Assembly (NCBI RefSeq): GCF_958301595.1
Contig: NZ_CATQJU010000001.1
Coordinates: 1,426,001-1,490,000, forward strand
Direction of reading: 5' to 3'
Source of the DNA: Porphyromonas vaginalis
GTDB lineage: Bacteria > Bacteroidota > Bacteroidia > Bacteroidales > Porphyromonadaceae
DNA length: 64,000 bases
This document shows, one piece after another, positions 1 to 64,000 of the stretch. The position numbers and the translations under genes were made by a program. The first letter of the stretch is position 1, and each line of letters starts with the position of its first letter. The notes beneath the pieces are model-generated. The model saw nothing but the letters and a program-made list of their open reading frames with translations. It was not told the origin of the DNA and ran no database searches.

Positions 1-377
1 GGCGTCATCGGCATACGGGGACCGTAGGTCACTTTGTCCACAAAGAGGTAGTCACCCACGAGGAGTGTCTTCTCCAGAGAAGAGGTGGGGATGGCAAAAT
101 TCTGAATGAAGAAGATGCTGAGCAGATGCACGCCGATGACCGCCCAGAGGAGGTCTGCCAGTAAGGAGACGAAGCCCCGCAGCGTCTTGTTCTTGATGTT
201 GCGATACCAAGACCAATTGATGAACTTGGTAAAGTAGTAGTCCAGGATAAAGGGGAGGAAGACCAACCAAAAGGGTCCCGCCCAGAGTATGCAGAAGAGG
301 AGGTAGAGGATCGGTATGACGATGGCTACAATCTTCTGAAAGAGGGTCTTCTCTTGCCAGTGAAGCTTGATTTTCAT
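1..377 (-). CDS. lepB: Signal peptidase I, C-terminal part beyond the window edge
   Basis: Membrane protease that removes signal peptides from exported proteins. The reading frame opens at an ATG at 375-377 and runs off the left edge without a stop, so only about 125 N-terminal residues are present. It begins MKIKLHWQEKTLFQK, has hydrophobic segments at about residues 15-45 and 75-95, then the catalytic-serine box PTSSLEKTLLVGDYLFVDK and YGPRMPMTP, the Bacteroidota form of the box B region. The usual Ser-Met pair is Ser-Leu here. It lies 27 bp downstream of dapB in the same direction, so the two are probably cotranscribed. The Lys of the Ser-Lys dyad would lie outside the window. Confidence 0.88.
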   Translation of the reverse strand, partial: MKIKLHWQEKTLFQKIVAIVIPILYLLFCILWAGPFWLVFLPFILDYYFTKFINWSWYRNIKNKTLRGFVSLLADLLWAVIGVHLLSIFFIQNFAIPTSSLEKTLLVGDYLFVDKVTYGPRMPMT

Positions 378-404
378 AGCGTGAAAGGGGCTGTATGGGT
401 AGGA

Positions 405-1130
405 CTATTTGTGTAGGATGAGGTCACGCATAGACCAGACGCCTACGGGGTGCTGTAGGAGATACTCAGCGGCGAGGGTGGCTCCTAGCGCAAAGCCCCG
501 ACGGCTATAAGCCTCGTGGCGTAGCGTTATCTCATCGATATCAGAGTGGTAGATGACGGAGTGGATGCCAGGCACCTCGCCCTCACGGATTGCCTCGATG
601 CCGAGAGAACCATCGTGCGTCTCTACGCCTAGATGCCAGTCGTGTAGCGAAGGGGTCTGCTCGATCAGTCCCTCAGCCAGTGTGATCGCAGTGCCGCTCG
701 GCGCATCAAGCTTGTGTATGTGATGCGTCTCCTGAATGCGTGGCGTGTACTCGGGATAGGGAGCCATGAGCTGTGCGAGTTGCTCGTTGAGGATCATCAT
801 CAGATTCATCCCGAGGCTAAAGTTGAACGCAGCAAAGAGTCCCCCACGGCCAGAGCTTTGCACCTCTGACTTGAGCTCCTCTAGTTGCTCCTTCCAGCCC
901 GTACTGCCCGTGACTACGGGTAATCCCGCCTTTAGGGCGGCCTGGCAAAGCTGGTAGCCACTCTCAGGGGTGGAAAACTCAATGGCGACGTCGGCCTCTC
1001 GCAGAGAACCATCCTCCAGTAGGGCAGCGTCAGCCTTATCTATACGAGCGACCACCTGATGTCCGCGCTGGGTGGCGACCTCTTCGATCATGTGCCCCAT
1101 GCGTCCGTATCCGAGTATAGCGATTTTCAT
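405..1130 (-). CDS. dapB: 4-hydroxy-tetrahydrodipicolinate reductase
   Basis: Reduces hydroxy-tetrahydrodipicolinate with NAD(P)H in the lysine/meso-diaminopimelate pathway, in the cytoplasm. The frame is open further upstream, but the Rossmann start MKIAILGYGRMG fixes the start at 1130; the 19 residues before it do not look like DapB. About 241 residues remain, normal for the shorter Bacteroidota form. The signature THHIHKLDAPSGTA carries the catalytic His and Lys. Its neighbours are lepB 27 bp downstream and an OmpH-like lipoprotein gene 78 bp upstream, all leftward. High certainty. Confidence 0.96.
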   Translation of the reverse strand: MKIAILGYGRMGHMIEEVATQRGHQVVARIDKADAALLEDGSLREADVAIEFSTPESGYQLCQAALKAGLPVVTGSTGWKEQLEELKSEVQSSGRGGLFAAFNFSLGMNLMMILNEQLAQLMAPYPEYTPRIQETHHIHKLDAPSGTAITLAEGLIEQTPSLHDWHLGVETHDGSLGIEAIREGEVPGIHSVIYHSDIDEITLRHEAYSRRGFALGATLAAEYLLQHPVGVWSMRDLILHK

Positions 1131-1208
1131 AGTAGTTAGTAGCGGTTTGATAAGCCAGTGTGCGTGAGGAGCGATATGTCTCCTCACAGCACACGTAGTG
1201 TAGGTTTT

Positions 1209-1838
1209 TTACTTCTTAGCTTCCTTAGTCTCCTTAGACTTAGCTTGGTAAGCAGCGTTGAGGAAGTCGAGGACTTCTTGGGTAATGTCAAAGCCTTCGC
1301 CAGCGTACATAACCCCCTCCAGACCTACGGAGGTGAGGATTAGGTCATACTTCTTATCTGCGTTGAAAGCTTTGAGCTGAGCGGTTACCTCATCGTGTAG
1401 CGCCTTCTGTGCATCAGTTTGTGCTTTCATAGCCTCCTCGGCATAGCGTTGCTCCAGTTGAGCACCCTCTTGCTGCATAGCGGTGATGCGCTTCTCCTCG
1501 GCATCGACCTGAGCCTGAGAGGTGAAGAGCCCCTTCTGAGCCTTCTCCATATAGCTTGCATAGGCTTTTTGAGCCTGTTGCATCTTGTTAGCGAGAGTCT
1601 GCTGATTGCGCTTGAGCTGGGCCTCTATCTGCTTGTTTGCATCGACATAGTACTCGTAGTTCTTGTAGAGCGAGTCGAGAGATACGACGCCTATCTTGAG
1701 CGTATGATCGCCCGTAGATGCATTCTCAGTGAGTGCCTCTGAAGTAGCAGTCTGCCCATCGGACTGCTTCTTCTGGCAGCTACCGAATAGGAGAGACGCA
1801 ACGAGTAAGGAGAGTAGAAGGATTGATTTCTGATTCAT
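1209..1838 (-). CDS. OmpH/Skp-like periplasmic lipoprotein
   Basis: A 209-residue protein with a lipoprotein signal peptide (MNQKSILLLSLLVASLLFGSC, lipobox LFGSC, Cys about 21), then a beta segment (IGVVSLDSLYKNYEYY), a long Gln/Lys/Ala-rich coiled coil at about residues 70-150, and a closing beta segment with YDLILTSVGLEGVMYAGEGFDIT. That order is the Skp/OmpH fold, a trimeric holdase for outer-membrane proteins. Lipidation is an addition relative to classical Skp and would tether it to a membrane. It stands first or second in the run leading to dapB and lepB. Family assignment is confident; the client proteins are unknown. Confidence 0.85.
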   Translation of the reverse strand: MNQKSILLLSLLVASLLFGSCQKKQSDGQTATSEALTENASTGDHTLKIGVVSLDSLYKNYEYYVDANKQIEAQLKRNQQTLANKMQQAQKAYASYMEKAQKGLFTSQAQVDAEEKRITAMQQEGAQLEQRYAEEAMKAQTDAQKALHDEVTAQLKAFNADKKYDLILTSVGLEGVMYAGEGFDITQEVLDFLNAAYQAKSKETKEAKK

Positions 1839-1880
1839 ATAAGTTGTAGTGTTGATTGACGAGTAGGATAGGAGAGAGGA

Positions 1881-2096
1881 TTATTGCGGGTCATCGGCTA
1901 GACGGTCGGCTAGGTTTTGCCTTGAGGCTAGCTCCGCCATCTGCTTGTTGGCGCATCCTATACCTCTCTTCTTAAGTGCTTTACTATCCTCTATATGCGA
2001 ACTCTGAGGGCTCTTGTCGCCCTTGACGATCAGTCGCAAGGCGAGTAGGACTACGGCAAGTCCGATGAGGATAATGGATATGATGATGAGTTTCAT
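1881..2096 (-). CDS. Small single-pass membrane protein, function unknown
   Basis: A 71-residue protein. The frame is open for another 30 codons upstream, but the hydrophobic start MKLIIISIILIGLAVVLLAL makes 2096 the likely start. It has one membrane segment (about residues 2-22), then a polar tail with a GIGCANKQMAELASRQ stretch. I do not recognise the function; short proteins of this form occur in Bacteroidota genomes. The OmpH-like gene follows 42 bp downstream in the same direction, so a shared transcript is likely. A TACCTTTG element on this strand lies about 60 bp upstream. Confidence 0.6.
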   Translation of the reverse strand: MKLIIISIILIGLAVVLLALRLIVKGDKSPQSSHIEDSKALKKRGIGCANKQMAELASRQNLADRLADDPQ

Positions 2097-2155
2097 AGTT
2101 TTTCTTAGTATATTTGCAGAGGGAGAGTAGCACGGTGCTACAGCTCTCAGGTAGA

Positions 2156-2163
2156 CAAAGGTA
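2156..2163 (-). promoter_or_regulatory. TACCTTTG -7 element for the leftward operon
   Basis: On the minus strand this is TACCTTTG, the Bacteroidota -7 element. It sits in a near-perfect palindrome (ACAAAGGTATACCTTTTGT) whose other strand reads TACCTTTTG toward pepD. A start about 7 nt downstream would give a leader of roughly 50 nt containing the small hairpin GTAGCACCGTGCTAC. Confidence 0.5.
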
Positions 2164-2259
2164 TACCTTTTGTCGGACTTACGCACGCATTTGAGGTGAC
2201 AAACTGATATCGTGCGGTAGTTAACGCACTTATATTCTAACTTTTCAAAGCAATAAACG

Positions 2260-3723
2260 ATGCAAATAACAGATCTAACTCACATGCCCATCTGGCAGCA
2301 CTTCTACGAAATTACCAAGATCCCTCGTCCCTCCAAGCACGAGGAGCAGATACTGGCTTTCCTTAAGAAGTTTGCCGAGGAGCATAACCTAGACTATGCG
2401 CAGGATAAGACAGGCAACATCGTCATCCGCAAGGGTGCTACGCCTGGCATGGAGGACCGCGAGACCATCATCCTCCAGGGTCACGTAGATATGGTCTGCG
2501 AGAAGAATAGTGACGTAGAGCATGACTTCTACAAAGATCCTATCAAGACGCAGATCACCGACGGATGGATTCACGCTGAGGGTACGACCCTAGGAGCTGA
2601 CAACGGTATTGGTGTCGCAGCAGGGCTAGCGGTCCTGACAGACCCCACCGTAGAGCATGGACCCGTCGAGTGCCTCTTCACAGTAGATGAGGAGACTGGT
2701 CTGACCGGTGCCATGGGTATCGAGCCAGGCTTCGTCCAGGGACGCATCCTCATCAACCTCGATAGTGAGGATGAGGGCGAGATGTTCATCGGTTGCGCTG
2801 GTGGTATGGGTACGATGGCATTCTTTGACTACACCACAGAGGCTACGCCTGCTGGGCAGATAGCTCTCGAGGTGAAGGTGAGTGGTCTCAAGGGTGGACA
2901 CAGCGGTGGTGACATCCATGTCGGTCTAGGCAATGCCAATAAGCTCCTCGTGCGCTACCTATATAAGGTACTTAAGGAGGTACCCGAGATGCGCCTAGCT
3001 ACGATCGATGGTGGTAACCTACACAACGCTATCGCTCGTGAGGCTAAGGCTGTCATCACGATCCCTGCCAATCGCAAGGAGAATCTAGCTATCTGGGCAA
3101 ACGAGATGGACGCTGAGTTCCGCAACGAGCTCAAGAAGGTCGATCCTAATGTCAACCTCCGTGTGGAGACAACCACAACCCCTAAGGAGGTTGTCGACAA
3201 GAAGACGGCTGACACGGTCATCCGTACACTCTACGCTTGTCCTCACGGCGTGATGGGCATGAGCCACTCACTGGAGGGGCTCGTAGAGACCTCTACCAAC
3301 CTAGCCAGTGTCAAGATGAAAGAGGGCAATGTGATCAGCATCGAGACGAGCCAGCGCAGCTCTACCGAGTCGCTCAAGGAGGATGTAGGCAATATGCTCC
3401 TTGCTCTCTTCGAGCTAGCAGGTGCACGCACAGAGGTACGTGACGGCTATCCCGGTTGGGCTCCTAACCCCGACTCTGAGATCCTAAAGGTCGCTGAGAG
3501 TACCTATCGCGAGCTCTTCGGCAAGGAGCCAAAGGTCAAGGCTATCCACGCAGGTCTTGAGTGCGGACTCTTCCTAGCGAAGTATCCTTACCTTGACATG
3601 GTATCCTTCGGTCCGACGATGCGTGACGTACACTCACCCGCAGAGCGCATGGAGGTCCAGACGGTGGAGATGTTCTGGCGTCACCTCGTAGCGATCCTCA
3701 AGAACGCTCCTAAGCGCAAGTAA
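2260..3723 (+). CDS. pepD: Aminoacyl-histidine dipeptidase (Xaa-His dipeptidase), M20 family
   Basis: Cytosolic zinc dipeptidase that splits Xaa-His and related dipeptides, fitting an amino-acid-fermenting anaerobe. It has 487 residues, the usual length. Metal and catalytic motifs are in order: LQGHVDMVCEKN (His, Asp), GADNGIGVA (bridging Asp), VDEETGLTG (catalytic Glu pair), LDSEDEGEMFIG, and a C-terminal MRDVHSPAERM region with the last zinc His. The dimerisation lid lies around residues 200-380, beginning with the GGHSGGDIH loop. A TAACTTTT sequence at 2238-2245 could be a promoter, but it would leave almost no leader. Hairpins follow the stop. Confidence 0.96.
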   Translation: MQITDLTHMPIWQHFYEITKIPRPSKHEEQILAFLKKFAEEHNLDYAQDKTGNIVIRKGATPGMEDRETIILQGHVDMVCEKNSDVEHDFYKDPIKTQITDGWIHAEGTTLGADNGIGVAAGLAVLTDPTVEHGPVECLFTVDEETGLTGAMGIEPGFVQGRILINLDSEDEGEMFIGCAGGMGTMAFFDYTTEATPAGQIALEVKVSGLKGGHSGGDIHVGLGNANKLLVRYLYKVLKEVPEMRLATIDGGNLHNAIAREAKAVITIPANRKENLAIWANEMDAEFRNELKKVDPNVNLRVETTTTPKEVVDKKTADTVIRTLYACPHGVMGMSHSLEGLVETSTNLASVKMKEGNVISIETSQRSSTESLKEDVGNMLLALFELAGARTEVRDGYPGWAPNPDSEILKVAESTYRELFGKEPKVKAIHAGLECGLFLAKYPYLDMVSFGPTMRDVHSPAERMEVQTVEMFWRHLVAILKNAPKRK

Positions 3724-3760
3724 TCATAGCTAAGGCTGCTGATCCACTAGTCAGCAGAAC

Positions 3761-3880
3761 AAAAACAACGAGAAGGCTCAGTCGCAGCGATGCGGTTGAG
3801 CCTTCTGTGCTCTAGGCATCACTCGTTGAGCATGATCGATAGCTCTTCAGCGACCACCCTGTCAAGGTTTCATTGATAGA
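3761..3880 (-). ncRNA. Candidate small RNA facing the sRNA array
   Basis: A minus-strand TACCTTTG element (3886-3893) stands about 7 nt before a stretch with no reading frame. It ends in a hairpin, AGAAGGCTCA/TGAGCCTTCT, closed further by CAACG/CGTTG and followed by TTTTT. Promoter, closing stem and U-tract within about 120 nt match the design of the plus-strand units to the right. No clear -33 element is visible. It could instead just be a bidirectional terminator with a chance promoter. Confidence 0.45.
3771..3806. terminator. Bidirectional hairpin terminator after pepD
   Basis: A 10-bp stem (AGAAGGCTCA / TGAGCCTTCT) with a further CGC/GCG pairing in the loop. The minus-strand reading is followed by CGTTGTTTTTG, a U-tract. 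A smaller hairpin, CTGCTGA/TCAGCAG, lies at 3736-3757 just after the pepD stop. Confidence 0.75.
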
Positions 3881-4015
3881 GAGTGCAAAGGTAATAAAAG
3901 AGCCCCTTGCGACTGAACTCTTGTGCCCTCAACGTCGCTCTGTAATCACCAAGCGTCTCAACACTCCATAAAGAAGAGCTTGTCAGATTCAAAGATAGTT
4001 GCTACCTTTGTGGCA

Positions 4016-4100
4016 AGAAAGAGCAGGTTCACTCGGCCTGCCTTTAATTATAGGCTATATACTGCGTTTGCAGTACGAACCCGGGGAGCTTCCTCTTTTC
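4016..4100 (+). ncRNA. sRNA unit A of the tandem array
   Basis: Promoter: TTG at 3980-3982, 20 bp, TACCTTTG at 4003-4010. The RNA is closed by a 12-bp stem with one mismatch: AAAGAG (4018-4023) with CTCTTT (4093-4098), and AGGTTC (4025-4030) with GAGCTT (4086-4091). Inside are GCCT/AGGC (4040-4055) and TACTGC-GTTT-GCAGTA (4060-4075). The closing stem runs into TTTT, so it can double as the terminator. The core GCCTTTAATTATAGGC and the following CTATATACTG are shared with unit A2, and in variant form with unit B. Confidence 0.7.
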
Positions 4101-4131
4101 CCTTTGGAATATAAACCGTATCTTTGCGGTA

Positions 4132-4202
4132 GAAGAGGTAAACACTCGAGCCGCCTTTAATTGAAGGCTATATTCTGTAATGGAACGAATTGAGGTTTAC
4201 CC
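4132..4202 (+). ncRNA. sRNA unit B of the tandem array (paralogue of A)
   Basis: TATCTTTG lies at 4119-4126; the -33 element is weak. The closing stem is GGTAAAC (4137-4143) with GTTTACC (4195-4201), extended by CTC/GAG across one bulged A. Inside, GCCTT/AAGGC (4153-4168) has the same loop bases (TAATT) as units A and A2. Sequence outside this core differs from A while the pairing layout is kept. No U-tract follows, so the transcript may continue into unit C and end at its terminator. Confidence 0.65.
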
Positions 4203-4227
4203 ATCACGCTTGCTGTAAAGGCAAGAA

Positions 4228-4305
4228 ACGACGTACATCCCAATGTGAGTCTCACCTAAACGTCGGGAACGAGGTAAGGGCGTTTGGGGTGTACGTCCTT
4301 TTTTA
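4228..4305 (+). ncRNA. sRNA unit C (or 3' half of a B-C transcript)
   Basis: Closed by a 12-bp stem: GACGTACATCCC (4230-4241) with GGGGTGTACGTC (4286-4297, one G-U), directly followed by CTTTTTT. Inside are AAACG/CGTTT (4258-4262 with 4281-4285) and GTGA-GTC-TCAC (4245-4255), giving a three-way junction. I see no TAnnTTTG element immediately upstream, so it may be transcribed from the promoter of unit B. Confidence 0.65.
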
Positions 4306-4403
4306 CAGGAGGACAGAGGCTCTTTTGCTAAGCGAAGTCACGACGACACTTATTACATCTTTGATAAGTCTGTCATTTCAAATATAATTACTACCTTTGT
4401 AGT

Positions 4404-4485
4404 GCGAGGGTGTCGTTTAATTCTCCTCTAGTTGTGGAGGAACGCCCCTTGCTCCAGGCCCAAGTGGATTACTTGGGCTTTTTTT
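4404..4485 (+). ncRNA. sRNA unit D of the tandem array, with separate terminator
   Basis: TACCTTTG lies at 4392-4399, with CTG at the -33 position 19 bp upstream. Closing stem: GCGAGGG (4404-4410) with CCCCTTGC (4445-4452, one G-U). Inner hairpin: TCCTC/GAGGA (4424-4441). This unit has its own intrinsic terminator, GCCCAAG (4458-4464) with CTTGGGC (4472-4478) and seven U residues, the clearest in the array. Confidence 0.72.
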
Positions 4486-4562
4486 GCGCCTTGGCAAGTC
4501 ACCTTGCGTCTTGCTTTGCTGGTAAGCGAGGTGCTTCAAATATAGCTACTACCATTGTGGCA

Positions 4563-4655
4563 CAGGAAGGGAAGTTATTTAGGCGATGTGCGCGAGTAAC
4601 GTCAAGCTGCCACTTCCCTGATTGTTTAGAAGCCGGGCTAAGCTCGGCTTCTTCT
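4563..4655 (+). ncRNA. sRNA unit E of the tandem array
   Basis: TACCATTG lies at 4550-4557, a one-base variant of the -7 element; the sequence just upstream (CTTCAAATATAGCTAC) resembles that before unit D. Closing stem: GGGAAGT (4569-4575) with ACTTCCC (4612-4618), perfect. It is followed by the hairpin AGAAGCCG/CGGCTTCT (4628-4652), which may terminate, although the U-tract is poor. Confidence 0.6.
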
Positions 4656-4721
4656 ATGCCACTAGCCGGATTGTTCTGCAGGAAGGCTTGTCGTTTGAAT
4701 TGTAAATAGTAACTTTGCAGA

Positions 4722-4797
4722 CAGAGAGCAATTGGTTGGAAGTCTTCCGTACGTTATAGAGCGTTATAAAGGGAAGCACTAACTAATTGCTCTTTTT
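4722..4797 (+). ncRNA. sRNA unit F of the tandem array
   Basis: TTG at 4688-4690, 19 bp, TAACTTTG at 4710-4717: a good promoter. Closing stem: AGAGCAATTGGTT (4725-4737) with AACTAATTGCTCT (4781-4793), 13 bp with one G-U and extendable by two more pairs. The inner stem is CTTCC/GGAAG (4744-4748 with 4772-4776). The closing stem runs into TTTTT, forming the terminator. Confidence 0.75.
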
Positions 4798-4877
4798 CGT
4801 TTACAGACGGGGGACGCCGTAGATTTCTATCTCATGGCGAGTTGCTCATCTGAGATATTGTCACTACCTTTGTGGCA

Positions 4878-4954
4878 AGAAGGAGGAGTTTCTGATATTA
4901 GTCTTTCCCAGGGCCGTGGAGCAGGGAGCGAGCGTTCAGAAGCCCCTCTTTTGT
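4878..4954 (+). ncRNA. sRNA unit G of the tandem array
   Basis: TACCTTTG lies at 4865-4872, followed by TGTGGCAAGAA as in unit A. The closing stem is about 16 bp with one mismatch: TTCTGA (4890-4895) with TCAGAA (4936-4941), continued by GGAGG with CCTCT and A/U pairs, ending in CTCTTTTGTT. The interior holds CCC/GGG pairings. The promoter-upstream block (TTGCTCATCTGAGATATTGTC) recurs almost identically before unit H. Confidence 0.7.
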
Positions 4955-5100
4955 TGTCTGTAGATGCGTGGTCGTTTCGTTTATTGTTATAGACTCTGCG
5001 ACTCTCATCGCAAATCTACTGAGCAGATTTACGTGTAGTTCGCTACAAGAGACGCACCCCATGTGAGACTCGCAAGGTCTAGGTCGTTGTTTTGCTCATC
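4955..5100 (+). other. Hairpin-rich stretch between sRNA units G and H
   Basis: No TAnnTTTG element and no reading frame. It holds AAATCT/AGATTT (about 5012-5029), TGTAG-TTCG-CTACA (about 5033-5046) and a short GAC/GTC hairpin. It may be a decayed or promoter-poor unit of the same array. Confidence 0.35.
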
Positions 5101-5125
5101 TCAGACATTGTCATTACCTTCGCGA

Positions 5126-5172
5126 TGTGAGGTTCGGTAAGAGATCGGGCTTGCGCCCCGTCGTTCGTCACT
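5126..5172 (+). ncRNA. sRNA unit H, possibly the 5' half of an H-A2 transcript
   Basis: TACCTTCG at 5115-5122 is a variant -7 element, preceded by a near copy of the unit G promoter region. GTGA (5126-5129) can pair with TCAC (5168-5171) around the hairpin CGGGC-TTG-CGCCCCG. No U-tract follows, and unit A2 starts within a few bases, so one transcript covering both is plausible. Confidence 0.45.
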
Positions 5173-5177
5173 CCTAA

Positions 5178-5264
5178 GAAAGAGCTAATTCACTCAGCCT
5201 GCCTTTAATTATAGGCTATATACTGCGTTTGCAGTAAGAACCTGAGGAGTTGGCTCTTCTTTTT
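5178..5264 (+). ncRNA. sRNA unit A2, close paralogue of unit A
   Basis: Shares 35-40 bases almost unchanged with unit A, including GCCTTTAATTATAGGC and the TACTGC-GTTT-GCAGTA hairpin. Its 12-bp closing stem is unbroken: AAGAGCTAATTC (5180-5191) with GAGTTGGCTCTT (5247-5258), then CTTTTT. Relative to A, one G-C pair has become A-U and the single mismatch has become C-G, as expected for a stem kept by selection. Confidence 0.7.
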
Positions 5265-5273
5265 ATCTAGGTC

Positions 5274-5371
5274 TGAGGCATCATATACAATGAACTCATT
5301 GACCTCTCTACGCCTCGCTTGTTGATCATGTGTAGCTCCTGACTGAGCGATTATGAAGCAACATCCTTGGC
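5274..5371. repeat. R2 repeat, copy a (about 95 bp)
   Basis: First of four copies of a short dispersed element that starts with a TATATAATG-like block and ends with GCGATTATAATGCGTCA-like sequence. Ends are imperfect inverted repeats (best preserved in copy c). This copy is the most diverged. It abuts R1 copy 1. Confidence 0.65.
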
Positions 5372-5379
5372 TGGACAAA

Positions 5380-5690
5380 TTCAACGCCGACCCGCAACAA
5401 TAATTTAGATCCGACTACACTTCGACACGAGACGGCATCGGGAAAAAGTGATTTCCACGTGGATATTTCGAAATCTCCACGTGGAGAATAAAAAATTCTT
5501 CGGAGGAATCAAATGAAACTTCGGAAGAATCAAATGAAACTTCGGAAGAATCAAAACGCCCCCACGTGGAAAAAGAAAAATATCCACGTGGAGATTTGAG
5601 ATTCCCCACGTGGATATTCGAGAAAGGAGGGGATCGGACAGACTTTCTCGTAAAGATATGTAAATAGAGATTAGAGGTTAGAGATTAGAG
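5380..5690. repeat. R1 repeat, copy 1: eight symmetric boxes at 21-22 bp steps
   Basis: Box centres lie at about 5458.5, 5480.5, 5502, 5523, 5544, 5565.5, 5587.5 and 5609.5. The first two and last three boxes are CCACGTGG; the middle three are TTCGGAGG/TTCGGAAG units in a 21-bp direct repeat. The left flank contains ACAATAATTTAGATC and the right flank TAAAGATATGTAAATAGAG, both conserved in the other copies. No credible protein. On the minus strand the right flank reads TATCTTTA, close to a -7 element. Confidence 0.8.
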
Positions 5691-5692
5691 AG

Positions 5693-5788
5693 CAGGGGTG
5701 ACACACATATATATAATGGACCTCATCTATCCCCTTGCTTGTCACTCATGTGTAGCTCCTAGGAGAGCGATTATAATCGTCAGCCCTC
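5693..5788. repeat. R2 repeat, copy b
   Basis: Second R2 copy, from GGGGTGAC to GTCAGCCCT, with the internal TATATAATGGACCTCATC block and the GATTATAATCGTCAGCC end. Together with copy a it brackets R1 copy 1, giving the order R2-R1-R2. Confidence 0.7.
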
Positions 5789-5877
5789 TAGGAGGCTTAT
5801 ATTTTTTAGAAACTTATTTCCTTTGCGCGGCCGTACATTTTTTTGTGCGGTGCAACAACCAAATCTATAAGACTTTT

Positions 5878-8253
5878 ATGCAACGAAATCTATTATTCCT
5901 CTACAGCCTGCTCCTTGCACTGATTCCGCTAGGTAGTGTGGCTCAGACTGCAACGAATGATGTGCTGACCTTTACGACAAGTAAGGCGGTTGGTGAAACC
6001 ATCCAAATAAACCTTCAGTACCAGGGTCAGCTCGAGATTAAGGGCCTTGAGAGTGTCCCTGCGAGCGCTCCATTTGTGTACAATACCTCAATGGTCAAGC
6101 TCACGGCACAGACTGTCACTATCAAGGGACAGCTCTCGCGCATTGCTATACACAACGACCAAAAGATAACCGGCCTCTCTGCGCCTAACCATACGACTCT
6201 GGAGGAGCTGTATTGCGTTAATAACCCTTCGCTCACAAGCCTCAACCTCTCTGGGTGTAATAAGTTGAAGTATATATCCATCCCTGGTACAGGACTTAAG
6301 AGTCAGTATCTGACTCAGTTTATAGAGTCACTCCCCAAGGTAAAGGACGGGAAGCTCAACTTCTATCGTGCAGACCAGAAGGCACCCCATGCTTACTGGA
6401 CTATTCAAGACATCCGAGATGCCAATGCTAAGGGATGGCAAGTTAACACCACTGTAGGGTCAAGTGTCTTAGAACTTTACCCAGACGAGATCACTATCGG
6501 AGTCGATCCCGCAGTCAGTGAGACGCTGAGTCTCTGCATCATCGGAGAGGGTGAAAATATCCCACTCATCTCAAATATAGAAGGAAATCCCGTCATTGAG
6601 AGCGGAGATAAATTCACTCCTTATACCGTAACGCAGAAGTCGGTCATCATCGGAGGCAATGTCAAGCTTTTCAAGGTGGAGTGGCAGAAGAACATTACCA
6701 GTATCAATCTAGGTAAGAATCGTAGCCTCACACACTTAGTCTGTACTAAAGGTAACGTCAAGGAGCTGGGACTGTCGGAGTGTTCGTCCTTGAATCTCGT
6801 AGAGTGCTACGGCAATGGCATACGAGGTGAGGCAACTACACGACTGATGTCTACACTGCCAGACCGCACCTCAGCGCAGGAGCCTGGCAAAATCTACTTC
6901 GTAGACGAAGCCTCTACTGAAGCACAAAAGAACAGCTACAGCGATACAGACCTCTTCCTCGCCAAGAGCCGTGGCTGGGTCGTCTATCGTCGGCTCTCAA
7001 GTGGCACCTTCGAAGAGATCAAGCCCACTGGTACTTCTTACGATCAGATAACCTTTACCACGGACAAGAAGGTTGGAGAGGGCTTCTTTATCGTCACAAA
7101 TCCCTCTAACCCTATAAGTGTACGTGGACTCAAGTTACTCTCTCAGAGTGAGAGTACGCCAGACAAGAATGCCATCGTCACGACACAGGATATAACGCTC
7201 GTGGGTAATGTGCTGAGTCTCGTGCTTGCAGATCAGCAGATCACCGCTTTTGAGTCAAAGGACAACAAAGAGCTTCGGTCGTTAGTTATCTCAGGTAATA
7301 AGCTGACCAAGCTGGATCTCTCTACTTTCGAAAAGCTCGAAAGTGTGGTCTGTTTCGATAATCCGTTTGATAAGGAGGGCTCCACTTTTACCTTGTCGCA
7401 CCTGCCTAATCGTACGAAAGAGGAGACACCTGGGGCTATCACCTTTGCCTCTACGGCTGAGGGCGACCTTACGCCCACATACAGCTTGGCAGACATCGCT
7501 GCTGCCAATGCACTCAACTGGAAGGTAATGCAACGTGATAACGAAGGCAAGGAGTCTGAGATCGTCCCCAAGGTCAATGTCATCACCCTCGTCACGGACA
7601 AGACTGTAGGTAGCGAAGTGACAATAGACGCAAAGCTAGTCGATGGTCGTCCAGTCAAAGTGACGGGACTATCCGTTGCTGAGATTACTGCTGCCAATGC
7701 GGCTGGCAAGTTCACCCTAACGGCACAGACTGTCACCCTCTCAGGCGATGTCTCCTCCCTAAGCATCCCCGATGGCGAGTGGACAAAGATTGAGACTACG
7801 GCAGATTACGACAAGCTCGAGTCTCTCGCTTACCCAAGGAATAAGGTGACGTCTCCTGTCCTAAAGACCCCTCGTCTCTCTATGCTGGACTGCAGCAACA
7901 ATGAAGTGAAAGCAGACCTCGTGTCGCAACTAATCGCTCAACTGCCAGACCGCTCTGCTGAAACGAACAAAGGTGAGCTACGTCTCTTCAATACCTTCAA
8001 GGGGGTAGGCGAGACCAACGAAATAACTGCCGACCACCTCAAGGCTGCTAAGGCTAAGGGCTGGCGTATCACAGACAGCAAGATGGAGATTACAGAGCAG
8101 CAACTAGCTACGGATCTCGTCCTGCGTCCCAACAGCACGGATGATACGGTATACACACTCGAGGGTATCCGCCTCTTTACCCCAGTTGACGAGCTACCTG
8201 AAGGTATCTACATCATCGGCTGTAAGAAGGTAATCATCAATCGCACGAAGTAA
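5878..8253 (+). CDS. Secreted four-module LRR-like surface protein
   Basis: Start set at 5878, where MQRNLLFLYSLLLALIPLGS gives a clear signal peptide; the open frame upstream lies in the R2 repeat. The 791-residue product has four modules of about 170-190 residues. Each opens with an (I/L)TF-TTDK-VGE type strand, continues with leucine-rich-repeat-like text (LEELYCVNNPSLTSLNLSG, LRSLVISGNKLTKLDLS) and closes with a P(D/N)RT...AKAKGW-V signature. The tail TLEGIRLFTPVDELPEG, then IYIIGCKKVIINRTK, looks like a Bacteroidales surface-sorting or anchoring end, as in internalin-like P. gingivalis proteins. Adhesion or protein binding is inferred. It is a single gene, followed by a strong terminator. 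Confidence 0.75.
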   Translation: MQRNLLFLYSLLLALIPLGSVAQTATNDVLTFTTSKAVGETIQINLQYQGQLEIKGLESVPASAPFVYNTSMVKLTAQTVTIKGQLSRIAIHNDQKITGLSAPNHTTLEELYCVNNPSLTSLNLSGCNKLKYISIPGTGLKSQYLTQFIESLPKVKDGKLNFYRADQKAPHAYWTIQDIRDANAKGWQVNTTVGSSVLELYPDEITIGVDPAVSETLSLCIIGEGENIPLISNIEGNPVIESGDKFTPYTVTQKSVIIGGNVKLFKVEWQKNITSINLGKNRSLTHLVCTKGNVKELGLSECSSLNLVECYGNGIRGEATTRLMSTLPDRTSAQEPGKIYFVDEASTEAQKNSYSDTDLFLAKSRGWVVYRRLSSGTFEEIKPTGTSYDQITFTTDKKVGEGFFIVTNPSNPISVRGLKLLSQSESTPDKNAIVTTQDITLVGNVLSLVLADQQITAFESKDNKELRSLVISGNKLTKLDLSTFEKLESVVCFDNPFDKEGSTFTLSHLPNRTKEETPGAITFASTAEGDLTPTYSLADIAAANALNWKVMQRDNEGKESEIVPKVNVITLVTDKTVGSEVTIDAKLVDGRPVKVTGLSVAEITAANAAGKFTLTAQTVTLSGDVSSLSIPDGEWTKIETTADYDKLESLAYPRNKVTSPVLKTPRLSMLDCSNNEVKADLVSQLIAQLPDRSAETNKGELRLFNTFKGVGETNEITADHLKAAKAKGWRITDSKMEITEQQLATDLVLRPNSTDDTVYTLEGIRLFTPVDELPEGIYIIGCKKVIINRTK

Positions 8254-8314
8254 CAGGCTCCTTTTGAGGAGCATTAAGGTATCTCTGTCTAGATAGGACA
8301 GAGACCTCACACAG

Positions 8315-8354
8315 AGCGGACTCAATCACTCAGAGATAGTGGTTGAGTCCGCTT
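8315..8354 (+). terminator. Hairpin terminator after the LRR-like gene
   Basis: AGCGGACTCAATCACT pairs with AGTGGTTGAGTCCGCT (one G-U), a 16-bp stem with a 7-base loop, followed by TCGATTCT. Confidence 0.7.
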
Positions 8355-8377
8355 CGATTCTGTCAGCCCACCTATAC

Positions 8378-8406
8378 GGAGACTGTTGCAAAAGTCAATA
8401 GTCTCC
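8378..8406. repeat. MITE end fragment
   Basis: GGAGACTGTTG-CAAAAGT-CAATAGTCTCC, the terminal hairpin of the MITE seen at 27391 and 63797, standing alone. In the rest of 8254-8616, apart from the terminator, I see no gene. Confidence 0.6.
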
Positions 8407-8616
8407 TTTATACGACAGGGGGAGGGCATCAGGTAGCCGTGAAAAAGGCGAGAGGGGCGCTACCCTCACGGTAACACCCCTCCCTATCACATACACTAAA
8501 CAAATTATTGTCTCTTCAATTCGTCGCTATCGGTTTAGACGATGTGTACTCCCAGTGGAGAATCTTATCGTCTGTCGCTAGATGTGGACGAATTGAGTTA
8601 TCTCTTTTGCCCGATC

Positions 8617-9174
8617 TTATTCGTGGTTATGATCGTGGTCATGATCGTGGCCATGGTCATGATCGTGGTCATGGTCGTGGTGATGATCACCAGGAGCATC
8701 CTTGGAGAGGATGACGGTGCGAGCCACCATCGACTCATTGCCAGAGCGATCCACGCAGTAGACTAGAAGGTGGTACTCACCTGGTGTTGCGTCTGCTGGG
8801 ATCTTGATGTCGTGGTGGTGAATCGATGCGTTGCGCTGGTTGACCGTGTACTCCTTGTTGAAGCTAAAAGGCTTCGTCTGGTCATCACCGTGACGTAGAT
8901 CGCGGGTGTGCGAGTGCCCGTCGAAGTTGTTGTGGACGTCGATCTTGTACGACTTGACGAGGTCGTTGTCCGAGAGCTTCATCTCGAAGTGTACGCCATG
9001 CGCATCTCCGATGCGAAGTGAGTCATTGTCTTCGGGCTCGATGAGCTCGATGACAGGCTTTGTCGTGTCGACAGTTGGTTGATTCTTGGGCTCCTCTTTG
9101 CAACCGGTGAAGGCTGTCGCCAAAGCGAGACAACTGAGGAGCGTGATTGATGTGAAGATTGTTCTTTTCATCAT
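8617..9174 (-). CDS. DUF4625-like lipoprotein with a His/Asp metal-binding tail
   Basis: A 185-residue lipoprotein (signal peptide MMKRTIFTSITLLSCLALAT, then lipobox FTGC) with an Ig-like beta domain at about residues 35-150 of the DUF4625 kind (VIELIEPEDNDSLRIGD, VHNNFDGHSH). The last 25 residues are an HD/HDHDHGHD run, the mark of zinc, nickel or copper binding. The gene lies 11 bp downstream of a TonB-receptor gene and in the same direction, so a role in capturing metal at the cell surface is inferred. The low-complexity tail also produces an open frame on the opposite strand, which is not a gene. Confidence 0.8.
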   Translation of the reverse strand: MMKRTIFTSITLLSCLALATAFTGCKEEPKNQPTVDTTKPVIELIEPEDNDSLRIGDAHGVHFEMKLSDNDLVKSYKIDVHNNFDGHSHTRDLRHGDDQTKPFSFNKEYTVNQRNASIHHHDIKIPADATPGEYHLLVYCVDRSGNESMVARTVILSKDAPGDHHHDHDHDHDHGHDHDHDHNHE

Positions 9175-9185
9175 AGTATTGAAGA

Positions 9186-11363
9186 TTAGAATGATAGATT
9201 GATTGTTAGCAATAGGTTTCGTCCAGCCTCAGGAAGATTGACTCTTCTGTAGTAACTCATGTGGTCATAGTAGCGGCTGTTCAAGATGTTTTGGATAGCT
9301 AGAGAGATGCGGTAGTTGCTCTGTCTGAGCTGTCCGTCGTAGGTCACAGCTAGGTCTAGTAGCGTCGCTGTGCCAGGTGTAGGTGCCTCATTGCGCGCTA
9401 TGCGATGCTGAGGAGCGATGATGCGATGCTTGAGCGAGAGCGCCCAGTGCTTAGGGTGCCAGGTCAAGTCGTGGCTCAAGCGTGCTGGTGGCGAGTAGGG
9501 TAGCGCTAAGCGGTCTGCCACATTGTAGGTGTAGACGTAGTCACCCTGCAGGTGGTAGTCCCACTGCGGATGCAGATGCCAAGTGCCCTCTAGCTCGACT
9601 CCTGTGAAGAGCGCCCGTGTGGACTGGTAGCGGTAGATCTGTCCCGAGTGGGGCAGTATAGACCACTCACCCGAGGGCTGCAGGTAGATGTAGTTGGTAA
9701 AGTAGGTCACAAAGGGAGAGACCGTACAGCTCCACAGGTCATTATGAAAGCCCACCTCGCTATCTAGTAGCCAGCCCTGCTCGCTGCCTAGCGAGGGGTC
9801 GCCCACCTCGTGGCGGAAGGTGCCGTGGTGGATGCCATTTGCCGCAAGCTCGTAGATGCCTGGTAGGCGAAAGCTCCTGCCCAGATTAACCTTCCAGAGC
9901 CAATGCCGATTGATCTGCCAAGATAATCCGACACTGCCCGAAAGGTCGTGCCACCTGCGCTCACCCTCCTGGCTGCTGTAGTAGTACTGCGCCAAGGTTG
10001 CCGAGGACTCGCCACGCTCCTGGAGGTAGTCAGCTAGGTAAGGGTCGTGGTAGGGACTCATCGCTATGTATCCTAGATCGTAGCGCAGACCACTGGTGAG
10101 GTGTAGCCCCTGGGCTATGCGTCCCTGATAGGTCAGGCTCACGCCACTCGTCGCCCGCTGGTAGTCTGGTAGGAGGAAGCCGTAGCCTCTCCGCTTGTGC
10201 CACTGGTACTGCCCATCAGTGGCTAGCGTCCACTTGCCACCCCATGGGGCGTAGTAGCTGGCCTGTAAGCGTGCTGAGATGGTTTTGAGGTCAAACTCAA
10301 ACTCTAAGTCAGCGTCCTGCACGGGTCGCTGCATCGTCCCGTAGTGGGTGTGGAAGGCACTAAGCTCACGGCGCAAGTTCTGCTGCCAGCCTAGCTCACC
10401 GACCAGCTGCCACTGCGGAGAGACTCGCCACTGCAGGCTGCCCTGTGTAGAGATCTGACGCACCGTGCTGTAAGGTAGCTCGATGTTGTATCGGCTCTTG
10501 TCAGGTAGCACACGCTTGAGGTCTGGCACGCCATGCGCTCCTGGGAAGAAGCCACTGCGCTCTCCATTGACAGAAGCTTGCAGCGAAGCTTTGACCTGCT
10601 CTCCTAGCCATTCGTAGCGTAGTTGCGAGGCGTAGGTCTGTGTGGCACTGTTTTTCAACCTACGATTATATATAGGTATCCAGCGCGTGAGGTAGGTAAT
10701 GCTATCTGCCGTCACATTGCGGTCCCCGTGATACTGCCCGCTCATACGTAAGCGGATGTGGTGCGCTCCGTACAGGTAGCCCATCATGAGACTGCCCCCG
10801 CCACCCATGGTACTGCTTTGCCCCATCATGGTATAGGAGCCGTAGAGGCCTTGCTTGTGAGGTGTCGCAGCCGGCTGTCTCACGATGACTCCCCCTAGGG
10901 CGTCACTGCCGTAGAGCAGCGAGCCAGCACCCTTGATCACCTGTACAGGGTCTTGGTCGAAGGCGTCCACCTCCAGCCCATGGTCGGCACCCCACTGCTG
11001 CCCCTCCTGCTTGAGTCCACCATCGACATAGGCGATGCGGTTGAAGCCTAGACCACGGATCACCGGCTTACCATAGCCAGAGCCGATCGTGATCACATTG
11101 ACCCCAGGCAGCGTGCTCAGAGTCGCTGCAAAGTTACCCGTAAAGTGCTTCGTGAGGTAAGTGCTGTCGAGCCACTCGATCGTCTGACCGATACGCATAG
11201 TCTGGAGCCGCTTGCTATTAGCTCGCACCTCGACCGTCTGGAGCGTCTCGTCAAATGTGTGAGGCTCTAGCGCGACACTATCAAGTCTCGAGGCGGACGG
11301 CTCAGCTAGAGCCACCGTCGGGATGAGATATAGTAGTAGATAGCAAATGTATCGACAATACAT
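9186..11363 (-). CDS. TonB-dependent outer-membrane receptor, probably for metal
   Basis: A 725-residue receptor with signal peptide (ends VALAEP), a TonB-box-like segment (LQTVEVRA), a plug domain (ATLSTLPGVNVITIGSG, PVIRGLGFNRIAYVDGG, DPVQVIKGAGSLLYGSDALG) and a C-terminal 22-strand barrel ending in an aromatic (LLLTINLSF). The plug text QQWGADHGLEVDAFD is typical of Bacteroidota receptors found with His-rich partner proteins. Its neighbours, a His-tailed lipoprotein and a small His/Cys protein, point to zinc or another transition metal rather than glycans; there is no SusD. Substrate is inference. Confidence 0.85.
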   Translation of the reverse strand: MYCRYICYLLLYLIPTVALAEPSASRLDSVALEPHTFDETLQTVEVRANSKRLQTMRIGQTIEWLDSTYLTKHFTGNFAATLSTLPGVNVITIGSGYGKPVIRGLGFNRIAYVDGGLKQEGQQWGADHGLEVDAFDQDPVQVIKGAGSLLYGSDALGGVIVRQPAATPHKQGLYGSYTMMGQSSTMGGGGSLMMGYLYGAHHIRLRMSGQYHGDRNVTADSITYLTRWIPIYNRRLKNSATQTYASQLRYEWLGEQVKASLQASVNGERSGFFPGAHGVPDLKRVLPDKSRYNIELPYSTVRQISTQGSLQWRVSPQWQLVGELGWQQNLRRELSAFHTHYGTMQRPVQDADLEFEFDLKTISARLQASYYAPWGGKWTLATDGQYQWHKRRGYGFLLPDYQRATSGVSLTYQGRIAQGLHLTSGLRYDLGYIAMSPYHDPYLADYLQERGESSATLAQYYYSSQEGERRWHDLSGSVGLSWQINRHWLWKVNLGRSFRLPGIYELAANGIHHGTFRHEVGDPSLGSEQGWLLDSEVGFHNDLWSCTVSPFVTYFTNYIYLQPSGEWSILPHSGQIYRYQSTRALFTGVELEGTWHLHPQWDYHLQGDYVYTYNVADRLALPYSPPARLSHDLTWHPKHWALSLKHRIIAPQHRIARNEAPTPGTATLLDLAVTYDGQLRQSNYRISLAIQNILNSRYYDHMSYYRRVNLPEAGRNLLLTINLSF

Positions 11364-11619
11364 CGCAAGAGTGTTATTAACCAGTGAAATGTAAGGAGAT
11401 CGTGCGCACCACTATACCAATAGCTTAGCTCACACACAGCGGAGGAGCAGGCGTACGTATAGGATTGCGTCACATAGGTATGGTCTAGCTATGCTAGGGG
11501 AAGAGGAGAGCGACATCACGGTCACTCACACCTTGGGCTGTTTGCCAAGGTCAGCACAGCAAGCGGAGTATAAGCGTATAGCTAGTCCGCTGGAAGCCAC
11601 ATAGTCGATAGGAGTGTGG
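11364..11619 (-). other. 256-bp gap within the metal-uptake operon
   Basis: No reading frame of note. It holds a hairpin, ACCTTGG (7 bp, 8-base loop) with CCAAGGT, at about 11530-11552. The gap between the small His/Cys gene and the receptor could carry a second promoter or a regulatory leader, but I recognise no riboswitch in it. Confidence 0.35.
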
Positions 11620-11997
11620 CTAGCAGTATCTCACTGGTGGGGCTCTTAGAGCTTTGCCCTCTCTCAGGGCTAGGTGTACAGCTTCGGGTTGCAGCTCAGG
11701 AGCGGGAGCATCCCACTCGTCCACTGCAAAGGAAGGTGCTACGGCACACTGGTCGGTGATGCCGAGATGAAACTCGCAGACGGGGCAGGTCACGCTATTG
11801 ACCAGATAGACCTCCGAGCTAGCTTCGTGATGCTCCTCACCGTCTGTGTCAGACTGAGAGGCTACATAGCTTCTTACCGAGAAGGCTCCTGCGTCGTGCT
11901 GGTGCATAGCTTGTCCCATCAGAGCCAGTACGTATACTAGCCCCAATAGCAAAGCCGTCATCCGCGTCGGCATATCGATATGTGTGAGTCTTCTCAT
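11620..11997 (-). CDS. Small His/Cys-containing exported protein of a metal-uptake operon
   Basis: A 125-residue protein starting MRRLTHIDMPTRMTALLLG. One membrane or signal segment (about 13-27), then AMHQHDAG, a GEEHHEASSE stretch, CPVCEFHLG, and the end LRAPPVRYC. Paired Cys and clustered His suggest metal binding, and short proteins of this style precede metal-related TonB receptors in Bacteroidota. The open frame extends upstream, but a TATCTTTG promoter lies in that extension, which supports the start given. No precise family name is claimed. Confidence 0.65.
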   Translation of the reverse strand: MRRLTHIDMPTRMTALLLGLVYVLALMGQAMHQHDAGAFSVRSYVASQSDTDGEEHHEASSEVYLVNSVTCPVCEFHLGITDQCAVAPSFAVDEWDAPAPELQPEAVHLALREGKALRAPPVRYC

Positions 11998-12014
11998 ATA
12001 TGCTGTATTGCCTG

Positions 12015-12044
12015 CAAAGATAGTAAAAAGATTTTTCCCCGCAA
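12015..12044 (-). promoter_or_regulatory. Promoter of the metal-uptake operon
   Basis: On the minus strand: TTG (12042-12044), 19 bp, TATCTTTG (12015-12022). Spacing fits the Bacteroidota consensus, and the predicted start is about 10 nt before the ATG. Confidence 0.7.
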
Positions 12045-12155
12045 GTGGATCGCCCAGCTCAAATTTGAAATTGTATATGCCCCTACAGGCTCCGCCCTCC
12101 ACTAGCTACCTTAGTAGCAGATCTGCGGTGAAACTTGGATTAAGGAATAGAACAA

Positions 12156-12186
12156 GGGCTGACTCCTCCAAAAGAGAAGTCAGCCC
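12156..12186. terminator. Hairpin between the lipoprotein gene and the metal operon
   Basis: GGGCTGACT (12156-12164) pairs with AGTCAGCCC (12178-12186), with CTCC/GAGA partly pairing inside. It lies downstream of the leftward lipoprotein gene that ends at 12219. Confidence 0.6.
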
Positions 12187-12218
12187 TCTTTAGAACGACT
12201 TTTTGAGCTGTGCGTCTA

Positions 12219-13055
12219 CTACTGAATGTCTAGCTGTAGCTTGACTGGCAGGTCGAAGACTTCTTTGTTTGGTTTAACATCATCACGAATCTCCATATAC
12301 TTATTCCAGGAAACATTCTTATTCTTAAGGATAGCTCCCTTATCGATAAACTTCATACGGATAGTAATCGTAGGCTTACCGCCACCTATCACCTCCGTTG
12401 GTAGTCGGTCAATAATGAGTGTAGGCTTGCCCGTTTCAAACACTTTAAGGTTAGCCCAGGCCTCCTTGTCGTTAGCTCGTATGAGATGCTCCGTGGTATA
12501 GTCGCCCTTATAGCCGTTCTCTATGAACTCCATAAGGGAGGGGAAGCCAAAGAGGACAATTGGAGTCAGGTCACTTCCTACGGGGTAATCTGCACCAAAG
12601 CTGGCATTGTCACTCACGATAGAAATATCTTGAAACTCCCAGTAGAGAGCACGATCAGGGATATAATACTTGGTGTACTTCTTCTTAAAATATAGATCTT
12701 TACGATGAACGACAGGGATGCGACGATAATAAGCTGTATCCCCGATCTCTTTACCAAAGAACCAGCCATTGTCTGTATTCACGCCTGTGAGGGTAAGATA
12801 GTCGACATTGCGAAGTTTACCATCCACTACCCGACACTTGAAGGTGCGTGGTCTCAATGCCTCTGCCTCTGTCAGCGTGTCTAGACGACTCCTAGATTGG
12901 TATTCGTTTACAGACAAATAGCATGGGGCTAAAGTCTCAAAAACAAAGTTGTTGCAACTGACCTCGCTCTTGGGCATATAGCAACTAGTTACCCCAACTG
13001 CTAGCAAAAGTGCAACTGATAGGGCTACAAGAGCATTCCTAATAATTCGCTTCAT
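12219..13055 (-). CDS. Lipoprotein of unknown function
   Basis: A 278-residue protein with a lipoprotein signal (ALVALSVALLLAVGVTSC, Cys about 25). The rest is beta-rich and without motifs I know; notable stretches are GVNTDNGWFFGKEIGD, LYWEFQDISIVSD and TEVIGGGKPTITIRMKFID. It is monocistronic: its own TACCTTTG promoter upstream and a hairpin downstream. Likely surface or periplasmic. Base composition is somewhat more A+T rich than the neighbouring genes. Confidence 0.7.
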   Translation of the reverse strand: MKRIIRNALVALSVALLLAVGVTSCYMPKSEVSCNNFVFETLAPCYLSVNEYQSRSRLDTLTEAEALRPRTFKCRVVDGKLRNVDYLTLTGVNTDNGWFFGKEIGDTAYYRRIPVVHRKDLYFKKKYTKYYIPDRALYWEFQDISIVSDNASFGADYPVGSDLTPIVLFGFPSLMEFIENGYKGDYTTEHLIRANDKEAWANLKVFETGKPTLIIDRLPTEVIGGGKPTITIRMKFIDKGAILKNKNVSWNKYMEIRDDVKPNKEVFDLPVKLQLDIQ

Positions 13056-13170
13056 ATAACCTTTTCGTTTAACGGGTTGAGTGTTAGGATTATTTCGATA
13101 TGTAGAATGTAGAGATATCGTAATGCGCTTATTTTGTTGCGTTTGTTTTTATTTGTCGATGCCCTGCGGG

Positions 13171-13178
13171 CAAAGGTA
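13171..13178 (-). promoter_or_regulatory. TACCTTTG -7 element for the 12219 lipoprotein gene
   Basis: Minus-strand TACCTTTG; a TTTTG about 16-18 bp upstream could serve as the -33 element. It gives a leader of about 110 nt that starts with a GCCCGCAGGGC hairpin. Confidence 0.5.
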
Positions 13179-13360
13179 GTGAAAAAAAATAGATCAAAAT
13201 GGCTTGTGAAACGCGTAGATTCAACTATCCAATGAATTGGTCTCGTCAAGCTTTTGATAAAAAGCTGTCCAGGAGTTAGAAACGTGCGTCTCATTGGCTA
13301 GCACTTCATTTTTTAGTAGCTTTGTAACGTCGTAGTAACGGTAGTGTAATTGAGCCAATC

Positions 13361-13368
13361 TACCTTTG
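13361..13368 (+). promoter_or_regulatory. TACCTTTG -7 element for the fimbrillin-like operon
   Basis: Plus-strand TACCTTTG about 85 bp before the first gene. A second candidate, TAGCTTTG, lies at about 13317-13324. Neither has a clear -33 element. Confidence 0.45.
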
Positions 13369-13452
13369 CACCGTGTCTTGGTAGGATCCTGAATGGGCTA
13401 CTTGTTGCTATGACATCAGGTATTATAGTTAATCTGACACAACAATTGTTCT

Positions 13453-15024
13453 ATGACAAATAAGACTTATCGTCTACTCTTCACACTACTAGCACTCTCT
13501 TGGGGTCTATTCCTGACAGCTGCTTGCCAGCCCAATGGACAGCAAAGAGGTGCCGAGCAGCCTCAGAGTGAGACCAACCAGACATTTCTAGCATCGCAGC
13601 AGGACTACGACCTGCGTGTCGCTGGCACCGCTTGGGAGGCTGGCGACCAGATAGGTATCTACGTACGTCGCACAGCGCAGAATACGACCTGGTCGGCTGA
13701 GCAACTACAGCATAGCAACCTGCACTACAAGACCACTCGTGGTGGGGGGCTAGCGACCTTCGACCCCGCTGACGAGCAGCAGAAGGTGCAGTGGGACTCT
13801 TCGATGAAGTATGACATCCTCGCTTACTACCCCTACAATGCTCAGACGCAGGGTGGCAAGATCGCTTACAGCGTCGCTGATCAAGCTTCGCTCAAACCAC
13901 TTCTTATCTCGGACAATCTCTCAGCTATTGCGCCTGATGTCGCAAAGGAACTAGTCTTTCGTCAGGCACTCGCCTCGCTACGCTTTGAGATGCGCAGTGA
14001 GGATGGTGGTTCTCTAGAGGGCGTCCAGGTGCGCATCGTTGGTATGCCGACGACAGGTTCGCTAGACCTCTTGAGTCGTCAGTGGCAGGTCGATGACAGC
14101 TCTACGGCTGAGATCTCAGTGCCTGTTACCGTCTTGGGTGCTACCGCTACGGCCACCGCACTGATCCTACCTATCGAGACGACCACGAGCGAGATGAAGG
14201 TACTCTTCACGCTGCCCAACGGACGTACCTACACCTGGCCACTACGTGAGGGGCAGAGCCTTGTCATGGGACAGCAGCGCACCCACACCATCACGCTCAA
14301 GGATACTGGCACGGGCAAAGTCGCAGAGGTTGGCCAATACTTCGAGCTACCCGCCAAGAAGAATCTTCCCAATACGCTGGAGGTACAGCACAATCTCCCG
14401 AGCAATCCCTCGGCACGCAACTACTTCCTACTATATGATACGAAGATGCACCTAGCTCACTATGTGGCTTATCCGCTGTACAAGGATGTAATGGAGAAAA
14501 AGGTTGATCGCATGAATGCTTGGGGCTATGATCCGTACATCTCTAAGGCGTATCAACCAAACTTGACGGGGGCTTATGACGGCTACTCTCGAGGACATCA
14601 AATTCCCAGTGCAGATCGACTCTCCTCTCGGGCGGATAACGCTAGCACATTCTACTTCTCTAATATGGTACCACAGAAGCAAACCCATAATGGGGGTATC
14701 TGGAGTAATCTAGAGGGGCAGGTACGCAATCTTGCTAACAGTGTCGACACGCTCTATGTAGTGACGGGCGTAGGCTTTGACGATACGAACTATAAGTACA
14801 CTCGGGATCGAAGTAATGTGGCTTGCCCAGTACCTGACTACTTCTATAAGGTAGTCGTATGGCGCGACAAGCAGGAGCGCTGGCACTCCAAGGCGTGGTG
14901 CATACCACACGAGGGCTTCTCAGGAAAACCTGACAAATACAAGAAGACGCTCAGTGAGATGGAGGCGAAGACTGGCTTTGACTTCTTCCCTGCGCTCAAC
15001 GATGTCAACGTACTTGATAACTAA
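13453..15024 (+). CDS. Fimbrillin-like lipoprotein fused to a DNA/RNA non-specific endonuclease
   Basis: A 523-residue lipoprotein (lipobox LTAAC, Cys about 25). Residues about 45-280 are a fimbrillin/Mfa-like domain (DQIGIYVRR, YDILAYYPYN, LVFRQALASLRFEMR, LILPIETTTSEMKVLF). Residues about 300-520 are a NUC1-type beta-beta-alpha-metal nuclease: FLLYDTKMHLAHYVAY, the catalytic region YSRGHQIPSADR and the Asn motif NMVPQKQTHNGGIWSNLE. The usual DRGH is SRGH (residues 379-382); the His general base and the Asn are kept, so activity is likely but unproven. First of three tandem genes with the same N-terminal domain. A surface nuclease for scavenging or for degrading extracellular DNA is inferred. 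Confidence 0.85.
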   Translation: MTNKTYRLLFTLLALSWGLFLTAACQPNGQQRGAEQPQSETNQTFLASQQDYDLRVAGTAWEAGDQIGIYVRRTAQNTTWSAEQLQHSNLHYKTTRGGGLATFDPADEQQKVQWDSSMKYDILAYYPYNAQTQGGKIAYSVADQASLKPLLISDNLSAIAPDVAKELVFRQALASLRFEMRSEDGGSLEGVQVRIVGMPTTGSLDLLSRQWQVDDSSTAEISVPVTVLGATATATALILPIETTTSEMKVLFTLPNGRTYTWPLREGQSLVMGQQRTHTITLKDTGTGKVAEVGQYFELPAKKNLPNTLEVQHNLPSNPSARNYFLLYDTKMHLAHYVAYPLYKDVMEKKVDRMNAWGYDPYISKAYQPNLTGAYDGYSRGHQIPSADRLSSRADNASTFYFSNMVPQKQTHNGGIWSNLEGQVRNLANSVDTLYVVTGVGFDDTNYKYTRDRSNVACPVPDYFYKVVVWRDKQERWHSKAWCIPHEGFSGKPDKYKKTLSEMEAKTGFDFFPALNDVNVLDN

Positions 15025-15044
15025 TCCGCAGCCGACCTACTATT

Positions 15045-16508
15045 ATGAATAAGCTACTAACGACAATCTCTATACTACTCACGACGCTACTCCTCGCTAC
15101 CTCTTGTACCAAGGAGCAGTCTCGCTGCTCCACTTGCCCCGATGCAGACGGTGCGCAAGCTAAGGACTACATAGTCTTCAAGAGCAACATACGTCTCGGC
15201 GGCAAGGAGGTACGCGCCACGGACGAGCGCTTTGACGTGAGCGATCAGATCGGTGTCTATGCACGTGGAGCGGAGGAACGCAACAATCTGCACTACCACG
15301 CCATCCCTGGGGGAGAGATAGCCATCTTTCACCCCACGACCACGTCTGACCGCATCTACCCCAGCACTGTCAAGGAGCTAGACTTCTACGCTTACGCTCC
15401 TTACCGCACAGCCGTTCAGAAGGGGATCATACACCTAGATCTGATCAAGGAGCCGCTTGATCTCCTCTGGGCTCATCACCGTGAGGTAGCGCCTCGTGTC
15501 GAGAAGAAGGAGTACACGCTCCTCTTCGGGCACGTCCTCTCACGCATCGTCTTCACCATCCAGGGACTTCCCGCGGGTGTGACGCTGCAGTCGATGCAGC
15601 TACAAGGCATGGTCGTCGAGGGGGACTTTGACGTCCTCACGGGCGAGCTGCGCACGCCGTATAGTTCGAAGGAGACGCTCCCGCTCACCGTTGGTGCTGA
15701 CAAGCACTCTGCCTCGTCCCTCATCCTCCCTAAGGATATTGTGGACGCACAGCTACAGCTCACGCTCAGCAATGGGCGCACCTACACCACGGAGATCAAG
15801 CAGCTAGACATCATCAGCAACAAGATCTACTACTACAACATCACTCTCGACGGTCAGGACAAGATCTCCATAGACCTTGTCAATGGACAAATCATAGACT
15901 GGGAGGACGATGGCACCATTTCCAATATCGTTGCCACGCCGACCGAAACGCCCACTCCCACGCCAGAACCTAAGCCAGCTGGTGAGAATATTTATAATGT
16001 AGACCTCACACAGGTAGCTCGCGCACTACCGCTCAATGATGACTTCGCCAAGGGGGGTAAGGACCACGATCCCTTTGCACTCCCAGGCTGGCTCAACAAA
16101 GCACTCGTCGGTTCGCGTGACTTCCAGAAGCGCTCTTACGGCGACGTACACTATGCTCAGGCCAGTGCCTATAAGTCTGCCGATCCAGTAAATAAGTGTG
16201 TCCTCATCACGCCTCGTCTGCAGATGACAGCTGGCTCTAGCTATATGGTAGAGCTAACTTACAGCTCAGGACACACCAACGGTGCTACCCTCACTGTCCA
16301 GCAACTAGACAAGGATGGAGCACTCGTCAAGACCCTAGAGGTCATCAATGACACCACAGCCCCAGATGGCTATGGCAATCAGCACTACACGAAGAGCTAC
16401 GCTATCGCAGGCTCTGCTGAGGCTGGCTACATAGCCCTCCTCTACGAGGCTTCTCAGGAGCCTCTCCACTCCACGACTTATCAAGTCGAGGCTCTAACTG
16501 TTAAATAG
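15045..16508 (+). CDS. Fimbrillin-like lipoprotein with a jelly-roll-type C-terminal domain
   Basis: A 487-residue lipoprotein (lipobox LLATSC). The N-terminal 290 residues repeat the fimbrillin-like layout of the previous gene (DQIGVYARG, NNLHYHAIPGGE, LDFYAYAPY, LLFGHVLSRIVFTIQGLPAG). A Thr/Pro linker (PTETPTPTPEPKP) leads to a C-terminal beta domain at about 315-487 (FALPGWLNKALVGSRDFQ, SYMVELTYSSGHTNG) that resembles choice-of-anchor/carbohydrate-binding jelly rolls. Spacing of 20 bp from the upstream gene and 34 bp to the next one indicates an operon. Ligand unknown. Confidence 0.75.
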   Translation: MNKLLTTISILLTTLLLATSCTKEQSRCSTCPDADGAQAKDYIVFKSNIRLGGKEVRATDERFDVSDQIGVYARGAEERNNLHYHAIPGGEIAIFHPTTTSDRIYPSTVKELDFYAYAPYRTAVQKGIIHLDLIKEPLDLLWAHHREVAPRVEKKEYTLLFGHVLSRIVFTIQGLPAGVTLQSMQLQGMVVEGDFDVLTGELRTPYSSKETLPLTVGADKHSASSLILPKDIVDAQLQLTLSNGRTYTTEIKQLDIISNKIYYYNITLDGQDKISIDLVNGQIIDWEDDGTISNIVATPTETPTPTPEPKPAGENIYNVDLTQVARALPLNDDFAKGGKDHDPFALPGWLNKALVGSRDFQKRSYGDVHYAQASAYKSADPVNKCVLITPRLQMTAGSSYMVELTYSSGHTNGATLTVQQLDKDGALVKTLEVINDTTAPDGYGNQHYTKSYAIAGSAEAGYIALLYEASQEPLHSTTYQVEALTVK

Positions 16509-16542
16509 CAAACAATCAATAATCACTTAAATACTACAAGAC

Positions 16543-17940
16543 ATGAAGAAACTACTTGTCGGTGCACTCGCACTACTCGCACTCACGGCCTGTAACAAGG
16601 ACTGCAAGGATGCAGCACTCCAGCAGGAGGCGATGCAGTTTGGGTCAAACATCCCAGCGCTCAACCTCCGTATGGCAAACAATGCCTTCGAGGCAAACGA
16701 TGCCATCGGTATCTCTATGACTGGTGACGCTACCGCTACCAACGTGGAGTACAAGACCACCGCAGGAGGTGCTACCGCAACCTTTGCACCTGCCGCTACT
16801 GGACTAACCTTTGCCGAGGGGCAGACGGTCAACTTCGTCAGCTACTATCCTTACAGCGCTAATGCTACGACCGATCTAGCTATCGACCTAACCAACGCTC
16901 AGACCGATGTCCTCTACTCCAATAACCTGACGGGCATCAAGACCGCTAAGGCTGCTAATGGAGCTAACCACGTACTGCAGTTTACGCACAAGCTAGCTCT
17001 CGTGAGCTTCACCATGACTGGTCTACCCGCTGGTACGACTATCGCCTCAGCTCAGCTAGAGGGCATCGTCACCACCAGCTCGATGAAGATCGCTGATGGT
17101 ACGCTCACCAACGGCACGACAACAGCTACGCAAAAGCTACAGCTCAAGAATGGTGCCTTCGCTCCCACGATCGTCATCCCTGCTACCAATGCTAATGCTA
17201 AGCTAGTCATCAAGCTGAGCGATGGCAAGAGCTACAGCTACACCTTTGCTAACCTTGCTCTACAGTCTGGCAAGAACCATAAGTTCAACGTCACCCTCGC
17301 ATCTGGAGCCATCACAGTAGATCAGGTCAATGGTCAGATCTCTAACTGGGACGTCGTAGATGGTGGCAACGTAACCGTTGTTCCCGACAACACGGGTGGC
17401 GTAACACCTCCTCCTACGCCACAGCCCACTACCGGTGAGCTCCTCTTCCCTGGTGCTGACTTCGAGGACTTCGCTGCCTTCAAGGGTACGCTAAACAGTC
17501 GCTTTGGTCTACAGGCCTATGCTACTGAAGCTGCTGGCGCTGGTCGCAATGGTAGTACAGCACTCCACATCAAGAATACGCCTTCAGGCAATGACTATAT
17601 CTTTACCGCTGAGAACAAAGCAGGTAAAGACTTTTCTGGCAAGACCAAGATTTCATTTTACATCAAGGGTACGGCTGCTGGTAAGAGCCTCTCCTGCAAT
17701 GTCTACACAGACGGTAGAAACTATAAGGCCTTTAATGTAGGAGATGTCAACAATGCTGATGTCAACGTGTCTGTAGCTGCAAACAATCAATATGCAGGTA
17801 GCATTACTGCCAACGATTGGGTTAAGGTTACGCTTGACATAACGGGTCTCACGCTATCCACCTCTGGTAACTTGTTTTCACTCAAGGTCGGCAAGGAAGT
17901 TGCTTGGGACCTCTACATCGATGACATCACGATCGAGTAG
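16543..17940 (+). CDS. Fimbrillin-like lipoprotein with a CBM-like C-terminal domain
   Basis: A 465-residue lipoprotein (lipobox ALTAC, Cys about 16). The N-terminal fimbrillin-like domain (NDAIGISMTG, VNFVSYYPYS, LQFTHKLALVSFTMTGLPAG) is followed by a Pro/Thr linker (TPPPTPQPTTG) and a galactose-binding/CBM-like sandwich (ISFYIKGTAAG, YAGSITANDWVKVTLDITG, VAWDLYIDDITIE). Third member of the tandem set, followed by a strong hairpin. The common scaffold with three different heads suggests subunits or tip proteins displayed on the surface; assembly into fimbriae is not shown by the sequence. Confidence 0.75.
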   Translation: MKKLLVGALALLALTACNKDCKDAALQQEAMQFGSNIPALNLRMANNAFEANDAIGISMTGDATATNVEYKTTAGGATATFAPAATGLTFAEGQTVNFVSYYPYSANATTDLAIDLTNAQTDVLYSNNLTGIKTAKAANGANHVLQFTHKLALVSFTMTGLPAGTTIASAQLEGIVTTSSMKIADGTLTNGTTTATQKLQLKNGAFAPTIVIPATNANAKLVIKLSDGKSYSYTFANLALQSGKNHKFNVTLASGAITVDQVNGQISNWDVVDGGNVTVVPDNTGGVTPPPTPQPTTGELLFPGADFEDFAAFKGTLNSRFGLQAYATEAAGAGRNGSTALHIKNTPSGNDYIFTAENKAGKDFSGKTKISFYIKGTAAGKSLSCNVYTDGRNYKAFNVGDVNNADVNVSVAANNQYAGSITANDWVKVTLDITGLTLSTSGNLFSLKVGKEVAWDLYIDDITIE

Positions 17941-17997
17941 TCAGTCACACCAGCGAGCCTCCGTCGCCTAGCACGAGAGGCAAGCTCACTAACGAAT

Positions 17998-18038
17998 AAC
18001 GTAGGGACGTACGGCATTGCGCTGTGTGTCCCTACGTT
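17998..18038 (+). terminator. Terminator of the fimbrillin-like operon
   Basis: AACGTAGGGAC pairs perfectly with GTCCCTACGTT (11 bp), followed by CATTTTATC. Confidence 0.65.
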
Positions 18039-18276
18039 CATTTTATCCCATACCTCCCGACAAAGGGCTAAAAGTCCGTTAGACCTCAGTGCCATGGGTA
18101 TGAAACTCTAGTTTCATAGGTAGTAAACTGTTCGTTTAGCCCTAGATCCCCCAAATCGCTACTCGTCTCGCTGTGATGCAACGGACGCACGACCGTGCGT
18201 CCCTACAAAGGGTTACACGTCACGGGGAACACAGATCGCTACTCGTCTAGCCGTGCTACGACGGAGGAGAAAGAAA
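18039..18276. repeat. Intergenic stretch with short palindromes
   Basis: No gene seen. Holds GAAACTCTAGTTTC (centre 18108.5) and AAAC-TGTTC-GTTT (centre about 18131), two symmetric boxes about 22 bp apart, and an R4-type palindrome (GGACGCACGACCGTGCGTCC) at about 18183. After the natB terminator (18311-18378) there is a small tandem of ACTAACTACTAGCC. Confidence 0.55.
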
Positions 18277-18310
18277 CAGCCCCCTCACCTGCTGAGCAGT
18301 GAGGGGGCTG
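18277..18310 (-). terminator. Terminator of the ABC exporter operon
   Basis: CAGCCCCCTCAC (18277-18288) with GTGAGGGGGCTG (18299-18310), a perfect 12-bp stem. On the minus strand it is followed by TTTCTTTCTCC. Confidence 0.75.
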
Positions 18311-18378
18311 TTGCGATAAGTCGCTGGGGCTGTGTGGCTTTCACTAACTACTAGCCACTAACTACTAGCCACTAACCA

Positions 18379-19722
18379 CTAGATGCGTATCCAGCTCCAG
18401 AGGTCGCGCAGAGAGGGTTTCTTGCCCGTGAAGAGGATGCCGACACGGTAGATACGTGCGGCTAGCCAGACGATCCCAAAGGCGGTGAGGTAGAGGAGCA
18501 CGATGCTGAGGATGAGCTCCCACATGGCGACCCCATAGGGTAGTCGAACCATCATCACGAAGGGCGAGGAGAAGGGAATGATACTGCCCCAGAAGGCCAT
18601 CGTGCCATCAGGATTGTCCATGCTACCCATAGCGATGTAGAAGCCAAGCATCATGACGAGGAGAAACGGCATCATAAACTGGCTGGCATCTTCGTCGCTC
18701 GAGACACTCGACCCGATCGCTGCAAAGAGCGAAGCGTAGAGGAGGTAACCTCCGATGAAGTAAACAAGGAGCATGATGATGAGCTGTACGAAGTTGATAC
18801 TCTGTAGCACCTCTAGACTAGACTGCATCTCGGCAACGGAGTCCGTACTCATACCGCCAGCGAGCCCACCCATCTGTGCGGGGTCTAGCTGCGAGAGTGC
18901 CGAGAGGTCGTAGACGCCGCCCACGGCGACTAGTGAGCCGACGACAAAGATAATCCCTCCGAAGATCAGCCATATAGCAACCTGTGTCAGTCCAACGAGG
19001 AACGCACCAATAATCTTTGAGATCATCATATCGATAGGTCGTACGGTGCTGACGATGACCTCTATGATGCGGTTCTTCTTTTCCTCTAAGACGCTACTCA
19101 TCACCTGCCCCGCATAGTTGGACATGAAGCTGAGGATGATCACAGAAAGTACCAAGCCGATCACTCCAGCTAGCGAACCGCTAGACTTAGCTTCCTCGCC
19201 CTTGGCATCCCACTGATAGGTGGGTACGGAGATGGTCGTCTCCACATCGTCGATGATTTCGGGGAGACCCTCTATATCATATTGAGCGATGCGTTGCTCC
19301 TTGAGCCGCTCGGTAAAAGCATCTTCGATGTAGCTGACGATGCCACTGGGGAGCTTCTTGTAGGAGTAGAGGCTCCAGCCGTTGGGATTGTTCATCAGCG
19401 TGTCTTTTATATAGAGGACCGCTGTGATTCCCTCTTCCTCGAGCTTTGCCTTGTCGGTATAAGCCTCAAGTGGCTCGGAGCTTGGGACGAAGGTGTAGTA
19501 TTCGTCATCGACTAGTACGTCGCTATAGAGTCCCGTCTCGTCAATGACGGCAACACGCTCGTCACTGAGCGAACTCATACTGATGTAGATGACGATAAAG
19601 AAGATCGCAAACAGGATAATCGGGACGAGGAGGGTGGTGACGATGAAGGACTTCTTCTTGACACGCACCATGTATTCTCGCTCGATAAGTATGGAGAGCT
19701 TGGAGGGTGATTTCTTGTTCAT
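18379..19722 (-). CDS. ABC-2 type exporter permease (NatB-like)
   Basis: A 447-residue membrane protein with one N-terminal membrane segment (about 25-48), a periplasmic region of about 130 residues, then five or six membrane segments from about residue 185. EEKKNRIIEVIVSTVRPIDMMISKIIG is the conserved cytoplasmic loop of NatB/ABC-2 permeases. It lies 14 bp downstream of the ATPase gene, its evident partner. Known relatives export sodium or other small compounds; the substrate here cannot be told. Confidence 0.85.
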   Translation of the reverse strand: MNKKSPSKLSILIEREYMVRVKKKSFIVTTLLVPIILFAIFFIVIYISMSSLSDERVAVIDETGLYSDVLVDDEYYTFVPSSEPLEAYTDKAKLEEEGITAVLYIKDTLMNNPNGWSLYSYKKLPSGIVSYIEDAFTERLKEQRIAQYDIEGLPEIIDDVETTISVPTYQWDAKGEEAKSSGSLAGVIGLVLSVIILSFMSNYAGQVMSSVLEEKKNRIIEVIVSTVRPIDMMISKIIGAFLVGLTQVAIWLIFGGIIFVVGSLVAVGGVYDLSALSQLDPAQMGGLAGGMSTDSVAEMQSSLEVLQSINFVQLIIMLLVYFIGGYLLYASLFAAIGSSVSSDEDASQFMMPFLLVMMLGFYIAMGSMDNPDGTMAFWGSIIPFSSPFVMMVRLPYGVAMWELILSIVLLYLTAFGIVWLAARIYRVGILFTGKKPSLRDLWSWIRI

Positions 19723-19736
19723 AAGAGTGGGTCTAG

Positions 19737-20687
19737 TTAAAGGGTGGTCGTAGCGGGCTGAGCTTGAGCCGTGGTGGTGCGGATAAATATCTCCTGCATG
19801 GAGGGTATCTCCTGTGCAACCTCTAGGAGGTGCAGGTCGGTGGGGACTAATCCCGCGAGGGCGCGTACGTCACGCTGCTGCGGGTCTTTGAGGCGGACGC
19901 GCATATCGTGTCCCTCACGCTTGATCTCGAGTAGCTCGATCTGCTGCTCGGTCAGGGGCTCGACCCAGTTGGGACGATACCCCTCGCCTGCTATGAGTAG
20001 CGAAGCGATACCCTCGAAGTGGCTTCGCTTGACCTCGGTTACGTTGCCACGGAGCACTACCTTGCTCTGGTTGATGAGTGCGATGTCGTCGCAGATCTCC
20101 TCGACAGACTGCATGTTGTGCGTGGAGAAGATGACGGCACAGCCGTTGTCTCGTAGCTCTAGGATCTCACGCTTGAGGATCTCCGCATTGACTGGGTCGA
20201 AACCGCTAAAGGGCTCGTCGAAGATGAGTAGCTTGGGACGATGAATGACGGTGCAGATGAACTGGACCTTCTGCTGCATACCCTTAGATAGCTCCTCGAC
20301 CTTACGGTGCCACCAAGGCATGATGTCAAACTTCTCAAACCAGTGCTTCAGCTCCTGCTGCGCCTCCTGTCGGGAGAGTCCGTGCAGACGAGCCAGGTAG
20401 ATGGCTTGGTCACCGACCTTCATCTTCTTATAGAGTCCACGCTCCTCGGGCAGGTAGCCGATATGGCGTATATCTTCGTAGGTCATCTCCTGGCCGTTGA
20501 GCAGTACGGTACCGCTGTCGGCGAGGAGGATTTTGTTGATGATCTTGATGAGGGTACTCTTGCCAGCTCCATTGGGACCGAGGAGGCCGAATACGCTATT
20601 GGGCTGGACTTGTATGGAGACATCGTCGAGGGCGAGGTGGTTCTTGTATCGCTTGACGATATGCTCAGCTTCTAGTAAGTAGGACAT
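19737..20687 (-). CDS. ABC exporter ATP-binding protein (NatA-like)
   Basis: A 316-residue ATPase with Walker A GLLGPNGAGKST, Q-loop near HIGYLPEERGL, signature LSKGMQQKVQF (a variant of LSGGQ usual in this subfamily), Walker B LLIFDEPFSGFDP and the switch His in FSTHNM. A C-terminal DUF4162-like extension of about 90 residues is normal for this group. It powers the adjacent permease. The upstream HsdR-N-like gene ends 20 bp away. Confidence 0.92.
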   Translation of the reverse strand: MSYLLEAEHIVKRYKNHLALDDVSIQVQPNSVFGLLGPNGAGKSTLIKIINKILLADSGTVLLNGQEMTYEDIRHIGYLPEERGLYKKMKVGDQAIYLARLHGLSRQEAQQELKHWFEKFDIMPWWHRKVEELSKGMQQKVQFICTVIHRPKLLIFDEPFSGFDPVNAEILKREILELRDNGCAVIFSTHNMQSVEEICDDIALINQSKVVLRGNVTEVKRSHFEGIASLLIAGEGYRPNWVEPLTEQQIELLEIKREGHDMRVRLKDPQQRDVRALAGLVPTDLHLLEVAQEIPSMQEIFIRTTTAQAQPATTTL

Positions 20688-20707
20688 AAGAGGTTAGAGA
20701 TTAGACT

Positions 20708-21184
20708 TTAGAGATTAGAGGTTTGGAGTATGTCGATGGCTCGCTGGTAGGAGGGTATCTCGGCGAGCGGTTTTGCCGTGGCTGTGGCGTAGTCTATCTG
20801 CAGGACGAGGTGGGTGAGCCCGTTGGTCATCATCAGGAGGGGGGCGTGGTAGTGCGCATTGTAGCGCGAGATCTGATTGACCGTCTCCTGTGAGAGGGGC
20901 ACCTCGGGCGCCTTGCACTCGATGAGAGCGAGGACTCGTCCGCCAGGACCGTAGATCATTGCATCAAAGCGGTCTTGACGTATGGAGCTGGCGACGAGGC
21001 TCTCCACCTGTATGGAGAGGCGCGGGTAGCCTAGATGATCCGTGAGATAGTGCAGGAAGTGCTGGCGCACCCACTCCTCAGGGGTTAGCGCGACCATACT
21101 CTGACGATAGACGTCATATATGACCGAACGCCCTGACTGCTCCTCAATGAGAGCAGGGTAGGAGGGTAAGTGGAGGGGTTTCAT
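20708..21184 (-). CDS. Type I restriction enzyme R-subunit N-terminal-like protein (HSDR_N_2)
   Basis: A 158-residue stand-alone domain. The restriction-nuclease core is visible: RQDRFDAMIYGPGGRVLALIECKAP contains the PD-(D/E)xK pattern (Asp, then ECK), preceded by EEWVRQHFLHYLTDHLGYP and followed by QISRYNAHYHAPLLMMTNG. No helicase or specificity subunit is nearby, so it is not a restriction system by itself; such proteins are common in Bacteroidota with unknown roles. Its 3' end lies in a TTAGAGATTAGAGG repeat like that flanking R1. It has its own TAACTTTG promoter. Confidence 0.8.
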   Translation of the reverse strand: MKPLHLPSYPALIEEQSGRSVIYDVYRQSMVALTPEEWVRQHFLHYLTDHLGYPRLSIQVESLVASSIRQDRFDAMIYGPGGRVLALIECKAPEVPLSQETVNQISRYNAHYHAPLLMMTNGLTHLVLQIDYATATAKPLAEIPSYQRAIDILQTSNL

Positions 21185-21226
21185 TAACTTTGCTTCGCAC
21201 TACTGCTATTAGACGGTGCAAAGTTA
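21185..21226. promoter_or_regulatory. Two face-to-face promoters for amn and the HsdR-N gene
   Basis: Plus-strand TAACTTTG at 21185-21192 (for amn) and minus-strand TAACTTTG at 21219-21226 (for the HsdR-N gene; TTG about 19 bp upstream). Predicted starts near 21199 and 21212 make the 5' ends overlap by about a dozen bases, so the two promoters should interfere. Confidence 0.6.
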
Positions 21227-21238
21227 CCATTTCCACCA

Positions 21239-22015
21239 ATGAAAACAAAGAAAGAGATTGCTACCAATTGGTTAACGAGGTACACCACACGAAGCCTCTC
21301 GGAGTTTGCGCCACACATACTCCTGACCAACTTCACGAGCTACCTGCAAGCTTTTGCCAAGAAGATCGGCGAGCCGATCCTAGGCGAGAGCGCCTCGATG
21401 CCAAACTGTGGCAATGCGGAGATGACGATGATACACATTGGCATGGGGAGTCCGAATGCGGCGACGATCATGGATCTGCTCTCGGCCATTGAGCCCCGGG
21501 CAGTGGTTTTCCTCGGTAAGTGTGGCGGGCTCAAGTCGCAACTGACGCTGGGGGACTACGTCCTCCCGATTGCAGCGATACGTGGCGAGGGTACGAGCGA
21601 TGACTATATGCCTCGTGAGGTGCCGTCGCTCCCTTCCTTTAATGTGCTCAAAGCTTGTAGCAATGCGCTCCTCGAGGCGGGCATATCCTATGCGCCAGGG
21701 ACGGTCTACACGACGAATAGACGGCTCTGGGAGCATGACGAGCGCTTCAAGGAGTACCTGCGCACGACCCATGCGGACGCCATCGATATGGAGACGGCTA
21801 CGCTCTTTACCGTGGGCTATGCGAATCGCATCCCGACGGGTGCTCTCCTGATGGTGAGCGATATGCCGATGACACCCGAGGGCGTCAAGAGCGACGAGAG
21901 CGATAGCTACGTGACGGCACACTTCGCCGAGCAGCATCTCCAGCTCGGCATCCGCACTGTCGAGAGCCTCCGCCAATCTCCCGAGGAGATGAAGAGCATC
22001 GTCTTTGACTGGTAG
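21239..22015 (+). CDS. amn: AMP nucleosidase
   Basis: Hydrolyses AMP to adenine and ribose 5-phosphate. The 258-residue short Bacteroidota form has a nucleoside-phosphorylase fold: TMIHIGMGSPNAATIMDLL, VVFLGKCGGLKSQLTLGDYVLPIAAIRGEG, AIDMETATLFTVGY (the DMET substrate motif) and LLMVSDMPMTPEGVKSDESD. It is preceded by its own promoter and followed after 23 bp by the large helicase gene, so the two may share a transcript. Assignment to AMP nucleosidase rather than another phosphorylase rests on the VGY/SDMPMTPEG signatures. Confidence 0.9.
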   Translation: MKTKKEIATNWLTRYTTRSLSEFAPHILLTNFTSYLQAFAKKIGEPILGESASMPNCGNAEMTMIHIGMGSPNAATIMDLLSAIEPRAVVFLGKCGGLKSQLTLGDYVLPIAAIRGEGTSDDYMPREVPSLPSFNVLKACSNALLEAGISYAPGTVYTTNRRLWEHDERFKEYLRTTHADAIDMETATLFTVGYANRIPTGALLMVSDMPMTPEGVKSDESDSYVTAHFAEQHLQLGIRTVESLRQSPEEMKSIVFDW

Positions 22016-22038
22016 TAAATTATTATAGTAGAGAGAAA

Positions 22039-25000
22039 ATGAAGAGCGTCAAGATCAATGTCGAGTACCTGAAAGTCGTCAACTATGCCTTGTGTCACAA
22101 CAAGATCCCCATTTGCCAGTCGGTCGACATCGTCAATACCTCTGAGGCCCCACTGGAGGATGTGCAGGTACTATGCGAGGGGGAGTATGTGACTCCGTAT
22201 GAGAGTACAGAGATCTTGCAGGTTAGTCCTGACGAGACGGTACGTGTAGTGCCCTTTGAGATTGTACCTGATGGTGCTAAGCTGGCTGCGCTCACTGAGC
22301 GCATAGTTACGAGCTTTACGATTACGGTGACAAGCCAGGGCGAGCGTGTGGGGCAGGAGACTTTTTCGCTAGAGATGATGCCGTATGACCACTGGCTGGG
22401 GTCGGTGATTTTGCCACAGACGCTGGTCTCCTTCATCACGCCAAATCACCCCGCTATCACGGCGCTAACGCTCAAAGTGGCCGCAATGCTCAAGCGTATG
22501 ACAGGCTCCTCCGCGCTAACTGAGTACCAGTCAGGCAATCCCAACGAGGTGCGTCTACAAGTGGCTGCGCTCTTTGCGACCCTTCATCAGGAGGGGATCG
22601 TCTATCGCGCTATACCTGCAAGCTATGAGGTCATAGGGCAACGCATCACCATGCCTGATCATGTCTTAGCGACCAAGATAGGTAACTGTATCGAGCTGAC
22701 GCTGCTGATGGCTAGCGTACTCGAGAGCATCGGCCTGAATAGCGTCGTGATCCTACAAAAAGGGCATGCCTATCTGGGCGTATGGCTTGTGGATGACTGC
22801 GCCCTCGTAGGGGTCTCTGACGACGCCTCCTTTATAGAGAAGAAGTGTTCGCAAGGTATCAGCGAGATGCTGGTGCTAGAGTGTACGAAGCTGACCAGCG
22901 AGCAGACTTCCTTCGAGCAAGCGATCCAGATTGCAGAGCTCAACCTAGCAGATCACGCACTCTTTGACATCTTCATCGATGTCAAGCGGTGTAGACTCGA
23001 GGGCATACGTCCTCTGCCCTCGAAGGCTCTAGCTGAGGGCAACTACGCCGTTGCCGCCGCAGGCGTAGCGCATGAGGAGTGTGTCATCAATGTCGTAGAG
23101 CATGATCGCTACGATCTGACTCATATAGCGGATAGTAAGAAGGAGCTGACGAAGTTTGACATCTGGGAGCGCAAGTTGCTCGACTTCTCTCTACGCAACT
23201 CGCTCCTCAATACCAACCTACGTCGCAGAGGTATACAGTTCATATCCTTTGATGTGGCAAGCATCGAGGACTATCTACAGGATGGTAAGGAGTACACCGT
23301 TGCTTGTAAGCCAAACGTAGATCTCTCCTTTGACTCTTCAGAGCAGATCGTCCGCTCTAAGCTTTATCCGCAACTGGAGGCACTGATTCGCAATGATATA
23401 GCTCATTGTACCCTGCACACCTACAAGACAGAAGCTGAGACCAATGACATCCTTAAGAACATCTACAAGGTGGCGCGCAGCTCTATTGAAGAGACGGGCG
23501 CTAACTCTCTCTACCTGGCCATCGGCACGCTCCGATGGTTTGAGACTGAGCGGAGCGAGACAGCGCGCTATGCCCCGATACTGCTCCTGCCTGTGGAGAT
23601 GGTCTACAAGAGAGGTAAGTACTGCGTCAGGACTAGAGACGAGGAGATACTCCTCAACGTCACGCTGATAGAGTTTCTAAGACAAAACTATGACATCTCC
23701 ATCGGAGGTCTAGACCCGCTGCCTAGAGATGAGAGTGGTGTCGATGTGTCGCTCATATTTGCCACAATACGTGATGCGCTCAAGGAGCAGAAGAGATGGG
23801 ACGTAGAGGAGGAGTGCCTCTTGGGTATATTCTCCTTTAGCAAGTACCTCATGTGGAATGATATCCATGCTAATCATGAGACGCTCCGAGAGCATGATAT
23901 CCTAAATAGTCTCGTAGAGGGCAAGCTCACTTGGCATCCCGAAGAGAGTACCGCAGATCTAAGGCAACTAGACAAAGAGACCTCGCCCGCAGGACTAGCT
24001 CTACCACTGACAGCTGACTCATCGCAGATAGCCGCCATCATAGAGGGGGGCAAGGGACACTCCTTCGTCCTCTATGGTCCTCCAGGCACAGGCAAGTCGC
24101 AGACGATCACCAACCTAATAGCCAATGCGCTCTATCAGGGCAAGAGGGTGCTCTTCGTAGCACAAAAGATGGCCGCACTAGATGTCGTGCAGAGTAGACT
24201 AGAGAAGATAGGACTAGGACCGTTTTGCCTAGAGCTACACTCCAATAAAGCGACCAAAAGGCATGTCCTCACCCAGCTCGAAGAGGCACTAAAAGTAGCG
24301 CACATCCTACCACCTGAGGGCTTTCAGGCGCAGGCAGACAAGATCTTTGAGATGCGCAAGCAGCTCATAGACTATATGAATGCGCTGCACGACAAAGATC
24401 CTCAGGACAAGCTCTCTCTATACGAGTATATCCTACACTATGAGAGCTTAGAGGTAGAGCCTTTGGCAAGCTTCACCTTTGAAGAGCCGCTGGATCAGCT
24501 CCTGATGACGGAAGGCGTCAGAGGGGTCGAGGAGCTACTAGGCGCACGGCTAGAGACTGTCGTGAAGTTGGTCGGACAGCCTGCGATCCACCCCCTGAAG
24601 GGGCTCAGACTAGACCGAACCATGCTGACAGATAGCTCAGGGGTCGTGGAGGAGATGCGTCGTAGCCAAGAGACTCTGAGGCAAGCACTCACGCATCGTG
24701 AGGATCTCCAGCAGACGAAGGAGCAGCAAGAGCAAATAGTGAGGGACAATGCGCCAGAGATCCTAGCACAAGACGTAGAGCAGCTCCGTACGGAGTGGCG
24801 TGTGGCAAAGGCTAAGTGGTTCATTCCGCGCTTTTTTGCCAAGCGCAGCTTCATGAAGCGACTCAAGCAGTTCAACGCATTCATCACCGAGCCTGAGGTA
24901 GACAAGTTGATCGATGACCTAACCCTTTACCACAAGAGGCACGAGGAGATCGAACAGCTAAGGACTATCTTATCCCGCCACTTCGGGCTAGAGACTTCAG

Positions 25001-27348
25001 AAGATACGATGCCAGAGGCCGCTACGATAGAGGAGTCTATCGATCAGCTAGACCGCTGGAGCACCCACTCAGACAAGATGCGAGACTGGCTACACTGGTC
25101 TGAGTACGCCGATGAACTGGAGTCTCATGGTCTCGGCTGTGTCGTAAGAACCATGTACCAGGAGGAGCATCAGCCCGCTCAGATCAAAGAGTCCTTTATG
25201 AAGGCTCTCTTCAAGTACAAGGCGGAGGAGCGTATCAGACGCTCTGAGGTGCTGGCCACCTTTGAGGGGATGATCTTCGATCAGGTGATACAGTCTTACC
25301 GGACGATGATCCAAGAGTTCCAGCTGCTGACCCAAAAGGAGCTGTATGCACGACTAGCTGCAGGCATTCCACGGATGACCGATGATGTGGTATCTGGCAG
25401 TGAGATCGGTCTACTCAATCGCAACATTAGTAATGGCGGACGAGGCGTCTCTCTGCGCGAACTCTTCGCACAGATACCCACGCTACTCCCGAGGCTTTGC
25501 CCCTGTATGCTTATGAGCCCCATGAGTGTGGCGCAGTATACAGACATGACGCAGGAACAGTTTGACCTAGTCATCTTCGACGAGGCGTCTCAGATGCCTA
25601 CCAGTGAGGCGGTGGGGGCTATAGCTCGAGGTAAAGCACTCATCGTCGTGGGCGACCCTAAGCAGATGCCACCGACGAGCTTTTTCGCCACCTCCAATGT
25701 AGATGTTGAGGAAGCTTATATAGACGACATGGAGAGCATCCTCGAGGATTGTCGCACGCTAGAGATACCCGCCCTCCAGCTGTCTTGGCACTACCGCTCT
25801 AGGCACGAGAGCTTGATAGCCTTCTCTAATAGTGAGTACTACGATGGGTCGCTCATCACCTTCCCCTCAGTAGATGACCAGAATACAAAAGTCTATCACG
25901 TACCCATAGAGGGCTACTACGACAAGGGTGGCCGACGCACCAATGCCGCAGAGGCAGAAGCCATCATACGAGAGGTGATACGCAGACTGCGAGATCCAGA
26001 GCTGCGGACGAAGAGTATAGGCGTGATATCCTTTAGTGTAGCTCAGCAAGGACTCATAGAGGATATGCTACAGGCACAGCTAGATCGTGAGCCAGCGCTA
26101 CAAGAGATCGTTGACCAGATGCCTGAGCCGATCTTTGTCAAAAACCTGGAGAACGTCCAGGGTGATGAGCGAGATATCATCCTCTTTTCCATAGGTTACG
26201 GACCCGACAAGGAGGGCAAGGTGTCGATGAACTTTGGTCCGCTAAACAATGCGGGCGGTGAGCGAAGACTCAATGTCGCCGTGAGCCGTGCAAGACAAGA
26301 GATGTACATCTTCTCTACGCTTCGCTCTGCAGACATTGACCTACGCCGATCCAAGGCGCTGGGTGTAAAAGGTCTCAAGGACTTCCTCCTATATGCTGAG
26401 ACTCAGTCCCTGCCCACCTACTCGCAGACACAGGTGGAGAGCAGCGACACACTGCTGGCTGATCAAATCGCTGCCGAGCTAGCCGCCAGAGGACATCAGG
26501 TCAAGACGAATGTGGGGCGCTCTAGCTTTAGAGTAAAAGTCGCTATCTGTGACCCGCAAGACCCCGAGGTCTATCGTCTCGGCATACTTCTCGATGGGGA
26601 GAGCTATAACAAAACGCCCACCACCAGAGATCGAGAGGTAGGGCAACCCTCCGTGCTATCTGCCCTCCAGTGGCAGGTCATGAGGGTGTGGAGCGTCGAC
26701 TGGTTCAATAATAAGGAACGTGTACTGAGTCGAATAGAGGAGCGTCTCGCTACGGCACTCTCCGCACCCGTAGAGGTCAAGGCTACTCCCAAGGCGCACT
26801 TTGACATTTCTCAGGAGCAACTCGTCGAGGAGACAACGCAAGGGCAGCAGTATCGGAGCTACTCCATAGCAGAAGCCACGGCAAGGGGCTCTATGCGTGA
26901 TATGGCTCAGCTCGTTCGAAGTATTATCGCCACCGAGCAGCCGATCACCTTCGCACTCCTCTGCAAGAGAGTCGCTACCCTCACAGCTGTGGGGCGTGTC
27001 ACCCCGACCTTGCAGGCTACTGTCAAGGAGCTACTCACTCCCTTCTATCAAGACGAAAGCGAAGCTATATGGCTCAGCAAGGAGGATAGTAGCGACTACC
27101 ACACCTATCGTACAGACTCTGGAAGAGAGGTGGCGAACATACCTCGTGTGGAGCTGATAAACGCACTCAGCGAGACTCTCAGAGAGCAAGTAGCTCTGAG
27201 CCAGGATAGCTTGACGCTCCTAGCGGCTCGCAAGCTAGGCTTCAATCGCAGGGGCAGCAACGTCGATGCGGCTTTTTCAGATGCCTTGGCCGCGATGATA
27301 GAGGCTGGCACCGTTGAGGCGGTCGGTTCTAACCTTCGCCTCAAGTGA
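22039..27348 (+). CDS. DUF4011-SF1 helicase-Vsr-like nuclease-DUF3320 protein (Hhe-like, candidate antiphage)
   Basis: A 1769-residue single protein. N-terminus: beta domain, then a transglutaminase-like segment (GNCIELTLLMASVLES, Cys about 217; KGHAYLGVWLVDD), then the DUF4011 start (FDIWERKLLDFSLRNSLLNT). Helicase: Walker A GPPGTGKSQ (from about 680), a long helical insert, Walker B VIFDEASQMPTSEA (about 1178), SWHYRSRHESL, NVQGDERDIIL, NVAVSRARQEMYIF. About 1470-1590: a Vsr/MTES_1575-like nuclease (GRSSFRVKVAI, LLDGESYNKTPTTRDRE, VWSVDWFNN). The end resembles DUF3320. This order matches the architecture published as the one-gene defence protein Hhe; defence activity here is inferred. A MITE sits 43 bp after the stop. 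Confidence 0.85.
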   Translation: MKSVKINVEYLKVVNYALCHNKIPICQSVDIVNTSEAPLEDVQVLCEGEYVTPYESTEILQVSPDETVRVVPFEIVPDGAKLAALTERIVTSFTITVTSQGERVGQETFSLEMMPYDHWLGSVILPQTLVSFITPNHPAITALTLKVAAMLKRMTGSSALTEYQSGNPNEVRLQVAALFATLHQEGIVYRAIPASYEVIGQRITMPDHVLATKIGNCIELTLLMASVLESIGLNSVVILQKGHAYLGVWLVDDCALVGVSDDASFIEKKCSQGISEMLVLECTKLTSEQTSFEQAIQIAELNLADHALFDIFIDVKRCRLEGIRPLPSKALAEGNYAVAAAGVAHEECVINVVEHDRYDLTHIADSKKELTKFDIWERKLLDFSLRNSLLNTNLRRRGIQFISFDVASIEDYLQDGKEYTVACKPNVDLSFDSSEQIVRSKLYPQLEALIRNDIAHCTLHTYKTEAETNDILKNIYKVARSSIEETGANSLYLAIGTLRWFETERSETARYAPILLLPVEMVYKRGKYCVRTRDEEILLNVTLIEFLRQNYDISIGGLDPLPRDESGVDVSLIFATIRDALKEQKRWDVEEECLLGIFSFSKYLMWNDIHANHETLREHDILNSLVEGKLTWHPEESTADLRQLDKETSPAGLALPLTADSSQIAAIIEGGKGHSFVLYGPPGTGKSQTITNLIANALYQGKRVLFVAQKMAALDVVQSRLEKIGLGPFCLELHSNKATKRHVLTQLEEALKVAHILPPEGFQAQADKIFEMRKQLIDYMNALHDKDPQDKLSLYEYILHYESLEVEPLASFTFEEPLDQLLMTEGVRGVEELLGARLETVVKLVGQPAIHPLKGLRLDRTMLTDSSGVVEEMRRSQETLRQALTHREDLQQTKEQQEQIVRDNAPEILAQDVEQLRTEWRVAKAKWFIPRFFAKRSFMKRLKQFNAFITEPEVDKLIDDLTLYHKRHEEIEQLRTILSRHFGLETSEDTMPEAATIEESIDQLDRWSTHSDKMRDWLHWSEYADELESHGLGCVVRTMYQEEHQPAQIKESFMKALFKYKAEERIRRSEVLATFEGMIFDQVIQSYRTMIQEFQLLTQKELYARLAAGIPRMTDDVVSGSEIGLLNRNISNGGRGVSLRELFAQIPTLLPRLCPCMLMSPMSVAQYTDMTQEQFDLVIFDEASQMPTSEAVGAIARGKALIVVGDPKQMPPTSFFATSNVDVEEAYIDDMESILEDCRTLEIPALQLSWHYRSRHESLIAFSNSEYYDGSLITFPSVDDQNTKVYHVPIEGYYDKGGRRTNAAEAEAIIREVIRRLRDPELRTKSIGVISFSVAQQGLIEDMLQAQLDREPALQEIVDQMPEPIFVKNLENVQGDERDIILFSIGYGPDKEGKVSMNFGPLNNAGGERRLNVAVSRARQEMYIFSTLRSADIDLRRSKALGVKGLKDFLLYAETQSLPTYSQTQVESSDTLLADQIAAELAARGHQVKTNVGRSSFRVKVAICDPQDPEVYRLGILLDGESYNKTPTTRDREVGQPSVLSALQWQVMRVWSVDWFNNKERVLSRIEERLATALSAPVEVKATPKAHFDISQEQLVEETTQGQQYRSYSIAEATARGSMRDMAQLVRSIIATEQPITFALLCKRVATLTAVGRVTPTLQATVKELLTPFYQDESEAIWLSKEDSSDYHTYRTDSGREVANIPRVELINALSETLREQVALSQDSLTLLAARKLGFNRRGSNVDAAFSDALAAMIEAGTVEAVGSNLRLK

Positions 27349-27390
27349 AGGCTGGACTAGCGAGTGGCTCGTGTTATGGATATTCAAGTA

Positions 27391-27565
27391 GAGACTGTTG
27401 CATAAAGGCGAATCGCTGTGTTGCTTTCGGGGTTCGGCTTTGGTCACATACGGAGGTATGCTCCCTTCAGACCTCACCCTCAGCGCCTTGCGCTTCATCC
27501 TTTCTGCAAAGTCAGGACAATCTTGCAAGCAAGATTGTGAGACTGTTGACTTTTGCAACAGTCTC
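27391..27565. mobile_element. MITE copy 1, 175 bp, with 5-bp target duplication
   Basis: Ends GAGACTGTTGCA...TGCAACAGTCTC; flanked by AAGTA at 27386-27390 and 27566-27570. No transposase. One end has two hairpins: the terminal one, and CAATCTTGC/GCAAGATTG. About 175 bp, closely matched by the copy at 63797. Confidence 0.85.
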
Positions 27566-27604
27566 AAGTAAGAAGAGCCAATCCCGTGGCTCAGACCAAT
27601 TCAC

Positions 27605-27612
27605 TACCTTTG
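27605..27612 (+). promoter_or_regulatory. TACCTTTG -7 element for holA
   Basis: TACCTTTG about 67 bp before the holA start, just after the MITE; the -33 region is not clear. Confidence 0.5.
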
Positions 27613-27678
27613 CTGTGCAACGCAAAGCGGAGACGGTACGACGTTGGTATCGTCTTCAATCGATAGGAAGATGCAGCT

Positions 27679-28728
27679 ATGACTGAACTTGTACAGATTA
27701 GTGACCAGATCCGGTCGGGTCAACCGCTCCCGCCTCTCGTGCTTGGCTACGGGGAGGAGAGCTACTATATCAATCGCCTAGAGGAGCTTGTCGTCGAGAA
27801 CTACATTCCTCAGGAGGAGCGCACGACCCAGCTGGTCGTCTACTTCGGCTCCGAGACGACAGCTCCCGAGGTGCTTCAGCAGGCACAGACCTTCTCGATG
27901 TTTGCACCGAAGCGTCTGATCGTCTTGCGTGATGCGCAGGATCTTAAGAAGAGCTCCGTACTCAAGAAGCCGTACGGCATTGCTGAGCTGATACGCGATG
28001 CGACCACCTTTGCCGAGGGCACCACACTCCTTATATTATACCACGATGCGCTCCCCGCAGCTGCTAAGAAGAATGCGCAGGCACTCAAGTCGCAGGTTGC
28101 GCTCATCGAGTCGACACCCGTCAGGCGTGACAACGAACTGAGAGAGGCGATGATCCGGATGGCTGAGGGGCTAGGCTTGCAGCTGGCTCCGCAAGCGATC
28201 TCGACGCTGATCGAGCGGGTCGGATACGACCTAGAGACGCTCTACTCGGAGCTGCAAAAGCTCTCCATACCCGCCAAGGGTGCCGGCGGACTCATCTCAC
28301 GTGCCATGGTGCAGCAGGTGGTGAGCAAGTCGCGCAAGTACGGTCCTTACGACTTGCTCAATGCGGTGCAGCGACGCAAGGACGATGAGGCTCTGCAGAT
28401 AGCACTCGCCATGGCGGAGGACGAAAAGAGATACCCCGTACCGCAGATCGTCGCTTCGCTCTACGGCTTCTTTGCCAATCTGATGGTAGCGCACTACCTG
28501 CCGTCCAATAGTCAGAAAAACATACAGGAGGCACTCAACCTGAAGTATGAGTCGATGGCACGCATGTACCAGTCGGCCATGCGCCTCTACTCTAAGCAGC
28601 AGACGCTCAACATCATCTCCGCTATACGACGTGCCGACGGTGACGCCAAGGGTGCCCACGGGGTCAATGCCTCGGCACGCACCATCTATCTAGACCTCCT
28701 GACGCAGATCTTTGCGCTGAAGTACTAA
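27679..28728 (+). CDS. holA: DNA polymerase III subunit delta
   Basis: Clamp-loader subunit that opens the sliding clamp. It has 349 residues, the normal length. N-terminal AAA-like fold without a Walker A (PPLVLGYGEESYYINRLEELV, FSMFAPKRLIVLRDAQDL), lid region GLQLAPQAISTLIERVGYDLETLYSELQKL, and a C-terminal collar domain (KYGPYDLLNAVQRR, PVPQIVASLYGFFANLMVAHY). It stands alone, transcribed rightward toward the leftward lamin-tail gene, with a 22-bp-period box array between the two gene ends. Confidence 0.93.
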   Translation: MTELVQISDQIRSGQPLPPLVLGYGEESYYINRLEELVVENYIPQEERTTQLVVYFGSETTAPEVLQQAQTFSMFAPKRLIVLRDAQDLKKSSVLKKPYGIAELIRDATTFAEGTTLLILYHDALPAAAKKNAQALKSQVALIESTPVRRDNELREAMIRMAEGLGLQLAPQAISTLIERVGYDLETLYSELQKLSIPAKGAGGLISRAMVQQVVSKSRKYGPYDLLNAVQRRKDDEALQIALAMAEDEKRYPVPQIVASLYGFFANLMVAHYLPSNSQKNIQEALNLKYESMARMYQSAMRLYSKQQTLNIISAIRRADGDAKGAHGVNASARTIYLDLLTQIFALKY

Positions 28729-28758
28729 ACGAAGACTCTTCGTAGTTTTCCAAAAACT

Positions 28759-28926
28759 TTCCAGCCTTGGAAAAATAAATTTCCAACGCTGGAAATTTTA
28801 TTTTCCTCCCTTGGAAACTTTCTTTTCCAACGGAGGAAATTTTCTTTTCCAACGCTGGAAACGTCCAGTTCCTACGTTGGAACCGAAAAGTTCCTCCGTT
28901 GGAACTAAAAAGTTCCAAAAGGGGAA
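28759..28926. repeat. Array of eight TTCC-N6-GGAA boxes at exactly 22-bp steps
   Basis: Boxes start at 28759, 28781, 28803, 28825, 28847, 28869, 28891 and 28913; each is TTCC, six variable bases, GGAA, with eight variable, A/T-biased bases between boxes. It lies between convergent genes. It has the same box count and step as R1 but different half-sites. An open frame crosses it but is low-complexity and not a gene. Confidence 0.85.
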
Positions 28927-28978
28927 CCAGTTTTGGAACTCGTATCTGCTACGGAGACAGTACGATAGGAGCGTGTGT

Positions 28979-31393
28979 TTAGTTGGCGATGATGCTGACG
29001 AGCGGGTAGGCGCGCTTGCGGTCGGGGTGGCGTAGCTCCACGAGGAGGATGGCGCGTGTAGTGAGTGTCGCGGGCAAGAGCTCGGCGAGGCTTTGCCGCT
29101 CTACGATGGCTCGGCAGAGGGTCTCGGTGCTGGCGTGGTCATACTGCGCTAGCCGATAGCCCGCCACGGCGTATAGCGTGGCTGTGCAGCGGGTCTCACC
29201 GTCTGAGATCTCTTGGAGTACCAGTCGGGCCAGCTGCGGTAGTGATAGGCGCTTGCGTCGTTTCGGTAGATCGATACTTTCGTCAGAGGCGGCGGTGCGT
29301 CCGTAGACACTGTTTTGCCGCCCCGGCGTGCCGTAGTTAGCCCACGCCTCAGCAGCCGTCCAGTTGCTCAAGTCTTGTGGTTGCTTGTCTGGGATGATGC
29401 GCTCCTGGGCTACCCCTTTGACCTTTTGCAGAGCCTTGGGAAAGGTCTTGATGTCGTAGTAAACCTCCTCGACGATGCTGTCGTTTGCCAAGTGCACGAG
29501 CCGTATCGCGCACTCGCTATCTGGGAGCTGAGGCATCTCGGGGAAGAGGAGCAAGCTGTCGGGCTTGGCGTAGTAGAGACGCTCGAGCGGATGCGTGCTG
29601 GGTGTGAGCGCGAGGTAGCCCCGTGGGGGGATGCCGCCCGTGGGGTGGGGCGGGAGCGGGTAGACCTTGGAGGGGTGCCCAGACCGCACGATGACCAGTC
29701 CGAGCTGGTCCGTATTGACCGTGGTGTCGTTGGGGTTGTAGAGCTCGATGTACTCGGAGCCGTCGACCGTAGGACGCGCCATGATCTCGGTGATGTAGAG
29801 CGGTAGGGGCGCTGCGCGGTGGGTCGTGTCACTGGGAGAACCGCCTGCAGGCTGTATGCTGTTGCGCTGCCCTGGGGTAGCGAAGTTCGCCTGTGGGGTG
29901 GCTGCGCCCCAATACTCGTGGCTCTTGTCGCCCGTGGGGGAGAAGTATCGCTCGAGGGCTACGCCATGCTGACTGCGAAGTTTACCCAGGAGCCCCGGAT
30001 CGTAGCGAAAGGTCTCCACAACCGTTGAGTCGGCATGGCGGAGCAGCTCGATGGTGAAGCCCTTGTTGGCAAGCTGTGGCAGCGTCTTGCTCTGAGTCAG
30101 ACTATCTCGCGGCGCCTCATAGAAGGCGGTGATGCCCTCTACCGAAGTGGTGAAGGCATGATATCCTCCCGCTGGAATTGGACAGGGACGATTGCTCAGC
30201 GGGTACCAGGTGGTCACCTTGCCCTGTCGCCACACCCCGATCGAGTAACCACTAGCATCGAGCACTTGACCGGTGGGGTTGTGCAGCTCAATATACTCAG
30301 AGGCACCCGAGAGCGGGTTGGCCATAAACTCGCTAAAGGTGAGTGCCAAGCTATCTGGACGAGGCTGTGGCTGGTCATACTCGACGGCTATCCTGTAGAT
30401 CGCATTCTCGACACGCTTGGCGCTGGCGGTCCGTACCCCGCGGAAGGAGAGCGCATATTCACCCTCTGGGATTGCAGCCTCACTCCTTATATAGATGCTT
30501 TTGCCCTCGGTCGTGGTGGCGAGCTTGCCCCACGAGGGAGCCACTGCGATGATCGCCTCCGAGAGGTCGGCCGGCTCGGCGCAGAGCATCTCGACCGTGT
30601 GCGGATCTCTCTGACGAAACTCTTGGTAAAACTGGCTCGCTGGGATCACATTGCGCTCACGAGTCAACTCCTCAGGAGAGCGTAGTGCGGGGTAAACGTC
30701 GAGGAACTCTAGCGAACTGTGCTTCGACCGAGACTTGCTGTATTCGCAAGCGAAGAGGAATGAGGTGCTCTTGTAGCTGCTGGGCGCAGCGGGCGTGCTG
30801 CCTGCACTGCCCACATACTTGTAGAGGTCGGTCGCACGGTGTCGCACCCACATCGACCAGCGCGCCTCAGCTGTCGGATCATACTGGATGACAAAGTCAA
30901 CGACCCCTCCATCTTCGTGGATCTCGTCAAAGTAAGGGTACTCGATTAGCTTGTGAAGCGAGATTTGCCTGATGCGCCCATTACCTTCTAGAGCGACATT
31001 GCTCTCTGCTAGGAAGAGAGCCTGTTTGTTGTCCATCTTGAGCACCACATAGTTGAAGGTGCCGTCAGCTAGAGCCTCGTAGCAGTAGAGGAGGAGCTTG
31101 ACATTGTTGCCCTTGGTCGGGGTGTAGTCAAGGTGCAACTTGCCCTGCCAGGTCATCTGCTTGCTGAGAGGCACTCTTGCCTTGATGTAGGCGTAGTTGG
31201 TCGTGCTACTAGGCTTGCCGTCGTTGAGTTGTAGCCCTCTGATCGGATCGCAGCGAAACTTGTCGAGCGTCCCCCGCCATACGGAGGGCGAGAGCGTGAC
31301 GCTGTCGGCAAAGTGCGCCTGCCACTGCCCCACGGCGGACCAACTGCTGAGCAATCCTAAGATGAGTGCAAACCAGATCCAGCGAAGGCGCAT
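28979..31393 (-). CDS. Exported protein with two lamin-tail domains
   Basis: An 804-residue protein with signal peptide (FALILGLLSSWSAVGQW). About 20-210: a lectin/laminin-like beta sandwich region. Two lamin-tail domains follow: LTFSEFMANPLSGASEYIEL from about 350, and ITEIMARPTVDGSEYIELYN from about 530; each closes with a (T)PGQRNS-type motif. The C-terminus (LQEISDGETRCTATLYAVAGY ... LVSIIAN) may be a surface-sorting tail. LTD proteins of this type in Bacteroidota are secreted and often nuclease-associated, but no nuclease domain is seen. It is last in a leftward operon behind dcp, 16 bp apart. Confidence 0.8.
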   Translation of the reverse strand: MRLRWIWFALILGLLSSWSAVGQWQAHFADSVTLSPSVWRGTLDKFRCDPIRGLQLNDGKPSSTTNYAYIKARVPLSKQMTWQGKLHLDYTPTKGNNVKLLLYCYEALADGTFNYVVLKMDNKQALFLAESNVALEGNGRIRQISLHKLIEYPYFDEIHEDGGVVDFVIQYDPTAEARWSMWVRHRATDLYKYVGSAGSTPAAPSSYKSTSFLFACEYSKSRSKHSSLEFLDVYPALRSPEELTRERNVIPASQFYQEFRQRDPHTVEMLCAEPADLSEAIIAVAPSWGKLATTTEGKSIYIRSEAAIPEGEYALSFRGVRTASAKRVENAIYRIAVEYDQPQPRPDSLALTFSEFMANPLSGASEYIELHNPTGQVLDASGYSIGVWRQGKVTTWYPLSNRPCPIPAGGYHAFTTSVEGITAFYEAPRDSLTQSKTLPQLANKGFTIELLRHADSTVVETFRYDPGLLGKLRSQHGVALERYFSPTGDKSHEYWGAATPQANFATPGQRNSIQPAGGSPSDTTHRAAPLPLYITEIMARPTVDGSEYIELYNPNDTTVNTDQLGLVIVRSGHPSKVYPLPPHPTGGIPPRGYLALTPSTHPLERLYYAKPDSLLLFPEMPQLPDSECAIRLVHLANDSIVEEVYYDIKTFPKALQKVKGVAQERIIPDKQPQDLSNWTAAEAWANYGTPGRQNSVYGRTAASDESIDLPKRRKRLSLPQLARLVLQEISDGETRCTATLYAVAGYRLAQYDHASTETLCRAIVERQSLAELLPATLTTRAILLVELRHPDRKRAYPLVSIIAN

Positions 31394-31409
31394 AGCTTCT
31401 CTCTCTTAG

Positions 31410-33524
31410 CTAGTTAGCTGGTGTAATGCCGTCACGCTTGAGCATTGCGGTGAGTGTTGGTTTGCGCCCTCTGAAGCGTACATAAAGCTCCATCGGGTCA
31501 AGCTCGTCACCCCGCTCCAAGATCTGATGTCGGAAGTCGGCAGCGACCGTCGGAGAGAAGATGCCCTCCTCGCTAAATCGCTCGAAAGCGTCTGTGGCGA
31601 GCATCTCGCTCCACTTATATCCGTAGTAGCCTGCGGCGTAACCTCCCGCGAAGATGTGACTGAAGGCGGTGGCGACGATGTGCTTCGGATGCTGCGGATC
31701 ACGCTCCCTGTCGCGCAGGGTGGTGCCTCGGAGGGTCTCCCGCTCGTAGGTGTAGAGGTCGTCGGGCAGGCTCTCACCCTCGGCTAAAGTGTGGTAAGCC
31801 ATATCCAGTTTGCCAAAGATAACCTGTCGGATGGTGCTGTAACCGACGGGGTATTGAGTCGCTTGGATTGCTTTGTTGAGGAGCTTAGCGGGGAGCGGTT
31901 CGCCTGTCTGGTAGTGCCTGGAGAGCAGTTCGGTGACCACCTCGGGCTGGAGGAGATAGTTTTCCATAAACTGGCTCGGTAGCTCCACAAAGTCACGCTC
32001 TACATTGGTTCCCGACATAGAGCTGTAGCGTGTCTGTGTGAGCAAGTCGTGGAGCGAGTGGCCGAACTCGTGAAGGAGCGTGTGCACCTCCGAGAGCGTG
32101 AGCATGGCTTCCTTGCCAGCCGTCGGCGGGGTGAAGTTCATCACGAGGAGGATGTGGGGTCGCTGCGTGGGCGTCCACTCCCGTAGATTGTTCATCCAGG
32201 CACCACTGCGCTTGCCCTTGCGGGGGAAGAAGTCTAGGTAGAGCAGTCCGAGATGCGCTCCATCGCTGTCTAGCACTTGGTAGGGACGCACGTCGGGATG
32301 ATAGACGGCGACCTCCTCGGCGGGTGCGAAGGTGATGCCGTAGAGCCGTGTGGCAATAGCGAAGACGCCCGAGATGACCTGTGAGAGCGGGAAGTAGGGA
32401 CGTAGCTCCTCCTCCTTGACCCCAAAGGTTTGCTCGCTGTGCCGCTCCATATAATAGGAGAGGTCCCACGACTCTAGCTCGAAGCCCGCCTCACGATCTA
32501 GCTCGTCTAGCTCATCGAGAGCGGTCTGTCGGTAATACTTCGTCAGGTCGTCGAGGAGCTGATCTACTTGCTCAGGGCTGTTGCACATACGATGCTTGAG
32601 GCGGTAGGTCGCATAGTTGGGATGTCCGAGTAGTCGTGCCAGCTCGCCACGGAGTGTAGCTATCTGACGAACGATCTGCCGGTTGTTTTGCTCATTGTCA
32701 CGATTGCCCACGCTGCCCCGACCTAAGTACATCTTGTAGCGCAGCTCTCTGTCGGCACAATGCTTCATGATGGCACCCACATGCGGAGCCGACAGGTCAA
32801 AGAGATAGCCCTCGCCATGCGCCTCGGAGGCTGTGCGTGCCTTCTCCTGAGCATCGTCTAGGATCTGCTGAGGCAAGCCACGTAGTCGGTCGCTTTCGTC
32901 AGCAGGCACAAAGAGCGTCCAGGACTCCTCGTCGCAAAGTTTGTTTTGCGCAAAGCGTGTGGTCAACTGACTGAGCTGCTCATTGATCTCTCTAAAACGC
33001 TCCCGCTCGGCACCAACGAGCAGAGCACCATTGTCCGCAAAGCCCTCGTAGCTCTCGGTCAGGAGGCGCAGGTCGATCTCGTCTAGGTGCAGCTCCTCGC
33101 GCTGCTCATAGACGGAGCGAATGCGGGCAAAGAGCGCCTCGTTGAGAAGGGTGTCTGTCGACAGCTTGCTGAGCCAATCGGAGAAGGTCTCCGAGAGCTG
33201 CATCATCTCGGGGCAAGAGTAAGCGGAGAGCAGATTGTAGAATGCTGCCGTGACCGCCTCCAGTGCCTCTCCACTCTCCTCGAAGCGACGAATCGTATTA
33301 TCAAAGGTGGCTGGCTCACGCTGTGCCGTGATCGCATCTATCTCCGCACGATGTAGCGTGATCGCCTCCTGCATAGCCGTGCGGAAGGTCTCCATCGTCT
33401 GCGCTATGGCAGTAGCGGAGGAGAGGTCGAAGAACTGATCAAAGGGGAAGCTCCCATACGGAGTCTCGGGAGCGGTAAAGAGTTTGCTTAGCAGTGCTGT
33501 CGCCTGAGGCGTGGTTGCAGTCAT
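31410..33524 (-). CDS. dcp: M3-family peptidyl-dipeptidase
   Basis: Zinc peptidase that removes dipeptides from peptide C-termini. It has 704 residues, normal for Dcp. The zinc motif is LLHEFGHSLHDLL (HEFGH, about residues 480-490), with the downstream Glu in TNVERDFVELPSQFMENYL and the substrate loop FAGGYAAGYYGYKWSEMLATDAF. No signal peptide, unlike some Bacteroides homologues, so cytosolic. With pepD it fits a peptide-using metabolism. Fourth-to-last position in the GT4-GH57-dcp-LTD operon, 27 bp after GH57. Confidence 0.93.
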   Translation of the reverse strand: MTATTPQATALLSKLFTAPETPYGSFPFDQFFDLSSATAIAQTMETFRTAMQEAITLHRAEIDAITAQREPATFDNTIRRFEESGEALEAVTAAFYNLLSAYSCPEMMQLSETFSDWLSKLSTDTLLNEALFARIRSVYEQREELHLDEIDLRLLTESYEGFADNGALLVGAERERFREINEQLSQLTTRFAQNKLCDEESWTLFVPADESDRLRGLPQQILDDAQEKARTASEAHGEGYLFDLSAPHVGAIMKHCADRELRYKMYLGRGSVGNRDNEQNNRQIVRQIATLRGELARLLGHPNYATYRLKHRMCNSPEQVDQLLDDLTKYYRQTALDELDELDREAGFELESWDLSYYMERHSEQTFGVKEEELRPYFPLSQVISGVFAIATRLYGITFAPAEEVAVYHPDVRPYQVLDSDGAHLGLLYLDFFPRKGKRSGAWMNNLREWTPTQRPHILLVMNFTPPTAGKEAMLTLSEVHTLLHEFGHSLHDLLTQTRYSSMSGTNVERDFVELPSQFMENYLLQPEVVTELLSRHYQTGEPLPAKLLNKAIQATQYPVGYSTIRQVIFGKLDMAYHTLAEGESLPDDLYTYERETLRGTTLRDRERDPQHPKHIVATAFSHIFAGGYAAGYYGYKWSEMLATDAFERFSEEGIFSPTVAADFRHQILERGDELDPMELYVRFRGRKPTLTAMLKRDGITPAN

Positions 33525-33551
33525 ATATATAAGGAGTCGGATTGGTTCGGT

Positions 33552-34808
33552 TTATTTAGCCAACTGAGCTTCCAGCTGAGCTATCTTCTTGTTTTGGTTT
33601 TCGATGGTCTGCAGGAGCGCGCTGAGCTCCTCATTGCCCATAGAGGTGGGGTACTCGGCAGAGACACGGAGGAGGAAGTCGCTCAGGACGTTCATATAGT
33701 TGGTAAAAGCAGCGTAAGGCGTCTCGTAGGGCGAGAATGCGCCTGGACCGCCCAACTTAGTGGTCATGTAGAAAAGGTGGTCGGAGCCCTGCAAATTGAT
33801 CCAGTCCTCCAGGAGTCGCTGGTCTCGTGAGAGACGGATGCGCTCGCCCCACTCCTCGAGTTTCTGTATGACACATTGCTGTAGCTCATTGCCTGTCCAT
33901 AGCGAAGTGTCTCGCTCCTCGCCCATACGGCTCACCGGATAAGTCGCTTGTATTGTGTCTTGCGGGGTGCAGTGCGTGGCAATCTCTTGAGGCGTGGTAA
34001 AGGTGAAGCCATGCTTAGAACCCTGCTCGGGAAGAGCGCGGAGGAACTCGAAGATGCCAGTCTCACGGCTCCATACAGATCCGAGTGTCTCTAGAGGCAG
34101 AGAGACCAAAGCATAGTCGCCTTGCTCAGCCTCCAGCGTAGCAAAAAACCGCTCCGTCGTGTAGGGGTAGAGCGGACTGTCGTACCGTGCGAAGTCGTGA
34201 GCGATCGCATCGGAGAGCTCTGCGTGACGCATCAGGAGAGATACTCCCTCGGTCGTAGCGTTGTACAGGTAGTTAGGACTCTTCCACGCTAGGAGGTGCT
34301 TGGCGCCCTCGGTGACGATTGCTTTGTACCCTTGGCTGTGGGCTATCTGTGCGATGCGGTCGCTGTAGATCAGCTCTGGATTGGAGAGCGTCACGGGAGC
34401 GACCCCAAGGAGCGAACTGATACGGGTGCGGTACATGCGCAGTTGGTTCGCATACTCCTCCTCATCGTACAGCCCGCAGAGCCCGTGCGAGATCGGCTCG
34501 CCGAGTATCTCGATACGCCCGCTCTTGACCAGTCGCTTGAGCAGCTGAATCATGTCTGGCGTGTGTAGCTCCATCTGCGTGAGCACCGAGCCAGAGAGCG
34601 TGAGCGCAACTCTAAAGTCGGGATGCGCCTCGATCAATTGCTCGATCAGTTCGAGGGCAGGTCTATAGGAGCGGTCTACCACTTGACGCAGTATCTCCTC
34701 ATTGGCAAAGTCGTCGTAATAGTAGTGGTCGCTACCGATATTGAAGAAGGGGTAGCTCTTGAGCCTAAATGGTTGGTGTAGGTAGAAGTGAAGTATAATC
34801 TGTATCAT
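33552..34808 (-). CDS. Glycoside hydrolase family 57 protein, possibly catalytically altered
   Basis: A 418-residue GH57-type protein (HFYLHQPFRLK, GSVLTQME, VKSGRIEILGEPISHGL, SNPELIYSDRIAQ, QGSDHLFYMTTK). It is encoded next to a GT4 glycogen-synthase-like gene as in other Bacteroidota glycogen loci, and overlaps none. The Glu of SNPELIYS fits the nucleophile position. The fourth conserved region, which I recall as DYETFGEH in close relatives and which supplies the acid/base Asp, reads LPLETLGSVW here. If that alignment holds, the enzyme lacks its acid/base. The C-terminus has a short coiled coil (LLQTIENQNKKIAQLEAQLAK). Confidence 0.85.
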   Translation of the reverse strand: MIQIILHFYLHQPFRLKSYPFFNIGSDHYYYDDFANEEILRQVVDRSYRPALELIEQLIEAHPDFRVALTLSGSVLTQMELHTPDMIQLLKRLVKSGRIEILGEPISHGLCGLYDEEEYANQLRMYRTRISSLLGVAPVTLSNPELIYSDRIAQIAHSQGYKAIVTEGAKHLLAWKSPNYLYNATTEGVSLLMRHAELSDAIAHDFARYDSPLYPYTTERFFATLEAEQGDYALVSLPLETLGSVWSRETGIFEFLRALPEQGSKHGFTFTTPQEIATHCTPQDTIQATYPVSRMGEERDTSLWTGNELQQCVIQKLEEWGERIRLSRDQRLLEDWINLQGSDHLFYMTTKLGGPGAFSPYETPYAAFTNYMNVLSDFLLRVSAEYPTSMGNEELSALLQTIENQNKKIAQLEAQLAK

Positions 34809-34841
34809 AGGAAGGTGGAGAAGTCGTTTGTCAAAGGGGGG

Positions 34842-36098
34842 TTATACAAGTCGGTCATAGATAGCTCTGAGGCGCAGTCCAGCTTTGCTCCAGACGATAT
34901 TGTTGACTTCCTCGATACCCTTTTGCTTGAGATGCTCGTGGAGCGTCGGATAGGAGACGAGAGCGTGCATAGCGTCGGCCATAGCGTCCACGTCCCAGTA
35001 GTCAGTCTTGATCGCGTAGCGCAGGATCTCGGCGCAACCACTCTGCTTGGAGATAATGCTCGGCACGCCACACTGCATAGCCTCTAGCGGTGAGATGCCA
35101 AAAGGCTCCGACACAGAGGGCATCACGTAGACATCGCTCGAGCGAAGCATCTCATAGACCTGCCGCCCCCGTAGGAAGCCCGTGAAGTGAAAGCGGTCGG
35201 CTATACGCTTGCGAGCCACGAGGTCAATCATCTTGTCCATCATATCGCCATTGCCCGCCATCACAAAGCGAATGCCGTCGGTATGCTGTAGCACCTTGTG
35301 AGCTGCCTCGACGAAGTACTCAGGTCCTTTTTGCATCGTAATACGCCCTAGGAAGGTAATCACCTTGTCGCCCGTATGTTGCTTATTGGGCAAAGCTAAT
35401 AGCTCAGGACTAAGCGGCTCGACAGCGTTGTGGACGGTAAAGACCTTGTCGGGGCTCTGACCATACTTGTCGATGACGGTTCGTCGGGTCAGGTTGCTCA
35501 CACAGACGATAGCGTCTGCGTAGTCCATCCCTTGTCGCTCGATCGCATAGACCTGCGGATTGACATTGCCACGACTGCGGTCGAAGTCGGTCGCATGCAC
35601 ATGGATCACCAGCGGCTTTCCCGTAACCATCTTCGTATGAATCCCCGCAGGGTAGGTGAGCCAGTCGTGCGAGTGAATGATGTCGCACGGCACCGTCCGC
35701 GCTATGACGCCCGCCACGATCGAGTAGTTGTTGATCTCCTCCAGCAGGTTGTCTGGATAAGCTCCGCTAAACTCCAGACAGCCCAAGTCGTTGGGGCAGC
35801 GATAGCGAAAGTCATCGTAAATGTGCTCTCTCGCAGCCTGGTAGTAGTTCACCTCCGCCTCATTGTGTAGCCGTGAGCGCAGATACTCGGCACTATGATC
35901 ATGGTAAACGATCGGCGTGCGGTCGGCGCCAACCAGCGTAATGTGCGAAGTGTCCTCATCGCCATACAGCTTAGGCACGACAAAGGTTATATCCATATCG
36001 CTCTGCTCGGCCATACCATTGGTCAAGCCGTAGCTAGCTGTGCCTAGCCCTCCCGAAATGTGTGGGGGAAACTCCCACCCGTACATCAATACTCTCAT
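34842..36098 (-). CDS. GT4 glycosyltransferase, glycogen-synthase-like
   Basis: A 418-residue GT-B enzyme that likely elongates glycogen. N-terminal MRVLMYGWEFPPHISGGLGTA is the nucleotide-sugar transferase start with the GGLGTA loop; DIIHSHDWLTYPAG, VSNLTRRTVIDKYGQ, TFLGRITMQKGPEYFVEAA and the C-terminal EPFGISPLEAMQCGVPSI (EX7E motif) complete the family signature. First gene of a leftward operon with GH57, dcp and the lamin-tail protein. The debranching enzyme lies upstream beyond one other gene, so glycogen synthesis and turnover are grouped here. Confidence 0.9.
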   Translation of the reverse strand: MRVLMYGWEFPPHISGGLGTASYGLTNGMAEQSDMDITFVVPKLYGDEDTSHITLVGADRTPIVYHDHSAEYLRSRLHNEAEVNYYQAAREHIYDDFRYRCPNDLGCLEFSGAYPDNLLEEINNYSIVAGVIARTVPCDIIHSHDWLTYPAGIHTKMVTGKPLVIHVHATDFDRSRGNVNPQVYAIERQGMDYADAIVCVSNLTRRTVIDKYGQSPDKVFTVHNAVEPLSPELLALPNKQHTGDKVITFLGRITMQKGPEYFVEAAHKVLQHTDGIRFVMAGNGDMMDKMIDLVARKRIADRFHFTGFLRGRQVYEMLRSSDVYVMPSVSEPFGISPLEAMQCGVPSIISKQSGCAEILRYAIKTDYWDVDAMADAMHALVSYPTLHEHLKQKGIEEVNNIVWSKAGLRLRAIYDRLV

Positions 36099-36151
36099 CT
36101 TACAAGAACATCTTCATAGGTCTCACTTGTCGCGTTAAGAGGCAATCTCTA

Positions 36152-37024
36152 TCAAAGTAGTATCTTTTGAGTGAACGGTGTGGAGCCGTCTGCAAATTCT
36201 ATATGAATCACATATGGTTGATTAGGGTATGGGAGCGACAAGACAAACTCCTGCGGATTGGCTATATCATACGCTTTTGTGTAGCCTGCGATATTTGAGA
36301 GGGTAATGCACGTCATAGGACGCTCACTATTAATGAGCAGTTTACCACGTTCAACCTCTATCTGAGGTATATTCTTATCTTCCATATGCTGTACCGCCAC
36401 AGGCTTAGACTTCAGCAGATGAGTAGGGATGTAGCGACCTCGATAGTATCCTGTCTCTAGCTCGAGAAATCTTACTGTGTATAATGTGTCTGGGGAAACA
36501 CTCGAATTTTTGCCATAAGAATGAGCAAGCCCCCACCCTCCTAAAGTGATTGTAGCCTCAGAACGTCCAGAAAAGTCAGCAAGCATCATCTTCTGTCCAG
36601 TCGTTGTCAGAAAGTAAAAGTAGAATCCAGGGAGCGGCTCGCCCCCAGGTTCTGATGGTCCCATAGTCTCATGCACAAAGCAACCCTCTACAGTGACGTA
36701 TTTTGCGCCTTTATGGAGTTGCTCGAAGTCGTAGCTGTAGACATCACCATCTTGCCTACAGACAAAGTGGTAGATGCTGTCTAGCTGTATAGGCTTACCC
36801 GATAGTGTTTGTGTATTGGACTGCGGATTTGCCACAGTAGCATACACCCCCTCCTTAATTTGTATCGGGATATAAGCTTCATCAGTCATAATTGCAAGGA
36901 CACGCCCTCGCGCTTGGTCTGTAGGATGCTCCACTGTCGTAAGGAGACCATCCCAAGTCCACTGTGCCGAGGCGATCAGTCCGCAACTGAGTAGTATCGT
37001 TAGTAATAGCAGTTGGTGTCTCAT
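36152..37024 (-). CDS. Secreted protein with a T9SS-type C-terminal domain
   Basis: A 290-residue protein with a signal peptide (LLLTILLSCGLIASAQ). The body is beta-rich with no motif I know. The last 70 residues fit a type A T9SS sorting domain: GKLLINSERPMTCITLSNIAG, YDIANPQEFVLSLPYPNQPY, VIHIEFADG and the ending QKILL. It would be secreted and anchored through the type IX system. It sits between two glycogen genes but has its own TACCTTTG promoter, and is more A+T rich than they are, suggesting a later arrival. Confidence 0.7.
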   Translation of the reverse strand: MRHQLLLLTILLSCGLIASAQWTWDGLLTTVEHPTDQARGRVLAIMTDEAYIPIQIKEGVYATVANPQSNTQTLSGKPIQLDSIYHFVCRQDGDVYSYDFEQLHKGAKYVTVEGCFVHETMGPSEPGGEPLPGFYFYFLTTTGQKMMLADFSGRSEATITLGGWGLAHSYGKNSSVSPDTLYTVRFLELETGYYRGRYIPTHLLKSKPVAVQHMEDKNIPQIEVERGKLLINSERPMTCITLSNIAGYTKAYDIANPQEFVLSLPYPNQPYVIHIEFADGSTPFTQKILL

Positions 37025-37049
37025 AGTTTCGTAGGCTTTAGTGATACTT

Positions 37050-37057
37050 CAAAGGTA
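37050..37057 (-). promoter_or_regulatory. TACCTTTG -7 element for the T9SS cargo gene
   Basis: Minus-strand TACCTTTG about 26 bp before the start codon, just past the stop of the debranching enzyme gene. Confidence 0.55.
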
Positions 37058-37076
37058 AGGGTATTTATTGGTCCGC

Positions 37077-39083
37077 TCATCTTGTAGGACGCTCTTCGTT
37101 GCTGGTTGTATAGTATAGATAGTTAGCCAGAGGGGTCTCCTCGCTGTTGTATCGCTCGAGGGTCACCAAGGCGCGCAAAACCTCCGCACAGCTCATCGCA
37201 AAGGATATACCGCCGTGACTATCGTAGGGCGGGTTGCCGTCGTATAGCTCGCTCAGTGTCGAGATGCCGTGATGCTGTAGCTCATCCTGTATATCCCCGA
37301 GTAGGCGCGCTAGGTGGGTCACACCGCTACGCCCATTGATCTTCAGATAGGCATCCGTGTAGGCACCCAGTAGCCACGGCCACGCGGAGCCATTGTAGTA
37401 AGCATGCTCTCGCTGCTCCTGAAGCCCGCTGCACTGCTCCACATAACCCTCACTGCGGGGGCTCAGCGAGCGAATCCCCTTTGGCGTGAGTAGCTCAGAG
37501 GTCACGATCCCTAGCACTTGTCGCTGCTTAGCACGGCTCAGCGGGCAGAACGGTAGCGAGATAGCTATCAGCATATCGGGTCGGACAGCCCGCTCACGAT
37601 AGCCCTCCTTGGTCACGTAGTCATATAGGTAGCCGTAGGGATTAACAAAAGTCTGCTCGAAAGCAGGTCCCAAGCGCTCGATCACGCTCGCCAGCTCCTC
37701 GGGAAAGTTTTCTGCGCCACGAGCCTCACGGTAGAAGCAGAGCGCATTGTACCACAAGCCGTTTACCTCCACCAGATAGCCCCGTCGTGGCACGACCGCT
37801 TGCCCCGCTATCGTTGAGTCCATCCAGGTGACTGGAGGCGTGCCGCTCCCCTCGGCATAGAGCAGTCCATTAGGCTCGATGCGCAGGATCGGATGACGGT
37901 CGCTCAGGTAGTAGTCGATGATGCGCCCTACGAAGTCTAGGTAGAAGGAGCGGTGGCTATCGTCTGGATACTCAGCGAGGAAGAGCTGTATAGCACGTAT
38001 CGCCCAGAGCCCGACGTCAGGGTCACGCACCCCCTCCATATCTAGTGGTAGCTCTATCTGCTTGATGAAGTTGATACTGCTCCGTATGAAGGTGCTCATC
38101 ACATTGTGAAAGCGCTCCGGATGATCGCTATAGATCGAGCAACCAGGCAAAGCGACCATTTCATCTCTCGCCCGCACCCCATACCAGGGGAAGCCCGCGA
38201 GGATGTAGTGTCTATTGGATTCTGGTTTATAGTAAAACTGGCTACAAGCGTTGCGTAGACAGCTCCGCAGATCCACCCGCGCCTTGCGATGCGCCACCTC
38301 CGAGTCAAAGAGCTCTGGCAGCGTGGTCACGTCTACCTCCTCTAGTTGTGCGGTGAAGTAGACCGACTCACCATTGCGCAGATCCATCTCGAAGTAGCCC
38401 GGCGAATAGAGGTCTTCGCAGCTTTCGTACCCTCGTATCTGCTCCTTAGGGTAGTGCAGGTTCTTGATCCAGTACCCCTCATCGACCCAATGCGAGGGGG
38501 CATCCACCTGCATGTATAGATCGGGATAACCCTCATAGAGACAGGTGCGCACACCCGTCGTGCCGACTGGGTGGACGGTCGTGTCGGCGGTATCGTTTTC
38601 ATGCGATAGGAGGATCACATCCCTAAAGGCGACCACAGGGCGCAACCGCAGAGTGGTCTCGCTGTGACTGTCGAGGAGCGTAAACTTGATAATCACCTGA
38701 TTCTTGTAGTGGCAGAAGATTGACTCTCGCTGCAGGACCACCCCGCCCACGCGGTATATCGTGCGGGGCATCTTGTCTATGTTGTACTCTCGTATGTACT
38801 TGTGCCCATTGGGATAGACCGTGCCATCGCCGTAGAGATGCACCCCGAGGTTAAACTCTGCCCCATGCTGTATCACCGTAGCGTCTAGCGATGAGAGGAG
38901 GACATGATTGTGACGGCTCAGGTGAGGCAGCGGCACCACGAGCAGACCGTGATACTTGCGCGTGTTGCACCCCACGAGGGTCGTACAGTTGAAGGCCCCC
39001 CCACGGTTAGAGCGTATATGCTCCAGCTGTAGCGAGCGGTCTAGGTTAGAAAGTGTCGTGCGGTCAAACTTGAGATAACTCAT
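37077..39083 (-). CDS. Glycogen debranching enzyme (amylo-alpha-1,6-glucosidase)
   Basis: A 668-residue protein. N-terminal GDE_N domain (SNRGGAFNCTTLVGCNTRKY, HGLLVVPLPHLSRHNHVLL, GHKYIREYNID) and a C-terminal (alpha/alpha)6 GH133-type catalytic domain from about residue 290 (AGFPWYGVRARDEMVALPG, VTWMDSTIAG, VEVNGLWYNALCFY, YYNGSAWPWLLGAYTDA). The Asp in WMDS and the Glu in VEVNGLWYN are in the expected active-site stretches. It cuts alpha-1,6 branches of cytosolic glycogen, complementing the nearby GT4 and GH57. It has its own promoter and a structured leader. Confidence 0.92.
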   Translation of the reverse strand: MSYLKFDRTTLSNLDRSLQLEHIRSNRGGAFNCTTLVGCNTRKYHGLLVVPLPHLSRHNHVLLSSLDATVIQHGAEFNLGVHLYGDGTVYPNGHKYIREYNIDKMPRTIYRVGGVVLQRESIFCHYKNQVIIKFTLLDSHSETTLRLRPVVAFRDVILLSHENDTADTTVHPVGTTGVRTCLYEGYPDLYMQVDAPSHWVDEGYWIKNLHYPKEQIRGYESCEDLYSPGYFEMDLRNGESVYFTAQLEEVDVTTLPELFDSEVAHRKARVDLRSCLRNACSQFYYKPESNRHYILAGFPWYGVRARDEMVALPGCSIYSDHPERFHNVMSTFIRSSINFIKQIELPLDMEGVRDPDVGLWAIRAIQLFLAEYPDDSHRSFYLDFVGRIIDYYLSDRHPILRIEPNGLLYAEGSGTPPVTWMDSTIAGQAVVPRRGYLVEVNGLWYNALCFYREARGAENFPEELASVIERLGPAFEQTFVNPYGYLYDYVTKEGYRERAVRPDMLIAISLPFCPLSRAKQRQVLGIVTSELLTPKGIRSLSPRSEGYVEQCSGLQEQREHAYYNGSAWPWLLGAYTDAYLKINGRSGVTHLARLLGDIQDELQHHGISTLSELYDGNPPYDSHGGISFAMSCAEVLRALVTLERYNSEETPLANYLYYTTSNEERPTR

Positions 39084-39112
39084 AGATAGTAAATTACTTG
39101 GGAGTTATGATG

Positions 39113-39202
39113 CGACCGCTCCTCGACGTGCGCCAGAGACGAGCGTACTCTGGCGAGGTGGCGAGCGGTCTGGAGGATAGTCCTCTCTGCGTTGCTAAGA
39201 TA
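39113..39202 (-). promoter_or_regulatory. Promoter and structured leader of the debranching enzyme gene
   Basis: Minus-strand TATCTTAG (39195-39202) is a one-base variant of the -7 element. The leader of about 105 nt folds into a nested stem: GACCGCTC/GAGCGGTC (39163-39170 with 39114-39121) around CGCCAGAG/CTCTGGCG (39148-39155 with 39131-39138). Confidence 0.55.
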
Positions 39203-39237
39203 CGAATTAACCGCTGAACGGAGGTTAAATTCCCGCT

Positions 39238-39272
39238 AAACGAACAGTTCCCTCCGAAGAAACTGGAGTTTC
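39238..39272. repeat. Two symmetric boxes 22 bp apart
   Basis: AAACGAACAGTT (centre 39243.5) and GAAACTGGAGTTTC (centre 39265.5). Same half-site as the array near 58.0 kb, in minimal form. Confidence 0.5.
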
Positions 39273-39276
39273 ACCC

Positions 39277-39376
39277 AGGGCTGACGCGTTATATATAATG
39301 AACTCATCGACCACTCTACTCCTCGCTGGTCGCTAATGTATAGTTTCTGAAAGAGCAATTATGATGCGTCAGCCCT
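39277..39376. repeat. R2 repeat, copy c, with intact inverted ends
   Basis: Best-preserved R2: the ends AGGGCTGACGC and GCGTCAGCCCT are perfect 11-bp inverted repeats, with TTATATATAATG and a TTATGAT block just inside. About 100 bp, no coding capacity; MITE-like. Confidence 0.75.
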
Positions 39377-39710
39377 AGCTGGTAAAAATCGACGCCGACT
39401 CACTACAATAATTTAGATCTGACTACATATCGAAACGGCATTGTGTCGGGGAAAAGTGATTTCCACCTAGATATTTCAAAATCTCCACGTGGGGAATAAA
39501 AAATTCTTCGGAGGAATGAAATGAAACTTCGGAGGAATGAAATGAAACTTCGGAAGAAATGAATCATGCCCACGTGGAAAATAAAAAACATCCACGTGGA
39601 GATTGTCCTCTTCCTGAAAAAAGTACACAGTTGGGAAGGTATTACTGAGATGGTACTCGGGTCATTTTTGTTAGTCCTGTGAGTGTACTCATTTGTTAGT
39701 TTTGCTCCTG

Positions 39711-40751
39711 CTAGGGTACACGACTTGTGGTCGTTTTTACTGCGGAGGTACACAAAGATAGGTCTTTGTGTGGAGTTAAGCGGCATGAGCTCGGAGATTT
39801 GAGGCTCGGAGCTTTTGGTGAATTGTTCTTAGATGTCTGTTTCTTAGAGGGTTGTGTGGTTATAGGGTTGGGGTAATCTGGTATGAGCATCTGCATCGGA
39901 GTCTTCTTGTTGATGGCTCGATGAGGACGCGCTGTGTTATAGAGAGCAATCGTTTGCGAGAGGATCTCTCGAACTTGATCTATGGGCTTATCCTCGAAGT
40001 TGTAGAGCCAGTCGTTCTTGATGATCCCGTTAAGTCGCTCTGCCATAGCGTTGTGGAGAGGGTTGCCTGTCTGGGTGACACTGGTTACGATGCCTAGGCT
40101 GGCCTCGTAGTCGGTCATCTGCTTGGAGACATATTGACAGCCTCGGTCGCTATGGAAGATGAGCCCTTTGAGGTCAAAGCCATGCTTCTGGTAGAAGTCA
40201 ACGGTCTGTCTTAGTGCGTTGTAGGGGCCCTCTGTGGAGAGCGTGGGCTGCAGGTCAAAGCCGGTGATGATGCGGCTATAAGCGTCCATCGTCAGGGAGA
40301 GATATGCGAAGCCCCCTAAACATTTGACGTAGGTTATGTCTGAGACGGTGAGCCGGCAATGGTCAGTGGCAATGTATTTAGGGGTGGTGTTCAGGTGGTC
40401 TTGGAAGCCGTGATTAACCACTCCCTTGGTCGTCTGGGGTGGACGCTTGTGCTTGCGACTTCTCAGCAGCATATCGTTGGCTCCTAAGACTTTGTACAGC
40501 CAGTCGCGACCTACTTGGAAAGTCCCTTCGAAGTATTCGTTGGTACACTGCTGAAGGGTGTCTACGCCTGCCCTGTGGAGCTTACTTCGCACATACTGGC
40601 AATAGTGTAGGACGGAGGCTACTTTGACATCTTCGTCTTGCTCGGTGAAGGTGTGCTTGTAGTAGCCTTTGCGGCTGACTTCTAGTAGCTGACAAAGGTA
40701 GGTTATGGAGAGCTTTTGATCTCTCACTTTGGCGTGTTCAAGCTGTCTCAC
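39711..40751 (-). CDS. IS3-family transposase OrfB (DDE integrase core)
   Basis: A 346-residue retroviral-integrase-type transposase. HTH_21-like N-terminus, then rve core with the DDE triad visible: TVSDITYV (first Asp), FHSDRGCQY (second Asp) and AERLNGIIKNDW (Glu). The closing YNTARPHRAINKKTPMQ is the usual end; about 45 extra residues follow (THPSKK-like, Lys/Ser-rich), longer than typical. The nominal start is a GTG overlapping the orfA stop, so it is more likely made as an OrfAB fusion by -1 frameshifting at a run of nine A residues. Confidence 0.93.
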   Translation of the reverse strand: MRQLEHAKVRDQKLSITYLCQLLEVSRKGYYKHTFTEQDEDVKVASVLHYCQYVRSKLHRAGVDTLQQCTNEYFEGTFQVGRDWLYKVLGANDMLLRSRKHKRPPQTTKGVVNHGFQDHLNTTPKYIATDHCRLTVSDITYVKCLGGFAYLSLTMDAYSRIITGFDLQPTLSTEGPYNALRQTVDFYQKHGFDLKGLIFHSDRGCQYVSKQMTDYEASLGIVTSVTQTGNPLHNAMAERLNGIIKNDWLYNFEDKPIDQVREILSQTIALYNTARPHRAINKKTPMQMLIPDYPNPITTQPSKKQTSKNNSPKAPSLKSPSSCRLTPHKDLSLCTSAVKTTTSRVP

Positions 40752-41128
40752 GGCTGCAAATCGGTCTTTTTTTTTAGATCAATATGGTAGCGATTCAGGA
40801 CCTCTTCGAGTAGTGTCTTGTTGACTAAGGCTTTGCTCTCAGCCTGGAAAAGGGCTGTTTTGAGGCGAGCGTTTTCGCGCTTGAGTTCTGCGTACTCTGG
40901 ATCTACGTCTTTGTTCTTGTTTGTCTTGCTCATAGTGCTACTGCTGCTTTGGTTGGGTAACTCTACTCCAAAGGTACGCAACCAATTTCGAATGGTGCGT
41001 GTGGTAATGCCGTAGCGCTGGCTGGTCGTGGCGATGCTCTCGCCAGTGGCTAGGAGGTCATCAATGACTCTCCACTTGAAATCTAGGGGATATCCCTTTC
41101 GTCCTCGGTTACTTTTTTCTTCTTTCAT
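40748..41128 (-). CDS. IS3-family transposase OrfA (HTH)
   Basis: A 126-residue protein with an N-terminal helix-turn-helix (FKWRVIDDLLATGESIATTS, QRYGITTRTIRNWLRTFG) and a C-terminal leucine-zipper-like coil (EYAELKRENARLKTALFQAES). It binds the IS ends. CTAAAAAAAAAG near its 3' end is a slippery sequence; the -1 frame leads into orfB. Confidence 0.92.
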   Translation of the reverse strand: MKEEKSNRGRKGYPLDFKWRVIDDLLATGESIATTSQRYGITTRTIRNWLRTFGVELPNQSSSSTMSKTNKNKDVDPEYAELKRENARLKTALFQAESKALVNKTLLEEVLNRYHIDLKKKTDLQP

Positions 41129-41280
41129 AGTTGTTGGGGTTGGCTTCCCAACTGTGTACTATTTCAGGAGAGGACAGATTTGAGATTCCCCACGTGGATA
41201 TTCGAGAAAGGAGGGAATCGGACGAATTTCCCCGTAAAGATATGTAAATAGAGATTAGAGGTTAGAGATTAGAGGTCTCG

Positions 41281-41697
41281 GAGTGAATCGGAACAATCGG
41301 AGGGATTGGAGCGATACGACCGCTTGCGGTCGGACGAATCATAGCCCCCAGTCGGAGGGGCTACGCCCCGAACGACTGGGGGTAGGAGTGCCATGTGAAG
41401 TAAGCGACCTCCCCATTGTGGGAGGTCGGACTGGAGCTGTAACTATAAGTTGCGTCTAGTCCGACCCACAAGGGGGCGATAAGTTGCTATCATCTTGTCC
41501 CCGAGGGTCGTTCGGGGCTTTGCCCCTCCGCCCCACGGCTATGATTCGTCGGACCTCTTGCGAGGTCCTATCCATCAGGGCGGATCGGAGGGTGGCTTAG
41601 AGATTAGATGCTAGAGATTAGAGATCCAATCACTCTGATAGCTCCGATGGTTCCGATAGCTAACAGCCAATAGCTAACAGCCAACAGCCAATCCATG
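41281..41697. repeat. Hairpin-rich element with 13-bp inverted ends, plus short repeats
   Basis: ACGAATCATAGCC (41334-41346) and GGCTATGATTCGT (41537-41549) bound a stretch with strong hairpins: CCCCCAGTCG/CGACTGGGGG (41345-41382, with GGGGC-TAC-GCCCC inside), GACCTCCC/GGGAGGTC (about 41406-41428) competing with GGTCGGACT/AGTCCGACC (41424-41466), and GGGGC-TTT-GCCCC. Outside it on each side stands one more hairpin (GACCGC-TT-GCGGTC; GACCTC-TTGC-GAGGTC). No protein. The remainder to 41697 is TTAGAGATTAGA and AGCTAACAGCCAA short repeats. Confidence 0.6.
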
Positions 41698-41786
41698 GTT
41701 GACACATTATATATAGTGACCTCATCTATGCCTCGCTTGTCGCTAATGGGTTGCTTCTGAAAAGACGATTATAATGCGTCACCCCT
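41698..41786. repeat. R2 repeat, copy d
   Basis: From GGTTGACACATTATATATAG to GATTATAATGCGTCACCCCT. With copy c it brackets R1 copy 2 (plus the hairpin-rich element), repeating the R2-R1-R2 order of locus 1. Confidence 0.7.
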
Positions 41787-41817
41787 GGAGTTTCACCCAA
41801 GTGGTACTGATAGTTGG

Positions 41818-41853
41818 CTCAAAAAAAAGACTAGGAGGCGAACCCCCTAGTCA
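41818..41853 (-). terminator. Terminator of the mutL operon, beyond the duplicated 3' end
   Basis: On the minus strand GACTAGGGGG and CCTCCTAGTC form a hairpin followed by eight T residues. It stands just past the duplicated mutL tail rather than just past mutL itself. Confidence 0.75.
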
Positions 41854-41877
41854 GGTAGATAGAGTAATAGATTGTGT

Positions 41878-41987
41878 GGATTAGAACCACTTGTCGATCT
41901 CCTCGGAAGTGAGCGAGACCATGATGGAGCGTCCGAGCGGGTCGAACTGCGAGTTGGGCGTCAGAAAGAGGTCGGAGATGATCTGAC
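41878..41987 (-). pseudogene. Duplicate of the mutL 3' end
   Basis: This 110-bp stretch repeats 42220-42329, the last 35 or so codons of mutL and its stop, with only a few substitutions. It encodes IISDLFLTPNSQFDPLGR and SLTSEEIDKWF, but its frame begins in unrelated sequence. It is the probable original 3' end, separated from the gene by a 232-bp insertion that brought or left its own copy. Confidence 0.85.
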
Positions 41988-42219
41988 CTAAACATCTGAA
42001 ATGCATATTTGAGGCTGGCGAGCTATAAGAAGAAGTGGTTATTTCCAAAATGGAAACAACCACTGCATACTGATCTCTACAAGACACGACTCAGACGAGC
42101 AAAATCAACTTGACTTTGAGAAGTCGCTCAAAGAACAATGCGTAGACACTCCTCGATGAAGCCTTTGTGAACCAGTCCAAAGGCTTCGCAAGGAGCTCTG
42201 AAATTGCTAGCGGGAATGA
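41988..42219. mobile_element. Relic between the two mutL tails
   Basis: 232 bp with no gene. Two strong hairpins: GTGGTT...AACCAC around TTTCC/GGAAA (42035-42063), and GAAGCCTTTG/CAAAGGCTTC (42158-42167 with 42178-42187). Flanked by the 110-bp direct repeat; probably what remains of an element that entered the mutL 3' end. Confidence 0.5.
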
Positions 42220-42222
42220 GGA

Positions 42223-44160
42223 TTAGAACCACTTGTCGATCTCCTCGGAGGTGAGCGAGACCATGATGGAGCGTCCGAGTGGGTCGAACTGCGAGTTGGG
42301 CGTCAGGAAGAGGTCGGAGATGATCTGACTGGGCTGCGCGGCACGTGCGTGGAGTGTGTGGCGCACCAATTCGCTGGCTTGGCGCAGGGCTTCGCTGGAG
42401 AGGAAGAGTTGCGCGAGCTGCGTCGCCTGAGAGAGTTCTGGATCACTCTCTTCACGCTCCAGCTGATCGAGGTACTCGCCGAGCGTCTGGGTGATCATAT
42501 CGGCAACTCCGATGGGGCGGAGCGGTTTGGGTACAGAAGTGATAAGGTAGACGTTTTCGTCTGTGCCTGCAGAGGCTTCTTGCGGGGTGATCTCAAAGCC
42601 GATCTGCCGTAAGCTTTCGACCAACTCGTGGTGCATCGGGTAGATTTCGCTAGGTAGTGACAGCTCCTCGGCAAAGAGTAGTGGCTGCGCCTGATCGGGT
42701 TCGAGCGTGAGGGTGGCGATCTGCTGCTCGTAGTAGATACGTAGCAGCGCGCGATCAATCTGTATGACTGCAAGACGGTCGCTCATCGTGGTGAAGAGGT
42801 AGCGCTCTTGAAAGGTGTAGACCAGATTGGTGCTATTGGCAGCTGGCTGAGCGGGGCTGGCGGAGACCGCAAAGAGTGGATCTGTCGCTGTGGGGACTGC
42901 CCCTGTGGGTTGGCTTGCGGGAAGTGTTGACTCGCCTCGTCGCTGCTGGAAGTCGTCGATAAAGTTTTCCCAATGAGCGGGAGAACCGCTACTCAGCGGG
43001 GAGAGTGGGTCGAGGGGCTGCTGATCGACCGTTTGGATCGCCTTAAAGGGATTGTACTCAGGGTCTATCTGCACGGGCGGTGGCTGGAGCGTACTGCTAC
43101 TCTGTCGTGTGGCATCGTAGGCCGGTATGTCGATTAGCTGGTCGGTGCTAAAGGTGATGGCGGGCATAGCGCTGGTGGTGCTGAGGTGCTCGCGTAGCAC
43201 TACCATGAGGAGCTTGAAGATGGCTTGCTCGTCGAGGAACTTGATCTCCGTCTTGGTCGGATGTATATTGACATCGATGCGACTGGGGTCTACCTGAAAG
43301 TAGATAAAGTAGTTGGGCTGGCTACCTGGCGCGACGAGGTCCTCAAAGACGTTCATGACCGCACGGTGGAAGTAGGGGTGCTTCATGTAGCGTCCATTGA
43401 CAAAGAAGAACTGCTGGGCTCCTCTGCGCTTCGCATCACGAGGCAGGGTAATGAAGCCCGAGACGTTGGCTAGGGGACCCTGGTACTCGATCGGGATGAG
43501 CTGCTTGGAGTAGCTCTTGCCTAGGAGGTCTACGATGCGGTGCTGCAGATCGCTCTTGGGAAGGTTGCGTATGAGCTTGCCCTCGGAGTAGAGGGTGAAG
43601 GCGATCTCGGGATAGACTAGAGCGATGCGCTCGAACTGGCGGTAGATGTGTCGCAGCTCCGTCTCGGAGCCTTTGAGGAAGCGTCGCCGTGCGGGGACGT
43701 TGTAAAAGAGATTCTTCACCGTCATAGAGGTGCCTACCTCGGCAACGGTGGGGGAGGAGCTGATGACCTCGGAGCCGTTGATCAGAAGCTTGTAGCCTAT
43801 GTCGCTGTCGGCCTGTCGTGTGATCAGCTCGATCTGAGCTACTGCCACGATAGAGGCAAGCGCCTCGCCACGAAAGCCCATGGAGCGAAGCGTGAAGAGG
43901 TCGTCGACGGAGGAGATCTTGCTGGTAGCGTGCCGCTCGAAGGCCATACGAGCGTCTAGCGGACTCATACCGACGCCATCATCGATGACACGCATGAGCT
44001 CTTTGCCCGCATCTTGTAGCTCGATGGTTATCTGCGTGGCATGGGCATCGATAGCGTTTTCGACCAGCTCTTTGAGCATAGAGGCTGGTCGCTGGATCAC
44101 TTCACCAGCGGCTATCTGATTGGCAATGCTGTCCGGGAGGAGGTGTATGATTTCGCTCAT
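42223..44160 (-). CDS. mutL: DNA mismatch repair protein MutL
   Basis: A 645-residue mismatch-repair mediator. GHKL ATPase motifs: ELVENAIDA, IDDGVGM, GFRGEALASI and GTSMTVKNLFYNVPARRRFL. The middle linker is Pro/Ser/Ala-rich (about 350-440). The C-terminal dimerisation domain follows, but the DQHxxxxE endonuclease-type motif is replaced by QIDRALLRIYYEQQ, so nicking activity by the usual metal site is doubtful. Its start overlaps the preceding small gene by 4 bp (translational coupling). Its 3' end is duplicated downstream. Confidence 0.95.
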   Translation of the reverse strand: MSEIIHLLPDSIANQIAAGEVIQRPASMLKELVENAIDAHATQITIELQDAGKELMRVIDDGVGMSPLDARMAFERHATSKISSVDDLFTLRSMGFRGEALASIVAVAQIELITRQADSDIGYKLLINGSEVISSSPTVAEVGTSMTVKNLFYNVPARRRFLKGSETELRHIYRQFERIALVYPEIAFTLYSEGKLIRNLPKSDLQHRIVDLLGKSYSKQLIPIEYQGPLANVSGFITLPRDAKRRGAQQFFFVNGRYMKHPYFHRAVMNVFEDLVAPGSQPNYFIYFQVDPSRIDVNIHPTKTEIKFLDEQAIFKLLMVVLREHLSTTSAMPAITFSTDQLIDIPAYDATRQSSSTLQPPPVQIDPEYNPFKAIQTVDQQPLDPLSPLSSGSPAHWENFIDDFQQRRGESTLPASQPTGAVPTATDPLFAVSASPAQPAANSTNLVYTFQERYLFTTMSDRLAVIQIDRALLRIYYEQQIATLTLEPDQAQPLLFAEELSLPSEIYPMHHELVESLRQIGFEITPQEASAGTDENVYLITSVPKPLRPIGVADMITQTLGEYLDQLEREESDPELSQATQLAQLFLSSEALRQASELVRHTLHARAAQPSQIISDLFLTPNSQFDPLGRSIMVSLTSEEIDKWF

Positions 44161-44552
44161 AGGAAGGAGAAGAGGGGACCCTGTCTATAGTATAGTACCC
44201 AGACGATGAAGCCTAAGAGGATGAGCGTCAGGATAGAGCGCAAGATGATGCCCGAGCGGGCGTAGTTGTCTATGCCTCGGTCTCGCTGCTTCTTGAGATG
44301 GCGTGTGCCACCGTAGAGACTCTCCGAGAGACTCTCACGAAACGCTTCGCCAGAGCCATAGTCAGCCGCTACTTGCTTGTCGTGGGCTTTGTTGGCGTCG
44401 TCGCTACTTCCTGCTGCGTCGGAGCCTTCGGCAGCTTCGAGCTCTCGTCTGATCTGCTCGATGCGTCGCTGGAGCTGCTCCTTCTTGGGGTCCCAATAGA
44501 TGGGCTTGTGGTTGAAGTTGCGCGGTTGTCGTGGTCTATATATGAGTCCCAT
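44157..44552 (-). CDS. Conserved small membrane-anchored protein between ostA and mutL
   Basis: A 131-residue protein starting GLIYRPRQPRNFNHKPIYWD, a form I recognise as conserved in Bacteroidota (basic, N-FNHK-IYYD motif), then a helical charged region (KKEQLQRRIEQIRRELEAAEG) and one C-terminal membrane segment (ILRSILTLILLGFIVWVLYY). Function unknown. It overlaps the ostA-like gene by 184 bp in another frame and mutL by 4 bp, so it is tightly embedded in the operon. Confidence 0.75.
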   Translation of the reverse strand: MGLIYRPRQPRNFNHKPIYWDPKKEQLQRRIEQIRRELEAAEGSDAAGSSDDANKAHDKQVAADYGSGEAFRESLSESLYGGTRHLKKQRDRGIDNYARSGIILRSILTLILLGFIVWVLYYRQGPLFSFL

Positions 44553-46495
44553 GAGTATAGAGGTAAAAGGTGTATGTAGCTCTGGAGCGAGTCTGCGGGA
44601 GACTGTACGGAGCTGCTGTCGCTCTCTAGTGGGCGACGTATGTAGATGGAGAGTGGCGTCTCGGCTACGGCCGTCGTGTCGGAGGCTGCCGCAGGCTTAG
44701 CTTCTGCTGGCTTGGGCTTCTCGATGGCTTGCTGGTACTCCTTGTAGAAGGCTTGCCATGCAGCGAGTCCGTCGAAGCCTTGGCTCATCTTGTTGTTTTG
44801 ACCTTGCAGTGTGGCGAGCGAGTCGGTAGACTCTAGCGGTGCTGTGCGGTCGGGGATGACATCTTCAGGCGTGAGCGGACGCTTGTCGCCATGCCACTCG
44901 GCTCCGCTCATCTGACGCAGCTCATCGGTGAGGTCTTGGATCGGGTGGATCGTCCCCTCAGCCTTGCCATGCCAGAGGATGTGGTCGAGCTTGTCATCGG
45001 CAATGTAAACGTCCATCTGCGGGTTTCGCACCTGAGCGAGGGCGTAGTAATGCTTCGCTTTCTCCTGCTGCAGGTAGTAGCGTGACTCTACGTTGGAGCG
45101 ATAGAAGGCGTGGTCGAGCGTGCCTTCACGAAAGTAAGCTTGGATCGTATCGGCCTTGACACGGTCCTGCTTGACCGAATCAATCCAGCGCACGGTCGAG
45201 GCGTTTTGCCAAGCGAAGGCGTGGTCGATCGTATCGTTGGCAAGGTGAGCATAGATGGTGTCACCCTTGAGCTGTGTGGAGTCGTTCCACAAGATAGGAC
45301 TGCCAAAGAGCTTGATGAGCGAGTCTACGGAGAAGTAGTGTATGGAGTCACCGATGGCCTGTATATCCTTGCGGTAGAGGCGCACATCGTGGTACCCCTT
45401 GGTGTACTTGACCTCTAGCGAGTCGGTAGTGCCTGGTGCCGGAGGCAGATTGCGCTTGATGCCCTCCATGATCTGGGCAGACATATATAGGGTGTCCTCC
45501 TCGGAGTAGTCCATGACGTAGGCACGTCCTGTGGCGTAGGTATAGCCATTGGCCTCATCGAGATAGCCGTAGTCGCCGAAGTAGGTTACCTTGTCCTCCT
45601 GGTTGTCTATCACCACATCGTAGAAGGCCTGGCAGATCTGTCTCTTCTTGTCGTAGAGTATCGAGTCTCCCGTCATGGTGCCATCGGGATGCGTGACGAG
45701 CGAGCGATCGAGGAGGATGCTCTGCTCGGTGTCTGTATTGTAAAAGCCACGGTCTGTCTCGATCGTGACTGAGTCTTTGGTCTCTATGAGGGTGGGGCTG
45801 ACGATACGACAGATCGAGGTCTTCGTATTGTAGTGCAGTATGTCGGTGTCGAGGGTAAAGCGGTCGTTCTCTAGGTGCACATCGTTCTGAAAGAGTGCCT
45901 CGTCGGAGCTGGTGTTGTACTCACCATAGATAGAGGTGAGCGTATTGACCGAGTCGGCCAGGGTGCCGAAGTTGTCGTAGTAACCGACCTTTTGGTTGCG
46001 ATCGTAGAAGAGCCTCTCGGTGAAGAGTGTCGTCACATTCTTCGTCAATATCACATTGTCGTGCAGCTCTGCCATAGCGGTCATACCGTCGTATAGCATA
46101 TCTCCAGCGGTGATCGAGATCGAGTCTCCCTCTAGGATCTGCACATGACCGAAGGCGTCAAAGGAATTGGTCGTCTCGTTGAGATTGGCACTGTCGCAAG
46201 TCATGATCCAGCTGCCATGCCTGAGACGCACATTGCCCGTAAGGATGACAATGTCAGGGTGTATCTCCTGATCGTGGCTGAGTACATCGGCATGGTCGAG
46301 GATGATGAGCCGCTTGCCTCGCACCATCGTGGGGGGAGGTGCTGGAGCGTCTGCAACATGAGTGGCGGGGTGTAGCATCGCCGTACCGCCCCATAGAGGT
46401 AGCCCCACAAAGAGTACCAGAGCGACAGCCACTAGCCCGCTGAGGGTGAGTAGTAGTCGCTGTGTAGTGGTCACTTGGTGAGACTGAAAGGACAT
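44369..46495 (-). CDS. OstA/LptA-like lipopolysaccharide-transport protein
   Basis: A 708-residue protein with an N-terminal membrane or signal segment (LLLTLSGLVAVALVLFVGLPL) and OstA-type repeats (ILDHADVLSHD, VILTGNVRLRHG, MTCDSANLNE, ITAGDMLYDG, AELHDNVILTKN), then further repeats of the same beta-jellyroll type to about residue 560. Likely bridges the periplasm for LPS, with the operon partner SurA aiding barrel folding. The last 60-odd residues are Ser/Thr/Pro-rich and overlap the next gene by 184 bp in another frame; they may be a real but unconstrained tail. Confidence 0.85.
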   Translation of the reverse strand: MSFQSHQVTTTQRLLLTLSGLVAVALVLFVGLPLWGGTAMLHPATHVADAPAPPPTMVRGKRLIILDHADVLSHDQEIHPDIVILTGNVRLRHGSWIMTCDSANLNETTNSFDAFGHVQILEGDSISITAGDMLYDGMTAMAELHDNVILTKNVTTLFTERLFYDRNQKVGYYDNFGTLADSVNTLTSIYGEYNTSSDEALFQNDVHLENDRFTLDTDILHYNTKTSICRIVSPTLIETKDSVTIETDRGFYNTDTEQSILLDRSLVTHPDGTMTGDSILYDKKRQICQAFYDVVIDNQEDKVTYFGDYGYLDEANGYTYATGRAYVMDYSEEDTLYMSAQIMEGIKRNLPPAPGTTDSLEVKYTKGYHDVRLYRKDIQAIGDSIHYFSVDSLIKLFGSPILWNDSTQLKGDTIYAHLANDTIDHAFAWQNASTVRWIDSVKQDRVKADTIQAYFREGTLDHAFYRSNVESRYYLQQEKAKHYYALAQVRNPQMDVYIADDKLDHILWHGKAEGTIHPIQDLTDELRQMSGAEWHGDKRPLTPEDVIPDRTAPLESTDSLATLQGQNNKMSQGFDGLAAWQAFYKEYQQAIEKPKPAEAKPAAASDTTAVAETPLSIYIRRPLESDSSSVQSPADSLQSYIHLLPLYSWDSYIDHDNRATSTTSPSIGTPRRSSSSDASSRSDESSKLPKAPTQQEVATTPTKPTTSK

Positions 46496-46560
46496 GAGAC
46501 TCTATAGTCTAATGGGTAGAGATGTGGGTCCGCATCACCTCCTCTGAGGAAGTGTAGGTA

Positions 46561-47979
46561 CTACTTCTTGATCCAACCTGGATAGCGGAAGTCGCACTGC
46601 TGATAGTCAGGGCTGATGCGTATATAAGTACTCTTCTGGTGCTGGACGATCCACTTGTCTAGCTCTTTCTGCTTCTTATCCTGCAGAGCTAGCTGCTTGA
46701 TGAGCTGGAAGTCGGTAGCCATGTCGGCGCGGTGACCTGCGACGCGACGCTTGAGCTTGAGGAGTACGACCTGCGTATTGCCGTTGGCATCTTGAGAGAC
46801 AAAGGCGGGAGAGACATCGCCCACCTGCATCTTGTCCACATAAGAGGCGAAGTCTTGCTGTAGCTCGGACATGGTAAAGAGTGCCGTGCCGTAGCGGTCG
46901 CTCTCGTAGTCTTCGTTGAGGAGGAGACCAAAGTTGTTTTTCGTCTCGTCCACGTTGCTGCATAGGACGACGGCCTCGTCAAAGGAGGTCTTGCCATTGC
47001 GCACCTGCACAGCGACAGAGTCTGCTTTGTTGACGGCTTGCTGTAGTTTGTCAGGAGCCACGCTCGGCTTGAGGAGTATATGACGGAAGTTGATCGTGTT
47101 GTCACGCTTCTCAATAAGCTGTACGATGTGATAGCCCGTGGCGGTGCGTATGATAGGGGAGACCTGCTTGGTATCGGTCAAAGCGAAGACAACCTGGGCA
47201 AACTCAGGCTCTAGAGAGCTACGAGCCACGAAGCCATACTCACCACCACGCAGGGATGTGCGCGAGTCCTGTGAGTAAAGACGTGCTATCGTGGAGAAGT
47301 CGCGACGTCCAGCGAGGATATCTTCGGAGTAGCCTCTGAGCTGCTCTTTGATCTGATCAATAGCTGCCAGCTCGATGTCGGGCGTGATACGAAGTGCTTG
47401 GACCTCGACGACATCTGGTATGTATGGTAAGCTGTCTTGTGGTATCTGAGCGTAGTAGGAGCGGATCTCTGTGGGCGTTACGGCCACTCCCTGGATGATC
47501 TTCTGTTGCATCTGTCGGACGATCTCATTATTGACCGCCATGATGCGTTGCTGCTCACGAATGCTGGAGTAGGGACGGTTGAAGTACTCCTCGAGACGCT
47601 CACGAGAGCCGATCTGCTGCACGAGGCTCTCCATAAAGTTGTCTACAAATCGGTCTACCTTAGTATTATCTACCGAGAAACTATCGATCTTAGCTTGGTT
47701 CAGAAAGAGCATCTGGACAGCTAGTTGCTCCGTGAGGTAGCAGTCAGGGTTTCCCTCGAGAGGCATCCCCTGAGAGCGCATGTAGAGCTTCTGGTTTTCT
47801 ATCTCAGACTTGAGGATAGGCTCATCGCCCACGGTCCATATAACCTCATCGACGACAGATCCTGTGAGGACCTTCTGCTGCGGTGTCTGAGCCGTCAGAG
47901 AGAGGCTAGTCAGCAAAGACAAGAGCATGGATGCTATCATCCAGAGTACGGGTGATGTAGATGATCTATAGGTAGACAT
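46561..47979 (-). CDS. surA: SurA-like periplasmic peptidyl-prolyl isomerase
   Basis: A 472-residue chaperone for outer-membrane proteins. Signal peptide (MIASMLLSLLTSLSLTAQ), SurA N domain (VIWTVGDEPILKSEIENQKL), then two parvulin domains: the first about 185-295 (GGEYGFVARSSLEPEFAQVVFALTD, ATGYHIVQLIEKR) and a degenerate second one (FRHILLKPSVAPDKLQ). It lies between recQ (24 bp upstream) and the OstA-like gene, which also serves outer-membrane assembly. Symbol by family and position. Confidence 0.88.
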   Translation of the reverse strand: MSTYRSSTSPVLWMIASMLLSLLTSLSLTAQTPQQKVLTGSVVDEVIWTVGDEPILKSEIENQKLYMRSQGMPLEGNPDCYLTEQLAVQMLFLNQAKIDSFSVDNTKVDRFVDNFMESLVQQIGSRERLEEYFNRPYSSIREQQRIMAVNNEIVRQMQQKIIQGVAVTPTEIRSYYAQIPQDSLPYIPDVVEVQALRITPDIELAAIDQIKEQLRGYSEDILAGRRDFSTIARLYSQDSRTSLRGGEYGFVARSSLEPEFAQVVFALTDTKQVSPIIRTATGYHIVQLIEKRDNTINFRHILLKPSVAPDKLQQAVNKADSVAVQVRNGKTSFDEAVVLCSNVDETKNNFGLLLNEDYESDRYGTALFTMSELQQDFASYVDKMQVGDVSPAFVSQDANGNTQVVLLKLKRRVAGHRADMATDFQLIKQLALQDKKQKELDKWIVQHQKSTYIRISPDYQQCDFRYPGWIKK

Positions 47980-48003
47980 AAGAGTTGTATTGCTAATGTG
48001 GTC

Positions 48004-50205
48004 TTATTGGTTGCAGGAGAAGATGAGCATAGCGAGTCGTAGCTCCGCCTCGTTGTAGAAGTCTTCGTACTCGCTGATGAGGTCGTCTAGCGTGCATCCT
48101 GGGTGGTCCTCTAGATACTCTTTCAGCTCGTCATAGCTATCCTCGCCTAGCTCGGAGGAGATGAGGTAGTTGAGCTTGACTTTGGTGCCAGACTTGACGA
48201 TACGCTCCAGCTCGGTGAGCAGATCGTCGGTACTGATAGAGTGCGAGATAGCTATGTCCTCAAGGATCACCTGACGGTCTAGCTGCTGTACGATAGAGAT
48301 ATGCTGCTTGGTGTTGTTGGGCAGTGTGCGGATCTTGTAGTCTTCGGGTCGCTCGATCTCATACTCCTCGACATAGTTGCGTATGACACGGACGAACTCC
48401 TCGCCATATCGGTCAGCTTGCTCGACGTTGACACCTGATATGTTCTTAAGCTCAGGCAATGTGATCGGATATAAGGTAGACATCTCCTCAAGAGCAGCAT
48501 CTGGGAAGACCCCATTGGGTCCGAGCCCGAGCTTGATGCTGAGCTTCTTGCGCATATCCTTGAGTATGTTGTATAGAGCGGGATCGGTAGAGGCAGTACG
48601 TCCACGACCTCCAGATACAGAGCTATCCACCTCATCATCATCGTCTAGATCATCATCGTCATCTAGATCTTCCTCTTCGGGAGCTACGATCTTGAACGAG
48701 GTCGGCTTCTTGATAAACTTCTTGCCACTCGGTGTGACGCTCAGGATGCCATAGGTCTCTGTACTCTCGGTCAGGTACTGAAGTACTAATGCGCGCTCTA
48801 CGACCAGCTCCCATACATCTCGTGAGTAGTCGCTGCCTATGCCGTAAGAGTCCAGTTTGTCGTGATGAAAGTCCTCAATAGGAGCGGTGTCGCAACCTAG
48901 GATCACATCGATGACGTGATCTTTCTTAAATTGTTCTTTGAGCTCCAAGACCGTTTGGAGCAGTTGTTTCAAAAGCTCTTTAGCCTCCATTGTTTTTCTG
49001 TTTTTTGCACAATTGTCACACGCTCCACAGTTCTCCTGATCATATCTCTCTCCGAAATAATAGAGCAGATATGCCCGTCGACACATGGGCGTGAGTGCAA
49101 AGGTAGAAGTTTTTGCGAGTAATTGCCTACCTATCTCCTGCTCGGCGATAGGTTTTCCTTGCATAAAGTTCTCCAGCTTCTGTATATCTTTCTCATTATA
49201 AAAGGCTAAGCAATATCCCTCGCCACCATCACGACCTGCACGTCCTGTCTCCTGATAGTAGCCCTCGAGGCTCTTAGGCATGTCGTAGTGTATGACGTAG
49301 CGCACATCGGGCTTGTCGATACCCATGCCAAAGGCTATCGTGGCGACGATCACACGGCACTCCTCGCTCAGGAAAGCATCCTGATTGGCCGAGCGCTCCT
49401 TGGCGTCTAGTCCGGCATGGTAGGGGAGCGCCTTGATGCCGTTCATCTGGAGCAGCTTGGAGAGATTCATCACTTTCTCACGGCTCATGCAGTAGATGAT
49501 ACCGCTCTTGTTGGGTCTCTTGCGGATAAATCGGATGATGCGCGCATTGACATCTTCGCCCTTCTCCTCGACGCTGTAGTAGAGGTTAGGACGGTTGAAG
49601 CTTGACTTAAAGATCCGGCCATCGAGGATGCCCAGATTCTTGCGAATGTCGTGCTCTACCTTAGGCGTTGCCGTCGCTGTCAGCGCGATGATTGGTCTGC
49701 GTCCTATCTCGTCGACTACGGGGCGTATCTTGCGATACTCAGGGCGAAAGTCATGCCCCCACTCGGAGATACAGTGCGCCTCATCGATCGCAAAGAAAGA
49801 GATCTTGACCTGACGGAAGAACTCTATGTTCTCAGCCTTGCCGAGTGACTCGGGAGCCACATAGAGTAGCTTCGTATCACCTGCAGAGACATCTTGGTAG
49901 ACCTGATCCAGCTGAGCTTTATTGAGCGACGAGTTCAGCACGTGCGCTATGTCGTTAGATCCAGTCGTCTCGCGCAGGGCATCGACTTGATTCTTCATCA
50001 GAGCAATCAGCGGGGAGACGATGATCGCCGTCCCCTCCATGATGAGCGCAGGGAGCTGATAGCATAGAGACTTACCGCTACCCGTAGGCATCAAGACAAA
50101 AGTGTCGTGACCCTCTAGCAGGCTTTGGATGATCTCTTTCTGATTACCCTTGAACTCTTCAAAGCCGAAGATCTTACTCAGTAGTTCTGTCAGATTGTGT
50201 GTCAT
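48004..50205 (-). CDS. recQ: ATP-dependent DNA helicase RecQ
   Basis: A 733-residue 3'-5' helicase. Motif I LMPTGSGKSLCYQLPAL, DEAH box FFAIDEAHCISEWGHDFRPEY with aromatic loop, motif V/VI ATIAFGMGIDKPDVRYVIH and YYQETGRAGRDGG, zinc-binding Cys cluster (CRRAYLLYYFGE, CGACDNC), RQC winged helix, a run of Asp/Glu (about 525-545), then HRDC (ILKDMRKKLSIK...) and an extra C-terminal helical part. Acts in recombination repair and fork restart. In the clpP-clpX-recQ-surA run. Confidence 0.95.
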   Translation of the reverse strand: MTHNLTELLSKIFGFEEFKGNQKEIIQSLLEGHDTFVLMPTGSGKSLCYQLPALIMEGTAIIVSPLIALMKNQVDALRETTGSNDIAHVLNSSLNKAQLDQVYQDVSAGDTKLLYVAPESLGKAENIEFFRQVKISFFAIDEAHCISEWGHDFRPEYRKIRPVVDEIGRRPIIALTATATPKVEHDIRKNLGILDGRIFKSSFNRPNLYYSVEEKGEDVNARIIRFIRKRPNKSGIIYCMSREKVMNLSKLLQMNGIKALPYHAGLDAKERSANQDAFLSEECRVIVATIAFGMGIDKPDVRYVIHYDMPKSLEGYYQETGRAGRDGGEGYCLAFYNEKDIQKLENFMQGKPIAEQEIGRQLLAKTSTFALTPMCRRAYLLYYFGERYDQENCGACDNCAKNRKTMEAKELLKQLLQTVLELKEQFKKDHVIDVILGCDTAPIEDFHHDKLDSYGIGSDYSRDVWELVVERALVLQYLTESTETYGILSVTPSGKKFIKKPTSFKIVAPEEEDLDDDDDLDDDDEVDSSVSGGRGRTASTDPALYNILKDMRKKLSIKLGLGPNGVFPDAALEEMSTLYPITLPELKNISGVNVEQADRYGEEFVRVIRNYVEEYEIERPEDYKIRTLPNNTKQHISIVQQLDRQVILEDIAISHSISTDDLLTELERIVKSGTKVKLNYLISSELGEDSYDELKEYLEDHPGCTLDDLISEYEDFYNEAELRLAMLIFSCNQ

Positions 50206-50305
50206 GGTTCGTGAGATTGGTCATCCGGAGAGGCACTGTGATGCGCTCTCCACTGGTGGATTAACGATTACATAGGTGGTGCACTGGTTTGTGGCAGAGG
50301 TAGAT

Positions 50306-51625
50306 TTAGTTTGCTAGAGAGGCAGTCATGCTCGGTGTCACCTTAGAGCGGGCATACTGCTCTGTGATACGTAGCGTCTTGCGCTTCAGAGAGGGTATCT
50401 CGTACATCGCGTCGATCATGATCTTCTCCACGATCGAGCGTAGTCCACGAGCCCCCAGCTTCGTCTCGACAGCGATATGGACGATATACTTGAGAGCCTC
50501 CTCGTCGAAGGTGAGCCGAACGCCATCCATCTCAAAGAGCTTCTGGTACTGCTTCGTGATGGCATTCTTAGGCTCTACGAGGATGCGCAGGAGTGACTCA
50601 CTATCTAGGGCGTCTAGATAGGTGAGGATAGGCAGACGGCCTATGATCTCGGGGATCAAGCCGTAGCGTCGTAGGTCTTGATGAGTAATGTGCGCCAGCA
50701 GATTGTTTTGGATCGTCTGGTAGTCCATCTGCTGCTCCTTATAACCCACCACGCGGGTGTTGAGGCGAGAGCCGATGATCCGCTCTATGCCGTCAAAGGC
50801 GCCAGCACAGATGAAGAGGATCTGCTGCGTATTGACCTGGATAAACTTCTGCTCGGGATGCTTGCGACCACCATAAGGGGGGACGTTGATGACACTCCCC
50901 TCGAGCAGCTTCAGAAGGCCCTGCTGCACCCCCTCACCACTCACATCACGGGTGATGGAGGGGTTGTCGCCCTTGCGTGCTATCTTGTCAATCTCATCGA
51001 TGAAGACGATGCCACGCTCTGCGGCGGCTACGTCGTAGTCGCAGTTTTGCAGTAGGCGAGAGATGATACTCTCTATATCCTCTCCCACATAGCCAGCCTG
51101 CGTCAGGACGGTCGCATCGACCATTGCAAAGGGCACCTGCAGCATACGAGCTATCGACTGCGCTAGAAGTGTCTTACCGCACCCAGTCGGCCCCACCATG
51201 ATGATGTTGCTCTTGGCGATTTCTACATCGTCTAGCTTGGAGCTATCGTCGCTCTTTTCGTCCTTCTCTTGGCTAGCTAAGATACGCTTGTAGTGGTTGT
51301 AGACAGCCACCGAGAGATACTTCTTAGCATCGGTCTGCCCGATCACGTAGCGATCCAGGTAAGCAGCTATCTCCTGCGGCTTGGGCAGCGACTCGTAGGT
51401 GAGTGGCGCAAAGGCAGAGCCCTTGACTCCCTGCTTCTTCTGTTCATTAGGGTCAAGCGTGGGACCAGAGACCAGCCCGTTCTGATAGAGCAAAGCGTAG
51501 ATCTGCTCCGCGCAGTCACTACAGATCTGCGCAGAGCCCTCGGCTCCTATTAGTATAGGCACCTCGCTCTCAGGACGATTGCAGAAAGAGCAGCGACGCT
51601 CTATCGAATTACTTTTCTTTGCCAT
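50306..51625 (-). CDS. clpX: ATP-dependent Clp protease ATP-binding subunit ClpX
   Basis: A 439-residue AAA+ unfoldase that feeds ClpP. N-terminal C4 zinc finger ([26 protein letters not shown]), Walker [15 protein letters not shown], pore loop [10 protein letters not shown], Walker [16 protein letters not shown]-type loop region and sensor 2 [14 protein letters not shown]. Starts 17 bp inside the clpP 3' end, so translation is coupled. Slightly longer N-terminal linker than E. coli ClpX. Confidence 0.96.
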
Positions 51626-52325
51626 CTGCCTTCTTGTCCTTAGCTGCTTGCTTAGAAGATACGAGTACTTTATCGATCATACCATACTCCAGCGCCTCTG
51701 TAGCGGTCATCCACTTGTCACGATCGCTGTCTCGCTCGATCTCCTCGACAGAGCGACCTGAGTGATCAGCAATGATCTTGTAAAGCTCAGCTTTCACCTT
51801 GAGGATCTCCTTGGCAGCGATCTCTATGTCGCTTGCCTGACCCTGCATACCACCCATCGGCTGGTGTATCATCACCCGCGAGTGGGGTAGTGCATAGCGC
51901 TTGCCCTCGGCACCCGCTACGAGGAGGACGGCGGCCATCGAGGCAGCCATACCGGTACACATCGTCGAGACATCACACCCCACGTACTGCATCGTATCGT
52001 AGATGCCAAAGCCCGCATAGACCGACCCGCCAGGACTATTGATATAGATCGAAATATCCTTGCCAGGGTCCGCATTGTCTAGGTACAGGAGCTGCGCCTG
52101 GATCACATTGGCCGTGTAGTCGTTGACCTCCGTGCCGAGGAAGATGATACGATCCATCATCAGGCGGCTGAAGACATCCATCTGCGCCACGTTGAGCTGA
52201 CGCTCCTCGATGATAGTCGGATTGATGTAGCCAGTGGAGGCGGTTATGTAGTCGTTGAGTGCATTCGTATTCATCCGAAGATGAGCGTGTGCATAGTGGA
52301 CGAAGTCCTTATTGTAGTCTGTCAT
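51609..52325 (-). CDS. clpP: ATP-dependent Clp protease proteolytic subunit
   Basis: A 238-residue serine protease of the ClpXP machine. Catalytic Ser129 in [12 protein letters not shown], His154 in MIHQPMGG and the Asp near 203 in RDSDRDKWM. About 30 residues precede the usual ClpP start ([10 protein letters not shown]), and a later start is possible, but Bacteroidota forms often have this extension. The C-terminus is Lys-rich. First gene of the operon; the trigger-factor gene often found upstream is absent here, replaced by about 1 kb of repeats. Confidence 0.95.
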
Positions 52326-52435
52326 AGTGATGAAGCAGAGTTAAGTGAGTTACTATTTATAGGTAAAAGGAGCGAAGCCACGCTTCACTTGCTAAAGGTT
52401 AGAGCCAGTCGAGTCACCCCGACCAAGCTTGATTT

Positions 52436-52481
52436 TGAGACTATTGACTTTTGCAACAGCCTCGATTTAGAAACAAAGATA
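52436..52481 (-). promoter_or_regulatory. clpP promoter with a MITE-end hairpin in the leader
   Basis: Minus-strand TATCTTTG at 52474-52481, about 150 bp before clpP. Immediately downstream, inside the leader, GAGGCTGTTGC-AAAAGTC-AATAGTCTCA (about 52436-52463) matches the terminal hairpin of the MITE. Confidence 0.55.
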
Positions 52482-52559
52482 ACGCTATTTCTGAACATAC
52501 GCCACACCCCCCTCATCGTAGGTCCCGCAAATCTCACGAGCGTGCGACCTATAGGGACT

Positions 52560-52920
52560 CACGACTAGTGCCTAGTGAGATGGCGACCGTTGTCGAATCA
52601 GCCGACGAGTAACGGTTGTAGGGACGCTCGTCTCGTGCGTCCGTTGTAGAACTGCAAGACAAGTATTGACATCGTCTCCTTTAACGGGGATGGACGCACA
52701 GATCGTGCGTCCCTACAGGGTATCGTCACGTTCGTGCGTCCGTTGTGCCCGTTAGCTCTTGGCTGGTGTTACTGTGCCCTGTAGGGACCCACGGAAGTGT
52801 TTAGTCGGAGGGCGTCCGTTGTGTCACAGGTTACGACATCAGGGTTTTAACGGGGACGGACGCCCTCTCGCTAGACACGAGCCGTGCGTCCCTACACTTC
52901 GCTACTCGTCCGATAGCTCC
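52560..52920. repeat. Cluster of R4 palindromes
   Basis: Several copies of a loose palindrome, GGACGCAC-GATC-GTGCGTCC, each usually followed by CTACA, at about 52617, 52685, 52730 and 52857, separated by AACGGGGA-type spacers. No gene in this 360-bp stretch. Confidence 0.6.
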
Positions 52921-52959
52921 GATCCCTCTGATAGCTCTGACAGCTCCGATCATCTCCCC

Positions 52960-53285
52960 TCTAATTTCTAATCTCTAACCTCTAGTCCCTATTTACATAT
53001 CTTTACGGGGAGATTTGTCCGATTCTATCCTTTCTCCAATATCCACGTGGGGAATCTCAAATCTCCACGTGGATGTTTTTTATTTTCCACGTGGGGGCGT
53101 TTTGATTCCTCCGAAGTTTCATTTGATTCTTCCGAAGTTTCATTTCATTCCTCCGAAGAATTTTTTATTTCCCACGTGGAGATTTTGAAATATTCAGGTG
53201 GAAATCACTTTTCCCCGACACGGTGTCGTTTCGATATGTCGTTGGGTCTAAATTATTGTAATAGGTCGGCGGTGAGTTTGCCCTG
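52960..53285. repeat. R1 repeat, copy 3, inverted
   Basis: Same element as copies 1 and 2, on the opposite strand. Centres 53046.5, 53068.5 and 53090.5 (CCACGTGG), three TCCGAAG units at 21-bp steps (CCGAAG at 53111, 53132, 53153), then 53175.5 and a degenerate box at 53197.5. Flanks TATTTACATATCTTTACGG and AAATTATTGTAAT match. No R2 is seen on either side here. Confidence 0.8.
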
Positions 53286-53316
53286 ATGAGACTGTTGGTT
53301 TTGAGGGCGTATGGAA

Positions 53317-54345
53317 CTAGTAGTTTAGCTTTTTGGTCGTGTGCGTGTCGCGCTCTGCGTAGGCATTGCGCTGGGTGAAGATGGCACGAAGCAGCCGCCC
53401 GACGAGGCGCGACTGGCGAGCATAGTTCCTGAGCGAGACCGCGCGAAAGTCCACCCCCTGAGGTCCGAAGCTTTGCGGGGAGAGGTAGTAATAGGTCGCC
53501 TCCTCAAAGAGCTTTGCCAAGCGTCGAGGCGGCTTGGCTGTCTGGCTCATCTTCTTACTGCTGGGGCAAATGACCTCTATACCATCAGCACGAAGCCGCT
53601 CTACGGTAGTCGCTATGACCCGGTCGTAGGCCGCTACGAGGGGAGTCATGTCGAACTCCTTGTAGGCACTCTCACCGATCTTCTGCACGGGGCGTATCTG
53701 CACCGTTCGGACGGGATAGTCACGGATTAAGTCGGGTAGATGGCTTAGCTCCTCCAGATTGTCGTGATTGACCGTGTAGTTGAGCCGTACGGCGGGTGGG
53801 TTGTCTAGCGCCTTCAACCACTCTAGTAGCGTGACAAATCGTTGCCACTCGGCACCCACCATCAGCCGCTCATAAGTCGCTTGCGTGGTGCCATGCAGCG
53901 AGAGTGTTAGCTCACTCAGTCCCGCTGTCACGAGTGCCCGCAGGGTCTTCTCGGTCAGGGCATTGCCATTCGTTATGACGGAGATCCAAGGGACGTGGTA
54001 CTCCTGGCCCAGCTGCACAAGACGAAGCATAGTCTCTGGGGTGAGCGTCGGCTCGGCACCACAACCGATCTGTAGCCTGAGTGCCTGGGGGAAGAGATGA
54101 GCCGCTATCGCCTCGCAGTCGTCCGTGGTCAGCTTGCCACGCAGCGTAGCTCTATACTCTGGATCGCTAAAGTAGCACATCTGACAACGGAGGTTGCAGG
54201 CTAAGATAGGGTCGATGAAAACGCCTATGTAGCGTCTCCTCAAGAGGTGCATACCGAGGACGGAGAGGAGCTTAAGGCGATCTCCTCCCTTACGGCTCAG
54301 GGTGCGTGCTAGCCGCTGTGTGGCGTGGGTGAGCGGGTTCATCAT
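53317..54345 (-). CDS. Radical SAM protein
   Basis: A 342-residue radical-SAM enzyme: CNLRCQMC (CxxxCxxC, about residues 50-57) binds the 4Fe-4S cluster and SAM; then GCGAEPTLTPETMLRL, VITNGNALTEK and LTLSLHGTTQATYERLM follow the TIM-barrel order. No SPASM-type Cys cluster at the C-terminus, which is basic. Close in form to uncharacterised Bacteroidota radical SAM proteins; substrate unknown. Lies 19 bp downstream of polA in the same direction. Confidence 0.85.
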   Translation of the reverse strand: MMNPLTHATQRLARTLSRKGGDRLKLLSVLGMHLLRRRYIGVFIDPILACNLRCQMCYFSDPEYRATLRGKLTTDDCEAIAAHLFPQALRLQIGCGAEPTLTPETMLRLVQLGQEYHVPWISVITNGNALTEKTLRALVTAGLSELTLSLHGTTQATYERLMVGAEWQRFVTLLEWLKALDNPPAVRLNYTVNHDNLEELSHLPDLIRDYPVRTVQIRPVQKIGESAYKEFDMTPLVAAYDRVIATTVERLRADGIEVICPSSKKMSQTAKPPRRLAKLFEEATYYYLSPQSFGPQGVDFRAVSLRNYARQSRLVGRLLRAIFTQRNAYAERDTHTTKKLNY

Positions 54346-54364
54346 CCTCTCTGTCTCGGGCGAA

Positions 54365-57211
54365 TTAGTGTGCTGCGAGCCAATCTTTGCCGGTGCCGAT
54401 CTCGACTACAAGCGGTACGGAGCACTCGGGCCAGGCACCCTCCATCGCTTCACGAACGAGGGCAGTGACACGATCTAGTTCGTCGAGATAGACGTTGAGA
54501 ACCAGTTCGTCGTGCACCTGTAGGACGAGGTAGCTGCGTAGCTGTTGCTTCGTCAGCTCCTCCTCGACACGTATCATAGCGATCTTGATGATGTCTGCGG
54601 CGGTGCCTTGGATCGGTGCGTTGATCGCGTTGCGCTCGGCATTGCCACGCTGGGCTCCACGCGCTGTGCGGAGGTTGCGCAGCTGCCGACGACGACCGAA
54701 GGCGGTCTCCGTATAGCCCCGCTCGGTGGCGAGCGCTATAGCCTCATTCATAAAGGCCTGTATATGGGTAAAGGTGGCGAAGTACTCCTTGATCAGCTCG
54801 GCAGCCTCGCCAACGGGGATGTTGAGACGCTGGCTCAGACCATAAGGCGTGATGCCGTAGTTGATGCCAAAGTTGGCCGTCTTCGCCTTGCTACGCATCA
54901 GCGGGGTCACCTCCTCGGGGGCCACCTTAAAGACCTTAGCGGCTGTCGCCGTGTGAATATCGTCGCCCGAGAGGAAGGAATGTATCATCGCTGGGTCTTG
55001 GCTCAGATGCGCCATGACGCGTAGCTCCACCTGCGAGTAGTCCGCACTGAGCAGGACAGCTCCGATCGGCTCCTCATGGGTGTGATCCACAGGAGTACAG
55101 GCGGAAAGGCGTGGGGTGTAGTAAGGGTCAGCGACAAAGGCACGACGCAGGGGACGCCCGAGGTCGCTACGGATGGGGATGTTTTGCAGATTAGGATTGC
55201 TCGAGGAGAGCCTGCCCGTGGCGGTGACCGCCTGATTGTACGAAGTGTGCAGCTTACCATCGGGGTAGCACATCTTGGGCAACGGATCTATGTAGGTGTT
55301 GAGCAACTTGCGCGCCTCACGGTAGTCTAGGATGAGTGCGACGACAGGGTGGAGCGAGCGCAGCGGGAGGAGCGTCTCCTCGTTGGTCACATAGCTACCA
55401 GTCTTAGTCTTGCGTGGCTTCTCCACAATCTTAAGCTCGTCAAAGAGCAGTTCGCCGATCTGCTTCGGACTATTGACCTTAAGGTTAAGCCCTCGTGATG
55501 AGTAGCTCTGTATCTCCTGCTCTAGGCGGAGGACGCTCTCGAGAAGCTCCTGACGGGAGCGCTGCAGTGCCTCGATGTCGAGGACGATGCCACGCTGCTC
55601 CATGTGCATCAGCACATAGAGGAGCGGTATCTCCACCTCGGTGAGGAGACGCTGCTCGGTAGGGGAGAGCTGCTTGTGCAGGGCGTGGTAGAGGCGTAGC
55701 GTCACGTAGGCATCTTCGCTAGCGTAGTCGCAAAGGAGCTTGGGGTCTACGTCAGTGCGTAGCGCAAAGCTCTCCTGAGGCGAGAGATCTTTGTAGCGTA
55801 TCGTGTCGTAGCGGAGCAAGCCGCCCGCCAGTTCGTCGAGACTATGCCCCTGGTCGGCATCGATCAGGTAGTGCGCCAGCATGGTATCGTAGAGTGGACG
55901 CGCCTCGGGCAGTCCGTAGCGTGTCAGCACCTCTAGGTCAAACTTCGCATTGTGTGCCACCTTTAGCACATGCTCGTCTTGCATCAGATCCTTTAGCGGA
56001 GAAAGTATATGCGTCGCCTCCTCAGCCGACTCGGGAAGCGGGATAAAGTAAGCCTGCTGCTCATCGGCACAGAGCGACATGCCGACGATACCCGCACAGA
56101 GCGCATCGAGGCCATCGGTCTCGGTGTCAAAGGCGACAACGGAGCTGCCCGCCAACTGCTTAGCGAGCTGGCTCACCGCCTCGTAACCTTTGATTTCGGT
56201 AAAGGTCACGCCAACCGTCTTGTAGTTTTCTAGAGGAGCTGCGGCACTCACGGGACCCGACACTTCAATTGTGGCTGGCGAACTTGGTACTGTCGAACTA
56301 CCGCCAAGGTCAAAGAGACCCACCTGAGGATTGCTCTCTGCGGGCTTGCCGATGCGCTTCAGTAGCGAGGTGAAGGCAAACTCCTTGAAGATGCGCTCCA
56401 CAGCGGCGTGGTCGGGGCCTCGCCACTTCATCTGGTCGGGATCAAAGGTGACTCCCGGCACGTCGGTCACGATGGTGACGAGATGCCGCGAGAGCATCGT
56501 CTGCTCCTTGGCTGCGAGGAGCTTTTTCGCATAGGTCGGCTTCACCTGGTCAATGCGTGCGTAGATATCTTCGATCGAGTCAAACTCCTCGAGAAGTTTC
56601 TGTGCTGCGACTTTGCCAATGCCTGGACAGCCGGGCACATTGTCGGAGCTATCGCCCACAAGCCCCAAGTAGTCAATCATCTGCAGCGGATAGCGGATGC
56701 CGTACTTAGCGGTAATCTCCTCAGTGCCTAGTAGCTCAAAGCCTGACCCCGTGCGCTGTGGCGCAAACATCTGCGCGTGCGGTCCGACGAGTTGCCCGTA
56801 ATCCTTGTCTGGTGTGACCATACGCACCGCGTAGCCTGCCTCGACAGCTTGACGGCTCAGCGTGCCGATCAGGTCGTCTGCTTCGTACCCTTCGACCCCT
56901 AGCAGAGGTATCTGGTAAGCCTGCACCAACTCTTTGATATAAGGCATCGAGAATCGTATCGTCTCGGGTGTCTCGGGGCGATTGGCCTTGTACTCTGGGT
57001 ACTCCTTGTGGCGAAAGGTTCCCCCCGGCATATCCATCGCCACGGCGATGTAGTCGGGTCGCTCCTTGTCAATGATGTCTTGTAGCGTGGAGGCGAAGCC
57101 GTAGAGCGCACTCGTGTCGCGCCCCTGCGCATCCACGAGGGGACGATTGATGAAGGCGTAGTAAGCTCGGTAAATCAGGGCATAAGCGTCAAGCAGATAG
57201 AGCGTAGGCAT
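54365..57211 (-). CDS. polA: DNA polymerase I
   Basis: A 948-residue three-domain enzyme. N-terminal 5'-3' nuclease (MPTLYLLDAYALIYRAYYAF, VAMDMPGGTFRHKEYPEYK, MVTPDKDYGQLV, GLVGDSSDNVPGCPGIG), a 3'-5' exonuclease domain that keeps VVAFDTETDGLDAL (Asp, Glu) and VAHNAKFDLEVL, then polymerase motif A LLSADYSQVELRVMAHLSQD, motif B RSKAKTANFGINYG and motif C LVLQVHDELVLNV. Repair and Okazaki-fragment processing. In a leftward run with the acetyltransferase 26 bp upstream and the radical SAM gene 19 bp downstream. Confidence 0.96.
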   Translation of the reverse strand: MPTLYLLDAYALIYRAYYAFINRPLVDAQGRDTSALYGFASTLQDIIDKERPDYIAVAMDMPGGTFRHKEYPEYKANRPETPETIRFSMPYIKELVQAYQIPLLGVEGYEADDLIGTLSRQAVEAGYAVRMVTPDKDYGQLVGPHAQMFAPQRTGSGFELLGTEEITAKYGIRYPLQMIDYLGLVGDSSDNVPGCPGIGKVAAQKLLEEFDSIEDIYARIDQVKPTYAKKLLAAKEQTMLSRHLVTIVTDVPGVTFDPDQMKWRGPDHAAVERIFKEFAFTSLLKRIGKPAESNPQVGLFDLGGSSTVPSSPATIEVSGPVSAAAPLENYKTVGVTFTEIKGYEAVSQLAKQLAGSSVVAFDTETDGLDALCAGIVGMSLCADEQQAYFIPLPESAEEATHILSPLKDLMQDEHVLKVAHNAKFDLEVLTRYGLPEARPLYDTMLAHYLIDADQGHSLDELAGGLLRYDTIRYKDLSPQESFALRTDVDPKLLCDYASEDAYVTLRLYHALHKQLSPTEQRLLTEVEIPLLYVLMHMEQRGIVLDIEALQRSRQELLESVLRLEQEIQSYSSRGLNLKVNSPKQIGELLFDELKIVEKPRKTKTGSYVTNEETLLPLRSLHPVVALILDYREARKLLNTYIDPLPKMCYPDGKLHTSYNQAVTATGRLSSSNPNLQNIPIRSDLGRPLRRAFVADPYYTPRLSACTPVDHTHEEPIGAVLLSADYSQVELRVMAHLSQDPAMIHSFLSGDDIHTATAAKVFKVAPEEVTPLMRSKAKTANFGINYGITPYGLSQRLNIPVGEAAELIKEYFATFTHIQAFMNEAIALATERGYTETAFGRRRQLRNLRTARGAQRGNAERNAINAPIQGTAADIIKIAMIRVEEELTKQQLRSYLVLQVHDELVLNVYLDELDRVTALVREAMEGAWPECSVPLVVEIGTGKDWLAAH

Positions 57212-57237
57212 AGTTTAGATAGGGTAAAAGTAACGGG

Positions 57238-57843
57238 TTAATCTTGAGGGTCGATGGGCTTGCTGAGCGAACGAATGACACGGCAGGGATTGCCCACGGC
57301 TAGGCTCATCGGGGGGATGCTTTTGGTGACGACACTCCCTGCACCGATCACAGAGCCTCGGCCAATGGTTACGCCGGGGAGGATCGTACAGCCACCACCG
57401 ATCCAGACATGGTCCTCGATGATGATCGGGATGCCAAACTCCCAGCCGGCAGCGCGCTCCTCGAGGTCGAGCGGATGCCCCACACTGTAGAGCGAGACGG
57501 AGGGGCCGATGAGTACATGGTCACCGATGGTCACATGTCCGCCATCGAGCATGGTGCAGCCACTATTGATGAAAGTATGACTCCCCACCTCAATCTCGCT
57601 CCCGTAGTCACAAAAGAAAGGGGTCACCAGCCAACTCTCCTCGCCAAGCCCTCCGAGTAGTTTCTCTAGCTCACGATGATACTGCTCCCGCTCTTCGACG
57701 GGTATGCGGTGCAGGGCTTGCAGTCGCTCTTTGCACCGACTAGCCAAGAGCTGACGGTCGGTGTCGCTCTGTATATTATAGTAGCGATAACCCTCGGGCT
57801 GCGGGGATGGTACAAACGATAATGGGGAAGTCGTGTGAGACAT
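57238..57843 (-). CDS. Maltose/galactoside O-acetyltransferase family protein
   Basis: About 201 residues from the likely start at 57843 (MSHTTSPLSF); the 21 upstream residues are rejected as unlike the family. N-terminal helical Maa domain (SRCKERLQALHRIPVEEREQ), then a left-handed beta-helix of hexapeptides (FINSGCTMLDGGHVTIGDHV, GPSVSLYSVGHPLD, WIGGGCTILPGVTIGRGSVI, GAGSVVTKSIPP). The catalytic His lies in VGHPLD. Acetylates sugars with acetyl-CoA; the acceptor is unknown. First gene of the polA run. Confidence 0.9.
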   Translation of the reverse strand: MSHTTSPLSFVPSPQPEGYRYYNIQSDTDRQLLASRCKERLQALHRIPVEEREQYHRELEKLLGGLGEESWLVTPFFCDYGSEIEVGSHTFINSGCTMLDGGHVTIGDHVLIGPSVSLYSVGHPLDLEERAAGWEFGIPIIIEDHVWIGGGCTILPGVTIGRGSVIGAGSVVTKSIPPMSLAVGNPCRVIRSLSKPIDPQD

Positions 57844-57988
57844 ACGGTGAAGCGGTAAATGCGGAGAGAGGAGCCTGTCATCTCCACCACGGAGCCGGCA
57901 GAGCAACCCTCAGCGGAGGCTATGGCAACAGTCTCCTACCACAAAGGTAACAATAAATCCCCTCTCCTTTCTGTTTCCTCCCGCTGGC

Positions 57989-58107
57989 ACTCCAGTTTCA
58001 CCCGTATGGCACTGGAGTTTCTTCCGTATGGCACTGTAGTTTCTTCCGTATGAAACTGGAGTTTCACCTATATGGCACTGGAGTTTCTTCCGTATGAAAC
58101 TAGCTGA
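57989..58107. repeat. Array of ACT-N2-AGT boxes at exactly 22-bp steps
   Basis: Box centres 57992.5, 58014.5, 58036.5, 58058.5 and 58080.5, with a decayed sixth near 58102. Outer bases alternate between GGC(ACT) and GAA(ACT) on the left and (AGT)TTC on the right; spacers are TTCCGTAT or ACCCGTAT-like. Between the acetyltransferase start and the infB end, both leftward. Confidence 0.8.
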
Positions 58108-58132
58108 AGTGGGGATGAGACAAAAGAAAAGT

Positions 58133-58163
58133 GGCGACTGCTCCTCCGGGAGAAGCAGTCGCC
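58133..58163 (-). terminator. infB terminator
   Basis: GGCGACTGCT and AGCAGTCGCC form a perfect 10-bp stem; the minus-strand reading continues ACTTTTCTTTTG. Confidence 0.8.
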
Positions 58164-58191
58164 AATTAGACAAATGTATTGGGGTAGGGGA

Positions 58192-61100
58192 CTAGAGCTT
58201 GCGCCGAACCTCGATCTCCTCAAAGGACTCGATGATGTCGCCCACCTCCAGGTTGTTGTAGTTCTTGATATTGATACCGCACTCGAGACCTGAGACCACC
58301 TCCTTGGCCTCGTCCTTGAAGCGCTTGAGCGACTCGAGCTCGCCTGTGTGGATGACCACACCGTCGCGGATGACACGCACCTTGTCGGTACGCTTGATCT
58401 TGCCATCGGTGACCATACAGCCTGCGATAGTGCCGATCTTGCTGACCTTGAAGGTCTGCAGCACCTCCAGATTGGCCGTGACCTGCTCGCGAATGTCTGG
58501 CGAGAGCATGCCCTCGAGGGCATCGCGCACATCTTCGATAGCATCGTAGATGATGGAGTAGGTGCGGATCTCGACGCCCTCCTGCTCGGCGAGCTTGCGG
58601 GCCTGAGCACTAGGACGAACCTGGAAGCCGATGATCACAGCGTCTGATGCCGTAGCCAGTTGGATGTCTGACTCGGTGATCTGACCGACACCCTGATGGA
58701 TGACGCTCACCTGGATCTCCTTCGTCGAGAGCTCGATGAGGGAGTTGGCCAGTGCCTGTACGGAGCCGTCCACGTCGCCCTTGATAATGAGGTTAAACTG
58801 CTGGAAGTTGCCCACAGCGATGCGACGACCGATATCATCGAGGGTAAGCATCTTCTGCGTACGCAAGCCTTGCTCACGCTGCAACTGCTCACGCTTGACC
58901 GCTAGCTCACGTGCGTCCTGCTCGCTCTCCATGACATTGAAGTCGTCACCAGCGGTCGGTGCGCCGTTGAAGCCGAGGATAGAGACGGCCGTGGATAGCC
59001 CCGCGGTGTCGACACGCTTGTTGTACTCGTTGTACATAGCCTTGACACGTCCGTAGTAGCTACCAGCTAGGATGTAGTCTCCGATGTGGAGGGTGCCTCG
59101 CTGGATCAAGACGGAGGCGAGGTAACCCTTGCCCTTGTCTAGTGAAGACTCGATGACCGAGCCTGAGGCACGACGATGAGGATTGGACTTAAGCTCGAGG
59201 AGCTCTGCCTCGAGGAAGATTTTGTCTAGTAGATCGGGGATGCCGATATTCTTCTTGGCCGAGATCTCCTGTACCTGATACTTACCACCCCAATCCTCGA
59301 CGAGGTAGTTCATACCAGCGAGTTGCTCGCGGATCTTATCGGGGTTGGCTCCGTTGACATCGATCTTATTGATCGCAAAGATGATCGGCACGCCGGCGGC
59401 ACTCGCATGGTTGAGCGCCTCGATGGTCTGAGGCATCACGGCGTCGTTTGCCGCAATGACGATGACCACAATATCTGTAATCTGCGCACCACGAGCACGC
59501 ATAGCGGTAAAGGCCTCGTGACCAGGTGTGTCTAGGACGGTGAGGCGACGACCATCGGAGAGGGTCACATTGTACGCACCGATGTGCTGCGTGATACCGC
59601 CCGCCTCGCCTGCGGTAACGTCCGAACGACGGATGCAGTCGAGTAGCGACGTCTTACCGTGGTCTACGTGACCCATGATGGTGATGACGGGTGGACGAGG
59701 CTCTAGATCCTCAGGCTTGTCGGGCTCCTCGTCGGCGGTGATTGCCTCGACGACGTTGGCCGATACGAACTCGGTCTCGTAGCCAAACTCCTCGGCAACG
59801 ATATTGATCGTCTCAGCATCGAGACGCTGATTGATCGACACCATCATGTCGATACTCATACAGGTGGAGATAACGTCGGTGACGGGCACGTTCATCATGT
59901 TGGCCAGGTCGCTGACGGTGACGAACTCGGTCAGCTTGAGTACCTTCTCGTCCTGCGTGGAGAGCTCCTGCTCACGCTCAAACTCGGCACGACGTGCCTC
60001 GCGCTTCTCTCGTCTAGACTTAGCCGCACGTCCGAAGACAGACTGCTTGTTGTTGAGCCGTGCTAGTGTCTCCTTGACCTGCTTAGCTCTTAGCTCGTCC
60101 TGCTCCTCGGGAGTCAAGACGGGCTCCTGACGCTTGCTCTTACGTCCAGTGCGACGCTCATTGCGCCCTCCGCGCTCACCTCGCTGTGGAGCTGCTGTGC
60201 GATCGCCCTTCTTGCCTGAGCGGTCGTCCTGTATCTTGGCACCCTCGCTCTTGACATCGACAGCTCCTGAGGAGATGCGCTTGCGCTTGCGACGATTGCT
60301 CTCTTTGTCCTTGCTAGACTTGCGAGAGCGAGAGGTGCTAAAGCTACTGAGGTCGATCTTGCCGACCACCTTGAGCTGTGGCTCGTCCTCTTTCTTGGCA
60401 ATGCGGAAGATCTCGGTCGCATCCTTACCCTTGGTTTCGGTAGGAGCCTCGGTGGGCGTCTCTGCCTGGGGCTTCGCTGCGGGAGCCTCCTTGACGGCTG
60501 GCTCTTGGGCTGCTGGCGCTGGTGCGGTAGAGGCTGGTTGTTCGGCAGCTTTCTGCTTCGGCTCTTCCTTGGCCGGCTCAGGCTTAGCAGCTACTGGCTT
60601 AGCCTCTGTCTGTGCAGGGGTCTTAGCAGCAATAGGTGTGGACTCCTTAGAAGTGTCGCCCTCGGGCTCCTTAGACGAAGCCTTTGCAGAAGGCTTAGGG
60701 CTCTCTGCGGGCTTAGTCTCGACCTTTGTCTCTTTAGTCTCGGGAGCCTTCTTGGTCTCCTTAGTCTCTTTGGCTGGCGTAGTAGCCTTCGGCTGCTCGG
60801 TTGTCGTGCTAGCCTTCGTCTTGGCAGGCTCCTCCGGTGTAGCCTCCTTCTGCTTAGAGGTCATTGTGCTTTTGGCCTTGCTAGTCTTAGCTGTAGCCTT
60901 CGTCTTAGCTGGCTCCTCCTGAGTAGCCGCAGAGGCTTTGCCCGTAGAGGCTGAGACGGGATTGTTGTGCTTGTCCAGCTCTATACGTCCCACGACGTTG
61001 AGCTGTGAAGCACTGGCCGTAGTGGGGATGTCTGGCTCTGCCTGGGCCTTTTTAGCTGCTGGAGCTTTACTCTTCGAGGGTTGCTCCTCGGAGCTACTAG

Positions 61101-61359
61101 CCTCAGTCGTTGCCGTCTTGGCAGACTCCTCTGGTTTAGCCTTAGAAGTGCTCTTGCGGAGAAACTTCTTCTTGACTTTTCCTATAGTCTCCTCATCAAA
61201 GGTCGGCGTGAAGTCACGCAGGACTAGATTAAACTCATCCTCCGTGATGCGTGTGTTGGGGTTGTTGTCTACCTCCTTACCCTTATCGTTAAGGAAGGAG
61301 ACAAGCGTGTTGACTCCGATGTTGAGTTCTTTGGCTAGGCTAAACAGTTTTATGGACAT
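58192..61359 (-). CDS. infB: Translation initiation factor IF-2
   Basis: A 1055-residue GTPase that places initiator tRNA on the 30S subunit. N-terminal IF2_N helix ([20 protein letters not shown]), a long Ala/Lys/Thr/Glu-rich linker (about 70-340), a basic patch (RKSKRQEP), second IF2_N-like segment, then the G domain: [56 protein letters not shown]-terminal domains follow to EVRRKL. The linker is longer than in E. coli, as usual in Bacteroidota. Last of the rimP-nusA-infB operon. Confidence 0.97.
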
Positions 61360-61466
61360 ATATTTCTCTTGATTGCTCGTCTACGGGTGGGGATTGGTAT
61401 TTCTTGTCATTATCATATAGTCACGGTCACCCCCTATACTGTGACTAGCTAGTAGTGTGCTGCTGC

Positions 61467-62846
61467 TTACTCCTCGGTAGCTTCGTCTTCCTTGAGGTCT
61501 TCGATGATCGCCTCTGCGATCTCACTTTGCGTAGGCACGGGGCTCTTGAGCAGGTCAATGTTTTCCTGTGGTAGCCCCATCTCCTCTAGCTCCTCAAGGT
61601 CAAACTCGGACGAGAGGATACGGAGGACATGGTCGATGGTCTCTATCTCGAGATCGGTCTTCTTAAGCAACTCTGAGCGAGGTGTGGTCAGGACGGCACG
61701 AGCCGTGTTGAGACCTATGTCTAGAAGCATCTTGATGACCCAGTCCTCAATCTCATCGCTAAACTCGGAGAGGTAGATATCCTCCTCGGTCGTATCTGCT
61801 GCATCGCGGAATACCTCAATCTCAAAGCCCGTCAGGACGGACGCGAGCTTGATGTTGCTGGCATTCTTACCGATAGCTAGAGGCACATCCTCTGGACGTA
61901 GGTAAACCTCTGCCTTGGCGGTCTCTGGATAGAGCTCGATCGAAGAGATCTTAGCCGGACTTAGCGCACGCTGTATAAAGAGACTATCGTTTGCCGTGTA
62001 GGTGAGGACGTCAATGTTCTCCCCATGTAGCTCCCGGACGATGCCACGTATGCGGCTACCATTCATACCGACACAAGAGCCGACGGGATCGATGCGATCA
62101 TCGTACGACTCGACGGCAATCTTGGCGCGAACGCCTGGGATGCGTGCTACACGCTTGATGGTGATCAGTCCGTCAGCGATCTCAGGGACGTTGATCTCGA
62201 AGAGACGCTTGAGGAACTCAGGGCTAGTGCGTGAGAGTGTGACGCGAGGGTTATTGTTCTCATTATCTACACGAGCTATGACGGCATGGACGCTATCGCC
62301 CTTGCGGAAGTACTCGTCGGGGATCTGCTCGCTCTTGGGCATGATAAGCTCGTTGCCATCCTCGTCGACGAGCAGAGTCTCACGCTTCCACACCTGATAG
62401 ACTTCGGCCGTGATCAGCTCTCCCACACGCTCTATGAAGGTTTGGTAGAAGTGCTCCTTCTGCAGATCCAAGATCTTGCTCGAGAGGGTCTGGCGTAGAT
62501 TGACGATGGCGCGCCGACCGAAGGAGAGGAAGTCTACCGAGTCGGTCACATCATCTCCGATCTCAGCCTCGGGATCTATCTCAAGAGCCTCCGTGTAGGC
62601 TACCTGCTCGTTTTCCCGCTCGACGGCATCGTCGGCAACCACCTCGCGGGTGCGCCAGATCTCAAAGTCTCCGCTATCCGCATTGATGATTACGTCAAAG
62701 TTGTCGTCTGAACCAAACATCTTAGCAAGGATGCTCCGGAAGGAGTCCTCTAATACGTGGAGCATCGTCTCCTCGTCTATGTTCTTTAGTTCTTTGAATT
62801 CAGTGAGTAGAACCTTTAAGCTCGTTGCTTCTTTCTTTCTAGCCAT
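61467..62846 (-). CDS. nusA: Transcription termination/antitermination factor NusA
   Basis: A 459-residue RNA-polymerase-binding protein. N-terminal domain (LLTEFKELKNIDEETMLHVL), S1 domain (about 140-210, GELITAEVYQVWKRETLLVD), two KH domains (VRAKIAVESYDDRIDPVGSC, MNGSRIRGIVRELHGENIDV; GKNASNIKLASVLTGFEIEV) and a short acidic C-terminus without full helix-hairpin-helix repeats. Classical position between rimP and infB, with 67-bp and 107-bp gaps. Confidence 0.96.
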   Translation of the reverse strand: MARKKEATSLKVLLTEFKELKNIDEETMLHVLEDSFRSILAKMFGSDDNFDVIINADSGDFEIWRTREVVADDAVERENEQVAYTEALEIDPEAEIGDDVTDSVDFLSFGRRAIVNLRQTLSSKILDLQKEHFYQTFIERVGELITAEVYQVWKRETLLVDEDGNELIMPKSEQIPDEYFRKGDSVHAVIARVDNENNNPRVTLSRTSPEFLKRLFEINVPEIADGLITIKRVARIPGVRAKIAVESYDDRIDPVGSCVGMNGSRIRGIVRELHGENIDVLTYTANDSLFIQRALSPAKISSIELYPETAKAEVYLRPEDVPLAIGKNASNIKLASVLTGFEIEVFRDAADTTEEDIYLSEFSDEIEDWVIKMLLDIGLNTARAVLTTPRSELLKKTDLEIETIDHVLRILSSEFDLEELEEMGLPQENIDLLKSPVPTQSEIAEAIIEDLKEDEATEE

Positions 62847-62913
62847 ATATGTATGTTGGGTCTCTTCTGTGGGACTAGTATATCTAAGTAATGGTGGGAG
62901 AGGGGGATCGCTA

Positions 62914-63411
62914 TCAGAGTGCCTTGTCTAGGTCGTACGAGATGCGCTTGAGCTGATCACGCTCGATGCGGTGAGGCTCGATGATCTGCTGCTTTTTCTT
63001 CTTCTTGCCATCCTGTATGGTCTCTGTGCGCTCGATCTCTAGGATGACGTACTCGGGGAGCTGATCAGCATCCCGGGCACCGACCTCTATGAGCTTGCCG
63101 TGCCACTTCATGCCTGACGCATCGACCGCCTGCACGGGCGCCTCTAGATGACGTGTGTACTGCTCGTAGACCTGCCACGGATCGGAGAGACTGGGCGACG
63201 ACACCTCGAGGGCGTAGTCCTCCTCCTCGTCACGATCGTGTAGCTGGGTGATGGCTCTAGAGACCTCGACACAGCGAGAGATGGGCAAGCCTCCCATGGC
63301 ATCGATCACTACGCGGATCTGATCCCCTGGGCTACTAGTTATCTCCACGACGAACTCGTCCTCGTGGAGCATCTGCTCTATTTCTGTGCGGAGTACTGCT
63401 AGATCTATCAT
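62914..63411 (-). CDS. rimP: Ribosome maturation factor RimP
   Basis: A 165-residue 30S-assembly factor. VVIDAMGGLPISRCVEVSRAI, then DYALEVSSPSLSDPW (the conserved LEVSSPG-like motif with the final Gly changed to Ser). The C-terminal SH3-like domain ends in a Lys-rich loop. First gene of the operon. Confidence 0.94.
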   Translation of the reverse strand: MIDLAVLRTEIEQMLHEDEFVVEITSSPGDQIRVVIDAMGGLPISRCVEVSRAITQLHDRDEEEDYALEVSSPSLSDPWQVYEQYTRHLEAPVQAVDASGMKWHGKLIEVGARDADQLPEYVILEIERTETIQDGKKKKKQQIIEPHRIERDQLKRISYDLDKAL

Positions 63412-63529
63412 GATACTCGATGGTTTATATACAAAAAGGAGGGAACCGCTGTCGCATGGCTTCCTCCTCCATACCTAAGCTGAGACGACTGCTCGTGAGC
63501 CGTACGACCTCAACCGGTTCATTACGATG

Positions 63530-63537
63530 CAAAGATA
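63530..63537 (-). promoter_or_regulatory. TATCTTTG -7 element for rimP-nusA-infB
   Basis: Minus-strand TATCTTTG about 120 bp before rimP; -33 match is weak. The leader between carries no obvious structure. Confidence 0.55.
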
Positions 63538-63599
63538 GTAATATTTCTTCAGATAGCACACTATCTACCCGATTCGAAAATCTTACGAGTAACGATTTG

Positions 63600-63720
63600 T
63601 AGAAGAGACGCACGGTCGTGCGTCCGTCCCTGTCAAGGGTTACAATGTCCCGATTACACGTCTTGTCGTTTGACAACGGACGCTCTCTCGCTAGAGACTC
63701 CCGAGCGTCCCTACACAGGG
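63600..63720. repeat. R4 palindromes
   Basis: Two copies: GACGCACGGTCGTGCGTCC at about 63608, and a diverged pair (GGACGCTCTCTCGCTAGAGA ... GAGCGTCC) at about 63679-63711. Nothing else between rimP and the MITE. Confidence 0.5.
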
Positions 63721-63796
63721 GCTACCCGAAAGATTTGCGGAGTCGTCTCTACCCGATGCAAGGTAAATAATACAGAGGAGCTGCCTAGGTAATAAT

Positions 63797-63970
63797 GAGA
63801 CTGTTGCAAAAGTTAACAGTCTCACAATCTTGCTCGCAAGATTGTCCTGACTTTGCAGAAAGGATGAAGTGCAAGGCGCTGAGGGTGAGGTCTGAAGGGA
63901 GCATACCTACGTATGTGACCGAAGCTGAATCCCGAAAGCAACACAGCGATTCGCCTTTATGCAACAGTCT
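63797..63970. mobile_element. MITE copy 2, inverted relative to copy 1
   Basis: About 174 bp, nearly identical in reverse orientation to 27391-27565. The left end is GAGACTGTTGCA and carries the terminal hairpin and CAATCTTGC/GCAAGATTG. The right end is TGCAACAGTCT with the last base changed; a target duplication is not clear. The last 30 bases of the window hold nothing I can name. Confidence 0.8.
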
Positions 63971-64000
63971 TAATGTTGGAAGAATGAAAAATGTCAAGCC

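What the first reader, a model, noticed from the sequence alone, without database searches (positions are those of the whole stretch)
3761..5264. Tandem array of about nine small structured RNAs, most with their own promoter
Between pepD and the R2 repeat there is no credible protein for 1.5 kb. Instead TAnnTTTG-type elements recur (4003, 4119, 4392, 4550, 4710, 4865, 5115; 3886 on the other strand), each followed within about 10-20 nt by the 5' arm of a stem whose 3' arm closes the unit 65-95 nt later and in several cases runs into a U-tract. The closing stems are 7-16 bp and differ in sequence between units, so this is a recurring design rather than a simple repeat. Families of paralogous and tandem sRNAs have been described in Bacteroides, so the class may have relatives, but I cannot match these units to a named family.
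Basis: partly seen in the sequence, partly recalled or inferred. Interest (0 to 1): 0.87.

Follow-up and report, generated by a model that had tools for sequence, protein, structure and literature searches.

The report
RNA antidote array against phage toxins
This stretch of a Porphyromonas chromosome looks like a collection of small antidote RNAs, related to RNAs that phages carry beside toxins built into their heads, and may protect the bacterium from such toxins.

Summary
In detail: between pepD and an LRR gene lie about nine forward RNA units and one reverse unit, most with a Bacteroidales-type promoter (TAnnTTTG; five exact + strand sites, 0 of 1000 shuffles reach five). Rfam names none. 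The interpretation changes. Unit D and the core of unit G recur in phage remains, convergent with and overlapping the 3' end of a MuF head-protein gene with a variable C-terminal tail; unit E shares a short core with a third set. This proved common: of 172 MuF genes with a long tail, 138 have an antisense TAnnTTTG 40-130 nt past the stop, against 2 of 34 short ones and 25 of 929 control ORFs. RNA cores follow tail subtype (59 of 76 nearest RNA neighbours) rather than head domain (14 of 76). Many RNA-linked tails match nuclease families; deamidase-type tails often have a small protein gene in that slot instead. The window genome has no MuF match, so the array reads as an orphan RNA-immunity locus. 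Neutralisation is inferred, not shown. Units A/B/C, F, B2, H and R have no phage relative yet.

The parts
3755..3893 (-). Reverse-strand unit R: TAnnTTTG promoter (3893-3886) and inferred transcript ending in the hairpin behind pepD
   Evidence: Site; fold z only -1.5. The roughly 100 bp upstream of its promoter is a dispersed repeat. No phage relative found.
4003..4100 (+). Unit A: promoter 4003-4010, closed-stem RNA 4015-4100
   Evidence: Fold z -2.95; covariance model R3 E=1.3e-32 (the model contains it); P. uenonis copy.
4119..4207 (+). Unit B: promoter 4119-4126, RNA 4130-4207, same family as A and C
   Evidence: Absent from P. uenonis, where this promoter stands directly before B2 (read by eye).
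4230..4304 (+). Unit B2: long hairpin with terminator, behind B on the same promoter
   Evidence: Fold z -3.9; conserved in P. uenonis.
4392..4486 (+). Unit D: promoter 4392-4399, RNA 4401-4486 (core plus separate terminator)
   Evidence: Fold z -4.5. 89% identical copy behind a MuF gene in KA00251. Profile of two phage RNAs (that copy, L071, and L111) hits 4401-4486 at E=1.3e-14, of four at 9.5e-7; both include the near-identical copy. L111 alone does not beat shuffles.
4550..4652 (+). Unit E: promoter 4550-4557 (one mismatch), RNA about 4563-4652, core 4590-4607
4710..4799 (+). Unit F: promoter 4710-4717, closed-stem RNA 4720-4798
   Evidence: Fold z -5.7; conserved in P. uenonis. No phage relative found.
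4865..4953 (+). Unit G: promoter 4865-4872, closed-stem RNA 4878-4952
   Evidence: Core recurs behind a MuF gene of a prophage with a different but complementary closing stem; alignment score 201 against shuffled best mean 100, sd 11.
5115..5175 (+). Unit H: promoter 5115-5122 (one mismatch) and short stretch ahead of C
   Evidence: Sequence only; fold not better than shuffles. KA00251 has C directly behind its promoter.
5176..5262 (+). Unit C: closed-stem RNA with U-tract, family A/B/C
   Evidence: Fold z -5.4. KA00251 carries it at 97% over 95 nt, although the two species' pepD proteins are 63% identical.

Best explanation
The array is an orphan RNA-immunity locus. Each unit is, or derives from, an RNA antidote to one kind of toxin, mostly RNases, that phages of Bacteroidota carry as the C-terminal tail of the MuF head protein. 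In the phage, the RNA gene lies convergently behind the toxin gene, with its own TAnnTTTG promoter, a tail-specific structured core, and a terminator at or over the toxin's last codons. A lysogen would make the RNA and so survive the toxin that incoming virions inject. Units copied without their toxin and strung together in the chromosome would protect a cell that has no such prophage. The most likely molecular action is direct binding of the tail by the RNA core, as inhibitor or substrate mimic. Shown here: the recurrence of D and of the G core behind MuF genes, the convergent layout and its link to long tails, the agreement between RNA core and tail subtype, the absence of MuF from this genome, and unit gain and loss between relatives. 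Inferred: transcription, nuclease activity of the tails, RNA-toxin binding, neutralisation, delivery with the virion, and that A/B/C, F, B2, H and R are units of the same kind.
Against: No expression, binding or protection data. Only D and G, and an 18-nt core in E, tie window units to phage RNAs; A/B/C, F, B2, H and R found none. For the MuF proteins behind the D and G copies Pfam names only MuF, no nuclease; their tails are placed with nuclease-like ones by blastp linkage only. D is tied to a second phage (L111) by eye and by tail similarity, not by alignment score. Model R1 missed E; model R2 finds X2 at E=0.0058 in P. uenonis and not in G022 (E=1.5, terminator only). LPD3 has no assigned activity, and many representative tails match no family. 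Among 27 tails without the promoter, nuclease-type matches also occur: PBECR2 4, PBECR3 1, LPD3 1, CdiA_C 1. Of these, L116 (same gene as L300), like L073, has the promoter at 213-237 nt, L155/L191 show CACCTTTG, L266 shows a TATATTTG just past the range by eye, L262 nothing. RNA and tail are neighbours, so joint transfer alone could give part of the coupling. Survey loci are redundant and partly chosen through alignments of MuF proteins already known to have the RNA. PBECR2/3 was not searched for in the window genome.
Confidence: 0.74

Rival explanations
1. The units are ordinary trans-acting regulatory sRNAs, comparable in role to FopS/GibS, that phages happen to have picked up.
For: Size, own promoters and terminators fit bacterial sRNAs. 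FopS is a multicopy sRNA family also seen in a phage (passages of PMC11697453).
Against: Rfam gives no match. Cores differ by tail subtype instead of sharing one seed. The position behind long-tailed MuF genes and the coupling to the tail are not explained.
Confidence: 0.11
2. The RNA is an antisense control of the toxin gene (type I-like): it pairs with the 3' end of the muF mRNA and limits toxin synthesis.
For: The RNA is convergent and its 3' end reaches or overlaps the last codons of muF.
Against: The overlap is mainly the terminator; the conserved core lies outside the gene. Unit G shares its core but not its closing stem with the phage copy, so it could hardly pair with that gene. In the X2 family the stem is kept by compensating changes. 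Some other toxins have a protein gene in the slot.
Confidence: 0.09
3. The RNA serves the phage virion or late transcription (packaging RNA, or a terminator between muF and the next gene).
For: In the surveyed phage loci it lies directly behind muF and ends in a terminator.
Against: Of 34 short MuF genes only 2 have the promoter, and some tails of other chemistry have a protein gene instead. Orphan copies persist in a genome without MuF. A free toxin-RNA pair stands in what looks like non-phage surroundings in L357.
Confidence: 0.04

Closest known systems
MuF polymorphic toxins of temperate phages (Jamet et al. 2017, PMC5576092; Bxa, PMC11699363)
   Same: Same head-protein carrier, same interchangeable tails, same idea of a neighbouring immunity gene. 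For deamidase-type tails I also find a small protein gene in the slot.
   Different: In the passages read, immunity is a small protein; the terms antisense and non-coding occur 0 times in the 2017 text. Here many tails have a structured RNA instead, encoded convergently, and the window has only the RNAs.
Type III toxin-antitoxin systems (ToxIN, CptIN, TenpIN; PMC5086642)
   Same: Works like them if right: a structured RNA directly neutralises an RNase toxin.
   Different: Convergent genes with separate promoters, one RNA unit per toxin instead of a repeat array cut by the toxin, other families (CdiA_C, PBECR), and the toxin is fused to a phage head protein.
Orphan immunity (polyimmunity) loci of interbacterial toxin systems
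   Same: Clusters of immunity genes without toxins. PMC11699363 mentions such loci and raises the possibility of additional immunity proteins in MuF clusters (passage).
   Different: Those are protein genes; this locus holds RNAs.
FopS/GibS sRNAs of Bacteroides
   Same: Small RNAs in several copies, one also seen in a phage (passages).
   Different: One shared seed in a single-stranded 5' part plus terminator; no Rfam match here.
PBECR domains (Iyer et al. 2017, PMC5512222)
   Same: Predicted RNase tails of MuF proteins, found here by Pfam.
   Different: No partner RNA is mentioned in the passages read.

Membership tests
Type III toxin-antitoxin | RNA directly binds and inhibits an endoribonuclease | not testable with these tools
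   Part of the RNA-linked tails match nuclease families by Pfam; binding needs an experiment.
Type III toxin-antitoxin | Bicistronic operon from one promoter, RNA upstream, terminator between RNA and toxin | tested here: not met
   RNA is convergent with its own promoter; definition from passages of PMC5086642.
Type III toxin-antitoxin | Antitoxin made of short repeats of one unit, cut by the toxin | tested here: not met
   Phage loci read by eye show a single unit; window units differ in sequence apart from the A/B/C family. Cutting was not testable.
Type III toxin-antitoxin | Toxin of the ToxN, CptN or TenpN families | tested here: not met
   Pfam scans of 66 RNA-linked tails at E up to 0.01 named CdiA_C, LPD3, PBECR2, PBECR3 and seven families with one or two members each, none of ToxN type.
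MuF polymorphic toxin system | MuF domain with variable C-terminal toxin beside the immunity gene | tested here: not met
   Met in phage loci, not for the window: no MuF match in its genome. The array is at most the immunity part.
MuF polymorphic toxin system | Immunity gene encodes a small protein | tested here: not met
   Of 138 loci with the RNA promoter, 31 have any convergent ORF of 40 aa or more in the slot, 5 of these with TAnnTTTG within 70 nt upstream. Downstream sense ORFs were not examined.
FopS sRNA family | Matches the family consensus or shared seed | tested here: not met
   No Rfam family reached its gathering score. That the consensus was deposited in Rfam is from PMC11697453; whether it is in the copy searched was not checked.
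Type I toxin-antitoxin | Antisense RNA pairs with toxin mRNA | tested here: inconclusive
   3' overlap exists in phages, but unit G keeps only the core, which lies outside the gene.

The most novel reading that the evidence does not exclude
A new kind of immunity: Bacteroidota phages pair each RNase tail of the MuF head protein with its own antidote RNA, whose core mimics the toxin's RNA substrate. Bacteria collect these RNAs from phages into chromosomal arrays that work as an expandable RNA memory of phage-injected RNases. One tail group hints at the substrate: its RNAs present the hairpin GGA-YUGUARY-UCC, which resembles the tRNA-Tyr anticodon stem-loop.
Probability: 0.52. Interest if true: 0.97.

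Novelty: categorically new. Interest (0 to 1): 0.93.

Why it matters
In the papers whose passages I read, immunity to MuF toxins is a protein. An RNA immunity class, here seen as more than a hundred distinct RNAs whose cores follow the subtype of the toxin tail, would add a new way of neutralising toxins and a large set of natural RNA-protein pairs. The arrays would show that bacteria can build up RNA-based protection from captured phage antidotes. It turns an open question, what MuF tails of this type do and how lysogens survive them, into simple co-expression tests. It would also explain a class of unnamed small RNAs beside prophage head genes.

Tried and rejected

Rows dropped: of 242 MuF loci, 32 had no recognisable MuF ORF and 4 were truncated. 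Eight RNAs from loci where that script had found no MuF ORF or too little sequence were added back for clustering. Some loci are the same gene or phage twice (L080/L084, L081/L083/L086, L116/L300, L067/L089). L118, counted among the 138, looks by eye like a deamidase-type tail whose promoter belongs to a protein gene, so 138 is slightly too high. Of the 34 long tails without the promoter, 27 went into the Pfam alignment A5.

Pfam names no nuclease in the MuF proteins behind the D and G copies, and D against L111 alone does not beat shuffles.

Full report
What is there. The interval between pepD (2260-3723) and an LRR-type gene (5698-8253) holds a chain of small units. Two more (4550, 5115) have one mismatch, and one lies on the other strand at 3893-3886. 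I read nine forward units (A, B, B2, D, E, F, G, H, C) and one reverse unit (R) on eight promoters. Eight of the forward units fold better than shuffles, H does not, R only weakly. A, B and C are one family: covariation score 0.207 against 0.137, sd 0.023, reached by 2 of 500 shuffles, although the number of pairs with changes on both sides (4 against 2.9, 137 of 500) does not stand out, and the structure was predicted from the same six sequences. Rfam names nothing in the window.

Relatives of the locus. Of 26 genomes of the genus, 7 have any BLAST match. Porphyromonas uenonis 60-3 (G025, named through the contig of equal length) has a colinear array 86-95% identical in pieces, without B and D but with two other units, X1 near the start and X2 at the end. 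G022 keeps R, X1 and X2 (read by eye). G024 has no array, and G001 has a group II intron-like insertion there. Units are therefore gained and lost. Bacteroidales bacterium KA00251 (G016), whose pepD protein is only 63% identical, carries unit C at 97% over 95 nt in a neighbourhood with several defence-type genes, and unit D at 89% at a contig end. This points to horizontal transfer.

The link to phage toxins. The KA00251 copy of unit D overlaps, convergently, the 3' end of a Phage_Mu_F (MuF) gene that stands beside host genes, a phage remnant. The unit G core occurs in the same place in a prophage of G002, Mu-like by its gene order, between MuF and a Phage_tail_S gene, with its own promoter and a different but complementary closing stem. 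Both MuF proteins have a C-terminal tail in which Pfam names nothing; blastp linkage places them with the tail groups described below.

A rule, not two cases. I collected 242 MuF loci from genomes and viral contigs. Of these, 32 gave no recognisable MuF ORF and 4 were truncated. Of 172 with at least 110 aa after the MuF motif, 138 have an antisense TAnnTTTG 40-130 nt past the stop codon and 6 have the motif in the sense direction; of 34 shorter ones, 2 do (26 of the 34, and both hits, are from the second viral set); of 929 other same-strand ORFs in these loci, 25 do. By set: family genomes 17 of 18, order 15 of 19, class 11 of 13, viral set with A1 65 of 67, first viral searches 5 of 8, viral set with A2 25 of 47. 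The loci are redundant and partly selected by alignments of RNA-bearing MuF proteins, so these are not independent draws. They yield 120 distinct RNAs, 128 after adding eight. A typical RNA has a structured core, then a hairpin and U-tract ending at the MuF stop or within its last codons. The same layout lies in Elizabethkingia phage TCUEAP3, an isolated phage: minor head protein, 96-nt gap, tail gene, with the RNA promoter and terminator in the antisense direction.

RNA and tail belong together. The tails fall into three groups. At E up to 0.01, 15 of 34 representatives of one match CdiA_C; of 32 representatives of the two others, scanned together, 12 match LPD3, 8 PBECR2 and 3 PBECR3. LPD3 has no assigned activity, and many tails match nothing. 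Within subtypes the RNA core is conserved while the outer stem changes. For 14 RNAs of the X2 subtype, 90.3% of cells pair and the covariation score is 0.249 against 0.121, sd 0.020, reached by 0 of 500 shuffles; the number of further pair types is not raised. Leaving out pairs with near-identical MuF domains, the most similar RNA belongs to the same tail subtype in 59 of 76 cases, the most similar MuF domain in 14 of 76; permuting RNAs gives 3.6 on average, 12 at most in 200 runs. Over all pairs the rank correlation is low (0.09), since most pairs are unrelated; 28 same-subtype pairs with dissimilar MuF domains have a median RNA score of 60, 1334 different-subtype pairs with similar MuF domains 48.5. 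RNA architecture also splits: separate terminator in 62 of 63 scored RNAs (of 67) of the CdiA_C-like group, one closed stem in 39 of 47 of the PBECR-like group and 7 of 10 of the third.

The slot as an immunity slot. Among 27 of the 34 long tails without the promoter in range, Pfam finds Gln_amidase in 9, PBECR2 in 4, ATLF in 2, and ADP-ribosyltransferase, LPD3, PBECR3 and CdiA_C in 1 each. In 17 of the 34 loci the slot holds a convergent ORF of 40 aa or more, and in 10 of the 17 TAnnTTTG lies within 70 nt of its start; the other seven may be chance ORFs. Of the 138 loci with the RNA promoter, 31 have such an ORF, 5 with the motif close upstream. By eye, L090, L118, L254, L270, L272 and L291 share one such protein, L114 and L280 another; only for L090 is the tail's family (Gln_amidase) shown by name. 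So the same place seems to hold a small protein gene beside some toxins and an RNA beside others, mainly nuclease-type ones. Nuclease-type exceptions: L116/L300, like L073, have the promoter at 213-237 nt, L155/L191 show CACCTTTG, L266 shows TATATTTG just past the range by eye, and L262 shows nothing.

No toxin at home. The window genome has no MuF match and no CdiA_C match, and one sub-threshold LPD3 match in a 4,897-aa frame. PBECR domains were not searched for there. The array is thus not the immunity of a resident MuF toxin. A model of the X2 family found, in 295 Bacteroidales genomes, one strong copy: an RNA convergent with a free-standing tail ORF without MuF, in surroundings that look non-phage by eye over 3 kb (L357), so the pair may also move as a module.

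How it may work. RNA made in the cell binds the incoming tail by its core and blocks it. One tail group supports substrate mimicry: five RNAs carry hairpins of the kind GGA-YUGUARY-UCC with a 7-nt loop (L276 with UUC) resembling the anticodon loop of tRNA-Tyr (CUGUAAC in this genome), two others show related loops, and two further gut phage records add one of each kind. That colicin E5 cuts tRNAs at such anticodons, and that CdiA_C includes tRNA nucleases, is recalled knowledge. There is no overall enrichment of such loops (69 of 128 against 56-68 in shuffles), so this stays a lead.

Known or not. MuF polymorphic toxins are known, with immunity described as small proteins, also in Bacteroidales (passages of PMC5576092 and PMC11699363). 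PBECR tails are known (passages of PMC5512222). Type III antitoxins are RNAs but differ in gene order, repeat structure and toxin family (passages of PMC5086642). Searches for RNA immunity of MuF or polymorphic toxins listed none that I recognised (listings); the library holds only open-licence PMC papers, so print elsewhere cannot be excluded.

Noticed in passing
window 3870-3990; L002, L003, L012, L013, L017-L019: The roughly 100 bp upstream of the reverse unit's promoter is a dispersed repeat (69-80% identical in BLAST) found at two other places in this genome and in relatives. In the two copies read (L002, L003) the TAnnTTTG element is kept and the sequence downstream differs.
   Followed up: partly
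window 5313-5354, 5451-5618, 5733-5774; L021 8019-8350: Between array and LRR gene lie a 42-nt repeat in two copies, palindromic CCACGTGG tracts and 21-nt repeats; similar sequence flanks unit C in KA00251, so the repeat and the unit may travel together.
   Followed up: partly
L090, L114, L239, L254, L272, L275, L280-L282, L291 (and L118): MuF loci without the RNA have a small convergent protein gene with TAnnTTTG close to its start in the same slot, possibly unrecognised immunity proteins.
   Followed up: partly
L357 1501-2070: A free-standing toxin tail without MuF faces an X2-type RNA in what looks like non-phage surroundings: a possible stand-alone toxin-RNA pair.
   Followed up: partly
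L091, L142, L198, L276, L288, L215, L253, L367, L368: RNAs of one PBECR-like group carry hairpins resembling tRNA anticodon stem-loops (GUA, also GCA and GCU).
   Followed up: partly
L021 384-9885: Unit C in KA00251 lies among a PHP/AAA ATPase, HNH, DUF4238, a weak NERD match and a weak AbiEii match, a defence-island-like neighbourhood.
   Followed up: no
L023 5560-7340: In G001 (from its size recalled as P. asaccharolytica) the same intergenic place holds a group II intron-like reverse transcriptase insertion, identified by eye.
   Followed up: no
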